Assembly: GCA_026196575.1 (NCBI GenBank)
Contig: JAPHSX010000028.1
Coordinates: 1-37,325 of the forward strand
Reading direction: 5' to 3'
DNA from: Gammaproteobacteria bacterium
GTDB lineage: Bacteria > Pseudomonadota > Gammaproteobacteria > Thiohalomonadales > Thiohalomonadaceae
DNA length: 37,325 bases
Positions 1 to 37,325 of the stretch are shown here, piece after piece. A model generated the notes under the pieces. That model saw nothing but the letters and a program-made list of their open reading frames with translations, ran no database searches and was not told where the DNA came from. How positions within the stretch are numbered: the stretch's first letter is position 1; every line of letters starts with the position of its first letter. Position numbers and translations under genes: made by a program.

Positions 1-609
1 ATCCTCTGGTCCTCCAGCCAGTTCGACTGGGTCGACCTCGGCGACGCCTTCTGCACCGGATCATCCATCATGCCGCAGAAGAAGAACCCCGACGTCCCCG
101 AACTGGTACGCGGCAAGAGCGGCCGCGTCTTCGGCTCCCTCGCCTCGATGCTGATGATCATGAAGGGCCAGCCGCTCGCCTATAACAAGGACAACCAGGA
201 AGACAAAGAGCCGCTGTTCGACACCATCGACACCGTCAAGGGCTGCCTCAAGGTATACGCCGATATGATGGATCAGATCACCCTCAAGCCGAAGCAGATG
301 CGCGAGGCCGCCCTGCGCGGCTTCTCCACCGCCACCGATCTCGCCGACTACGTCGTGCGCAACGGCGTGCCCTTCCGCGATGCCCACGAGATCGTCGGCA
401 AGGCCGTCGCCTACGGCGTAAAACACCACAAGGATCTCTCCGAGATGTCGCTTGAAGAGCTGCAGCAGTTCTCTACTGCGATTAAGGAGGATGTCTTTGA
501 GTATCTGACCCTGGAGGGGTCGGTCGCGGCGCGGAACCATATCGGCGGCACGGCGCCGGAGAGGGTGCGGGAGGCGGCGCTGAAGGCAAGGGAGCTGATA
601 AATTATTAA
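1..609 (+). CDS. argH: Argininosuccinate lyase, C-terminal part (5' end outside window)
   Basis: This is the C-terminal 202 residues of argininosuccinate lyase, which splits argininosuccinate into arginine and fumarate in the last step of arginine synthesis in the cytoplasm. The frame is open from base 1. Visible residues 20-31 are [12 protein letters not shown], the signature of the fumarase/aspartase superfamily, whose serine loop is the catalytic element. The remainder is helical as expected for the C-terminal domain and ends ...ARELINY. The codon use is GC-rich like the rest of the chromosome. A terminator hairpin follows directly, so transcription probably ends here and the next gene is a separate unit. 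Identification is secure; only the start is missing. Confidence 0.96.
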
Positions 610-621
610 TTGTGGGAGTTG

Positions 622-648
622 AAGGGGGTCTCTGTTGAGGCCCTTTTT
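622..648 (+). terminator. Rho-independent terminator after argH
   Basis: An 11-bp stem (AAGGGGGTCTC pairing with GAGGCCCTTTT through three G-T wobbles) with loop TGTT runs into a T-tract (TTTTT at 644-648) 13 bases after the argH stop. It separates argH from the accessory genes that follow. Confidence 0.75.
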
Positions 649-676
649 AATTAGGAAAATACATAGGGAGAGTTAA

Positions 677-1600
677 TTGACAATTCCAACATATGATCAA
701 TTTATCGAGCCAGTATTACGATATTTAGCGACATGTCCTGAAGGGGCAGTAGCTAAAGATGCGCATGAAGCTGCAGCAACAGCGCTTGGTTTGACTAATG
801 AAGAAAGACAAGAAATGTTACCAAGCGGCGTGCAAGCAGTATATAAAAATCGAGCAGGTTGGGCGCATGACCGACTCAAGCGGGCGGGATTATCAAAAAG
901 TCCCAAAAGAGGTTATTGGAGATTGACCGATGAAGGAATGAAATTTATTCAAGAGAGGCCATCCCAGCTCTCAAAAGAAGAGATTGAAAAAATTGCGGTA
1001 GGTTATATGGGTGTGCGTCTGAGTGATACAAAAAATACGAGGGACATTGCATGTGTCAATGACAATCAGCCAATGTCTGTTGGTTCTGAAAGTGTTAGTC
1101 CAGATGAAAGATTAGAAACAGCTATTTCTGAGATTAGAGAATCGGTAGCGACAGAAATACTAGAAATGCTCGCAGGTGTGAGCCCAACATATTTTGAGAC
1201 GATAGTACTGGATGTTCTGCATAAACTTGGTTACGGAGCTAGTCGGTCAGATCTACAGAGGGTTGGTGGTGTTAGTGATGGAGGCATCGATGGTGTGATA
1301 TCACTCGACAAGCTCGGGCTGGAAAAGGTATATGTGCAGGCTAAGCGTTGGCAAAGTTCTGTTGGACGTCCTGAAATTCAAGCATTTTATGGTGCATTGG
1401 CAGGGCAAAAAGCAAATAAAGGTGTTTTTATTACTACGTCATCATTTACATCGCAAGCCTCAGAGTTCGCGAGTTCTGTAGAGCGCATCGTATTGGTGGA
1501 TGGTGTGAGATTGGCGCAATTCATGATGGATCACGAAGTCGGAGTTAGCCTGCGATCACTAAAAATCCCAAAGATAGATACTGATTATTTTGAGGAGTGA
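677..1600 (+). CDS. mrr: Mrr-type restriction endonuclease
   Basis: The 307-residue product has the two-part Mrr layout. Residues 1-95 form a winged-helix Mrr N-terminal domain (AGWAHDRLKRAGL, then GYWRLTDEG), and residues 165-290 form a PD-(D/E)XK nuclease domain. Candidate catalytic residues are E174, D205 in GGIDG, and Q221/K223 in VYVQAKRW. Known members cut methylated DNA and act without a partner methylase, and none is seen here. The start is a TTG at 677 with AGGGAG six bases upstream; no ATG suits the domain. The gene is visibly richer in A+T than argH and trmH on either side, with frequent ATA, AAA and GAA codons, which suggests horizontal acquisition. Its position between a terminator and a transposase gene fits an accessory insertion. 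Confidence 0.88.
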   Translation: MTIPTYDQFIEPVLRYLATCPEGAVAKDAHEAAATALGLTNEERQEMLPSGVQAVYKNRAGWAHDRLKRAGLSKSPKRGYWRLTDEGMKFIQERPSQLSKEEIEKIAVGYMGVRLSDTKNTRDIACVNDNQPMSVGSESVSPDERLETAISEIRESVATEILEMLAGVSPTYFETIVLDVLHKLGYGASRSDLQRVGGVSDGGIDGVISLDKLGLEKVYVQAKRWQSSVGRPEIQAFYGALAGQKANKGVFITTSSFTSQASEFASSVERIVLVDGVRLAQFMMDHEVGVSLRSLKIPKIDTDYFEE

Positions 1601-1620
1601 ACCTCACCTGCCCGTAGCCT

Positions 1621-1649
1621 GTAGGTTGGGCTGACGCAGGAAGCCCAAC
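1621..1649 (+). repeat. Left REP hairpin of the RAYT element (GTAG type)
   Basis: The element starts with GTAG and folds as GTTGGGCT / AGCCCAAC (8-bp stem) around loop GACGCAGGA. It matches the reverse complement of 2232-2260 at 28 of 29 positions. A GTAG tetranucleotide next to a hairpin is the known recognition pattern for REP-associated tyrosine transposases. Confidence 0.85.
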
Positions 1650-1674
1650 AACACATCGCAACGGAGGCGAAACA

Positions 1675-2211
1675 ATGCAATACCGACGCGCCAGGATGGC
1701 CGGTGGCACCTTCTTCTTTACCGTCAATCTGGCGAACCGAAACACCGATACCCTGGTGCGCTACGTCGATGAATTTCGTTCCGTTGTGCACAAGGTAAAA
1801 CAGGCGCACCCATTTTCAATCGTCGCGATGGTGGTGTTACCCGAACACCTGCATGCGATATGGCGGCTTCCCGAGGGGGATGCCGACTATGCAAAGCGCT
1901 GGTCTTTGATTAAGGCGGGTTTCTCACGCCGCATACCGGCAGGGGAAACAATCCGCCCCGCCAGAGTGGCGAAGCGCGAACGTGGCATCTGGCAGCGGCG
2001 TTATTGGGAACACCAGATTCGGGATGAACTGGATTTGGCCCATCACGTTGATTACATCCATTACAACCCGGTCAAACATGGCTGGGTGGCGCGCGCCGTG
2101 GATTGGCCGCACTCGACGTTGCATGAGTATATCGAGCGAGGCATTCTTCCTGTAGATTGGGGCGGTGAGGCGCAGGCGCACGAACAGCGATGTTGGGGAG
2201 AGAGGTTGTGA
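1675..2211 (+). CDS. REP-associated tyrosine transposase (RAYT, IS200-like Y1 family)
   Basis: This 178-residue protein is a Y1 HUH-type transposase domain. The metal-binding HUH pair is H58-L-H60 in PEHLHAIW, and the nucleophile is most likely Y127 in the family-typical segment DYIHYNPVKHGWV. Family members nick and rejoin single-stranded REP sequences. The ATG at 1675 has GGAGG seven bases upstream. The gene lies inside an inverted pair of REP hairpins (1621-1649 and 2232-2260), the usual setting of a chromosomal RAYT. The ORF is full length with no frameshift, so the enzyme may be active. It is a domesticated single-copy type rather than a classical IS605-family insertion, because no tnpB or iscB partner is present. 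Confidence 0.92.
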   Translation: MQYRRARMAGGTFFFTVNLANRNTDTLVRYVDEFRSVVHKVKQAHPFSIVAMVVLPEHLHAIWRLPEGDADYAKRWSLIKAGFSRRIPAGETIRPARVAKRERGIWQRRYWEHQIRDELDLAHHVDYIHYNPVKHGWVARAVDWPHSTLHEYIERGILPVDWGGEAQAHEQRCWGERL

Positions 2212-2231
2212 TTGTCGGTTGTGTTGGGAGT

Positions 2232-2260
2232 GTTGGGCTTCCTTCGTCAGCCCAACCTAC
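2232..2260 (-). repeat. Right REP hairpin of the RAYT element, inverted
   Basis: This is the inverted copy of the left REP (28 of 29 bases identical), with the GTAG end on the outer side (reading CTAC on the plus strand). Its stem GTTGGGCT / AGCCCAAC sits 20 bases after the transposase stop codon. From 2261 to 2465 I see no further gene. Confidence 0.85.
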
Positions 2261-2465
2261 GGATAATTATCCCGGAAAAAAAGGGTAGAGAAAAATCTTG
2301 ATATCACGGTTTTATCCGAATTAAAGAAGCCAGAACTTTTGAGTGTCACCCAATCGATTTTTTTGCACAGGTCGGATTAGAACGGCGCGCAGGATGGCGG
2401 ATGGCGAGTAACTGCGGCAGAATGGGAAGCTCGCCGTCTTCGGCGCCAATTTGTGAAATACCTGG

Positions 2466-3020
2466 ATGAATGACCCCATAGCGGTGATCGGCCTGCTCGA
2501 CCCGAAAAGTCCTGCCAATGTCGGCGCGGTGATGCGCGCTGCCGGATGTTATCAGGCTCACTCTGTCTACTTCACCGGGGTGCGTTATCCCCGTGCCGCC
2601 AGTTACAACACAGACACCAAAAACGTGGTGCGTGATATCCCGCTCACCGGGGTGGAGTCGCTGCTGGAGTGTCTGCCCGAGGCGACGCGGGCGGGGACGA
2701 AGATTGTCTGCGTGGAGCTGGTGGTCGGGGCGACGCCGCTGCCGCTCTACCAGCATCCGCCGCGGGCGTTTTATCTCTTTGGCCCGGAGGATGGCACCCT
2801 CGATCAGGCACTGATCGACAGGGCCGATGAGGTGATCTATGTCCCCACCACCGGCTGCATGAATCTGGCGGCGACGGTGAATGTGGTGCTCTACGATCGG
2901 ATGGCGAAGCTCTCGCCACACTGCGCCAGTGACGCGTTAATTCTCCGTAGTCGTGATACGAATAATCGGGTGAAGATCCGGCTGCAGCCGCAAGCGTCTG
3001 TGGCTGGCGTGCCACGGTGA
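2466..3020 (+). CDS. TrmH/SpoU-family RNA 2'-O-methyltransferase
   Basis: The 184-residue protein carries the SPOUT methyltransferase motifs. These are NVGAVMRAAG (N18 and R24, motif 1), YLFGPEDGTL near 103-112 (motif 2) and MNLAATVNVVLYDR near 132-145 (motif 3), which forms the trefoil-knot SAM site. Such enzymes methylate a ribose 2'-hydroxyl in tRNA or rRNA. It lacks the N-terminal substrate-binding extension of larger SpoU proteins, so it is a minimal form and the target RNA cannot be read from sequence. The ATG at 2466 has no strong ribosome binding site. The gene is convergent with the minus-strand gene that ends at 3206. Confidence 0.85.
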   Translation: MNDPIAVIGLLDPKSPANVGAVMRAAGCYQAHSVYFTGVRYPRAASYNTDTKNVVRDIPLTGVESLLECLPEATRAGTKIVCVELVVGATPLPLYQHPPRAFYLFGPEDGTLDQALIDRADEVIYVPTTGCMNLAATVNVVLYDRMAKLSPHCASDALILRSRDTNNRVKIRLQPQASVAGVPR

Positions 3021-3127
3021 CGACGAAGCAACTTACTCTGGTTCCATGGTTTCGGCGTTTGAAGTTATGCCCTTATGAGTTGTATCCGGGGTAAATGAGG
3101 TGCGCTTTTGACGGCCTGGCAAGAAGC

Positions 3128-3163
3128 CAAAAGGGTCGCGGCTAAGAAGTCGATACCCTTTTG
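3128..3163. terminator. Inverted repeat between convergent genes, possible terminator
   Basis: CAAAAGGGT (3128-3136) and ACCCTTTTG (3155-3163) are perfect 9-bp inverted arms with an 18-base loop. They lie in the 185-bp gap between the trmH-like gene and the convergent gene to the right. No clear T-tract follows on either strand, so a terminator role is tentative. Nothing else is recognisable in 3021-3205. Confidence 0.35.
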
Positions 3164-3205
3164 AAGAATAAAAATTCGGCATAGCTCCGTATTTACTTGC
3201 GGTGC

Positions 3206-3913
3206 TTACTCCTTCAGTCTAATCCGCAACTTTCCCTCCGCGATTTCAATCTTCTCCACCCCGTCGGCGAAGGCTTGCCAGAAGCCCTGGTTGCTGCCGA
3301 ACTCTTGCACCAGGTCGATGTTTTTCATGTTGCCGAGCCAGGCATTGGGTAGCGGGACGCCCCAGAGGCTGATCCCCTTGAGGATAATCACCGGCCTGCC
3401 CTCGGCGTAGCGCATCTCCACCCCGGCGGTGAGCTTGAGGGTCTTGCCGCCGAGGAGGGGGAGCTCGGGGTCGAGCGGCACCAGCAGTTTGGCGCTGGCG
3501 AGGTCGTCGGCCAGGTCGATGGCGAGGCGGGAGGCGAGCTCGGTGTTGTTGGCGAGCAGCGCGTTGAGCTCCCTCTCGCTAAGGGCGATCTCGCGGCTGG
3601 CCCCCTCTTCGCTGTAACGTTCCGGGGTGAGGGCTGTTTTGCCGTCGCTTGCCTGTCGCTTGCCGGGTGGGTGTTGCAGGGTGTCGAGGCGCTGCAGTTT
3701 GCGCTCGAGCTGCTGCTGTTCGCTCTGGTTGAGGGTGACCGGTTTGAATTCGGTGGGGAAGAGGTAGGCGGTGACCAGCCAGATGGTGAGGCCAACCGAG
3801 AGCAGCACGGTGAGCAGCATCAACCCCGCTATCCGCAGGGCGGAGCGCCCCCTGCCGGGGGTGGTGGGTGGTGGTGTCGCTGCCTGGGTGGCGGGTGTGA
3901 TGTCGTTGTTCAT
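3206..3913 (-). CDS. Conserved membrane-anchored protein of unknown function
   Basis: A 235-residue protein with a short proline/threonine-rich cytoplasmic start, one strong membrane helix at about residues 27-50 (IAGLMLLTVLLSVGLTIWLV) and a long exported domain. That domain holds a conserved-looking stretch, YSEEGASREIALSERELNALL near 100-120, and a C-terminal segment ending KIEIAEGKLRIRLKE, which suggests a beta-rich periplasmic fold. I recognise it only as a family seen in sulfur-oxidising and related gammaproteobacteria, with no established role. It lies downstream of the EgtB-like gene on the same strand with a 60-bp gap and could be co-transcribed. Confidence 0.75.
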   Translation of the reverse strand: MNNDITPATQAATPPPTTPGRGRSALRIAGLMLLTVLLSVGLTIWLVTAYLFPTEFKPVTLNQSEQQQLERKLQRLDTLQHPPGKRQASDGKTALTPERYSEEGASREIALSERELNALLANNTELASRLAIDLADDLASAKLLVPLDPELPLLGGKTLKLTAGVEMRYAEGRPVIILKGISLWGVPLPNAWLGNMKNIDLVQEFGSNQGFWQAFADGVEKIEIAEGKLRIRLKE

Positions 3914-3973
3914 GACCGGTAGCCCCCTTCTCTGTAAGTTGACCTTGTTAAAGCTTGCACATTGCCCGGGCGG

Positions 3974-5178
3974 TCAGCCCTTATGCCATGCCATGACGCT
4001 TCCGGGGAAGACGAGGCGGGTGCCGCTGAAGCGATAGCGATCGCCGGGCAGGGCGTGGTGGCGGTGGCTGGAGCGCCGCTGCATCTTCTGGCTGTGCAGT
4101 GAACCGCCGCGCAGGGTGTAGTGGCCGTCGTCGAACTGTTGGGTGGCGGCCTCGGGGTTGGCCGGTTCAAGGTAGCCGGTGTAGCGGTGAAACGGGTTGC
4201 TGCACCACTCCCAGGCGCGGCCATAGTCGCTGATGACCTTGGTGCGTACCGCTACCTCCCATTGATATTCGTGCTGCACCACGGCGCCCGCCAGTTTGCC
4301 GCCGTGCGTGGCCACCCAGTTGGCGTAGGCGCTGGCCTCGTGCTGGCTGATGCCGGTGACGGCATCTTCTGCGACAAGTTCAAATGGCCCGTTAAGGCCA
4401 ATGGCGTACCAGTTGCCCGCCAGGTCCTTGCGCCAGTGATGGGGGCGTTTGGTGTGGTCCTGGCGCCACGCCTTGCCGGCCTCGTCCCAGTAGTTGTCGT
4501 TGTCATAACCGCCGGCCTGGATGAAGCCGAGAAAGGCGCCGTTGCTCACCGGCTGGCTGTCGATGCGAAAGGCGTGCAGTTCGACGATATTGGGGGGGAG
4601 CTCGTTGTCGCGGGCGCTGGGATCTTCATGCCGTGCGCCGATGCGATAGTGGCCCTTGTGCACGTCGCCGTGCACCTCGGAGGGGGAGAGCGGGGTGAGG
4701 CGGTTCGCCACCCGATAGTCGGGGCGGCGGTGAGGCGGCTCTCGGTGAGCTGCGCGATCATCGCCTCGCACAGTTCGCCCAGCTCCTCCACCAGGCGGTA
4801 GAGGAGGCGCCCTTCGTCGAGCAGTTCGTGCGCGGGCAGATGCCGGGGATTGGCAAGCAGGGTGAGGTTCTCTTCCTGTAGCTCCAGCGCCCAGTTGAGC
4901 AGGTGCTCACGCGGGGGGAGCTGCTGCACGATGGCCTCGTCGGGATCAACCCCGTGACCGAAGAGGTGGCGAACGCGGGCGGTGATATCGCTGTCGCCCA
5001 ATACCACCTCGCGCAGCCAGTAGCTCTCCAGGTAGATGGCGCGGCCGAAGAGCCAGGCGAGGGGTGGCAGCCCCGTCACAAAGCGGCGGCGGCAGGCGGC
5101 ATCGTCGCTGCTCTCCAGCAGGTGGTTGATCATTTGGTGCAGGCCGTTGAGTTGGCCCAGCAGTTCGCTCTGGCTCAT
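3974..5178 (-). pseudogene. EgtB/SUMF1-like (DinB + formylglycine-generating-enzyme) gene with a frameshift
   Basis: Two minus-strand frames together encode one protein of about 400 residues. The first (from ATG 5178) gives a DinB-like helical domain of about 150 residues; the second (to stop 3974) gives an FGE-sulfatase/EgtB-like domain with GRAWEWCSNPFHRY, TLRGGSLHSQK and the end FSGTRLVF. They change frame near 4720-4740, in a GCC/CCG-rich stretch, as expected for loss of one base. EgtB-type enzymes are non-heme iron sulfoxide synthases whose iron ligands are an HX3HXE-like set in the DinB part. Here the segment where ligands are expected reads LPPLAWLFGRAIYLE, and the later one LGELCEAMI, so the histidines appear replaced. 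The gene may be decayed, or non-catalytic with a sequencing error. Confidence 0.75.
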
Positions 5179-5267
5179 CGTGGTGACTATCGGTTAACGC
5201 GGTCGGGGGGGCCATGGTAGCCGATAGCGGGAGTGAATGCAGCCGCCGGCACGGGCAGGGCCGGGGT

Positions 5268-5804
5268 TTAGCGCCACCGTTGCGGGGTGATGGTGAGACC
5301 CTGTTCGCCGCTGCTGAACCAGGCCGCACCGTCCTGTATCGTGCACTGTAGCTGCATGGTGCGCGCGGCGAGGAGGGCGAGTTGCGCGGCGCAATCGTCG
5401 GCCAGGTGAAACACCCGCAGGTTGTCGAAGCGCTCGAGCTTGCCTTGCAGCTGTTGCCACCAGACGGGGGCGCTGCGCGGCTGATAGGTGTAGATGATCA
5501 CTTGCGCCGCGCGGGTGCAGGCCTTGCGAATTCGCCTCTCATCGGGTTGCCCAAGTTCGATCCAGAGTTCGATTTCGTCGTTTAGGTTTTTCTGCCACAG
5601 GTCGGGCTCATCCTCACTGCTGATGCCGCGGGTAAAGGCCAGCGTGTCGCTGGCGTTGAGGGCGAAGGCGAGCAGCCGCACCATCATCCGTTCATCGTTC
5701 TCGGAGGGGTGGCGGGCGATGGTCAGTGTATGGTCGCCGTAGTAGTGGCGATCCATGTCGGCGATGTTTAGTTGTGCCTTGAAGATAGTGGCCTTGATTG
5801 CCAT
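5268..5804 (-). CDS. yaeQ: YaeQ family protein
   Basis: The 178-residue protein matches the YaeQ family over its full length: it begins MAIKATIFKAQLNIADMDR, contains HPSENDERMMVRLLAFAL and EPDLWQKNLNDEIELWIELGQP, and ends in a beta segment. The fold is related to PD-(D/E)XK nucleases, but the biochemical activity is not established. E. coli YaeQ is linked by genetics to suppression of RfaH loss. The start overlaps the arfB stop (TGATG, sharing one base), so the two genes are translationally coupled. This yaeQ-arfB adjacency is seen in enterobacteria too (yaeQ-yaeJ). Confidence 0.93.
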   Translation of the reverse strand: MAIKATIFKAQLNIADMDRHYYGDHTLTIARHPSENDERMMVRLLAFALNASDTLAFTRGISSEDEPDLWQKNLNDEIELWIELGQPDERRIRKACTRAAQVIIYTYQPRSAPVWWQQLQGKLERFDNLRVFHLADDCAAQLALLAARTMQLQCTIQDGAAWFSSGEQGLTITPQRWR

Positions 5805-6220
5805 CAGATGACTTTACCCCGTAGCGCCTTTTGTCGGCTCTGTCTGGTTTTGCTGTCCATGCGCCGTTGTTGTGAACCGTGCGTGGGTTTGGTGGCGATG
5901 CGTTTTTTCTGGCTCACGGCAACGCCGCGAATCAGTTCGCGCAGACGCGCCAGGGCATCCTCGCGATTCTTCTCCTGGGTGCGAAAACGCTGCGCCTTGA
6001 GCACGATCACCCCCTCGCTGCTGATGCGCCGATCCTTGAGCGCCAGCAGGCGCTGCTTGTAGAACTCGGGCAGCGAGGAGCCGGTGATGGCGAAACGCAG
6101 GTGAATGGCCGTGGCCACCTTGTTGACGTTCTGCCCGCCGGCCCCCTGTGAGCGGATCGCATGGATCTCGATCTCCTCATCGGTGATGGTAACGTGGGTG
6201 GAGATGGCGAGCGGTGACAT
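5804..6220 (-). CDS. arfB: Alternative ribosome-rescue factor ArfB (peptidyl-tRNA hydrolase)
   Basis: A 138-residue stand-alone release-factor catalytic domain. The GGQ motif is at residues 28-30 within RSQGAGGQNVNK, and this loop hydrolyses peptidyl-tRNA in the ribosomal P site. The C-terminal tail is strongly basic (QSRQKALRGKVI region), as needed for insertion into the empty mRNA channel of stalled ribosomes. Length and architecture match E. coli YaeJ. It is upstream of and overlapping yaeQ in a two-gene operon. Confidence 0.95.
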   Translation of the reverse strand: MSPLAISTHVTITDEEIEIHAIRSQGAGGQNVNKVATAIHLRFAITGSSLPEFYKQRLLALKDRRISSEGVIVLKAQRFRTQEKNREDALARLRELIRGVAVSQKKRIATKPTHGSQQRRMDSKTRQSRQKALRGKVI

Positions 6221-6270
6221 GGGGTAATGATAGCGAATCGTGGTGATGGGTGCAGCGTGCCGTTGAAGAT

Positions 6271-6290
6271 GCCCCGCGCGGCGGCGGGGC
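6271..6290 (-). terminator. GC-rich hairpin downstream of the H1-like gene
   Basis: A 7-bp perfect stem (GCCCCGC / GCGGGGC) with a 6-base loop lies 13 bases beyond the stop of the basic-protein gene on the minus strand. There is no T-tract, so it may be a weak terminator or an RNA-stabilising hairpin. Confidence 0.35.
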
Positions 6291-6302
6291 TGCCGATGGA
6301 GA

Positions 6303-6743
6303 CTATTTTTTCTTTACGCGGCGCCTGATAGCGGTGCCGATATTCTGGATCTTTTTCATTTGCGCCCTCTCCCAGCGGGCGCCGGCGGCCAGCATCATTT
6401 GTGTCTTCTTTTCGCCCAGTGCGATCAGCTCCCGTTCACGTTTTAATGCGGCGTTGAGTTGATCCTTTAGCACGATCATTTCGGCCTTGATCGCATCACG
6501 CGCCAGTTTGACCTCCTCCCTGGCGGCGATTCTGGCGGCACGCAGTGCCTCCCTGCTCGCCTTGAGATCGGCGCGCAGCTTGGCGTTCAGCTCCCTGTTT
6601 TTTGTTGCGGCAGTGCGCCGGTTGACGGCGGGGGTCGGCGCCTTGGCGCCGGTGGTTTTTTTGGTGGTGACACGCTTTTTGGTGGTGGTGGTTTTTTTGC
6701 GGCTGGTGGTTTTGCGCGGTACCTTCTTTTTTGCTGCGGCCAT
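6303..6743 (-). CDS. Histone H1-like lysine-rich protein with coiled coil
   Basis: The 146-residue product starts with about 45 residues dominated by Lys, Thr and Arg (KKKVPRKTTSRKK, then TTKKRVTTKK), resembling eukaryotic H1 tails and bacterial AlgP/Hc1-like proteins. A predicted alpha-helical coiled coil follows from about residue 50 to 115, rich in alternating Ala, Arg, Glu and Leu, and the protein ends in a basic RRRVKKK tail. Such proteins bind DNA or RNA without sequence specificity; nothing here shows the actual ligand. The low-complexity start is encoded by repeated AAA/ACC codons, a substrate for slippage. It is downstream of greB on the same strand with a 62-bp gap. Confidence 0.7.
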   Translation of the reverse strand: MAAAKKKVPRKTTSRKKTTTTKKRVTTKKTTGAKAPTPAVNRRTAATKNRELNAKLRADLKASREALRAARIAAREEVKLARDAIKAEMIVLKDQLNAALKRERELIALGEKKTQMMLAAGARWERAQMKKIQNIGTAIRRRVKKK

Positions 6744-6805
6744 CTCAACTCTCCTGCTGGTGTGGTGGGGTATGGTGTGAGTATAGGCCCGTTTCTTCGG
6801 GATTA

Positions 6806-7303
6806 TTATGTGGCGTAACGGATGGCAACAATGAAGTAGTGGCGCGTCCCCTGCGGTGTCTCTACCTGTACCTCGTCATCAACACCCTTTTTCATCACTG
6901 CCCGGGCCATCGGTGAGTCCATGCTGATCCACCCTTGCTGCGGATCGAACTCGTCGGGGCCGACGATGCGGTAGTGGTGTTCCGCGCCCGCCTCATCCTC
7001 CAGCGTAATGTAGGCGCCGAAGAAGATACGCTGCGGATCGGTGGGCGGGCCACTTACCACGGTGAGATCGGGCAGGCGCTTTTGCAGGTAGCGGATGCGC
7101 CGGTCGATCCCCGCCAGTTCCCTCTTGCGATAGATATATTCGGCGTTCTCCGAGCGATCCCCCTCGGCAGCGGCGGCACTGAGGGCGCGGGTGACATCGG
7201 CACGGCGTGTCCAGAGCCCCTTCAGCTCCTGCTCCAGCACGGTGTAGCCGGCGGCGGTGATGTAGGGGGATTTTTTCGGTTGCGGGGGGCGCCAGCGTCC
7301 CAT
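6806..7303 (-). CDS. greB: Transcription elongation factor GreB
   Basis: A 165-residue Gre factor. The N-terminal coiled coil (residues 12-80) carries the tip sequence AAAEGDRSENAEYIYRKREL, whose acidic residues reach the RNA polymerase active site and stimulate cleavage of backtracked transcripts. The C-terminal FKBP-like domain includes FFGAYITLEDEAG and PMARAVMKKGVDDEV. The long N-terminal lead (PPQPKKSPYITAAGY) and the arginine-rich patch after the acidic tip (RRIRYLQKRL) favour GreB over GreA. I start at the ATG at 7301-7303 because the upstream in-frame sequence is unlike any Gre protein and the homologous region begins here; GCAGGT lies upstream. Confidence 0.9.
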   Translation of the reverse strand: MGRWRPPQPKKSPYITAAGYTVLEQELKGLWTRRADVTRALSAAAAEGDRSENAEYIYRKRELAGIDRRIRYLQKRLPDLTVVSGPPTDPQRIFFGAYITLEDEAGAEHHYRIVGPDEFDPQQGWISMDSPMARAVMKKGVDDEVQVETPQGTRHYFIVAIRYAT

Positions 7304-7340
7304 GGTGTTACCTGCTCGGTGGGTGGGTGGCGGAGTATAT

Positions 7341-7366
7341 CCCAGCCACTGTGATCGGTGGCTGGG
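7341..7366 (-). terminator. Hairpin downstream of the DUF4139 gene
   Basis: CCCAGCCAC (7341-7349) pairs perfectly with GTGGCTGGG (7358-7366) around an 8-base loop. It starts about 10 bases beyond the stop of the DUF4139 gene on the minus strand, upstream of greB. The T-tract is poor, so termination may be partial. Confidence 0.45.
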
Positions 7367-7376
7367 GGATGGTTTG

Positions 7377-9011
7377 CTAGAAGCCTGGTATCTCCTTCTC
7401 GCGCGGGAAGCTGATGTCATAGCCGAAGTCGATCTGCCACGGTTTCTTGGGGGCGAGCGCCTGTTGCCAGCTAATCACGCCGCTGCGCTCATCGACATTG
7501 GTGGCGTTTGGTGGGGTGCTGTCGTCACTCAGGGCGACGTTAATGGTTTCATTGCGCGCCACCGGCAGCTGGTCATAGACGGTGATGGGAATGGCGCGCT
7601 GGTGACCATTGGTGAGGGTGATGCGGTAGCGCCGCTCGACGCGCTGCTCGCGCTTGAGCAGCCCCTGGGTGCCGCGTTCATCCTTGAGCAGCTGGTGCTC
7701 AACCTTGATCGCCTCATCCGGGCCGAAGGGGAGGGCCATGGCCTCACCGGGACGCACCACCGCCTGCTCGGCGGTACCGACATAGATGCCGTCGCGCTGT
7801 AACTGCCAGCTGCCGGCGAGTAGCGGGCTCTCGCCGCTGTAGTCGAACTCGGCGTAGAGGAAGGCGCGCGGGTCGCGTTTGGGGGTGGCGCGGGCCGCCA
7901 GGCGGCTGCTGAACTGCTGCTTGCCAAGGACGAAGCGCTGCCGACTGTTGTCGGCCGGCACGCTCACCCGTCCGGGGATGCGATAACGCACGCTGAACTC
8001 CGTGGCCTGTACGGCGGCGACCACCTCTTCGGCCTCGGCCGGCAAGGTGGTGTCGGGCGCCATCGCCCCGGCGATCATCTCGTCGGCCCGCTGCGACTTC
8101 TCCAGTCGCATCCTGGCGGCGGGGAGGGGCGGGCGGCTGAAGTCGATCCACCAGGGGGTGAGTGACGGCATCACTACCCCGGCGCTGGGGCGGGCGGTGG
8201 AGACGCTAAGGGCGACCCCCTCCCACGCCTCGCCGCTTGCCTGGCGCACGCTGGCGCGTTGCGTCAGCTCCAGCGTCCCCTGCTCGGTGGCGAGTTGGGC
8301 GTCGTAGCTGGGCGACCAAGTGGCGTTGGGCAGCTGGTAGCTGAGGGTAAAACGGGCGCTGCCGCCACTGGCCGACTCGATGTGGAGCAGGGCGGTGAGG
8401 GTGTCGCGCCGGCCGGTCTGGATCTGCCGTAGCCGCTCTTCCAGTTGCTGAATTTGCCGTGTCAGGGTGCGCCCCTCCTGTTGCAGGGTGAGGCGCGCGG
8501 CGTTGGTCTCGGCCATCCCCTGGCCGATGGCCTGCCAGGCGGCGGGCCACTTCTCTGGGGTGAAGAGGCGGTTGCCCTCCTTTTGCTCCTCGCCCGGCAG
8601 GGTGGCGAGGCGCTGGATGAAGGCGGCCTGGGTATCCAGCGCCTGCACCTTGCCCTCCAGCTGCGCCTTGCGCTCGGTGAGCGTCTGCAGCTCGGCGCGC
8701 AGGGTGCGCTCCTGCTCCTGTGCCGCCTCGCTGCCAAAGAGGCGACGCGTCTCGACCGAGCCGATGCGCAGCCCCTGGGGCCCCTGACCGGCGGCGCGCA
8801 GCGAGGGCTCGATGAGCTGTGCCGGCAGGCCAGGCACCTCGATGGTGTGCGCCCCTGCGGGCAGCTCGACATCGAGCAGGCGCGTCACCTCGGCGCGATC
8901 GAGAAAGACCGTTACCGCGTCGATGGCGTTGCGGGCTGGGGTGAGGGTGGCGGCGGGGGTGGCCACGGGCAGGGCGAGCAGGAGACAGAGGAGGAGGGGC
9001 GGGGTGTTCAT
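7377..9011 (-). CDS. DUF4139/DUF4140 'mucoidy inhibitor-like' secreted protein
   Basis: The 544-residue protein begins with a signal peptide (MNTPPLLLCLLLALPVATPAAT). It has the two parts of the MuiA-like family. A DUF4140 domain (AVTVFLDRAEVTRLLDVELPAG ... GLPAQLIEPSLRAAG) leads into a coiled coil at about 95-200. The C-terminal DUF4139 domain contains WSPSYDAQL, ASGEAWEGVALSVSTARP, and a late segment (YRITLTNGHQRAIPITVYDQLP ... GVISWQQAL). It acts outside the cytoplasm, probably in the periplasm. The molecular function is not established; the family name comes from genetic suppression of mucoidy. AAGGAG precedes the ATG at 9011. Confidence 0.85.
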   Translation of the reverse strand: MNTPPLLLCLLLALPVATPAATLTPARNAIDAVTVFLDRAEVTRLLDVELPAGAHTIEVPGLPAQLIEPSLRAAGQGPQGLRIGSVETRRLFGSEAAQEQERTLRAELQTLTERKAQLEGKVQALDTQAAFIQRLATLPGEEQKEGNRLFTPEKWPAAWQAIGQGMAETNAARLTLQQEGRTLTRQIQQLEERLRQIQTGRRDTLTALLHIESASGGSARFTLSYQLPNATWSPSYDAQLATEQGTLELTQRASVRQASGEAWEGVALSVSTARPSAGVVMPSLTPWWIDFSRPPLPAARMRLEKSQRADEMIAGAMAPDTTLPAEAEEVVAAVQATEFSVRYRIPGRVSVPADNSRQRFVLGKQQFSSRLAARATPKRDPRAFLYAEFDYSGESPLLAGSWQLQRDGIYVGTAEQAVVRPGEAMALPFGPDEAIKVEHQLLKDERGTQGLLKREQRVERRYRITLTNGHQRAIPITVYDQLPVARNETINVALSDDSTPPNATNVDERSGVISWQQALAPKKPWQIDFGYDISFPREKEIPGF

Positions 9012-9073
9012 GACGACTCCTTGTAAATTGTGGGCAGGATTAGCATAGGGTATGGAAGAGCAATTTTCTCACT

Positions 9074-10600
9074 TTACTGGTGGCGCTGCTGGCGGCGGGT
9101 GCGCTGTGACGGTGCGCGGCTGGCCGGCTCGGGGGCGTCACGTAAAAAGCGCGGCACGCCCTTCAGTCCGACGCGCAGGAAGTCGGTGAGCAGCGTCTGT
9201 TGCAGCGTTGTCGCCTCAAGCTGCAGCGCCTCGCACGCGCCGCGATAGACCAGCTCGAAGAGTCGCGGTAGCTGGATGCTGTCGGACTGGCCGGTGGTGG
9301 CGTAGAGCCAGTCGCTTAGGCTCATGAAGCGCGCAAAGGGGCTCTCCCCGAGCAGTAGCGGCAGGGTGGCGTGAAAGCGCCCGGAGTTGGCGACCAGCTC
9401 CCAGTAGCGGGCGAAACGGCTGAGCCGCTGCATGGTGGCGAAGTCGATAGTGTTGGTGCTGAGCAGGTTGTAGGGCGGTTGTGGGTTGAAGCGCAGGTCG
9501 AAGGCGGCGCTATGGCGGATGATGGGCGAGCCGCGCAGCCGCTTGAGGATGCCGACCTGTATTTCGTGCGGCCCCATCTGCCACAGCTGATCGAAGCCGG
9601 CGGCGAAGCTCTCCACCCCCTCGCCGGGCAGGCCGATGATGAGATCGGCGTGGAGGTGGGCGTGGCTCTCATCGCGCAGCCAGCGTAGGTTTTGCGCCGT
9701 TTTGGCGTTGTCCTGTTTGCGGCTGATACGTTGCTGCACCTCCTGATTGAGGCTCTGCACCCCGATCTCGAACTGCAGGGTGCCGGGAGGGAAGCGCTGG
9801 ATCGCTGCCCTGAGTCGCGGCGGCAGGTGGTCGGGGATCAGCTCAAAGTGCAGGAACAGCGGCTCATGGCTGGGCTCATCGTGTGGCACATCCAGACGCG
9901 CAAGGAAGAACTCCAGGATCTGCAGGCTGCTATCGACCTTGAGATTAAAGGTGCGGTCGACGAACTTGAAGTGGCGCAGGCCGCGCCGGTAGAGGGTGGC
10001 CAGCTCCTCGAGAAACGGCGCCAGTGGAAAGGGGGATGCGGTCTTGTCGAGGGCCGAGAGGCAGAACTCGCACTTGAATGGGCAGCCGCGCGAGGCCTCC
10101 ACATAGATCACGCGATGGGCGAGGTCCTCGTCGCGGTACTCCGCATAGGGGAGGGTCAGCTGTTCCAGCGCCACGGGCGGCGCGGCGATGAGGCGCGTGG
10201 CCGGTGGTGTCCCCGCCAGCAGCTGCTGGCAGAGCGCGGCGAAGGCTACATCGGCCTGACCGGCGATGACATAATCGGCCTGTTGGCAGATGGCCTGCCG
10301 CTCGCTTTCGTGGCTCACCTCGGGGCCGCCGAGAACTACCGTCACCTCGGGGCGGAGGCACTTGAGCAGCGCCACCACCTCGGCACACTCGCGGGCGTTC
10401 CAGATATAGACCCCCAGGCCGATGATCCGCGGCCGGGCCGCCAGCAGCTGTTCGACGATGTCGATGGGCCGCTGCTTGATGGTGAACTCCAGCAGTTGTG
10501 TCTGCCCACGCAGCGCCCCCATGTTGGCCAGCAGGTAGCGCAGCCCCAGCGAGGCGTGGCTGAAGCGGGCGTTGAGGGTGGTGAGGAGGATGGTGCTCAT
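9074..10600 (-). CDS. B12-binding-domain radical SAM protein (DUF4080-type)
   Basis: A 508-residue enzyme. Residues 1-135 form a cobalamin-binding-like Rossmann domain (MSTILLTTLNARFSHASLGL, IGLGVYIWNA, VVLGGPEVSHE). The radical SAM core follows, with the 4Fe-4S cysteines C173, C177 and C180 in RGCPFKCEFCLS. The rest matches the C-terminal DUF4080 type. These proteins use SAM and possibly methylcobalamin for radical chemistry, but the substrate of this subfamily is unknown. It begins divergently from the AF1514-like gene across an 85-97 bp gap, so the promoter region is shared. No biosynthetic partner is adjacent, which argues for a housekeeping modification role. Confidence 0.88.
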   Translation of the reverse strand: MSTILLTTLNARFSHASLGLRYLLANMGALRGQTQLLEFTIKQRPIDIVEQLLAARPRIIGLGVYIWNARECAEVVALLKCLRPEVTVVLGGPEVSHESERQAICQQADYVIAGQADVAFAALCQQLLAGTPPATRLIAAPPVALEQLTLPYAEYRDEDLAHRVIYVEASRGCPFKCEFCLSALDKTASPFPLAPFLEELATLYRRGLRHFKFVDRTFNLKVDSSLQILEFFLARLDVPHDEPSHEPLFLHFELIPDHLPPRLRAAIQRFPPGTLQFEIGVQSLNQEVQQRISRKQDNAKTAQNLRWLRDESHAHLHADLIIGLPGEGVESFAAGFDQLWQMGPHEIQVGILKRLRGSPIIRHSAAFDLRFNPQPPYNLLSTNTIDFATMQRLSRFARYWELVANSGRFHATLPLLLGESPFARFMSLSDWLYATTGQSDSIQLPRLFELVYRGACEALQLEATTLQQTLLTDFLRVGLKGVPRFLRDAPEPASRAPSQRTRRQQRHQ

Positions 10601-10697
10601 GGTGCGCGGCGGCGGTGAAGTGGGGCCATGGGATCTATAGTTAACCGTAAAGGGGTGAGAGTAGCATATCGCACCCCACCGAATAATGGAGTGCGAG

Positions 10698-11036
10698 ATG
10701 GACGAGCTGGAGAGTTGCGGTATCGGGCGTGCGCCGAATCTGGGTGCGGTGACGGTGGTAGTGTTGACCGGCGAGCCGCCGCTGGCAGATTACCGGGCGG
10801 CGATGGCGCGTGCCGACCGGGTGGCCGCCGAGCGGCTGGGGGAGTATATGCTGCTCTCCTGGTACGATCGCGATCGTGACTTTGAGTCGCCACAGCACTC
10901 CAGCGAGTGCCACCAGGCGAGTGCCACACCGGGCTATGTCGATTACGGCATCCACCACGGCGCCACCCTCAAGGTCGATATCGAGCAGGGGCGCTTCGTC
11001 TTCTTCTACCTGCCGGTGGCGCTGGGGGCGTGTTGA
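10698..11036 (+). CDS. AF1514-like (DUF5619-type) small protein
   Basis: A 112-residue protein with an N-terminal helix-rich half (DYRAAMARADRVAAERLGE) and a conserved core MLLSWYDRDRDFESPQ, followed by a beta segment GATLKVDIEQGRFVFFYLP. The pattern L-S-W-[FY]-D-R, S-P, V-D-[IV] and final F-F/I-Y is what I know of the AF1514 family, which is common in sulfur-oxidising and sulfate-reducing microbes and has no assigned role. An in-frame ATG at 10686 has no ribosome site, whereas the ATG at 10698 has GGAG six bases upstream, so I choose 10698. The methyltransferase gene starts 25 bases downstream and is probably co-transcribed. Confidence 0.75.
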   Translation: MDELESCGIGRAPNLGAVTVVVLTGEPPLADYRAAMARADRVAAERLGEYMLLSWYDRDRDFESPQHSSECHQASATPGYVDYGIHHGATLKVDIEQGRFVFFYLPVALGAC

Positions 11037-11061
11037 TAACATAAGCCGATGAGGGTGGTGC

Positions 11062-11817
11062 GTGGCGATACTCTGGTGCAAACAGGAGGGTGAGACCCGC
11101 TACGAGGTGCGGGGCGCGGGCCATACCCGCCGCCTCTACACCAACGGCGTCTTTCACAGTCAGTACAATCCGCGTCAGCCGCTCACCGGCAGCGTCTGGG
11201 ATCTGCTGTTGCTCCCCGCCTTCCTGCTGCCCGCCGGGGCGGTGCGCCGTGTGCTGGTGCTGGGGGTGGGCGGCGGCGCGGTGATCCGCCAGCTCAACCA
11301 CTTTCTGGCACCGGAGGTGATCGTCGGGGTGGAGCTCGATGCGGTGCACCTGCAGGTGGCGCGCGAGCACTTCGGGGTGGAGCGGGAGAGTGTGGAGCTC
11401 CATCAGGCCGATGCCCGCTGGTGGCTTAAACAGTATCGTGGCGCCCCCTTCGACATGATTATCGACGACCTCTTCTCCGATACCGGCGGCGAGCCGCAAC
11501 GGGCGGTGGCGGTCGATGGGCCGTGGCTGCGGAGTCTGCTCAAGCTGCTGGCCCCGGCAGGGGTGCTGGTCTGCAACTTCGGCTCGCCCCAGGAGCTCAA
11601 CGAGTGCGCCTGGTTCCGGCAACCCGCCGTTGCCAAACGGCTGGTGAGCGCCTTTCAGCTCACCACCCCGCGCTATGAAAACGCGATTGGCGCCTTTGCC
11701 TGCCAGCCGGCGACGTCGGCCGCGTTGCGTGAGCGGCTGCGTGGTGTGGCGGGGCTCAATCCGCAGCATAAAACCAGCCGCCTGAACTACCGTATCCGCC
11801 GTCTGACACGCGATTGA
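11062..11817 (+). CDS. Spermidine-synthase-like methyltransferase-fold protein
   Basis: A 251-residue class I SAM-binding-fold protein resembling spermidine synthase. The nucleotide-binding loop is VLVLGVGGGAVIRQL, followed by VGVELDAVHLQVA with the acidic ribose ligand, and an HQADARWW segment equivalent to the adenine-contact Asp. FDMIIDDLFSD stands where spermidine synthases have the catalytic Asp (typically DxxD). The N-terminal beta barrel is reduced (RRLYTNGVFHSQYNP). It may be a true aminopropyltransferase, but such shortened spermidine-synthase-like proteins are often of unknown substrate. The start is a GTG at 11062 with GAGGG six bases upstream. Confidence 0.75.
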   Translation: MAILWCKQEGETRYEVRGAGHTRRLYTNGVFHSQYNPRQPLTGSVWDLLLLPAFLLPAGAVRRVLVLGVGGGAVIRQLNHFLAPEVIVGVELDAVHLQVAREHFGVERESVELHQADARWWLKQYRGAPFDMIIDDLFSDTGGEPQRAVAVDGPWLRSLLKLLAPAGVLVCNFGSPQELNECAWFRQPAVAKRLVSAFQLTTPRYENAIGAFACQPATSAALRERLRGVAGLNPQHKTSRLNYRIRRLTRD

Positions 11818-11842
11818 TGGTGGTGGCGGTGCAAATCGGGAC

Positions 11843-11862
11843 ATCCTACATGAATGTAGGAT
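11843..11862. repeat. Perfect palindrome overlapping the GacA-like box
   Basis: ATCCTACA-TGAA-TGTAGGAT is a perfect 8-bp inverted repeat with a 4-base centre. Its right arm is also the left arm of the TGTAGG-N6-CCTACA box at 11855-11872, so three half-sites (TCCTACA, TGTAGGA, TCCTACA) are arranged in series. This could bind a regulator cooperatively. Confidence 0.7.
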
Positions 11863-11872
11863 TTCTCCTACA
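11855..11872 (+). promoter_or_regulatory. GacA/UvrY-box-like operator of the sRNA
   Basis: TGTAGG-ATTTCT-CCTACA has the same 18-bp architecture as the known GacA upstream activating sequence TGTAAG-N6-CTTACA and differs by one symmetric transition in each half. It is centred about 42 bases before the predicted sRNA start, consistent with activation. The -35 region of the promoter is poor, as expected for a promoter that depends on an activator. That the local GacA homologue binds it is inference. Confidence 0.65.
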
Positions 11873-11893
11873 GCGCCTGCAGGGGTGTCGATG

Positions 11894-11899
11894 TAATAT
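11894..11899 (+). promoter_or_regulatory. -10 element of the sRNA promoter
   Basis: TAATAT lies 22 bases beyond the GacA-like box and about 7 bases before the predicted transcript start at about 11906. The bases at the -35 position (CAGCGC, 11871-11876) do not match the sigma-70 consensus. Confidence 0.5.
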
Positions 11900-11905
11900 G
11901 ATCTC

Positions 11906-12019
11906 AAGCTGTATGGATGCAGCGCGGAGTGACTCCTCCAGGGATTAGGCCAGGATGGCCGTGCCAAGGATGGTAAGCCCCCTTCAAAGGCCGGTATGGA
12001 CTACCGGCCTTTCTTTATT
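11906..12019 (+). ncRNA. RsmY/RsmZ/CsrB-type CsrA-sequestering small RNA
   Basis: A transcript of about 114 nt is predicted from the -10 element to the terminator. It contains six GGA motifs, at 11915, 11926, 11942, 11953, 11968 and 11998. Four are presented in hairpin loops: CTGT-ATGGAT-GCAG (11909-11922), GGCC-AGGAT-GGCC (11948-11960), TGCC-AAGGAT-GGTA (11962-11975) and the terminator loop TGGAC. Several fit the CsrA/RsmA binding consensus ANGGA. RNAs of this class bind and remove CsrA/RsmA from target mRNAs under control of the GacS/GacA (BarA/UvrY) two-component system. Length, motif density, loop display and the upstream box all match RsmY/RsmZ; primary sequence of this class is poorly conserved, so it is easily missed by homology. 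No open reading frame of note covers it. The start is estimated, not measured. Confidence 0.8.
11986..12019 (+). terminator. Rho-independent terminator of the sRNA, with GGA in its loop
   Basis: AAAGGCCGGTA (11986-11996) pairs perfectly over 11 bp with TACCGGCCTTT (12002-12012), loop TGGAC, followed by the T-rich CTTTATT. The reverse strand has no T-tract, which fixes the orientation. It lies 167 bases before the dnaJ-like gene, so it ends a separate short transcript. Confidence 0.92.
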
Positions 12020-12186
12020 CCCCTCCCTTTTTCTCCGTTACGAGCCGTGACCTGCTGGCGACGGCAGCCTGTGGAAATTGAGGTATGCTTCTGTGCAGTC
12101 CCTGTTGCCGCCGAGAACTGCCTCGCGGTTGGCGGGCATGGCGGCGACGGCGATCACTCTTTCGTCAATGGCAGGGGAGTCGGGCA

Positions 12187-13287
12187 ATGAGTAGCGGTGA
12201 GCGTGACTATTACGAGGTGCTGGGGGTCCCCCGTGACGCTGACGAGAAGGCGATCAAGCGGGCCTATAAGCGCCAGGCGATGAAGTACCACCCGGATCGC
12301 AACAAGGATCCGGATGCCGAGGAGAAATTCAAGGAGCTCGCCAAGGCCTACGCCCTCCTCTCCGATCCGCAAAAACGCAAGATGTACGATGCCGGCGGCA
12401 TGGGCGGTGTCTCCCACTTCAGCGACGAAGATCTCTTCCGTAACGTCGATTTTGGCGACATTTTTGGTGGTTTTGGCGTCGATTTTGGCGTTGGAGGCGG
12501 CTCTATCTTTGACCGGTTTTTCCGCCAGCCGCAGCAGCGCCAGACCCACGGTGTGGATCTGCGGGTGCGCATGCCGGTAACGCTTGACCGCGTCTGCCAT
12601 GGCGGCAGCGAATTGTTGCGCTTTACCCGGCGTGTGGCCTGCCCCGCCTGCCACGGTCACGGTACCCGTTCGGGCAAGCCGCCCGCGCAGTGTCAACGCT
12701 GTCAGGGCAGCGGTCGCCAGGTTATCGCCAGTGAGGAGGGAGGCGGCCAGGACTATATCCAGCTCCAGCGGGTGGTGAGTTGTCCGGCGTGCCATGGACG
12801 TGGTGTCGTGATTGACGATCCCTGCCCGCGATGCGGGGGCACGGCAGAGGTGGAGAGGGAGGAGAGCCTGAAGATCACCATTCCCGCCGGTATCGAGGAT
12901 GGCAGTGTGATGCGGGTGCCCGGACACGGCCTGCCGGCAGGAGAGGCGGGGATGCCAGCCGGTGATCTCTATGTGGAGGTCTATACCCTTGGGGATCCCC
13001 GGTTTCAGCGTCACGGTGCCGATCTGTGGCACACCGAGCGTCTCAGCGTGCCTCATGCGGTGCTGGGAGCGAAGTTGCGGGTGCCGACGGTGGATGGCGA
13101 GGTGGATGTCACTATCCCGCCGGGGATGCAGCCCGACGAGATGCTGCGGCTGCGCGGCAAGGGGCTGCCGCGTTATCGCGCCAAGGGGCTCGGTGACCTT
13201 ATTCTGCGCATCGAGGTGGTTATTCCCGAGCGCTTGAGTGATGAGGAGCGGGGACTCTACCAGCGGCTGGCGGCGCTGCGGCATTGA
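12187..13287 (+). CDS. DnaJ-type Hsp40 co-chaperone (type I paralogue)
   Basis: The 366-residue protein has the complete type I DnaJ layout. The J domain (residues 5-70) carries HPD at 35-37; a Gly/Phe-rich linker ([16 protein letters not shown]) follows. The zinc domain has four CxxCxGxG-like repeats ([32 protein letters not shown]), and two beta-sandwich substrate domains end with [19 protein letters not shown]. It would stimulate DnaK ATPase and deliver clients. No dnaK or grpE is adjacent and the sequence deviates from canonical DnaJ (for example, the linker is short), so this is probably a second, stand-alone paralogue. The ATG at 12187 has AGGGGAG seven bases upstream. Confidence 0.9.
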
Positions 13288-13383
13288 TGGGGCACGCTGG
13301 CCGATGCTGCTGGTCGATGATACTTGCCGCCACCTCTGGCAGGGGGTATTTTTTCAGCAGATGACTAATTTCAAGGGAAGCGG

Positions 13384-14055
13384 ATGGCTATGAGTGACAA
13401 CACCTTTGAGGTGATATTCAGCGGCGAGCTGAGCGAGGGTGCGGCGCCGGAGCAGGTGAAGGGCAATGTCGCGGCGCTGTTCAAGGTTGAGGTGGCCAGG
13501 GTGGAGCGGCTCTTTAGCGGTGCCACCGTCGCCATCAAGAAGGGGCTGGATGAGGCGACCGCGCAACGCTACCGGCAGGCGCTGTTGCAGGCGGGGGCGA
13601 TCTGTCAGGTGGTGAACCGTGCCGCCGTGCCGCCAGCCGATGCGCCCGCGCGCCCAGCTGTGGAGGAGGACTCCTCTGCCCTGGGCCTGCAAAAGTCGGT
13701 GGTCAAGGCGGCACCGACGGGGCTGGGTGAGTTGGACGGGGCCAGCGTCGATGCCCCTGGCGTTATCCTAGTGGAGCATCGTGAGGTGGCCGCGCCGCAG
13801 ATCGACACCAGCCAGCTGAGTCTGGATCAGACCGACGCCGAGTTGACACAGCATGAAGAGGTGGCGCCGCCGCGGGTGGATCTCAGTGCCCTCTCCATGG
13901 GCGAGCCCGGTGAGATCCTGGTCGAGGCAGAGCCAGTCGAGGTGCTGGAGGTGGAGTTCGGTGAGTTGCACCTGGATGAGCCGGGGGTGACCCTGGTGGA
14001 GCATGAGGAGGTGCCGAAGCCGCAGATCGACACCAGCAAGCTGAGCCTGGATTGA
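13384..14055 (+). CDS. Acidic repeat protein with a conserved N-terminal domain
   Basis: A 223-residue protein. Residues 8-75 form a small domain (FEVIFSGELSEGAAPEQVKGNVAALFKVE ... IKKGLDEATAQRYRQALLQAGA in shortened form) that I know as a fusion to membrane proteins in other gammaproteobacteria, where its role is unknown. The rest is acidic and made of about four diverged units of roughly 25 residues: 123-148 and 198-223 are closely alike (PGV-x-LVEH-x-EV ... PQIDTS-x-LSLD), and 151-174 and 175-197 are degenerate. No signal peptide or membrane helix is present. AAGGGAAG precedes the ATG at 13384. Function unknown; the repeats could bind a partner. Confidence 0.7.
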   Translation: MAMSDNTFEVIFSGELSEGAAPEQVKGNVAALFKVEVARVERLFSGATVAIKKGLDEATAQRYRQALLQAGAICQVVNRAAVPPADAPARPAVEEDSSALGLQKSVVKAAPTGLGELDGASVDAPGVILVEHREVAAPQIDTSQLSLDQTDAELTQHEEVAPPRVDLSALSMGEPGEILVEAEPVEVLEVEFGELHLDEPGVTLVEHEEVPKPQIDTSKLSLD

Positions 14056-14062
14056 GCCTGGA

Positions 14063-14094
14063 TTGAACCGGCATTGGGCCGTTCGCGCTATAAT
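14063..14094 (+). promoter_or_regulatory. Candidate gshA promoter
   Basis: A consensus -10 element TATAAT is at 14089-14094, about 85 bases before the gshA start. The best -35 is TTGAAC at 14063-14068, but the spacer of 20 is long, so only the -10 is convincing. Confidence 0.4.
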
Positions 14095-14178
14095 CGGCCG
14101 ACGCCTCGCCCCGGTTCGTACCCTCCCGGCACGTTGACCGGGCGTTCTCCCCAACACCCCACCACGGAATAGATCTAC

Positions 14179-15750
14179 GTGCAGCCCTCCTCTCACCACA
14201 TTGTCAGCCGGCTTGATGCCGCCGGTATCGCCCCCTTGTTGCGCCAGGGACGCATTGGTCTGGAGAAGGAGTGTCTGCGGGTCAACCGCGAGGGGCAGAT
14301 CGCGCAGACCCCGCACCCGGCGGCACTGGGCTCGCCATTGACCCACCCCTACATCACCACCGACTACTCCGAGGCGCTGCTGGAACTCATCACCCCCCCC
14401 TGTGAGAGCAGTGCCGAGGCGCTCGCCTTTCTCTGCGAGGTGCAGCGTTTTGTCTATGCGCGGCTGCAGGATGAGCTGCTCTGGTCGGGCAGCATGCCCT
14501 GTGTGATCCCCGGTGAGTCGAGCATTCCGCTGGCGCGCTACGGCAGCTCCAATGCCGGCACTATGAAGACCGTCTACCGCCGTGGGCTCGGCTACCGCTA
14601 TGGGCGCACCATGCAGGTGATCGCCGGGGTGCACTTCAACTACTCCCTCAGTGACGCCTTCTGGCCTGCGCTGCAGCAGTTCGAGGGAGATGGGCGGCCG
14701 CTGCAGGAGTACATCTCCGCACGCTACTTCGACCTGTTGCGCAACATGTTGCGCATCGGCTGGCTCATCCCCTATCTGTTCGGCGCCTCGCCGGCGGTGT
14801 GCAAATCCTTTGTCGGTGGTGATGCCGGGCGGCTGGAGCCGTTCGATGAGTTTACCCTCCACGCCCCCTATGCCACCTCGCTGCGGATGGGGGATATCGG
14901 CTATCAGAACAACAAGGAGAACGAGAATGGCATCAAGGCCAACTACGATAGCCTGGAGAAATATGTGGCCAGCCTGGAATGTGCCATTGAGACGCCGTGT
15001 CCCGAGTATGAAAAGATCGGGGTGAAGGTGGATGGCCAGTACCGCCAGCTAAACGCCAACATTTTGCAGATCGAGAACGAGTACTACAGCACGGTGCGCC
15101 CCAAGCCGTTGCTCCAGGGCAACGAGAAGCCGATCCGCGCCCTGCAGCGCGAGGGGGTGCGTTATCTGGAGCTGCGCTCGCTGGATGTGAGTGCCTTCGA
15201 CCCGCTGGGGGTCAATGAGGAGCAGCTCTGTTTTCTTGAGGTATTGATGCTCTACTGCCTGTTCAGTCTCAGCCCGCCCGTCAGCGCCATCGAGCGGCGC
15301 GAGATCGATTTCAACGAACTGGAAACGGCGCACAGGGGGCGCGAGCCGGGACTAAATCTGATGCGCTGCGGCCGTGCCATGGCGCTGCGCGACTGGGCGC
15401 TGGAGGTGTGCGAGGCGATGCTCCCCTATGCACGGTTGCTGGATGGTGGTGCGGTTGCGACACCCTACAGCAACGCGGTAGCGCGGCAACGTGAGGTGGT
15501 GCTCAACCCCGAACTTACCCCGTCGGCGCGCATGCTGGCCGAGATGCGCGAGAATGGTGAGAGTTTCTTCTCCTTCGCCCAACGCAAGGCGCTGGAGCAT
15601 CAGCGTTACTTTGAGGCGCAGCCGCTGGCGGCGGAGCGGGAGGCGATGCTGCAGCAGGAGGTGGCGCGCTCGCTGCAGTGCCAGCGGCAGATCGAGGCGG
15701 CAGACACGGTCGATTTCGACCACTACCTGCAGCATTACTTTTCCCAGTAG
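14179..15750 (+). CDS. gshA: Glutamate-cysteine ligase (proteobacterial type)
   Basis: A 523-residue cytoplasmic enzyme that joins glutamate and cysteine with ATP, the first and limiting step of glutathione synthesis. Length and motifs match E. coli GshA: GRIGLEKECLRVN (glutamate/Mg site), TTDYSEALLELITPP, IAGVHFNYS, GYQNNKEN with EN..NGIK following, and VRYLELRSLDVSAFDP. It starts with GTG at 14179; the upstream ribosome site is weak (GGA at 14164). It is convergent with ycgR with only 25 bases between stops. In a sulfur-oxidising lineage it would also supply low-molecular thiols, though that is inference. Confidence 0.95.
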   Translation: MQPSSHHIVSRLDAAGIAPLLRQGRIGLEKECLRVNREGQIAQTPHPAALGSPLTHPYITTDYSEALLELITPPCESSAEALAFLCEVQRFVYARLQDELLWSGSMPCVIPGESSIPLARYGSSNAGTMKTVYRRGLGYRYGRTMQVIAGVHFNYSLSDAFWPALQQFEGDGRPLQEYISARYFDLLRNMLRIGWLIPYLFGASPAVCKSFVGGDAGRLEPFDEFTLHAPYATSLRMGDIGYQNNKENENGIKANYDSLEKYVASLECAIETPCPEYEKIGVKVDGQYRQLNANILQIENEYYSTVRPKPLLQGNEKPIRALQREGVRYLELRSLDVSAFDPLGVNEEQLCFLEVLMLYCLFSLSPPVSAIERREIDFNELETAHRGREPGLNLMRCGRAMALRDWALEVCEAMLPYARLLDGGAVATPYSNAVARQREVVLNPELTPSARMLAEMRENGESFFSFAQRKALEHQRYFEAQPLAAEREAMLQQEVARSLQCQRQIEAADTVDFDHYLQHYFSQ

Positions 15751-15775
15751 GGTTATTACGGGTGAGACATCCGGA

Positions 15776-16528
15776 TTATCGCGGCTGCAGTGCTTGCAGC
15801 TGAAAGATGTAGCGTTGCAGGCTGGCATTGTCGCTGACCGATAGCCCCTCGAAGGAGGCCCCGTAACGGGCCAGCAACTCGCCGCTGGCGGTGGTTAGCG
15901 TGCCGCAGTTGCGGATCATCAGATTGACGCGGATCTCGCCGTGCTCTGGCAAGAGGATGCGGCAACCCTCAAAGCGATCCATGACCTCCGCCACCATGCG
16001 TCCCGAGGTATCGACCAGCCCCTGGCCGCCGGCGCAGATATCGGTGACCGTCAGCAGGAAGGGTTCGCCCCCCAGTGGATCGGGTATCTCGCAGCGCGGG
16101 CCGTTAATCCTGGGTGTGGTGACGCGAAAATACTCGCGCCGTTGCATCCGGTACAAACTCTCGGGCAGCGAGGCGGCGATGGCGGGCAGCGCCTGAAAGC
16201 GGGCGCTCTGCAGGTTCTCGCAGCTAAAGCGGATCGGTATGCCGTTGTGCCGGGTGCTACAGACCAGCCGCCCCGAGGCGATGGCCAGTTTGGTGATGGC
16301 CTCGTCGGGGCCGACATCGAGTACCAGCAGCCCGCGCTCATCGATTACCCCCAGTACGGCGGTGAGAAAATAGCGTTTTCCCTCGTTGAAATAGGCGGTG
16401 ATGATATCGGGTTGACGTGACAGGGTGATGAGCTGGGCACGGATCTCGGATTTGTTACGCAGGGTAAAGCGATCGGTCCCTTCCAGCTCAGGGAGTGGTA
16501 ACTGCTGTGCGTTGCGATAATCCGGCAT
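15776..16528 (-). CDS. ycgR: PilZ-domain c-di-GMP effector, YcgR-type flagellar brake
   Basis: A 250-residue two-domain protein. The N-terminal YcgR domain covers about residues 20-120. The C-terminal PilZ domain (about 125-245) starts with the c-di-GMP-binding RxxxR motif in MQRREYFRVTTP. The second motif, usually D/N-x-S-x-x-G, reads TDICAGGQGL, with Cys in the Ser position. YcgR binds c-di-GMP and brakes the flagellar motor. Its position beside a diguanylate cyclase gene on the same strand, and a GGDEF-EAL gene beyond, makes a local signalling set. No flagellar genes are in this window. The upstream region is occupied by a MITE-like element. Confidence 0.88.
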   Translation of the reverse strand: MPDYRNAQQLPLPELEGTDRFTLRNKSEIRAQLITLSRQPDIITAYFNEGKRYFLTAVLGVIDERGLLVLDVGPDEAITKLAIASGRLVCSTRHNGIPIRFSCENLQSARFQALPAIAASLPESLYRMQRREYFRVTTPRINGPRCEIPDPLGGEPFLLTVTDICAGGQGLVDTSGRMVAEVMDRFEGCRILLPEHGEIRVNLMIRNCGTLTTASGELLARYGASFEGLSVSDNASLQRYIFQLQALQPR

Positions 16529-16562
16529 TGTCCCTTCAACTTGTGGTCTGGCGCGTAGATCA

Positions 16563-16710
16563 TGCTCGCTACGACCACGCCAGCACGACCCTGTAGGGCT
16601 GCTAGTCTACCGTTGGCGGAGGCCAAACTCCAACGGCTAGCAGCCTGTCGGACTTGGGCGATCGTAGCGAGCACGGTGGGAGAACGGTCCCAAGTCCGAC
16701 AGGCTGCTAG
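16563..16710. mobile_element. MITE-like nested inverted-repeat element between ycgR and the diguanylate cyclase gene
   Basis: This 148-bp stretch is built of nested perfect inverted repeats. The strongest is CTAGCAGCCTGTCGGACTTGGG type: 16637-16658 and 16689-16710 are perfect 22-bp inverted arms around a 30-base centre. CCGTTGG (16610-16616) pairs with CCAACGG (16630-16636), and the 12-mer TGCTCGCTACGA (16563-16574) with 16662-16673. A 10-bp direct repeat, GGCTGCTAGT, occurs at 16597 and 16702. It has no coding capacity. The right end overlaps the TAG stop of the cyclase. I read it as a miniature inverted-repeat transposable element or a nested pair; other copies would be needed to prove mobility. 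Confidence 0.65.
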
Positions 16711-18566
16711 TACTCCTCCTTGTCCTGCCACATCTCCGGCGCAAAACGTACCACCCGGTTGCGCCCCTGCTCCTTGGCCTGGTAGAGGGCGACATCGGCG
16801 AATTTGATCGCCTGCCAGAAGGTGTCGCTGTGGGCCGGGAAGTCGGCAATACCGATGGAGAGGGTCTTTTGCAGCTGGGTACCGGGCAGCTGGATGCGGG
16901 TTTCCTCCACCGTCTGGCGAATCTTCTCCGCTACCGCTATGGCGGCGTCGCCGCTGGTGTCCTGCAGGATCACCATAAACTCCTCACCACCGTAGCGGAT
17001 CACCAGGTCAGAGGCGCGCACGCAACCGCGGAAGATCTTGGCCATGGTCTTGATCACGGTGTCGCCGGCATCGTGGCCATAGCTGTCGTTGACCTTCTTG
17101 AAGTAGTCGAGGTCGAGCATCAGGATGGAGAGATCGCTCTTGCGCCGGCTGGTAGCGGCGACGATAGTGTCGACGTACTCCTCCAGGAAGCGACGGTTGT
17201 GCAGCCCGGTCATCGGGTCACGCATGTTGGATTCACGCAGGGTATCCATCAGGCGTTTGGCCTCAATCACCGGGGCCGCCTCGCGCAGGTAGACATTCAG
17301 CAGGGTAATGGCCGAGGAGAGGCGTGGCACCTGCTCGGGCATGGCCACCAGTTGCACCACGCTGCCGACGCCACCGGATTGCAGTACCGGGATGCAGATG
17401 TGTTCGGCCTCATGGTGGTCGCCGGGGCGAAAGGCGTTGCAGATATCGGGCGTATCGATGCTGTTAATGGTATGGCCGGTGCGACGCGCGCGGCACGCCT
17501 CCGAACGGATCAGGACATCGGCGTCACACCAGCGGCAACCGCTCTCCTGCTCACTGTCGACCACGATGGGGTAGAGGCGATTTTTGCTGTTGGCCACCTC
17601 GTAGAGCGAGTAGTGGCGGATCTGGAACTCGTTCTCCAGCACATGGGCCAGCCGCTGATAGACCTCCAGCTTGGTCTCGTCCTCTTCGATGGCCTGTTTG
17701 AAGTGGGCGGCATCGACCAGGCCGTCGACCATCTCCATGGTGTTGGTCAGCAGATTGGTCTGGGTGGAGGGTTTGCACTGAATCAGCTGGGCCACCTGGT
17801 CGCGGATGCTGCGCAGCCCCTTCTCCAGAAAGGCCATAAGGTGGTTGAGGTCGTGGGCGATCTGGCCAATCTCATCCTGGCTGCGTACGCGGATGCGTTC
17901 ATGAAAGTTCCCCTCCAGTGCCTCGCGCACCGCCAATTGCACGTCACTGGCGGTCTCGACCAGGGGGCGGGTCAGGCGGTGGAGCAGAAAGAGGATGAGG
18001 ATGGTGAAGAGGGCCAGCGCCAGGGTCATGGAGCCGACGGTGAGGATGGCATTTTCTTTCATGTCGGCGAGTGACATGGTGATGGTAATGGCGCCAAGCA
18101 CCGTCCCCTCCTTGACCTGATGGCACTGCAGGCAGTTCGGGGTGCCGCGGCTGTTGGCAACAAAGGGAATGGTGCCGCGAAATACCGGTTCCGCGTTGTT
18201 GTCCAGTACCCGGAACACCGGCTTTCCGCTGGCCATTACCTCACGTTCGATATCATCGGTGGGTTGTTCGTTGTCCAGCCCCGGGCCATGCTGCTTGACC
18301 ACCTCGGGGCCGCGGATCACGCGGGCAGTCTGCAGGTTTTGCACCTCGGCGAGGCGGGCGAGGAAGTTGCCCCGTTTGTCGATGACGCCATTGATCATCG
18401 CCTCGGTCAGGCTGACCCGCACGATTTCAGCGGCGCTCTTGGTGTGCTCGGTGGCGGCCTTGATTGAGAAGTGGCGGAAGGAGAGCAGTCCTACCAGAAC
18501 CAGAACCACTATCAGCAGTGAGGTGAGAAGGCCGGAGAAGAGGGTCATTTTTTTTGTTAGCTGCAT
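16707..18566 (-). CDS. Membrane diguanylate cyclase with heme-c-type periplasmic sensor
   Basis: The 619-residue protein has a membrane helix at about 10-30, a periplasmic domain to about 175 containing CLQCH at 145-149, a second helix at about 176-196, a HAMP domain (to about 255) and a GGDEF domain. The catalytic motif is RYGGEEF, ending at residue 530, so cyclase activity is expected. The CXXCH motif in an exported domain is the attachment site for c-type heme, so the sensor may read redox state, oxygen, NO or CO. Between HAMP and GGDEF, a GAF-like region carries a cysteine cluster (C344, C347, C358, C376, C391), perhaps a metal or thiol switch. Its TAG stop lies in the inverted repeat of the neighbouring MITE-like element. 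Confidence 0.88.
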   Translation of the reverse strand: MQLTKKMTLFSGLLTSLLIVVLVLVGLLSFRHFSIKAATEHTKSAAEIVRVSLTEAMINGVIDKRGNFLARLAEVQNLQTARVIRGPEVVKQHGPGLDNEQPTDDIEREVMASGKPVFRVLDNNAEPVFRGTIPFVANSRGTPNCLQCHQVKEGTVLGAITITMSLADMKENAILTVGSMTLALALFTILILFLLHRLTRPLVETASDVQLAVREALEGNFHERIRVRSQDEIGQIAHDLNHLMAFLEKGLRSIRDQVAQLIQCKPSTQTNLLTNTMEMVDGLVDAAHFKQAIEEDETKLEVYQRLAHVLENEFQIRHYSLYEVANSKNRLYPIVVDSEQESGCRWCDADVLIRSEACRARRTGHTINSIDTPDICNAFRPGDHHEAEHICIPVLQSGGVGSVVQLVAMPEQVPRLSSAITLLNVYLREAAPVIEAKRLMDTLRESNMRDPMTGLHNRRFLEEYVDTIVAATSRRKSDLSILMLDLDYFKKVNDSYGHDAGDTVIKTMAKIFRGCVRASDLVIRYGGEEFMVILQDTSGDAAIAVAEKIRQTVEETRIQLPGTQLQKTLSIGIADFPAHSDTFWQAIKFADVALYQAKEQGRNRVVRFAPEMWQDKEEY

Positions 18567-18619
18567 GGTGGGTTTGCCTCCGGGGGAAGACCTTATTTCT
18601 ATCAGAAATCACATGCCAA

Positions 18620-18649
18620 TTGCAATGCGGCGCCCTTTTTCTGTAATAC
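18620..18649 (+). promoter_or_regulatory. Candidate promoter of the GGDEF-EAL gene
   Basis: TTGCAA (18620-18625) and TAATAC (18644-18649) are separated by 18 bases, with a TG upstream of the -10 (extended). The start codon is about 28 bases after the expected transcription start. The region 18567-18683 is shared with the divergent cyclase gene. Confidence 0.45.
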
Positions 18650-18683
18650 TAAAGGGGTTTCGTACTTGTCAGGAAGACAGCCT

Positions 18684-20336
18684 GTGCCAGCGTCCACCAA
18701 TACACTACTCACCGCGCTACTCAATAGCAGCAGTGAACATCTGCTCGTTACTGCCGAAGATCATCGCATCCGTGAGGCGGGCAGCTGTTTTCTCCGCTTT
18801 GTCGGCGAAGAGCGCGAGGCGCTGCTTGGTCGCCCCTGCTATGAGTTCTTGTTGCTGGAGGGGGGCGCGGCAATGGAGCAGGCCCTGGCCGCTGAGGGAA
18901 GCTGGCAGGGGCAGTTGCTGCTAAGGGATCGCTACCGCAACACGGTGCTGCACACGGTGACGCTGCACTCCGTCGTGCTGGCGGGTGAGCCCTGTCGACT
19001 GTGGATCATGCGTCCGGTTGACTCCCCTGTTGAGGTGGCCGAGAGGCGTCCGCAGTACGATCTCCTTACCGGGCTGCCCAGCCGTGTGCTGTTTATGGAT
19101 CGGGCGGAGCAGGCGATGCTCAATTCGCGGCGCCACCGCCAATCGGTGGCCTTCCTTAGTCTGGGTATTGACGGCTTTTCGCGCATTAATGATGGCCTCG
19201 GTCACGAGTTCGGTGACCACGTCCTCAAGGAGACCGGGCAGCGGCTCAAGGGGGCGCTGCGCAATAGCGACAGCATCGCCCGCATGGGGGGTGATCAGTT
19301 TGATTGCGTGGTGGTGATGACCTCACCCGATGACGGCGTGGTGGTCACCGAAAAGCTGCTGCGTGCCTTGAAGCAGCCCTTTAGGCTGAATGGGCAGGAT
19401 TTGACCCTCACCGCCAGCATCGGCATCTCGGTATTCCCCGCCGACGGCGACTCCGCCGACATCCTGATCAAGCAGGCCGAGAGCGCGATGCGCCACTGCA
19501 AACATACTGGGGGCGACAGTTACCAGTTCTTCTCCTCCGAGATGAATGAGCGGGCGCGGCGGCGCATCGACCTTGAAAATGCCCTACGCCAAGCCATCGA
19601 ACAGCAGCAGTTTCTGCTCTACTACCAGCCCAAGGTGGATGTGCGCAGCGGCGCCATCGTCGGTGCCGAAGCGCTGATCCGCTGGCAACACCCCGAACGC
19701 GGTATGGTGCAGCCGGGCGAGTTTATTCCGGTGGCCGAAGAGAGTGGACTTATCGGCCCGATTGGCGCCTGGGTGATGCGCGAGGCGTGCCGACAGAATC
19801 GTACGTGGCTGAAGGGTGGTTTGGGTGCGGTTTGTGTCTCGGTGAACATGGCCGCGCCACAGTTTCGGGAGCGGGATATCGTGGCGCAGGTGGCGGCTAT
19901 CCTGGCCGAGTCCGGTTTGCCAGCCAAACTGCTGGAGCTGGAGATCACCGAGGGGCTGCTGATCGGCGACCTTGATGCAATCGAGGAGAAGCTGCACGGC
20001 TTTCGCCGACTGGGGCTGAAGATTGCCATTGACGATTTTGGTACCGGCTACTCCAGCCTGAGTTATCTGAGCCGCTTCCCCATCACCACCCTGAAGATTG
20101 ATCGCGCCTTTATTCACGACCTGGAGAACAACAGGAGTACCGCCGAGATCGCCCGTGCCATTATCGGCCTCTCCCGCGGGCTGGATCTGGAGGTGGTGGC
20201 CGAGGGGGCGGAGACGGCGGAACATATCCAGTTTCTCACCGAACAGGGGTGCGGCACGGTGCAGGGCTTCTTCTACAGCCGCCCCCTGCCCGCCGCCGAG
20301 TTTGAGGTGATGCTGCGTCGTGGCACCGTGCGTTGA
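18684..20336 (+). CDS. PAS-like/GGDEF/EAL protein, probable c-di-GMP phosphodiesterase
   Basis: A 550-residue cytoplasmic protein with an N-terminal PAS-like segment (about 15-110), a GGDEF domain whose motif is degenerate (GGDQF at 202-206), and an EAL domain. EAL catalysis appears intact: EAL at 329-331, the metal and base residues in SVNMAAPQF, ELEITE, IAIDDFGTGYSSL, LKIDRAF and VVAEGAET, and QGFFYSRPLP near the end. The Glu-to-Gln change suggests no cyclase activity; the domain may bind GTP and regulate the phosphodiesterase. GTG at 18684 is chosen over TTG 18666 because AGGAAG lies seven bases upstream. It is transcribed away from the heme-c cyclase gene, so opposing activities are paired. 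Confidence 0.88.
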   Translation: MPASTNTLLTALLNSSSEHLLVTAEDHRIREAGSCFLRFVGEEREALLGRPCYEFLLLEGGAAMEQALAAEGSWQGQLLLRDRYRNTVLHTVTLHSVVLAGEPCRLWIMRPVDSPVEVAERRPQYDLLTGLPSRVLFMDRAEQAMLNSRRHRQSVAFLSLGIDGFSRINDGLGHEFGDHVLKETGQRLKGALRNSDSIARMGGDQFDCVVVMTSPDDGVVVTEKLLRALKQPFRLNGQDLTLTASIGISVFPADGDSADILIKQAESAMRHCKHTGGDSYQFFSSEMNERARRRIDLENALRQAIEQQQFLLYYQPKVDVRSGAIVGAEALIRWQHPERGMVQPGEFIPVAEESGLIGPIGAWVMREACRQNRTWLKGGLGAVCVSVNMAAPQFRERDIVAQVAAILAESGLPAKLLELEITEGLLIGDLDAIEEKLHGFRRLGLKIAIDDFGTGYSSLSYLSRFPITTLKIDRAFIHDLENNRSTAEIARAIIGLSRGLDLEVVAEGAETAEHIQFLTEQGCGTVQGFFYSRPLPAAEFEVMLRRGTVR

Positions 20337-20356
20337 TTGGCGGGGTCAAGCAGTGC

Positions 20357-20385
20357 TGGACGCCATACAGGCATGGTGCTAGACT
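20357..20385 (+). promoter_or_regulatory. Candidate rho promoter and long leader
   Basis: TGGACG-N17-TAGACT (20357-20385) is a plausible sigma-70 promoter. It would give a leader of about 130 bases, of which 20440-20510 is rich in C and A with little G (for example AACAACAACCCCGAACACC), the base content of a Rho utilisation site. Rho autoregulates its own leader in E. coli; here that is inference. Confidence 0.4.
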
Positions 20386-20523
20386 CTCGGCAATTCCAGT
20401 TTTAACTACCTAAAAACAAACACCTCGTTCGATTTTCACCCGGTCAGCGGCATCGCGTTGATCCTGGAACAACAACCCCGAACACCTTCCCTTTCAATCT
20501 ATCCTGCTAAACGGCCGTAATCC

Positions 20524-21780
20524 ATGAATCTGACGGAACTCAAAAGAAAACCTGCATCTGAACTCATTTCCCTTGCCGAATCCATGGGCATTGAAGATAT
20601 TGCGCGCTCGCGCAAGGAGGCGGTGATCTTCGCCATCCTCAAGTCACACGCCAAGAGCGGTGAAGATATTTACGGTGATGGGGTGCTGGAGATTTTACAG
20701 GATGGCTTTGGCTTTCTGCGCTCGCCCGATAGTTCCTACCTTGCCGGCCCCGACGATATCTACGTCTCCCCCAGTCAAATTCGCCGTTTCAACCTGCGCA
20801 CAGGTGATACCGTCTCCGGCAAGATTCGCCCGCCCAAGGAGGGGGAGCGCTACTTCGCCCTGCTCAAGGTTGATGAGATCAACTACGAGCCGCCGGAAAA
20901 TGCCAAAAACAAGGTGGTGTTCTCCAACCTCACGCCACTGCACGCCAATGACCGTTTTGTGCTGGAGATGGGTAACGGCAGCACCGAGGATGTAACCGCC
21001 CGTGTCATCGATCTGGTGGCCCCCATCGGCAAGGGGCAGCGCGGCCTTATCGTTGCCCCGCCCAAGACCGGCAAGACCATGATGTTGCAGAACATCGCCC
21101 AGTCGATTGCCGCTAAACATCCGGAGTGTTATCTCATCGTGTTGCTCATCGACGAGCGCCCGGAAGAGGTGACCGAGATGGCCCGCTCGGTGCGCGGCGA
21201 GGTGGTCTCTTCCACCTTTGATGAGCCGGCCAGCCGCCACGTGCAGGTGGCCGAAATGGTGATCGAGAAGGCCAAGCGCCTGGTGGAGCACAAGCGTGAT
21301 GTGGTGATCCTGCTCGACTCCATCACCCGTCTGGCCCGCGCCTATAACACCGTGATCCCCTCCTCCGGCAAGGTACTTACTGGTGGTGTCGATGCCAACG
21401 CCCTGCACCGCCCCAAGCGCTTCTTTGGCGCGGCGCGCAATATCGAGGAGGGGGGGTCGTTGACCATCCTCGCCACCGCCCTGGTGGAGACCGGCTCGCG
21501 CATGGACGATGTGATCTATGAGGAGTTTAAGGGTACCGGAAACTCCGAGGTGCATCTGGATCGCCGTATTGCCGAGAAGCGCATCTATCCGGCGATTAAC
21601 ATCAACCGTTCGGGCACCCGTCGCGAGGAGCTGCTGACCAAGCCGGATGAGCTGCATATGATGTGGATCCTGCGCAAGCTGGTGCATGAGATGGATGAGC
21701 TGGCGGCGATGGAGTTCCTGCATGACAAGATTAAATCGACCAAGACCAATGATGAGTTTTTCGGTCTGATGAAGCGCTGA
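20524..21780 (+). CDS. rho: Transcription termination factor Rho
   Basis: A 418-residue protein, the normal length for gammaproteobacterial Rho. It has the N-terminal helical domain ([19 protein letters not shown]), the RNA-binding cold-shock-like fold ([33 protein letters not shown]), the P-loop [12 protein letters not shown], Walker B region [16 protein letters not shown], and the Q/R-loop elements. It forms a hexameric RNA-dependent ATPase helicase that stops transcription at rut sites. It is monocistronic: a long leader precedes it and a terminator follows. Confidence 0.98.
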
Positions 21781-21807
21781 CAAGCGGCTAATCAGTCGGC
21801 TGACAAG

Positions 21808-21828
21808 GGGGTGCCGCGGCACCCCTTT
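21808..21828 (+). terminator. Terminator after rho
   Basis: GGGGTGCCGCGGCACCCC (21808-21825) is a perfect 18-base palindrome followed by TTT and TGTGTG, 28 bases after the rho stop. Confidence 0.7.
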
Positions 21829-21920
21829 GTGTGTCAATAACACTGTATTGTCTGGGGTTTCTGGCGATATTCGCTCGGTGGTTTATAGTTTGGCTATGAG
21901 TTGCCGATGTGGAGAGCCCC

Positions 21921-22283
21921 ATGTCCCCTTTTCACCCGCAGTCGATAGATTTTGAGCAGTGGCGAGAGCTGGCAAAACGGGACCCAGCGGGCTTTGAGGC
22001 GCGGCGCCTCGAGTTGATTGAGGCGCTGATTGACTCCTCCTCGCCGAGGCGACAACGGCGTCTGCGCGGTCTGCAGTGGCGTATCGATTTGATGCGGGAT
22101 CACGCCGCCAATCCGCTGGCAGCCTGTGTTTCGCTCAACCGGATGATGTGGGAGTCATTCGCCGGCAAGGGTGGACTGGCGCAGATCCTCAGTGATGGGC
22201 CGTCTCCGCGCAGGGTTGCGATACCGGGAGGGAAGAGGGTGCTTCCCTTCCCCGGTACCCAGGGCAAACAGACGGAGCAATAG
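21921..22283 (+). CDS. DUF3135-family small protein
   Basis: A 120-residue soluble protein. The first 75 residues have the DUF3135 pattern: DFEQWRELAKRDPAGFEARRLELIEALI, then RRLRGLQWRIDLMRDHAANPLAACV. The C-terminal tail is variable and basic. The family is common in gammaproteobacteria and its function is unknown. A GTG at 21909 is in frame but has no ribosome site; the ATG at 21921 has GGAG six bases upstream and is preferred. Confidence 0.75.
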   Translation: MSPFHPQSIDFEQWRELAKRDPAGFEARRLELIEALIDSSSPRRQRRLRGLQWRIDLMRDHAANPLAACVSLNRMMWESFAGKGGLAQILSDGPSPRRVAIPGGKRVLPFPGTQGKQTEQ

Positions 22284-22296
22284 CGATCGATAGCCC

Positions 22297-22325
22297 TTGC
22301 CGTGGTTGCAACTTTCTCGTAAGAT
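22297..22325 (+). promoter_or_regulatory. Candidate rpmE promoter
   Basis: TTGCCG (22297-22302) and TAAGAT (22320-22325) are 17 bases apart, giving a leader of about 90 bases before rpmE. The leader has no T-tract terminator, but its length leaves room for L31 autoregulation, which is known in enterobacteria. Confidence 0.45.
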
Positions 22326-22423
22326 GCTGTGCTCGATTTAAAGGCCGGCGCGGTGTGCGCTCATCCAGAAAGTGATGGGGAGGCATAGCGGCGCGATAAC
22401 CATGTACCATGAGGTTCACAACC

Positions 22424-22627
22424 ATGAAACCGGATATTCACCCGAAGTATGCTGAGATCACCGCCACCTGCAGTTGCGGCAACAGCTTTCAGACCAAATC
22501 CACCCTGGCTCGCGATCTGAACCTGGATGTCTGTTCCGTCTGTCACCCGTTTTTCACCGGTAAGCAGAAGGTTCTCGACACTGCGGGCCGCGTAGACAAG
22601 TTCCGCCAAAAGTACTCACGCAGCTAA
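22424..22627 (+). CDS. rpmE: 50S ribosomal protein L31, zinc-binding type
   Basis: A 67-residue L31. It starts MKPDIHPKY, as in E. coli, and keeps the four zinc cysteines in the pairs CSCGN and CSVCHPF, so it is the C+ (zinc) form. It forms the B1b bridge between subunits. The ATG at 22424 follows GAGGTT; an in-frame ATG at 22409 is part of the ribosome-site region. The order rpmE / unknown / ponA is a common one in gammaproteobacteria. Confidence 0.97.
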
Positions 22628-22652
22628 TCTCACCGCTGCTTCGGCAAAAGAG

Positions 22653-22683
22653 AGGGGCGTCCTGCACGGGGCGCCCCTTTTTT
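22653..22683 (+). terminator. Terminator after rpmE
   Basis: AGGGGCG (22653-22659) pairs with CGCCCCT (22672-22678), followed by six T's (22678-22683). It lies between convergent genes and could also serve the minus-strand gene ending at 22704. Confidence 0.85.
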
Positions 22684-22703
22684 GTGGGGTGTCGGTGGCC
22701 ACC

Positions 22704-23324
22704 TCACCCTTCATCCGTGGCCAGCAGTCGTTGCAATTGCTCCGAATCGGCCCGCTGCATCGGCCGTCCATTGACCTGGCTGAGTGGCGAGTGGCGCCGC
22801 TCCCTGTGTGCAAACAGCGTCAACTCCAGTGTGCTCTCTCCGGCAATGAAGCGCAGTAGCGGGCGCTGTTCCTCATTTCCCCTGGCGTAGTGAATGCGTT
22901 GTTCGCCCTGTTCGCAGGGGATCCTGTGTTCCAGTAAAAAGATCCCCACCTCTTCACTCGTGTCGGCAAAGAGGTGAAGCTGAATCGGGCAGTGCCGGTC
23001 GGCGGTGCCGTTAAGTACCGCGCCGACCAGTCGCGGTGAAAAGGGAGTCAGCAAGCGCATCGCCTGCAGTGCGGTTTGCCGTAGCTGGTGCAGTTGTTGG
23101 CGCTGCGGCTCGTGCTGAAACAGGCGCTGGTAGTCATGCAGGGCGGCCTCTATCTCCTCATTGCCGGGCAGGTTGCGGCTGGGGTGGAGCCCCAGCTGTG
23201 CCGCTGCCTTGCGTTTGGCGGCGGCGAAATCACGCAGCCCGCTTTGGGCCATCAGGCGGGCGGCGGCCTGGGCCAGCAGGCTGCGCTGTTGCGCCTCGCG
23301 GTGGCGTTCTGGTACTCGTGTCAT
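22704..23324 (-). CDS. Conserved protein, possibly nucleotidyltransferase-fold
   Basis: A 206-residue soluble protein: an alpha-helical first half rich in Gln and Arg (REAQQRSLLAQAAARLMAQ) and a second half with LVGAVLNGTADRHCPIQLHLF. That last segment has the Gly spacing of the minimal nucleotidyltransferase fold (G-x-x-x-G-x-A ... I-x-L-x-x-F), but the usual catalytic Asp pair is absent, so any activity of that kind is doubtful. It is found next to ponA in other gammaproteobacteria, so a conserved link is possible. The gene lies five bases downstream of ponA on the same strand. Function unknown. Confidence 0.7.
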   Translation of the reverse strand: MTRVPERHREAQQRSLLAQAAARLMAQSGLRDFAAAKRKAAAQLGLHPSRNLPGNEEIEAALHDYQRLFQHEPQRQQLHQLRQTALQAMRLLTPFSPRLVGAVLNGTADRHCPIQLHLFADTSEEVGIFLLEHRIPCEQGEQRIHYARGNEEQRPLLRFIAGESTLELTLFAHRERRHSPLSQVNGRPMQRADSEQLQRLLATDEG

Positions 23325-23329
23325 CCGGG

Positions 23330-25813
23330 CTAAAATAGCTCGCCGGTGAGCGTGCCGTTTTTCACTCCACCCTCCTTTTCGTCGGGCGCCGCGCCGGCGG
23401 TGGCTGGTACATTTTCGACCCGGAACAGCTCAAAGATGGCATTGGGGTTGTCGGCGGCGGTGAACTGTCCGGTTTCGACATCGATGCGCGCCGAGACGAT
23501 CCCTGCGGGTTGCTGCGGGATCTGTTCGCTGCTCCCCTTCAGTGCCTCGCGCATGTAGTCAATCCACATCGGCAGGGCGGCGCGTGCACCGGTTTCGCGG
23601 TGGCCCATGGAGCGCGGGGTATCGAAGCCGACCCAGGCGGTGGTGACCACATCCCGGTTGAAGCCGGTGAACCAGGCGTCCTGCTGGTCGTTGGTGGTGC
23701 CGGTCTTGCCGGCCAGATCGTTACGCCCCAGTTGCAGGGCGGCGCGGCCAGTGCCACGTCGAATGACATCCTGCATCATGGTGGTGATGAGGTAGATATT
23801 GCGCGGCTCGGCAACGCGGGGCGCTGCCCGGAGGCGCTGCGGCACCTCTGTGTGGCCTGGTATCTCCTCAACGAGGTGGTCGGCGTCGGTGGCGCCGGTA
23901 TTCTCGACCGGCGCCTCATCCTGTGCGGCCACCTCGGGTAGCGGACGCAACGGGCAGGCCTCGGGTTCACAGGCAAAGGGTGGGTCGACCTGAAAGAGGG
24001 TATTCCCCTGACTGTCTTCAATGCGCTCGATAAAGTGCGGCTCAATCAGGTAACCGCCGTTGGCAAACACGGCGTAGCCACGCGACAGATCGTAGGGGGT
24101 AATGGCGGCACTGCCCAGCGCCAGCGAGAGGTCGCGTGAGAGCTGTGAGGGGTCGAAACCGAAGCCGCTGATGTGTTTGATGGCAGTGCGGATGCCGGTG
24201 CTCTGCAGCAGTCGAATGGAGACCAGGTTGCGTGAATTGACCAGTGCCTCACGCAGGCGGGTCGGGCCGTAGAACTTGCCGCTGTAGTTCTCCGGACGCC
24301 ACTCGCCCTCCAGTTTGCTGTCTTCAAATACTACCGGGGCGTCGTTGATCAGACTGGCGGCGGTGAAACCTTTATCCAGTGCCGCGGAGTAGATAAAGGG
24401 TTTGAAGCTGGAGCCAGGCTGACGCACCGCCTGGGTGACGCGGTTGAAATGGCTCTGAAAAAAGTCAAATCCCCCCACCAGCGCCAGCACCGCGCCATTT
24501 TGCGGATTTATCGATACCAGGGCGCCACCGATCTGGGGTTGTTGCGCCAGCAGCCAGTTGCCCTCGGCATGTTTATCGAGGCGCACGATGTCACCCACCT
24601 GCAGAATCTCGGCGGCGCTCTCGGGCTCGGGTCCCATGGTGTTGTCATCGATATAGTGGCGCGCCCACTGCATCCCCTCCCACTGGAGCAACTGCAGGGT
24701 GCCATCCGGCAGGTAGAGCACAGCGGATTGTTCGGCCAGCCCGACAACCAGTGCCGGTTGCAGGCCGCCTACCGTGCCCAGCTCCTTGAGCGCTGCCGCC
24801 CACTCCTCGGCGCCCGCCTGTTCGCTTAGCTGTATATGTCGCTCCGCGCCGCGAAAACCGTGGCGCTGCTCATAGGCCATCAGATTGTTGTGCAGCGCCT
24901 GATTTGCCGCTGCCTGCAGAGGGCCCTTGATCGTGGTGTAGACCTTCAGCCCCTGCGTGTAGACCTCCTTGCCGTAACGTCCGATCATCTCATCACGCAC
25001 CATCTCGGCCAGGTAGGGGGCCGAGATCTCGGTGGGGTTGCCGTGAAGGGCGGCGCTGACAGGCTGGCTGCTGGCCTCTGCAAACTGCTCGGCGGTGATG
25101 AAATTAAGCTCAAGCATGCGGCGTAGCACATAGTCACGGCGTAACTGTGCCCGTTGCGGGTTGGTTACCGGATTGTAGGTGGAGGGCGCCTTGGGCAGGC
25201 CGGCGATCATGGCGATCTGTGACAGTGACAGCTCGGCCAGCTCTTTGCCGTAGTAAACTTGCGCGGCGGCGGCGACACCGTAGGCGCGATGGCCCAGAAA
25301 GATCTTGTTGAGGTAGAGAGAGAGGATCTCCTCCTTGCTCATCTCGTTCTCGATCTTCAGTGAGAGCAGGATCTCGTTAAACTTGCGGGTAAAGGTGCGC
25401 TCACGACTGAGAAAGAAGTTGCGCGCTACCTGCATGGTGATGGTGCTGCCGCCCTGTCCCCGCTCTCCGGTGGTGAGCAGGTGGGCCGCCGCACGCAACA
25501 GCCCCTGGTAGTCGACGCCGGGGTGCTCGAAAAAGCGGCTGTCTTCGGCCGCCAGCACCGCCTGGGTCATGGCTGTCGGGAATTGGACGTACTCCAGCGG
25601 TATCCGCTTGATTTCACCATATTCGGCAATGAGCAGGCCATCGGCGGAGTAGACGCGAAGCGGCACCTGCAACTGCACATCCTTCAGGCTGTCGATGGCC
25701 GGCAGTTTGGGGTTGAGATAGAGGTAGATACCCAGCACGCCAAACCCGCCCAGGGTCACCAGGAGCAGGGAGGTCACAATGGCGTAACGGATTAACAGCG
25801 TTGATTTTTTCAT
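23330..25813 (-). CDS. mrcA: Penicillin-binding protein 1A (bifunctional peptidoglycan synthase)
   Basis: The 827-residue class A PBP has a short cytoplasmic start and membrane helix (about 8-32). The GT51 glycosyltransferase domain has its catalytic Glu in AAEDSRFFEH (E90) and the GQGGSTITMQ motif. An OB-like insert covers about 330-430. The transpeptidase domain has SSFK (468-471), SRN (527-529) and KTG (703-705). It polymerises glycan strands and cross-links stems in the periplasm. It is divergent from pilM with a 172-bp gap, the same arrangement as ponA/pilM in Pseudomonas, where PilM-Q assembly needs a gap in the peptidoglycan. The last 20 residues are variable. Confidence 0.96.
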   Translation of the reverse strand: MKKSTLLIRYAIVTSLLLVTLGGFGVLGIYLYLNPKLPAIDSLKDVQLQVPLRVYSADGLLIAEYGEIKRIPLEYVQFPTAMTQAVLAAEDSRFFEHPGVDYQGLLRAAAHLLTTGERGQGGSTITMQVARNFFLSRERTFTRKFNEILLSLKIENEMSKEEILSLYLNKIFLGHRAYGVAAAAQVYYGKELAELSLSQIAMIAGLPKAPSTYNPVTNPQRAQLRRDYVLRRMLELNFITAEQFAEASSQPVSAALHGNPTEISAPYLAEMVRDEMIGRYGKEVYTQGLKVYTTIKGPLQAAANQALHNNLMAYEQRHGFRGAERHIQLSEQAGAEEWAAALKELGTVGGLQPALVVGLAEQSAVLYLPDGTLQLLQWEGMQWARHYIDDNTMGPEPESAAEILQVGDIVRLDKHAEGNWLLAQQPQIGGALVSINPQNGAVLALVGGFDFFQSHFNRVTQAVRQPGSSFKPFIYSAALDKGFTAASLINDAPVVFEDSKLEGEWRPENYSGKFYGPTRLREALVNSRNLVSIRLLQSTGIRTAIKHISGFGFDPSQLSRDLSLALGSAAITPYDLSRGYAVFANGGYLIEPHFIERIEDSQGNTLFQVDPPFACEPEACPLRPLPEVAAQDEAPVENTGATDADHLVEEIPGHTEVPQRLRAAPRVAEPRNIYLITTMMQDVIRRGTGRAALQLGRNDLAGKTGTTNDQQDAWFTGFNRDVVTTAWVGFDTPRSMGHRETGARAALPMWIDYMREALKGSSEQIPQQPAGIVSARIDVETGQFTAADNPNAIFELFRVENVPATAGAAPDEKEGGVKNGTLTGELF

Positions 25814-25882
25814 TGGGGAAGTGTGAACGTAGTCATGCTTGGTTAGATGTAGTACGAGTATAAAGGTTTTGTCTGGTGTGGA

Positions 25883-25905
25883 CTATTTGGCAGCGAGCCA
25901 AATAG
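25883..25905. promoter_or_regulatory. 23-bp palindrome between ponA and pilM, possible operator
   Basis: CTATTTGGC-AGCGA-GCCAAATAG is a perfect 9-bp inverted repeat with a 5-base centre. It sits in the intergenic region about 4 bases before the first pilM -35 box, a position suited to a dimeric regulator of pil, ponA or both. No T-tract follows, so a terminator is unlikely. Confidence 0.55.
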
Positions 25906-25908
25906 AGG

Positions 25909-27058
<1,150 letters not shown>

Positions 27059-27059
<1 letters not shown>

Positions 27060-27634
27060 TGGCACATATTAATCTACTTCCCTGGCGCGAGGCGCTACGC
27101 AAGCAGAAGAAACAGGATTTTTTTGCGGTTGTCGCCATTTTCTCCGGCATCATGATCGCTGTGGTTATCGCCGCTCATCTCTACATGGCGAGCCTCATTG
27201 ATAACCAGATTGCGCGCAACGAGACGCTGAAGCGTGAAATAACGCAGATCGACAAAAAAATTAAAGAGATAAAAGATCTCGAAAATCAGAAAGAGCAGCT
27301 GATAGCCAGAATGCGGGTTATCGAGGAGCTGCAGAGTAACCGTCCTGCGATTGTGCGTTTGTTCGACGAGCTGGCAAAAATCATCCCCGAAGGTCTCTAT
27401 ATCGACTCCCTGGTACAGAAAAATGGTTCAATCACCATTACCGGCCAGGCGCAATCGAATGCGCGGGTATCCGCCTTTATGCGTGCGCTGGAAGAGTCGG
27501 CATGGTTTAAACAACCCTCTTTGGAGGTCATCAGCTCGAAAAGCGCCGGGGCAAGAAAGGCGCGTGAATTCACCCTGCGTGTGAGTCAGGACGCGCCCGT
27601 TAGTCAGGATGCCGTGGATGGGGGTGGAAAGTGA
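27059..27634 (+). CDS. pilN: Type IV pilus inner-membrane protein PilN
   Basis: A 191-residue bitopic protein. The start INLLPWREALRKQKKQ is the conserved PilM-binding tail, followed by one membrane helix (about 21-45) and a periplasmic coiled coil plus ferredoxin-like domain. It pairs with PilO to link PilM to PilP and the secretin. The stop overlaps the pilO start by the GTGA junction. Confidence 0.96.
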
Positions 27635-28284
27635 AAGTAGACTTCAGATCTATCGGTGAGCAGTTTAGTAATCTCGATCCGGATAATATCGGTAATTGGC
27701 CGATATTGGTGCGCTCAATGATCGTGCTGCTGGTCTGCGCGGCCGTGCTGGGTGGGGGATACTATTTTGATACCCAACACCAGCAAGTGGAGCTGGAGCG
27801 GGTGGTCGCGGAAGAGGAGGGCCTCTGGTCGACAATCGAAAAGAAGCAGCTGAAGGCGGCGAATCTGGCCGACTACAAGGCGCAGATGATTGAGATGGAG
27901 GAGTCATTCGGCACCATGTTGCGGCAACTGCCGAGCAAGAACGAGGTGGCCGATCTGCTGGTGGATGTTACCCAAACCGGGCTGGCCAGCGGGTTGGAGT
28001 TTGAGCTGTTCAAACCGAATAACGAACAACCCAAAGAGTTTTATGCGGTACTGCCGATAACGGTGAATGTGAACGGCCATTATCATAATCTGGGTCAATT
28101 TGTCAGTGGCGTTGCCGCCTTGCCGCGAATCGTGACGATCCACGATATTCAGTTAAAGGTAACCGATCCCGAAACGAGACGACTGACGATGACGGCCACG
28201 GCAAAGACCTATCGCTATCTGGACGACGATGAAATAGCTGCCGGTAAACCCAAGGCCAAAGCCGGAAAAAAAGGGAAGAAATAA
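27631..28284 (+). CDS. pilO: Type IV pilus inner-membrane protein PilO
   Basis: A 217-residue protein with a short cytoplasmic start, a membrane helix at about 27-47 (RSMIVLLVCAAVLGGGYYF) and a periplasmic coiled coil with a ferredoxin-like fold. It starts with GTG overlapping the pilN stop. The C-terminus is lysine-rich (GKPKAKAGKKGKK), longer than the usual end. Confidence 0.95.
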   Translation: MKVDFRSIGEQFSNLDPDNIGNWPILVRSMIVLLVCAAVLGGGYYFDTQHQQVELERVVAEEEGLWSTIEKKQLKAANLADYKAQMIEMEESFGTMLRQLPSKNEVADLLVDVTQTGLASGLEFELFKPNNEQPKEFYAVLPITVNVNGHYHNLGQFVSGVAALPRIVTIHDIQLKVTDPETRRLTMTATAKTYRYLDDDEIAAGKPKAKAGKKGKK

Positions 28285-28350
28285 GGTGCGCAGCATGCAA
28301 AATGGGTTGACGGAATACCGATTGGTAACCCGCGGGTTCAGGTGATCAGA

Positions 28351-28917
28351 ATGGCAATGAAAACATCCAATACAATGAGGCACCACAATCGTAGCGGCGG
28401 TTCGGTTGCAATCCTGGGGCTGGCAGCGTTGCTGTTGACCCTGGGTGGCTGCAGCTCGTTGGATAACAGTGATCTGGACAAAAGACTGGCTGAGATAAAG
28501 GCCAGGCCGGCGAAAAAGATACCCCCGTTGCCGGTGTTCAAGCCGTACGAGACGTTTCTTTACAGCGCGAGTGAAGAGCAGGACCCGTTCAAATTGTTCG
28601 ACGGTCTGGCCATCGCGCCCACGACGGAAGAAATGGTTGCCGACAATCCGCTGAAGGATCGAAATCTTGAGGCGCTGGAACAGTATCCGCTCGATACCCT
28701 GCGATATGTAGGACAGCTAACAACGGATGGCAGGGATTGGGCCATCATTACCTCTCCGGATCTGATAGTACACCGGGTGCAGGTTGGCAATTACCTGGGC
28801 CAGAACTATGGCCGCATCACCGCGATACAGCAGAATAAAATATTGATTACTGAGACGATAGCCGATGATTATCGCGGATGGATTGAACGAGATGCCGCAC
28901 TCAGTCTCTCGGAATGA
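28351..28917 (+). CDS. pilP: Type IV pilus lipoprotein PilP
   Basis: A 188-residue inner-membrane lipoprotein. The signal ends in LTLGGC with the lipidated Cys34, followed by a disordered proline-rich part and the beta-sandwich domain (PLDTLRYVGQL ... YLGQNYGRITAI) that contacts PilQ. A GTG at 28342 and ATGs at 28351 and 28357 are in frame; I choose 28351 because AGGT lies seven bases upstream. Part of pilMNOPQ. Confidence 0.93.
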   Translation: MAMKTSNTMRHHNRSGGSVAILGLAALLLTLGGCSSLDNSDLDKRLAEIKARPAKKIPPLPVFKPYETFLYSASEEQDPFKLFDGLAIAPTTEEMVADNPLKDRNLEALEQYPLDTLRYVGQLTTDGRDWAIITSPDLIVHRVQVGNYLGQNYGRITAIQQNKILITETIADDYRGWIERDAALSLSE

Positions 28918-28935
28918 GCACCGAAGGAGTTATAG

Positions 28936-31071
28936 ATGATGCGTAAAATAAACAACAGATACGATGGGAAAATCATGAACTTACTTCATATTGCGGTGCT
29001 ACTGATTGCGTTGCCGGTACTGCAGCTGAGTGCTACCGACACGCAAGCGGCTGAGGGTAATGTGTTGAATGCGGTCGATTATGTCACCCTGCCGGGGGGC
29101 AAGGTGCAGCTGCGTCTGGGTTTTGACAAACCGGTGAGTGAAGACCCCTCCAGCTTCTCCATTGAGCAGCCACCACGCCTCTCTGTGGACTTTGCCGCGA
29201 CCTCGATGGCACTGGCAAAGAAAATGCTGCAATTTGATGCGGGTGTGCTGAATAGCGTACGGGTGGTGCAGGCGAATGACCGCACCCGCGTCGTGGTGAA
29301 CATGAAGGCCATGGTGCCATACGAGATCAGAACAGAAGCCAATTTGGTGTTCATCAATTTTGCGAGCCAGGAGCAGCAAGTACAGCAGGCGGCACTGGCC
29401 ATTGCCACCGGCAAGGCATCAAACAGCATTCCTGAGATAGATTTCAGGCGCGGTGCGGTGGGCGAGGGGAAGATCACCTTTGCACTCTCCGATGCGAACA
29501 CGATCATAAATATGGAGGAGAAGGGCAACAAAATTATAATCGACTTTGTGAATGCGCAACTGCCGGAAAAACTGGTGCGGCGCCTGGATGTAACGGACTT
29601 TGCCACCCCTATCAGTACCATCGACGCCTTTAACGTGGGACAGGGCGCCCGCATTGTCGTTGATTCAACGGGCAATTTTGAACACATGGCGTATCAGGCG
29701 GGCAAGGAGTTTATTATTGCTATCAAGCCGCTGAGCGCGGAGGAGGTAACGGAGAAACAGAAGGACAAATTCGGCTACTCCGGGCAGAAGCTCTCACTCA
29801 ACTTCCAGAATATCGAGGTGCGGGCAGTACTGCAGCTGATTGCCGATTTCACCGATAAAAACGTGGTGGCCAGCGACACGGTGCAGGGCAATATCACGCT
29901 GCGTCTGAAGAATGTCCCCTGGGATCAGGCACTCGACATTATCCTGCGCACCCGTGGCCTGGGCATGAGGGAGAGCGGCAACGTTATTCTTATCGCCCCC
30001 AATGCCGAGATCGCCGCGCGAGAGAAAGAGGAGCTGGAGGCGCAGAAGCAGATGATCGATCTGGCGCCGGTGCAGACCCGCTATCATCAAATCAACTACG
30101 CCAAGGCCGCCGATATCGCAGGCCTGTTGAAGGGCGAGAAGAACAGCATCCTCACGGAGAGGGGCAGTGTGACAATTGACGAGCGCACCAATACCCTGAT
30201 GGTGCTGGAGACCTCAACCAAGCATGAAGAGGTCGCTGCACTCATTCAAAAGCTGGATATTCCGGTCAGGCAGGTGATGATCGAGTCACGCATCGTGATC
30301 GCCAATGATGATTTTGGCCGGGATCTGGGGATCCGAACCGGCGTCACCGGCGTTACCGATAATGGCACGAACGGCATTATCGCCGCCACCGGCAGTACGG
30401 CGGGTACCGACACCATGGTTAGCAGCGCGATTGCCAATAACCTGGCTGGCACCGGGCCCTACCCTGTCGAGATGCCAGCGTTGGAAAACCGCTACAACGT
30501 CAACCTGCCGGTAAGTGGTGCCGGCAGCCTGGCGCTGGCAATCCTGGGCAGTGACTATCTGGTCGACCTGGAACTCTCGGCACTGCAGACGGAAGGGCGT
30601 GGCGAGGTGCTGTCAAACCCCAGGGTGATCACATCCAATCAGAAAGTGGCCCGTATTGAACAGGGTGTCGAGATCCCCTACCAGGAGGCGGCATCAAGTG
30701 GCGCCACCAGCGTCTCGTTCAAAAAGGCGGTGCTGAGTCTGGAGGTGACACCACAGATCACTCCGGATGATCGGGTGGTGATGGACCTCTCGGTAAACAA
30801 GGACAGCGTCGGCGGCATTTACTCGGGCGTACCGTCCATTAACACCCGCTCCATCACCACCCAGGTGCTGGTGAATAACGGTGATACCGTAGTGCTGGGC
30901 GGTGTCTATGAGCAGAGCACCTCGGAGGGCAACACCAAGGTGCCCCTGCTGGGCGATATTCCGATCCTCGGCGCCCTGTTCCGCTCGACCTCCCGCAAGG
31001 AGAGCAAGGCAGAACTGCTGATTTTCGTTACGCCAAAAATTCTGAACGACAAATTGAATACTGGGCTGTAG
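28936..31071 (+). CDS. pilQ: Type IV pilus secretin PilQ
   Basis: The 711-residue outer-membrane secretin has a signal peptide (residues 14-40 region), two AMIN domains (about 48-290) that bind peptidoglycan, secretin N domains (about 300-450) and the pore-forming secretin domain (LSALQTEGRGEVLSNPRVITSNQ to ELLIFVTPKI). It forms the gate through which the pilus leaves. AAGGAG is six bases before the ATG at 28936; an internal ATG at 28975 is possible. The last gene of the pil operon proper. Confidence 0.96.
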   Translation: MMRKINNRYDGKIMNLLHIAVLLIALPVLQLSATDTQAAEGNVLNAVDYVTLPGGKVQLRLGFDKPVSEDPSSFSIEQPPRLSVDFAATSMALAKKMLQFDAGVLNSVRVVQANDRTRVVVNMKAMVPYEIRTEANLVFINFASQEQQVQQAALAIATGKASNSIPEIDFRRGAVGEGKITFALSDANTIINMEEKGNKIIIDFVNAQLPEKLVRRLDVTDFATPISTIDAFNVGQGARIVVDSTGNFEHMAYQAGKEFIIAIKPLSAEEVTEKQKDKFGYSGQKLSLNFQNIEVRAVLQLIADFTDKNVVASDTVQGNITLRLKNVPWDQALDIILRTRGLGMRESGNVILIAPNAEIAAREKEELEAQKQMIDLAPVQTRYHQINYAKAADIAGLLKGEKNSILTERGSVTIDERTNTLMVLETSTKHEEVAALIQKLDIPVRQVMIESRIVIANDDFGRDLGIRTGVTGVTDNGTNGIIAATGSTAGTDTMVSSAIANNLAGTGPYPVEMPALENRYNVNLPVSGAGSLALAILGSDYLVDLELSALQTEGRGEVLSNPRVITSNQKVARIEQGVEIPYQEAASSGATSVSFKKAVLSLEVTPQITPDDRVVMDLSVNKDSVGGIYSGVPSINTRSITTQVLVNNGDTVVLGGVYEQSTSEGNTKVPLLGDIPILGALFRSTSRKESKAELLIFVTPKILNDKLNTGL

Positions 31072-31099
31072 ACGTCTGCGCTATAAGGAACCGACTGTA

Positions 31100-32803
31100 A
31101 TGAACGTTTTACCTGTAATAAAACATCTCTGTAAGCGTGTCGCGCTAGTGGCACTGTTGCCACTGTTCCTGGCCGGATGTGAGAGTAGTTCGACTTTTTA
31201 TGGCGAACAGGATGCCACCTCCACCCCTGGTCTTGTCGACAGCAGCACGATCATGCTGGGTAGCGGAATTGGTTCGTCCTTTGTTCCGGGTGTTTTACAA
31301 ATTGGGCTGACGTCGCTTAGCGCAGGTGGCACAACGGAGGTGCTTGCAACCCTGGCTGACAGTTCCGGAGCGCTGTATACCACTCCGACTGAGGTCTCTT
31401 TTCATTCGTTATGTACCGGCTCAAACAAGGCAGAAATTACAACGCCGGTAACCTCCGTCGACGGCATTATTGTTACATCCTATACAGCGACCGGATGCAG
31501 TGGTGCGGATACGATCTATGCCACGGCATCAATCGATGGGCGAGAGGTGTCGGCGACAGGCAGTCTGACTATTCAACCGGCGGTGGCCGGGCAGGTTGTG
31601 TTTGTGAGTGCCGAACCGGCGGAAATCGGTATAGAGGGTACGGGTGCGGTTGAACTTTCGACCCTGACCTTCAAGGTACTGGATAGTAGTGGTGCGGCAA
31701 TCGCCAATGAGGATGTTACCTTCTCGCTGAATACCACCGTGGGAGGGATAACATTATCAACCACAACGGCAACCAGCAATTCAGCGGGTGAGGTGCTTGT
31801 AGTGGTGGCATCGGGTACCGTCAGTACCGTGGTACGGGTAACGGCCACCTTGGTGAGCAATACCTTGATATCAACGCAGTCGGAGAGTCTGGTTATTTAT
31901 GGTGGCCTGTCCGATCAGGGCAAGCTTTCCCTCTCTGCCGATGTCTACAATCCGGAGGGATGGAACTTTGATGGCGAGGTGGTAAACCTCACGGTCTATG
32001 CCTCCGATCATTTTAGCAATCCGGTAAGGGATGGCACCGCAGTATATTTTACCGCTGAGGGTGGGCAGATGGCTGGAACCTGCACGATAAGCAATGGCTC
32101 CTGCTCTGCTGAATGGAAGAGTGCCAATCGACGCCCACAGGACGGACGGGTCACCGTTACCGCCACCATGCAGGGTGAGGAGAACTTTTCGGATGACAAC
32201 GGTAACGGTGTGCTTGATGATGGTGAAATTTATGGTGATTTGCCGGAGGCGTGGTACGACTATAACGAAAACGGCGTTTACGACGCGGCGACTAACCTGG
32301 TGGATGCCTACGGTGCGACGTACCGTGAGGAGTTTAGGGACTTTGATAGCGATGGTTTGTATGACGCCGCGGATGGGAAGTATAACGGGGTTTTGTGTAA
32401 TCCGGCGAACATCGTGAATGTTTGTGGTGCCTCACGCAGTGTAGATGCGCGTGGTGATCTGGTGCTCGTGATGTCCGGCAGTCATGCCTACTTCAGTTAC
32501 GGTGCTTCGCCACTATCATTCGCCAAGGCGACCGTGGGTAAGACTAACGTCACCATCATGGATGTGAATGGGCAGACGCTGCCGAACGGAACGACCATAA
32601 GTATAGTGGCAGGTGATGATTTGGTTCTAAACTCTTCCGAATCCTATACCGTGGTGAACACCAGTGTGGCGGGTGGGATTGTTATCCCTATTTTCGTAGA
32701 GCCCGCTGACACTTCGGTTGCCGGGACGGATTTAGTTACCATCACGGTAACGACACCCAATGGAATCGAAACCATAGATTACCTGGATGTGTCGTGGTTC
32801 TAA
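31100..32803 (+). CDS. Large Ig-like lipoprotein with DxDxDG calcium-type repeats, inserted between pilQ and aroK
   Basis: A 567-residue lipoprotein. The signal peptide ends in LFLAGC with Cys27 lipidated; the following residue is Glu, not Asp, so sorting to the outer membrane is expected. Two Ig-like/Big-1-like beta domains appear at about 160-268 and 270-360. Three acidic Ca-binding-like repeats follow: DDNGNGVLDDGE (365-376), DYNENGVYDAAT (387-398) and DFDSDGLYDAAD (414-425), then a further beta domain to the end. The start is the ATG at 31100 after AAGGA, 28 bases past pilQ, so it is probably co-transcribed with it. Serine/threonine-rich composition suits a surface protein. A role at the pilus port or in adhesion is inference; no known gene symbol. 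Confidence 0.75.
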   Translation: MNVLPVIKHLCKRVALVALLPLFLAGCESSSTFYGEQDATSTPGLVDSSTIMLGSGIGSSFVPGVLQIGLTSLSAGGTTEVLATLADSSGALYTTPTEVSFHSLCTGSNKAEITTPVTSVDGIIVTSYTATGCSGADTIYATASIDGREVSATGSLTIQPAVAGQVVFVSAEPAEIGIEGTGAVELSTLTFKVLDSSGAAIANEDVTFSLNTTVGGITLSTTTATSNSAGEVLVVVASGTVSTVVRVTATLVSNTLISTQSESLVIYGGLSDQGKLSLSADVYNPEGWNFDGEVVNLTVYASDHFSNPVRDGTAVYFTAEGGQMAGTCTISNGSCSAEWKSANRRPQDGRVTVTATMQGEENFSDDNGNGVLDDGEIYGDLPEAWYDYNENGVYDAATNLVDAYGATYREEFRDFDSDGLYDAADGKYNGVLCNPANIVNVCGASRSVDARGDLVLVMSGSHAYFSYGASPLSFAKATVGKTNVTIMDVNGQTLPNGTTISIVAGDDLVLNSSESYTVVNTSVAGGIVIPIFVEPADTSVAGTDLVTITVTTPNGIETIDYLDVSWF

Positions 32804-32824
32804 GAGAAGTTAAAATTTAGCGTC

Positions 32825-33352
32825 ATGAGTGCGATTATCCTTGTCGGCCCCATGGGTTCCGGCAAGAGCACCATCGGGCGGCAGCTGGCCACGGCCTTGA
32901 AAAAGGAGTTCAGGGACAGCGATCACGAGATCGTGGCGCGTACCGGGGCGAGTATTCCGCTTATCTTCGAGATTGAGGGTGAGGAGGGGTTTCGCAAACG
33001 CGAGGCGGCGATGCTGGATGAGCTGACGCAGCTCGACGGCATCGTGCTGGCGACCGGCGGCGGGGCGGTGCTGCGCGAGGAAAATCGGCAACACCTGGCG
33101 CAGCGTGGGGTGGTGATCTACCTCTACGCCTCGGTGGAGCAGCTGTTTGAACGCACCGCGCGCGATCGCAACCGGCCGCTGTTGCAGACGGAGAATCCGC
33201 GCCAGAAGTTGCAGCAGCTGATGGAGCAGCGCGACCCGCTCTACCGGGAGGTGGCCGATATGGTGGTGCACACTGACGACCGGTCGATTCGCAGCGTGGT
33301 CAAGGAGATCCTGGTGCGTCTGCGCCAGGAGCCGAAATACGGCGGCGGATGA
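32825..33352 (+). CDS. aroK: Shikimate kinase
   Basis: A 175-residue P-loop kinase. Walker A is GPMGSGKST (8-16), then [11 protein letters not shown] with the shikimate-binding Asp, FRKREAAML and [11 protein letters not shown], and the LID Arg in [11 protein letters not shown]. It phosphorylates shikimate in aromatic amino acid synthesis. The aroK-aroB order next to pilQ is the usual one. Confidence 0.96.
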
Positions 33353-33423
33353 CCCGCCCCTTCCCTTTCCGCTATAGTATGCCGCTAACCTCTCTCTTTG
33401 GCGGACAGCAGTAACCCTCACTC

Positions 33424-34509
33424 ATGCAGACACTTCATGTTGACCTCGGGGAACGCAGTTACCCCATCTATATCGGTGCCGGCCTGCTTGGCGATGCCGC
33501 GCTGATTCAACCGCACATTCGTGGCAAACAGGTGATGGTGGTGAGCAACGAGACCGTTGCCCCGCTCTACCTTGAAGCGGTGGTCGCCGCGCTCGACGGG
33601 TTGCGGGTCGAGTCGGTGATCCTCCCCGATGGCGAGCAGTATAAAAATCTGCAGGTGCTCAACACCATTTATGATGCCCTGCTGAGCCAGCGCTTTGACC
33701 GCAAGTGCACCCTCGTCGCCCTGGGCGGCGGGGTGGTGGGTGACATGACCGGATTTGCCGCCGCCACCTACCAGCGCGGGGTCGATTTCATTCAGATCCC
33801 CACCACCCTGTTGTCGCAGGTCGACTCCTCGGTGGGCGGCAAGACCGGGGTCAACCACCCGCTGGGCAAGAACATGATCGGCGCCTTCCATCAGCCGCGC
33901 TGCGTGGTGGCCGACACCGACAGCCTCAATACCCTGGATGATCGCCAGCTTAGTGCCGGTCTTGCCGAGGTGATTAAGTATGGCCTGATTGATGATCCCG
34001 AATTTTTCCTCTGGCTGGAGGAGAACGTTGCCGCCCTGCTGCGCCGTGAACCGGAGGCGCTGGCCCACGCCATTGCCCGCTCCTGCGCGGACAAGGCGCG
34101 GGTGGTGGCTGCCGACGAGCGGGAGGCGGGCCGGCGCGCCCTGCTCAACCTCGGCCACACCTTTGGCCACGCCATCGAGACCGGGATGGGTTACGGCGCC
34201 TGGTTGCACGGCGAGGCGGTGGCGGTCGGTATGGTGTTGGCGGCCGAGTTGTCGGCACACCTCGGCTGGCTTGAGCCGGCGCTGGTGACACGCATTCGCC
34301 GCCTCATCGCCGCGGCGGGGCTGCCGGTGCAGGCGCCCGACTCTATCGGCAGTGAGCGCTTTCTGGAGCTGATGGCGGTGGACAAAAAGGTATTGGATGG
34401 GGTGATGCGCCTGGTGCTGGTGCAGGGGCTGGGCCGTGCGGTGATCAGCGATGCAGCGAGCCGTGTGCAGATCCGCGATGTGCTGGACCGCCACCTGCGA
34501 GGGGCGTGA
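33424..34509 (+). CDS. aroB: 3-dehydroquinate synthase
   Basis: A 361-residue NAD- and zinc-dependent enzyme of the shikimate pathway. It shows PDGEQYKNL, the [19 protein letters not shown] nucleotide loop, [28 protein letters not shown] and [11 protein letters not shown] with the zinc-binding His residues. It converts DAHP to 3-dehydroquinate. A TATAGT-like -10 lies before it at about 33373, so it may have a promoter of its own. One base separates its stop from the dGTPase gene. Confidence 0.97.
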
Positions 34510-34510
34510 G

Positions 34511-35665
34511 ATGCGCGCCGCCCTCGCCCCCTATGCCGCCAGCGACGAGCAGTCGCGCGGCCGCCGCTTTGCGGAGCCGGCACCCCACTACCGCAGCCAG
34601 TTTCAGCGCGACCGCGACCGCATCGTCCACTCCGGCGCCTTTCGCCGCCTGGAGTACAAGACCCAGGTCTTCGTCAATCACGAAGGCGACATGTTCCGCA
34701 CCCGCCTCACCCATTCCATTGAGGTGGCGCAGATCGGCCGTGCGGTGGCGCGCGCGCTCTCCCTGCAGGAGGACCTCACCGAGGCGATATCGCTGGCCCA
34801 CGACCTTGGCCACACTCCCTTTGGCCATGCCGGTCAGGATGCCCTCAACCGCTGCATGAAGGAGCACGGCGGTTTCGAGCACAATCTGCAATCGTTGCGG
34901 GTGGTCGATCAGCTGGAGGAGCGCTACGCCGGGTTTGACGGTCTCAACCTCACCTTCGAGACGCGCGAGGGGATCCTCAAGCACTGTTCCAGGGGCAATG
35001 CGGCGCAACTCGGCGAGCTGGGCGAGCGTTTCATTCATGGCTGGCAACCGGGGCTGGAGGCGCAGATCGCCAACATAGCCGATGCCATCGCCTACAACAA
35101 TCACGATGTGGATGATGGCCTGCGTGCCGGACTGATCACGGTGGCGCAGCTGCGCGAGGTGGAGCTCTTCGCCACCGCGTATGACGAGGTGATGCGCCAG
35201 CATCCCGGTCTGACCGGGCGGCGGCTGATCCATGAGATCATCCGCCGCATGATTAACCGCCAGGTGGTGGACCTGCTGCAGCATAGTGAGTACTTGTTGG
35301 CGACGGCAAGCCCGCGCACTATTGATGAAGTGCGCAAACACGGCGCGCCGCTCATCGCCTTCAGCGGGCCGATGGAGGCGGCGCACCGGGCACTGAAACA
35401 GTTTCTGCACGAACAGCTCTATCGCCACTTCAGAGTACATCGCATGAGCATGAAGGCGCAGCGTATGGTGTATGAGCTGTACGAGGCGTTCTTTGCCGAT
35501 TTGCGGCTGTTACCGTCCGATTATCAACAGCGTGCCGCGGCGCTGGAGCACGACCTGGGCATCAGCGGTCGCGCCCGCGCCGTGGCCGATTACATCGCCG
35601 GGATGACCGATCGCTTCGCCATCGTTGAACATCAAAAGCTCTTCAGCCCCTCAGAGCTGACCTGA
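34511..35665 (+). CDS. dGTPase-like HD-domain triphosphohydrolase
   Basis: A 384-residue HD-superfamily enzyme of the deoxyguanosinetriphosphate triphosphohydrolase-like family. The metal ligands are the H of [10 protein letters not shown], the HD of [14 protein letters not shown], and the D of [11 protein letters not shown]. It hydrolyses dNTPs to the nucleoside and triphosphate. The short form without the large insert of E. coli Dgt matches the 'dGTPase-like type 2' proteins found between aroB and damX in many gammaproteobacteria. ATG at 34511 is chosen: GAGGGG is upstream, and the longer upstream frame lies inside aroB. Confidence 0.9.
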
Positions 35666-35678
35666 GTGTGTTAAAGAC

Positions 35679-35706
35679 TTGTCGAGATACAACATATTGT
35701 TATACT
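35679..35706 (+). promoter_or_regulatory. Candidate promoter for the WGR-damX pair
   Basis: TTGTCG (35679-35684) and TATACT (35701-35706) are 16 bases apart, in the gap after the dGTPase-like gene. Confidence 0.5.
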
Positions 35707-35718
35707 TGGCGGGGTAAA

Positions 35719-35736
35719 GCACACTCTCTAGTGTGC
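35719..35736 (+). promoter_or_regulatory. Stem-loop in the 5' leader of the WGR gene
   Basis: GCACACT-CTCT-AGTGTGC is a perfect 7-bp stem with a 4-base loop, a few bases after the expected start of the 35701 promoter and next to the GTG start candidate. It has no T-tract, so it is probably a leader structure or regulator site. Confidence 0.4.
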
Positions 35737-35737
35737 C

Positions 35738-36052
35738 GTGGGCACCACAATAACAATCAGGGTGACCGAGAGGCGGGACGGCGACAGTGACAGGTTCATG
35801 CGTATCTATTTACAGACCCCATGTGACAGCGAGCGGCCACCGCGTTTCTACCACCTGTTCCTGCAGGAAGATCTACTGGGAGGCTGGTCGCTGGTGAGGG
35901 AGTGGGGATTTCAGGGGGCATCCGGGCGGCTGCAGCGTGACCACTTCGACTCACGCGAGGAGGCGCTGGAGGCCCTGCTCCGCTCACGCGACCAGCAGAC
36001 ACAACGCGGCTACCGGGTGATGTTCTTTCAGGGCGAGGGCGCGCCGCAATGA
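35738..36052 (+). CDS. Stand-alone WGR-domain protein
   Basis: The product is 104 residues if it starts at the GTG at 35738, or 84 from the ATG at 35798. Homology begins at RIYLQTP, so the shorter form is also possible, and neither start has a strong ribosome site. The domain carries the WGR pattern GGWSLVREWGFQGASGRLQ, then SREEALEALL and a final KRGY-like RGYRVMFF. WGR domains are best known in PARP proteins as DNA-end-binding modules and occur alone in bacteria with unknown function. The TGA stop overlaps the damX ATG (ATGA), so the two are translationally coupled. Confidence 0.78.
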   Translation: MGTTITIRVTERRDGDSDRFMRIYLQTPCDSERPPRFYHLFLQEDLLGGWSLVREWGFQGASGRLQRDHFDSREEALEALLRSRDQQTQRGYRVMFFQGEGAPQ

Positions 36053-37325
36053 GATTCGCCTTCCGCCGTAACCACGACTCCGCGGATTCCCCCCCTTATC
36101 TCTCTCTACTGAAGCTGCATACCCCCCCCTTCGCCGCCAGTGCCGCGAGCGGTCTTTTCTATGCCGACGCCGAGCGCACCCAGTACCTCGACATGCTGCA
36201 ACACCTCACCCAGTACAGCGAAGAGCTGCTGCTGGTGGTGGGCGACGCGGGGCTGGGCAAGAGCGCCCTGCTCGATAAATATCTGGAGCGTGGCGAGGAG
36301 CACTGGCGGTTGTGCCGTCTCAATGGCGGGCAGGGCGTCGATCTGGACGGACTCTTTCGGCGGGTTGCCGAGTGTTTCGCCGTGGAGCTCTCCGGGGTGG
36401 CGCCCCCTCAACTGCTCGATGCGCTGCGCCAGCACCTCGACGCGCTGCTGGAGCAGCAGCTCTCGGTGCTGGTGATCGATGATGCCGACGCCCTCTGCGA
36501 TGATGCGCTGGAGATGGTGTTCCACCTGGCGGCGCTGGAGGGGGAGCATGGAAGGCTGATACGGGTGCTGCTGTTTGCCGACAGCGCCATCGAGGCGCGC
36601 TTGGCCAGCGCACGTTTCGTGCATCTTGTCGCCCCCCACCGCCTGCAACTCAAACCGCTGGGCGAGAGTGACAGCGGCGGTTATCTGTTGCACCGTCTGC
36701 AACAGGCCGGATATAGCGGTCTCTCCCCCTTCAGCGCCGCCGATCTGAGGCAGCTCTACCGCCAGTCGCACGGGATCCCGGCACGCTTGAATGAGGCGGC
36801 GCACGCCCTGTTGCTGGAGCGCACCAACGTGGGGGCTGGCCATGCCGCGGGCACCGGTCGAACCATCAAGGTGGGGGTGGCGGCGACCGCCCTCATCGGC
36901 ACAATGCTGGGCATGCACGACCGTATTAACGGCCTGCTCAGTGGTGAACCCGATAGCAGTATGGCGGTGACGGCGGAGCGCCCCGTGCTGCGGCTGGCCG
37001 ATAGCGATAATCCATGGGCGGTGGTGATCCGCGATGGGGAGAGCATTCAGATAAGTTGTGGCCGCACGGCGGCGGAGACGGTGGCGGTGCGGCCCGTCCC
37101 GGCCGCCGCCGCGCTCGATAGCCAACCGGTAATGGCACGTCCGTTGATGCGCACCGTGAGCGTCCCGCCGGAGGAGACCGGGATGCATGCTGCCGCCCCG
37201 GCGGCGGACGGAGAGCTGGCCGCCGAGGCCGCACCGCAGGTTGCCGTTGCGGCGGCAGCACCAGTCGAACCAGTCGAACGAGTCGAACCAGTCGAACCAG
37301 TCGAACCAGTCGAACCAGTCGAACC
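36049..37325 (+). CDS. damX: DamX/ExeA-type AAA ATPase (C-terminus outside window)
   Basis: The frame is open from ATG 36049 to the window edge (425 codons) and lacks a stop only because the sequence ends. Walker A is GDAGLGKS at 65-72 and Walker B is VLVIDDAD at 141-148, typical of the AAA_22/ExeA-like ATPase joined to a SPOR domain in DamX-type cell-division proteins. A weak hydrophobic stretch at 274-292 (IKVGVAATALIGTMLGMH) could be the membrane helix. A Pro/Ala/Glu linker follows. The C-terminal SPOR domain, expected beyond the window, would localise it to the septum. The aroB-dgt-like-WGR-damX order supports the call. Confidence 0.85.
   Translation, partial: MRFAFRRNHDSADSPPYLSLLKLHTPPFAASAASGLFYADAERTQYLDMLQHLTQYSEELLLVVGDAGLGKSALLDKYLERGEEHWRLCRLNGGQGVDLDGLFRRVAECFAVELSGVAPPQLLDALRQHLDALLEQQLSVLVIDDADALCDDALEMVFHLAALEGEHGRLIRVLLFADSAIEARLASARFVHLVAPHRLQLKPLGESDSGGYLLHRLQQAGYSGLSPFSAADLRQLYRQSHGIPARLNEAAHALLLERTNVGAGHAAGTGRTIKVGVAATALIGTMLGMHDRINGLLSGEPDSSMAVTAERPVLRLADSDNPWAVVIRDGESIQISCGRTAAETVAVRPVPAAAALDSQPVMARPLMRTVSVPPEETGMHAAAPAADGELAAEAAPQVAVAAAAPVEPVERVEPVEPVEPVEPVE
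37261..37325 (+). repeat. 9-bp tandem repeat encoding Pro-Val-Glu units in the damX linker
   Basis: About seven copies of CCAGTCGAA run to the window edge, with one changed copy (CGA for CCA). Each adds PVE to a disordered linker, and a length change keeps the frame. The copy number beyond the window is unknown. Confidence 0.9.

Follow-up and report, generated by a model that had tools for sequence, protein, structure and literature searches.

What is encoded in the intergenic region that separates a spermidine synthase/methyltransferase-like gene from a dnaJ-like gene in a genome of the Thiohalomonadaceae? The region is part of the 37,325-nt stretch of DNA analysed here as a whole (contig JAPHSX010000028.1, hereafter the window), and a sequence-only reading had proposed that it harbours an RsmY/RsmZ/CsrB-type sRNA. 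The elements on which this proposal was built are all present, i.e. an exact 18-bp TGTAGG-N6-CCTACA box, a TAATAT -10 element, six GGA motifs with four of them in short hairpin loops, and a perfect 11-bp terminator with a T-rich tail on the same strand (Table 1). The proposal had also stated that no coding frame explains the region, in agreement with the lack of a plus-strand ORF of at least 80 amino acids across the sRNA; a 332-amino-acid ORF at 10969-11967 lies on the minus strand, antisense to the methyltransferase-like gene.

Table 1. Positions in the window of the predicted sRNA, its control elements and the neighbouring genes
Feature	Position	Strand	Remarks
Spermidine synthase/methyltransferase-like gene, upstream	11062..11817	+	NCBIfam below cut-off; 72% identical in G001
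Overlapping inverted repeat ATCCTACAT-GA-ATGTAGGAT	11843..11862	+	Read directly; third half-site upstream of box
GacA-box variant TGTAGG-N6-CCTACA	11855..11872	+	TGTAGGATTTCTCCTACA = TGTAGG-ATTTCT-CCTACA
-10 element TAATAT	11894..11899	+	21 nt downstream of box; read directly
Predicted sRNA, about 105-114 nt	11906..12019	+	Alternating hairpins that carry GGA motifs
Hairpin 1, GGA in loop (GCTGTATGGATGCAGC)	11908..11923	+	Local hairpin; kept in G001 as GTTGCAGGACGCGGC
Hairpin 2, GGAG-TGA-CTCC, GGA paired	11926..11936	+	G001 stem identical
Linker GGGA (AGGGA)	11941..11944	+	Conserved in G001
Hairpin 3, GGCC-AGGAT-GGCC, GGA in loop	11948..11960	+	G001 GGUC-CGGAU-GACC, C-G to U-A double change
Hairpin 4, TGCC-AAGGAT-GGTA, GGA in loop	11962..11975	+	In G001 two pairs changed on one side, GGA retained
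Intrinsic terminator, perfect 11-bp stem AAAGGCCGGTATGGACTACCGGCCTTT + CTTTATT	11986..12012	+	Two double compensatory changes in G001
dnaJ-like gene, downstream, outside the sRNA	12187..13287	+	DnaJ_bact E 1.5e-100, below equivalog cut-off

The box TGTAGGATTTCTCCTACA is the sole exact match to TGTAGG-N6-CCTACA in the window, and a search of the whole 2.74-Mb genome for further such boxes returned it alone. Its architecture fits the published TGTAAG-N6-CTTACA site, with 10 of the 12 specified bases equal and one symmetric base per half different. With the start of the sRNA placed near 11906 from the position of the -10 element, the box is centred at about -42. No sigma-70 -35/-10 hexamer pair was found at the promoter, where a -35 match is missing, and this is consistent with an activator-dependent promoter. 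Extra half-sites lie beside the box, namely CCTACA upstream in the window (11843-11862) and TGTAGG 3 nt downstream in the same-genus genome G001 (L016:2220-2250). The inverted repeat of the window has no conserved counterpart upstream of the G001 box. In the E. coli csrB promoter, TGTAGGAGA is found 5 bp downstream of the palindrome (PMC4682653).

Within the predicted sRNA the four GGA-loop hairpins comprise GCTGTATGGATGCAGC, GGCCAGGATGGCC, TGCCAAGGATGGTA and the terminator with its loop TGGAC, and five of the six GGA motifs match ANGGA/AGGA. The minimum-energy fold contains three of these four hairpins, while the TGCC...GGTA hairpin appears in the minimum-energy fold of G001 alone. Of the 7,409 further 114-nt segments that the window yields on its two strands, 0.4% have at least six GGA motifs. 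Four GGA-loop hairpins were found in none of these segments and in none of 2,000 dinucleotide shuffles, which have a mean of 0.36. This hairpin count says more than the overall folding energy, which is modestly better than that of shuffled sequences for the window sRNA (z -2.15) and similar to it for G001 (z -0.33). No Rfam family reached its gathering threshold in the window, and the models of RsmY, RsmZ, RsmX, CsrB and CsrC gave no window match even at E <= 10. By sequence, the sRNA falls outside these families.

To what extent these elements are conserved can be judged from the one homologue that was found besides the window itself among 56 genomes (76% identity over box and sRNA, E 1.8e-15). 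It is located on contig JAOUQQ010000145.1 of a Chromatiales bacterium MAG (G001), the one genome of this genus besides that of the window, and follows the same methyltransferase-like gene, which provides a syntenic anchor. The G001 box, TATAGGATATCTCCTACA, is identical to the window box at 16 of 18 positions, and the gap between box and -10 element (TACGAT in G001) is 21 nt in both genomes. In a hand alignment of the two sequences all 28 proposed base pairs are standard in both genomes, with 18 pairs the same in both, one-sided changes in 7, two-sided changes in 3 and none broken. This covariation evidence is real but thin, as it derives from a single clear homologue and hence from two sequences. 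G001 keeps five GGAs, in hairpins 1, 2, 3 and 4 and in the linker, so that of the four loop GGAs pointed out earlier those of hairpins 1, 3 and 4 persist, while the one in the terminator loop is lost and, being unconserved, is probably no binding site. The flanking DNA has diverged between the two genomes and the elements are kept, which is the opposite of the loss of GGA loops amid conserved flanks that had been named as speaking against such an sRNA. A covariance model built from the single window sequence matches G001 with 71.8 bits. The next matches (G000:C3, G001:C158, G017, G018 and G002) score at most about 24 bits, and those inspected resemble plain terminators or chance. As an anchor beyond the genus the methyltransferase-like gene was rejected: at 15 other loci no box or sRNA was seen behind the gene, although three of these contigs (L019, L028 and L031) stop too early to tell.

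These data argue with high confidence that positions 11906-12019 encode a GacA-activated, CsrA-sequestering sRNA of the CsrB/RsmY/RsmZ kind, for which we infer transcription, GacA binding and CsrA sequestration. Phosphorylated GacA would bind TGTAGG-N6-CCTACA and activate the promoter with its -10 element but no recognisable -35. In its hairpin loops and linker the sRNA would then display three to five ANGGA/AGGA motifs. These would bind CsrA dimers and thereby remove CsrA from its mRNA targets, and transcription would stop at the 11-bp terminator.

Three other explanations have to be weighed. As the dnaJ-like gene lies on the same strand and starts about 175 nt past the terminator, the element might be a 5' leader or attenuator of this gene, with read-through controlled by the terminator or by CsrA binding. 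This is highly improbable given that in G001 the upstream neighbour is kept and the element precedes an unrelated gene in place of dnaJ, which argues against a dnaJ leader and shows that the dnaJ neighbour is not conserved. Moreover, an 11-bp stem and a T-rich tail make for a strong terminator, and there was no sign of a conserved anti-terminator pairing. The density and loop placement of the GGAs exceed every null tested, the GGAs are kept while the surrounding stems change, and in relatives several unrelated GGA-rich RNAs stand behind a TGTARG box. All of this makes it very unlikely that the transcript is an mRNA-pairing sRNA of the Hfq or ProQ type under another regulator, with incidental GGAs, even though relaxed Rfam searches gave weak sub-threshold similarity to sroB and to a betaproteobacterial sRNA, mainly via the terminator.

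Finally, hexamers such as TAATAT are common and the terminator could also end the methyltransferase-like gene, so the arrangement might be a chance mix of a palindrome, a -10-like hexamer and the terminator of the upstream gene. The compensatory changes and the conservation in G001 amid a diverged intergenic region have largely refuted this already, and together with the uniqueness of the box in the genome and the GGA-hairpin chance tests they leave it barely credible.

A CsrA-sequestering sRNA under GacA control is further supported by the regulators found in the same genome, where a search for csrA and gacA/uvrY had been suggested. csrA is located at C33:907 behind lysC (CsrA E 1.3e-25, open frame), and the gacA/uvrY ortholog (NF007018, 299.6 bits compared to a cut-off of 280) stands in the gene order gacA-uvrC-pgsA, as in E. 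coli K-12. The genome also has a second box, TGTAGGACAATTCCTATA (L068:550-567, G000:C25:73949 onward), behind which about 320 nt (L068:736-1056) contain 20 GGA motifs, 17 of them unpaired in the minimum-energy fold, and a terminator. G001 keeps this box as TGTAGGACAAATCCTATA together with the 3' part of the RNA, which appears shorter there. The L068 RNA is a candidate for a second, longer CsrB-like Csr sRNA. The distance from its box to the inferred start is about 180 nt, as in E. coli csrB, whose published site is centred at -183/-182 (PMC4682653). A hybrid box of the same genome (C39:74-91) has GGAs downstream and lacks a terminator, so no sRNA is claimed there.

With RsmY, RsmZ and RsmX of Pseudomonas the window sRNA shares a short length (118 nt for RsmY and 133 nt for RsmZ in P. 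fluorescens SS101, PMC4353343), repeated GGAs in hairpin loops and an intrinsic terminator, and an 18-bp palindrome likewise lies upstream (TGTAAGCATTCTCTTACA, the GacA UAS, in rsmY). Even the inner bases of the box, ATTTCT, resemble CATTCT of rsmY. In contrast to these RNAs, G and C replace the inner A and T of the box, the box lies near the promoter (centre about -42), the genomic place is different and Rfam gives no match. CsrB and CsrC of Escherichia coli, which are under UvrY control, likewise have multiple ANGGA motifs, whereas the window sRNA has about a third of their length and a box adjoining the promoter. Additional Csr/Rsm sRNAs have been reported from other lineages, i.e. RsmX-2 of P. 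brassicacearum, discovered via a GacA UAS search (PMC7911923), and Pf1 of Pseudoalteromonas, presented in PMC9927453 as a new Csr sRNA; we liken both to the window sRNA by description. The sRNA itself would be of a known functional kind, working like RsmZ/RsmY, and the newer element may be a lineage-wide box variant linked to a change in the GacA helix.

The symmetric difference per half-site had been suggested to define a lineage-specific GacA box, and the distribution of the variant supports this idea. In 20 genomes of the family TGTAGG-N6-CCTACA has 19-21 exact sites (counted from a list with one row per place) compared to 2 for a reversed control pattern, while the canonical TGTAAG-N6-CTTACA has one. 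The order-level searches covered the same 20 genomes and thus add no breadth. GGA-rich, terminator-ended RNAs stand behind TGTAGG or mixed boxes in genus g8 (L035, L038, L039, L043), in genus g11 (L040/L066 long, L062/L067 short) and, elsewhere in the class, in other families (L118, L119, L122, L129, L130, L132, L134, L135, L136, L142). Judged by eye from the sequence and a terminator/GGA scan, they are candidates for further Csr sRNAs. Those of g8 show a weak, sub-threshold Rfam resemblance to RsmY. Several TGTARG sites in relatives stand before genes or without a GGA-rich RNA and were excluded from the sRNA count.

The long g11 RNA (L040:1501-1860 and L066:696-1060) carries more than 25 GGA motifs in about 300 nt, stands behind TGTAAGTAATTCCCTACA and ends in CCCGGGCATTGCCCGGG. 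In three class families (L119, L134, L142) the GGA-rich sRNAs behind GacA-type boxes adjoin, by eye, an apparent typA 3' end on the opposite strand, and this shared neighbour suggests a conserved sRNA locus. In genus g8 two TGTAGG-N6-CCTACA sites (L036, L059) adjoin an apparent Fis-family regulator gene with no sRNA and are possible direct GacA targets. Within single sites TGTAGG has been seen before, in the E. coli csrB flank (PMC4682653) and in Marinomonas csrA1 (PMC8523701); no description of a TGTAGG-type lineage was found in the literature searched, which largely excludes subscription papers.

All GacA proteins of the family with a readable recognition helix have SPKTIS or SPKTVS, and E. 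coli UvrY has SPKTVN. The Asn/Ser residue presumably corresponds to Lys188 of NarL, a position that contacts bases. Among genomes with a readable helix plus a site, the Ser type accounts for 28 GG, 19 mixed and 2 AA sites and the Asn type for 1, 1 and 5 (Fisher p = 1e-4 by site and 3e-4 by genome), with some non-functional boxes included in these counts, as the reversed-pattern control gives about 0.3 sites per genome in the class set. One or two changes of the residue suffice on the GacA tree, which means that the genomes cannot count as independent and that a single event may lie behind the association. G040, with Asn and an AA box, is placed inside the Ser group with weak support and may be an independent Asn/AA case; no GGA-rich RNA lies behind its site. 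The box variant may thus track the replacement of Asn by Ser in the recognition helix, an association that is strong across genomes. We give even odds to a joint switch in part of the Gammaproteobacteria, in which the GacA operator TGTAAG-N6-CTTACA was replaced by TGTAGG half-sites along with a change of Asn to Ser (SPKT[VI]N to SPKT[VI]S), in this direction or the opposite one.

The candidate sRNAs described here extend the Gac/Csr circuit to little-studied lineages in which Rfam detects no such RNA, and they provide a usable search key, i.e. TGTARG-N6-CYTACA, then GGA hairpins, then a terminator. As the proposed change pairs a box base with a helix residue, the DNA specificity of GacA is directly testable by a single substitution. 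If true, the specificity of a global regulator would have co-evolved with its operator, with the sRNA targets rewired alongside, and the Csr sRNAs of this lineage would have been hidden from box-based searches.

Follow-up and report, generated by a model that had tools for sequence, protein, structure and literature searches.

The type IV pilus machine is regarded as well catalogued, and the question raised by the present locus is whether a gene lodged in one of its operons encodes a further part of it. In the window (the whole stretch of DNA analysed, 37,325 nucleotides), the preliminary description had placed an open reading frame for an Ig-like lipoprotein in the gap between pilQ and aroK, and had linked it to the pilus by this position. 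The spacing was reproduced (Table 1): pilQ ends at 31071, 28 nt upstream of the lipoprotein start, and aroK starts at 32825, 21 nt downstream of the lipoprotein end. The gene is present as a single copy in its own genome (2.74 Mb, 74 contigs), and its G+C content (about 0.50-0.55) is lower than that of aroB and beyond (0.60-0.69) and near that of parts of the pil genes. Elsewhere in the window, the last open reading frame hits a short V-E-P repeat at the contig end (37250-37325).

Table 1. Coordinates of the lipoprotein gene, its parts and its neighbours in the window, and of barrel genes at loci of other genomes
Feature	Position	Strand	Basis
pilM	25986-27059	+	ORF; named by eye from order and sequence
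pilN	27059-27634	+	ORF; named by eye from order and sequence
pilO	27631-28284	+	ORF; named by eye from order and sequence
pilP	28342-28917	+	ORF; named by eye from order and sequence
pilMNOP run together	25986-28917	+	names given without a family search
pilQ, type IV pilus secretin, 711 aa	28936-31071	+	TIGR02515, E 7.7e-157
Ig-like lipoprotein gene	31100-32803	+	ORF listing, ATG start, 567 aa
Leader and lipobox LAGC, lipidated Cys27	31100-31180	+	sequence reading
Ig-like domain 1, about aa 48-160	31241-31579	+	AlphaFold model
Ig-like domain 2, about aa 161-270	31580-31909	+	model, fold matches, Big_1 match at aa 186-256
Ig-like domain 3 with loop insertion, about aa 271-460	31910-32479	+	model
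Putative calcium-type loop block, aa 360-433, three D-x-[DN]-x-[DN]-G loops	32177-32398	+	residue conservation
Ig-like domain 4, distal end, about aa 464-567	32489-32800	+	AlphaFold model
aroK, shikimate kinase	32825-33352	+	NF003456, E 2.8e-66
OMP_b-brl gene, G104 locus	L041:10539-11102
OMP_b-brl gene, G290 locus	L042:4061-4603
OMP_b-brl gene, G146 locus	L043:8280-8816
OMP_b-brl gene, G172 locus	L055:7838-8497

The encoded protein has the leader and cysteine-ending lipobox of a bacterial lipoprotein (LAGC, aa 24-27; L24-A25-G26-C27 was read from the sequence), and most of its junction relatives also possess a lipobox. The residue following the lipidated cysteine sorts lipoproteins (the Glu versus Asp rule), and since Glu rather than Asp is found here, the protein is probably located in the outer membrane. 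A Pfam search returned Big_1 (PF02369) as the sole match (E 3.6e-7), which at 30.6 bits lies below the gathering cut-off of 34.9 bits, while relatives at the same junction lie above it. The claim of Ig-like content was supported by an AlphaFold model based on 36 relatives (mean pLDDT 86.2, pTM 0.56), in which 47 disordered residues are followed by four Ig-like domains, the limits of which were assigned by us from the strands of the model. A sequence search of solved structures yielded no relative of the protein at E 1, and a plasmid search yielded no match.

The three D-x-[DN]-x-[DN]-G repeats of the preliminary description are present as DDNGNG (aa 365-370), DYNENG (aa 387-392) and DFDSDG (aa 414-419), and the structure prediction that it had called for across aa 360-430 places them in an insertion of approximately 85 residues that separates the final two strands of domain 3. 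In the 36-row alignment of the window's family, D365, D387 and D414 are retained in 35/36, 35/35 and 35/35 of the rows with a letter, respectively, which argues that the loops are not due to chance. D425 is retained in 30/34 rows, C328 and C335 are invariant, and the acidic residues of the loops rank among the best-kept positions of the family. The family has the conserved acidic ligands of calcium-binding loops, and domain 3 of the window protein may thus bind calcium. A 241-aa relative (G267) has nothing beyond the leader and an insertion-bearing domain 3 (AlphaFold mean pLDDT 83.5, pTM 0.77; fold like domain 3), and a minimal lipoprotein form of 225 aa occurs in G155; as such forms represent domain 3 alone, the loop-bearing domain constitutes the core of the family. 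Foldseek gave no match to the minimal form at E 0.001, and a second structure comparison gave Z 9.0-9.7 to the Ig domains of intimin, InvE, FdeC and invasin, a range that also covers Ig domains of family-2 glycoside hydrolases.

A survey of pilQ-aroK junctions in related genomes, which the preliminary description had proposed, showed that Ig-domain lipoproteins repeatedly occupy this site, both in two whole families and in scattered others. The first is the window's own family (20 genomes; its order comprises the same 20), where a pilQ match was found in 20/20 genomes and a lipoprotein-like ORF directly after pilQ in 13/20 (including G001 and G005, the leaders of which end in LQGC and LWGC and were missed by the lipobox pattern), the junction being empty in the remaining seven (G002, G006, G009, G010, G013, G014 and G015). 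Only two of the 13 occupants (G000, the window genome, and G019) are of the window's type; the other 11 are built differently, for the most part as stacked Big_1 and Invasin_D3 domains, and measure 618-3378 aa where complete. The calcium loops are therefore not the common trait of junction occupants. The occupants of G004 and G005 are truncated where their contigs end (that of G004 being too short for domain judgement) and that of G003 has a weak CarboxypepD_reg match only. The G001 occupant is a lipoprotein-like protein of 3036 aa (L155:540-9647 and beyond); within 13.5 kb downstream of it lie two 310-aa genes of nearly identical sequence, and no aroK was seen. Of the distinct Big_1 loci in the 20 genomes (E 1e-5, counted by us from the search rows), 10/15 lie at the pilQ-aroK junction, or 9/14 without the window's gene, for which the probability by chance is approximately 5e-28 if 2500 gene slots are assumed and kinship is ignored. 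In the second family (f82), which was chosen because occupants were already known there, a lipoprotein ORF follows pilQ in 6/6 genomes and five of the eight Big_1 loci (E 1e-6) are at the pilQ junction.

Across the class, 91 junctions were assessed among the PilQ matches listed, ordered by PilQ score rather than drawn at random, with three own-family genomes set aside and with some listed sites, close to a contig end or skipped, left out; 76 were empty, seven occupied and eight otherwise arranged. All seven occupants were Ig-type lipoproteins (weakly so in G144), and inclusion of the known carriers G080, G267 and G305, which were not counted among the 91, brings occupancy to 10/94. The window's family itself was found in 39/369 class genomes (three-row profile, 1e-10) and lies directly behind pilQ in 19 of these, across many GTDB families (including G221, where no aroK was found downstream, and G080, which matches via generic Ig repeats). 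In 18 carriers it occupies unrelated loci (including G081, G290 and G317, whose contigs are shorter than 10 kb, and G377, with no pilQ match within the 8.4 kb checked), and of the remaining two, G187 has it joined to aroK and not to pilQ and G212 at a contig edge. A Shewanella carassii relative (39%) is located between symporter-like and astB-like genes (named by eye). Among eight non-junction genomes examined, pilQ and aroK are adjacent in six (G146, G052, G366, G104, G157 and G079), and no aroK is found near pilQ in the other two (G215 and G187). A reading in which the family is bound to a single locus was rejected, as the calcium-loop family is found at many other loci too. The G053 copy (L052, G053:C1:839399-841211) is in pieces with stop codons and is probably a decayed gene.

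The window's family shows no more than a weak association with pilQ: PilQ was detected at 1e-60 in 37/39 carriers versus 272/330 non-carriers (309/369 class genomes overall; p 0.06), and the carriers G210 and G290 gave only partial PilQ matches. The preliminary description had stated that a scatter over unrelated loci would speak against its proposal, and such scatter was found in part: 18/39 carriers have the gene elsewhere and two of the 39 have partial PilQ matches, while 19/39 have it behind pilQ. The window's family can therefore exist without the pilus locus, yet it recurs there. In a tree of 32 of the 36 rows (four short rows excluded, G187 treated as junction), at least eight changes of label are required against a shuffled mean of 11.0, values as low as that of the tree occurring in 19/500 shuffles; junction members thus appear to cluster weakly, and a single origin for them was rejected. 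At the non-junction loci of G104, G290, G146 and G172, the gene upstream of the lipoprotein gene encodes a small beta-barrel protein of the outer membrane (OMP_b-brl, E 4.9e-12 to 1.8e-16; Table 1). In three of the four genomes with a neighbouring gene pair, this eight-strand barrel gene, and not pilQ, is at most 25 nt before the lipoprotein, and it may be that the lipoprotein depends on, or makes use of, a partner gene for an outer-membrane protein, either pilQ or the barrel.

Expression signals were assessed within 30500-33200. The possibility that the gene has a strong promoter of its own, raised previously as an argument against a pilus link, did not hold up, since sigma-70-type promoter-like counts around the gene were no higher than chance; terminator-like counts were likewise at chance level. 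Across the genomes, a terminator-like hairpin was found in 37/76 of the empty class junctions described above, whereas none was found between pilQ and the lipoprotein in 20 occupied junctions; three of these 20 have one after the lipoprotein. At like gap lengths, hairpins were found in 28/43 empty versus 0/7 occupied junctions (p 0.002, with related genomes treated as independent). As hairpins are common in empty junctions and absent after pilQ in occupied ones, this suggests that the lipoprotein is read together with pilQ. Two empty junctions of one genus (G009 and G010; L158 and L160) bear a strong pilQ-aroK hairpin with a T run. The proposed link between position and pilus is thereby strengthened by the recurrence at the junction and by the 0/20 hairpins after pilQ, and weakened by the 18/39 carriers in which the family is found elsewhere.

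Comparison of congeners indicated where the occupants differ. In G018 and G019, PilQ (last 160 aa) and AroK are 95.0% and 96.6% identical, respectively, as against 30.0% for the lipoprotein. At the DNA level, identity is 0.78-0.95 in pilQ, 0.67-0.78 over the gap, the leader and the first residues past the lipidated cysteine, about 0.4-0.6 over the remaining lipoprotein stretches compared, and 0.83-1.0 from aroK onward. For the window genome and its congener G007, the corresponding protein identities are 86.9% (PilQ end), 84.0% (AroK) and 26.7% (lipoprotein), the leaders in this pair having been matched by eye. Since the flanks and the leader with its anchor are retained and the ectodomains are dissimilar, this looks like a cassette swap of the ectodomain behind a retained anchor. 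G016 and G017 share one lipoprotein type (58.2% identity), and the junction is empty in three further genomes of their genus. A Phe residue 4-10 positions past the lipidated cysteine was considered as a junction-specific motif but not supported, being present in 20/36 junction versus 5/16 other members (p 0.14); it occurs in 0/31 further lipoproteins (PilP in many cases) encoded at the retrieved loci. For these counts, G348 and G221 were removed as near-duplicates and G004 as partial, and only rows with a lipobox were used.

Among known proteins, the best folds for the window model were domains of intimin, InvE, invasin and FdeC and the Ig domains of family-2 glycoside hydrolases; VIA-align ranked intimin D00-D0 and D0-D1 highest (Z 13.9; rmsd of 9.3 for 186 residues and of 12.8 for 184), while the Foldseek list was topped by complement and TEP proteins through their repeated Ig-like domains. 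The window protein shares the Ig-like rod of the intimin/invasin family (Big_1, Invasin_D3; FdeC, InvE, InvD), and Big_1 and Invasin_D3 also occur above cut-off in other junction occupants. It has, by model and fold matches, the rod of an inverse autotransporter; however, the N-terminal beta-barrel is absent from the model, which has a 26-aa leader, a lipidated cysteine, a disordered stretch and Ig-like domains. It thus differs from intimin/invasin in having a lipid anchor in place of an integral barrel, in its gene being located in a pilus operon, and in its calcium-type insertion. PilY1 (PF05567), a calcium-binding tip adhesin of the type IV pilus that carries a calcium-type loop, shares the idea of a pilus-linked adhesin but is a different protein, encoded separately in the window's own genome (L207, G000:C47:4764-5786; E 5.5e-75). 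PilY1 is found in 8/20 own-family genomes without relation to junction occupancy (5/13 occupied, 3/7 empty), and the notion that the occupant replaces it was rejected. In Pseudomonas, the variable accessory genes TfpO/TfpY/TfpZ lie beside pilA; the likeness is that of variable genes within a type IV pilus locus, and they differ in site and in kind of protein. SiiE, a giant adhesin, has calcium sites in its BIg domains (PMC5466336), comparable to the putative ones in the Ig-like domains considered here. It differs in being a giant protein of type I secretion.

The reading that we prefer, to which we would give slightly less than an even chance, is that of a type IV pilus operon accessory: an Ig-rod lipoprotein with a kept anchor and a swapped ectodomain, engaged in recognition or contact at the point where pili emerge. 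The gene lies within the pil run in independent families. The lipoprotein, probably of the outer membrane, would form a stalk built from Ig-like domains, its gene being expressed, next to that of the secretin, from the pilMNOPQ transcript. The leader and lipid anchor are retained, and the ectodomain is traded among relatives, either as invasin-type stacks of Ig domains (some 600 to 3400 aa) or as the calcium-loop type, in which calcium may stiffen or switch domain 3. The protein may be surface exposed and may have an adhesive or recognition role, its most likely job being short-range contact with, or recognition of, a surface, a neighbouring cell or a ligand. Because different ectodomain types reach the same slot, the rod could serve as an exchangeable recognition face; that it represents an undescribed, exchangeable module of the type IV pilus in many gammaproteobacteria, with a strain-specific face towards kin, surface, DNA or phage, is put forward tentatively and with somewhat more doubt than belief.

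It may instead be that a general surface adhesin merely uses the pil transcript, the pilQ-aroK gap being a tolerated landing site and the protein having no action on the pilus. The many unrelated loci of the window's family and the mixing of junction and other members in the tree (at least eight label changes, shuffled mean 11.0) favour such a passenger; however, the occupants are not assorted genes but Ig lipoproteins in 7/7 class cases (among the matches listed) and at nearly all family junctions, and 10/15 own-family Big_1 loci choose this one site, leaving this explanation rather unlikely. The replacement of the ectodomain in congeners between flanks of 95-97% identity would also be expected if the variable rod protects the secretin and the base of the pilus, as a shield or a screen, against phages brought in by retracting pili, but other selective causes would leave the same pattern, and we consider a face driven by phages improbable. 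Least probable is a pilotin-like helper in PilQ assembly or gating: the lipoprotein gene does lie directly after the secretin gene, yet 7/20 family genomes keep pilQ without it, and lengths of 225-3378 aa with dissimilar ectodomains misfit a conserved assembly job.

A literature search, outside which lay most subscription papers and all preprints, found no description of a lipoprotein with Ig domains encoded in the pilQ-aroK gap and no paper under phrases that name this junction; passages of PMC5542475 and PMC10587679 show no such gene. With regard to the preferred accessory reading, the data suggest that the variable Ig-rod lipoprotein by the secretin is a pilus accessory that is exchangeable and has been overlooked. 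The work additionally defines a calcium-loop Ig module, the natural minimal form of which (225-241 aa) suits structure work. If the accessory reading is true, a variable surface lipoprotein of the secretin operon would constitute a new accessory class of the type IV pilus, and diversifying selection would be indicated at the pilus gate.
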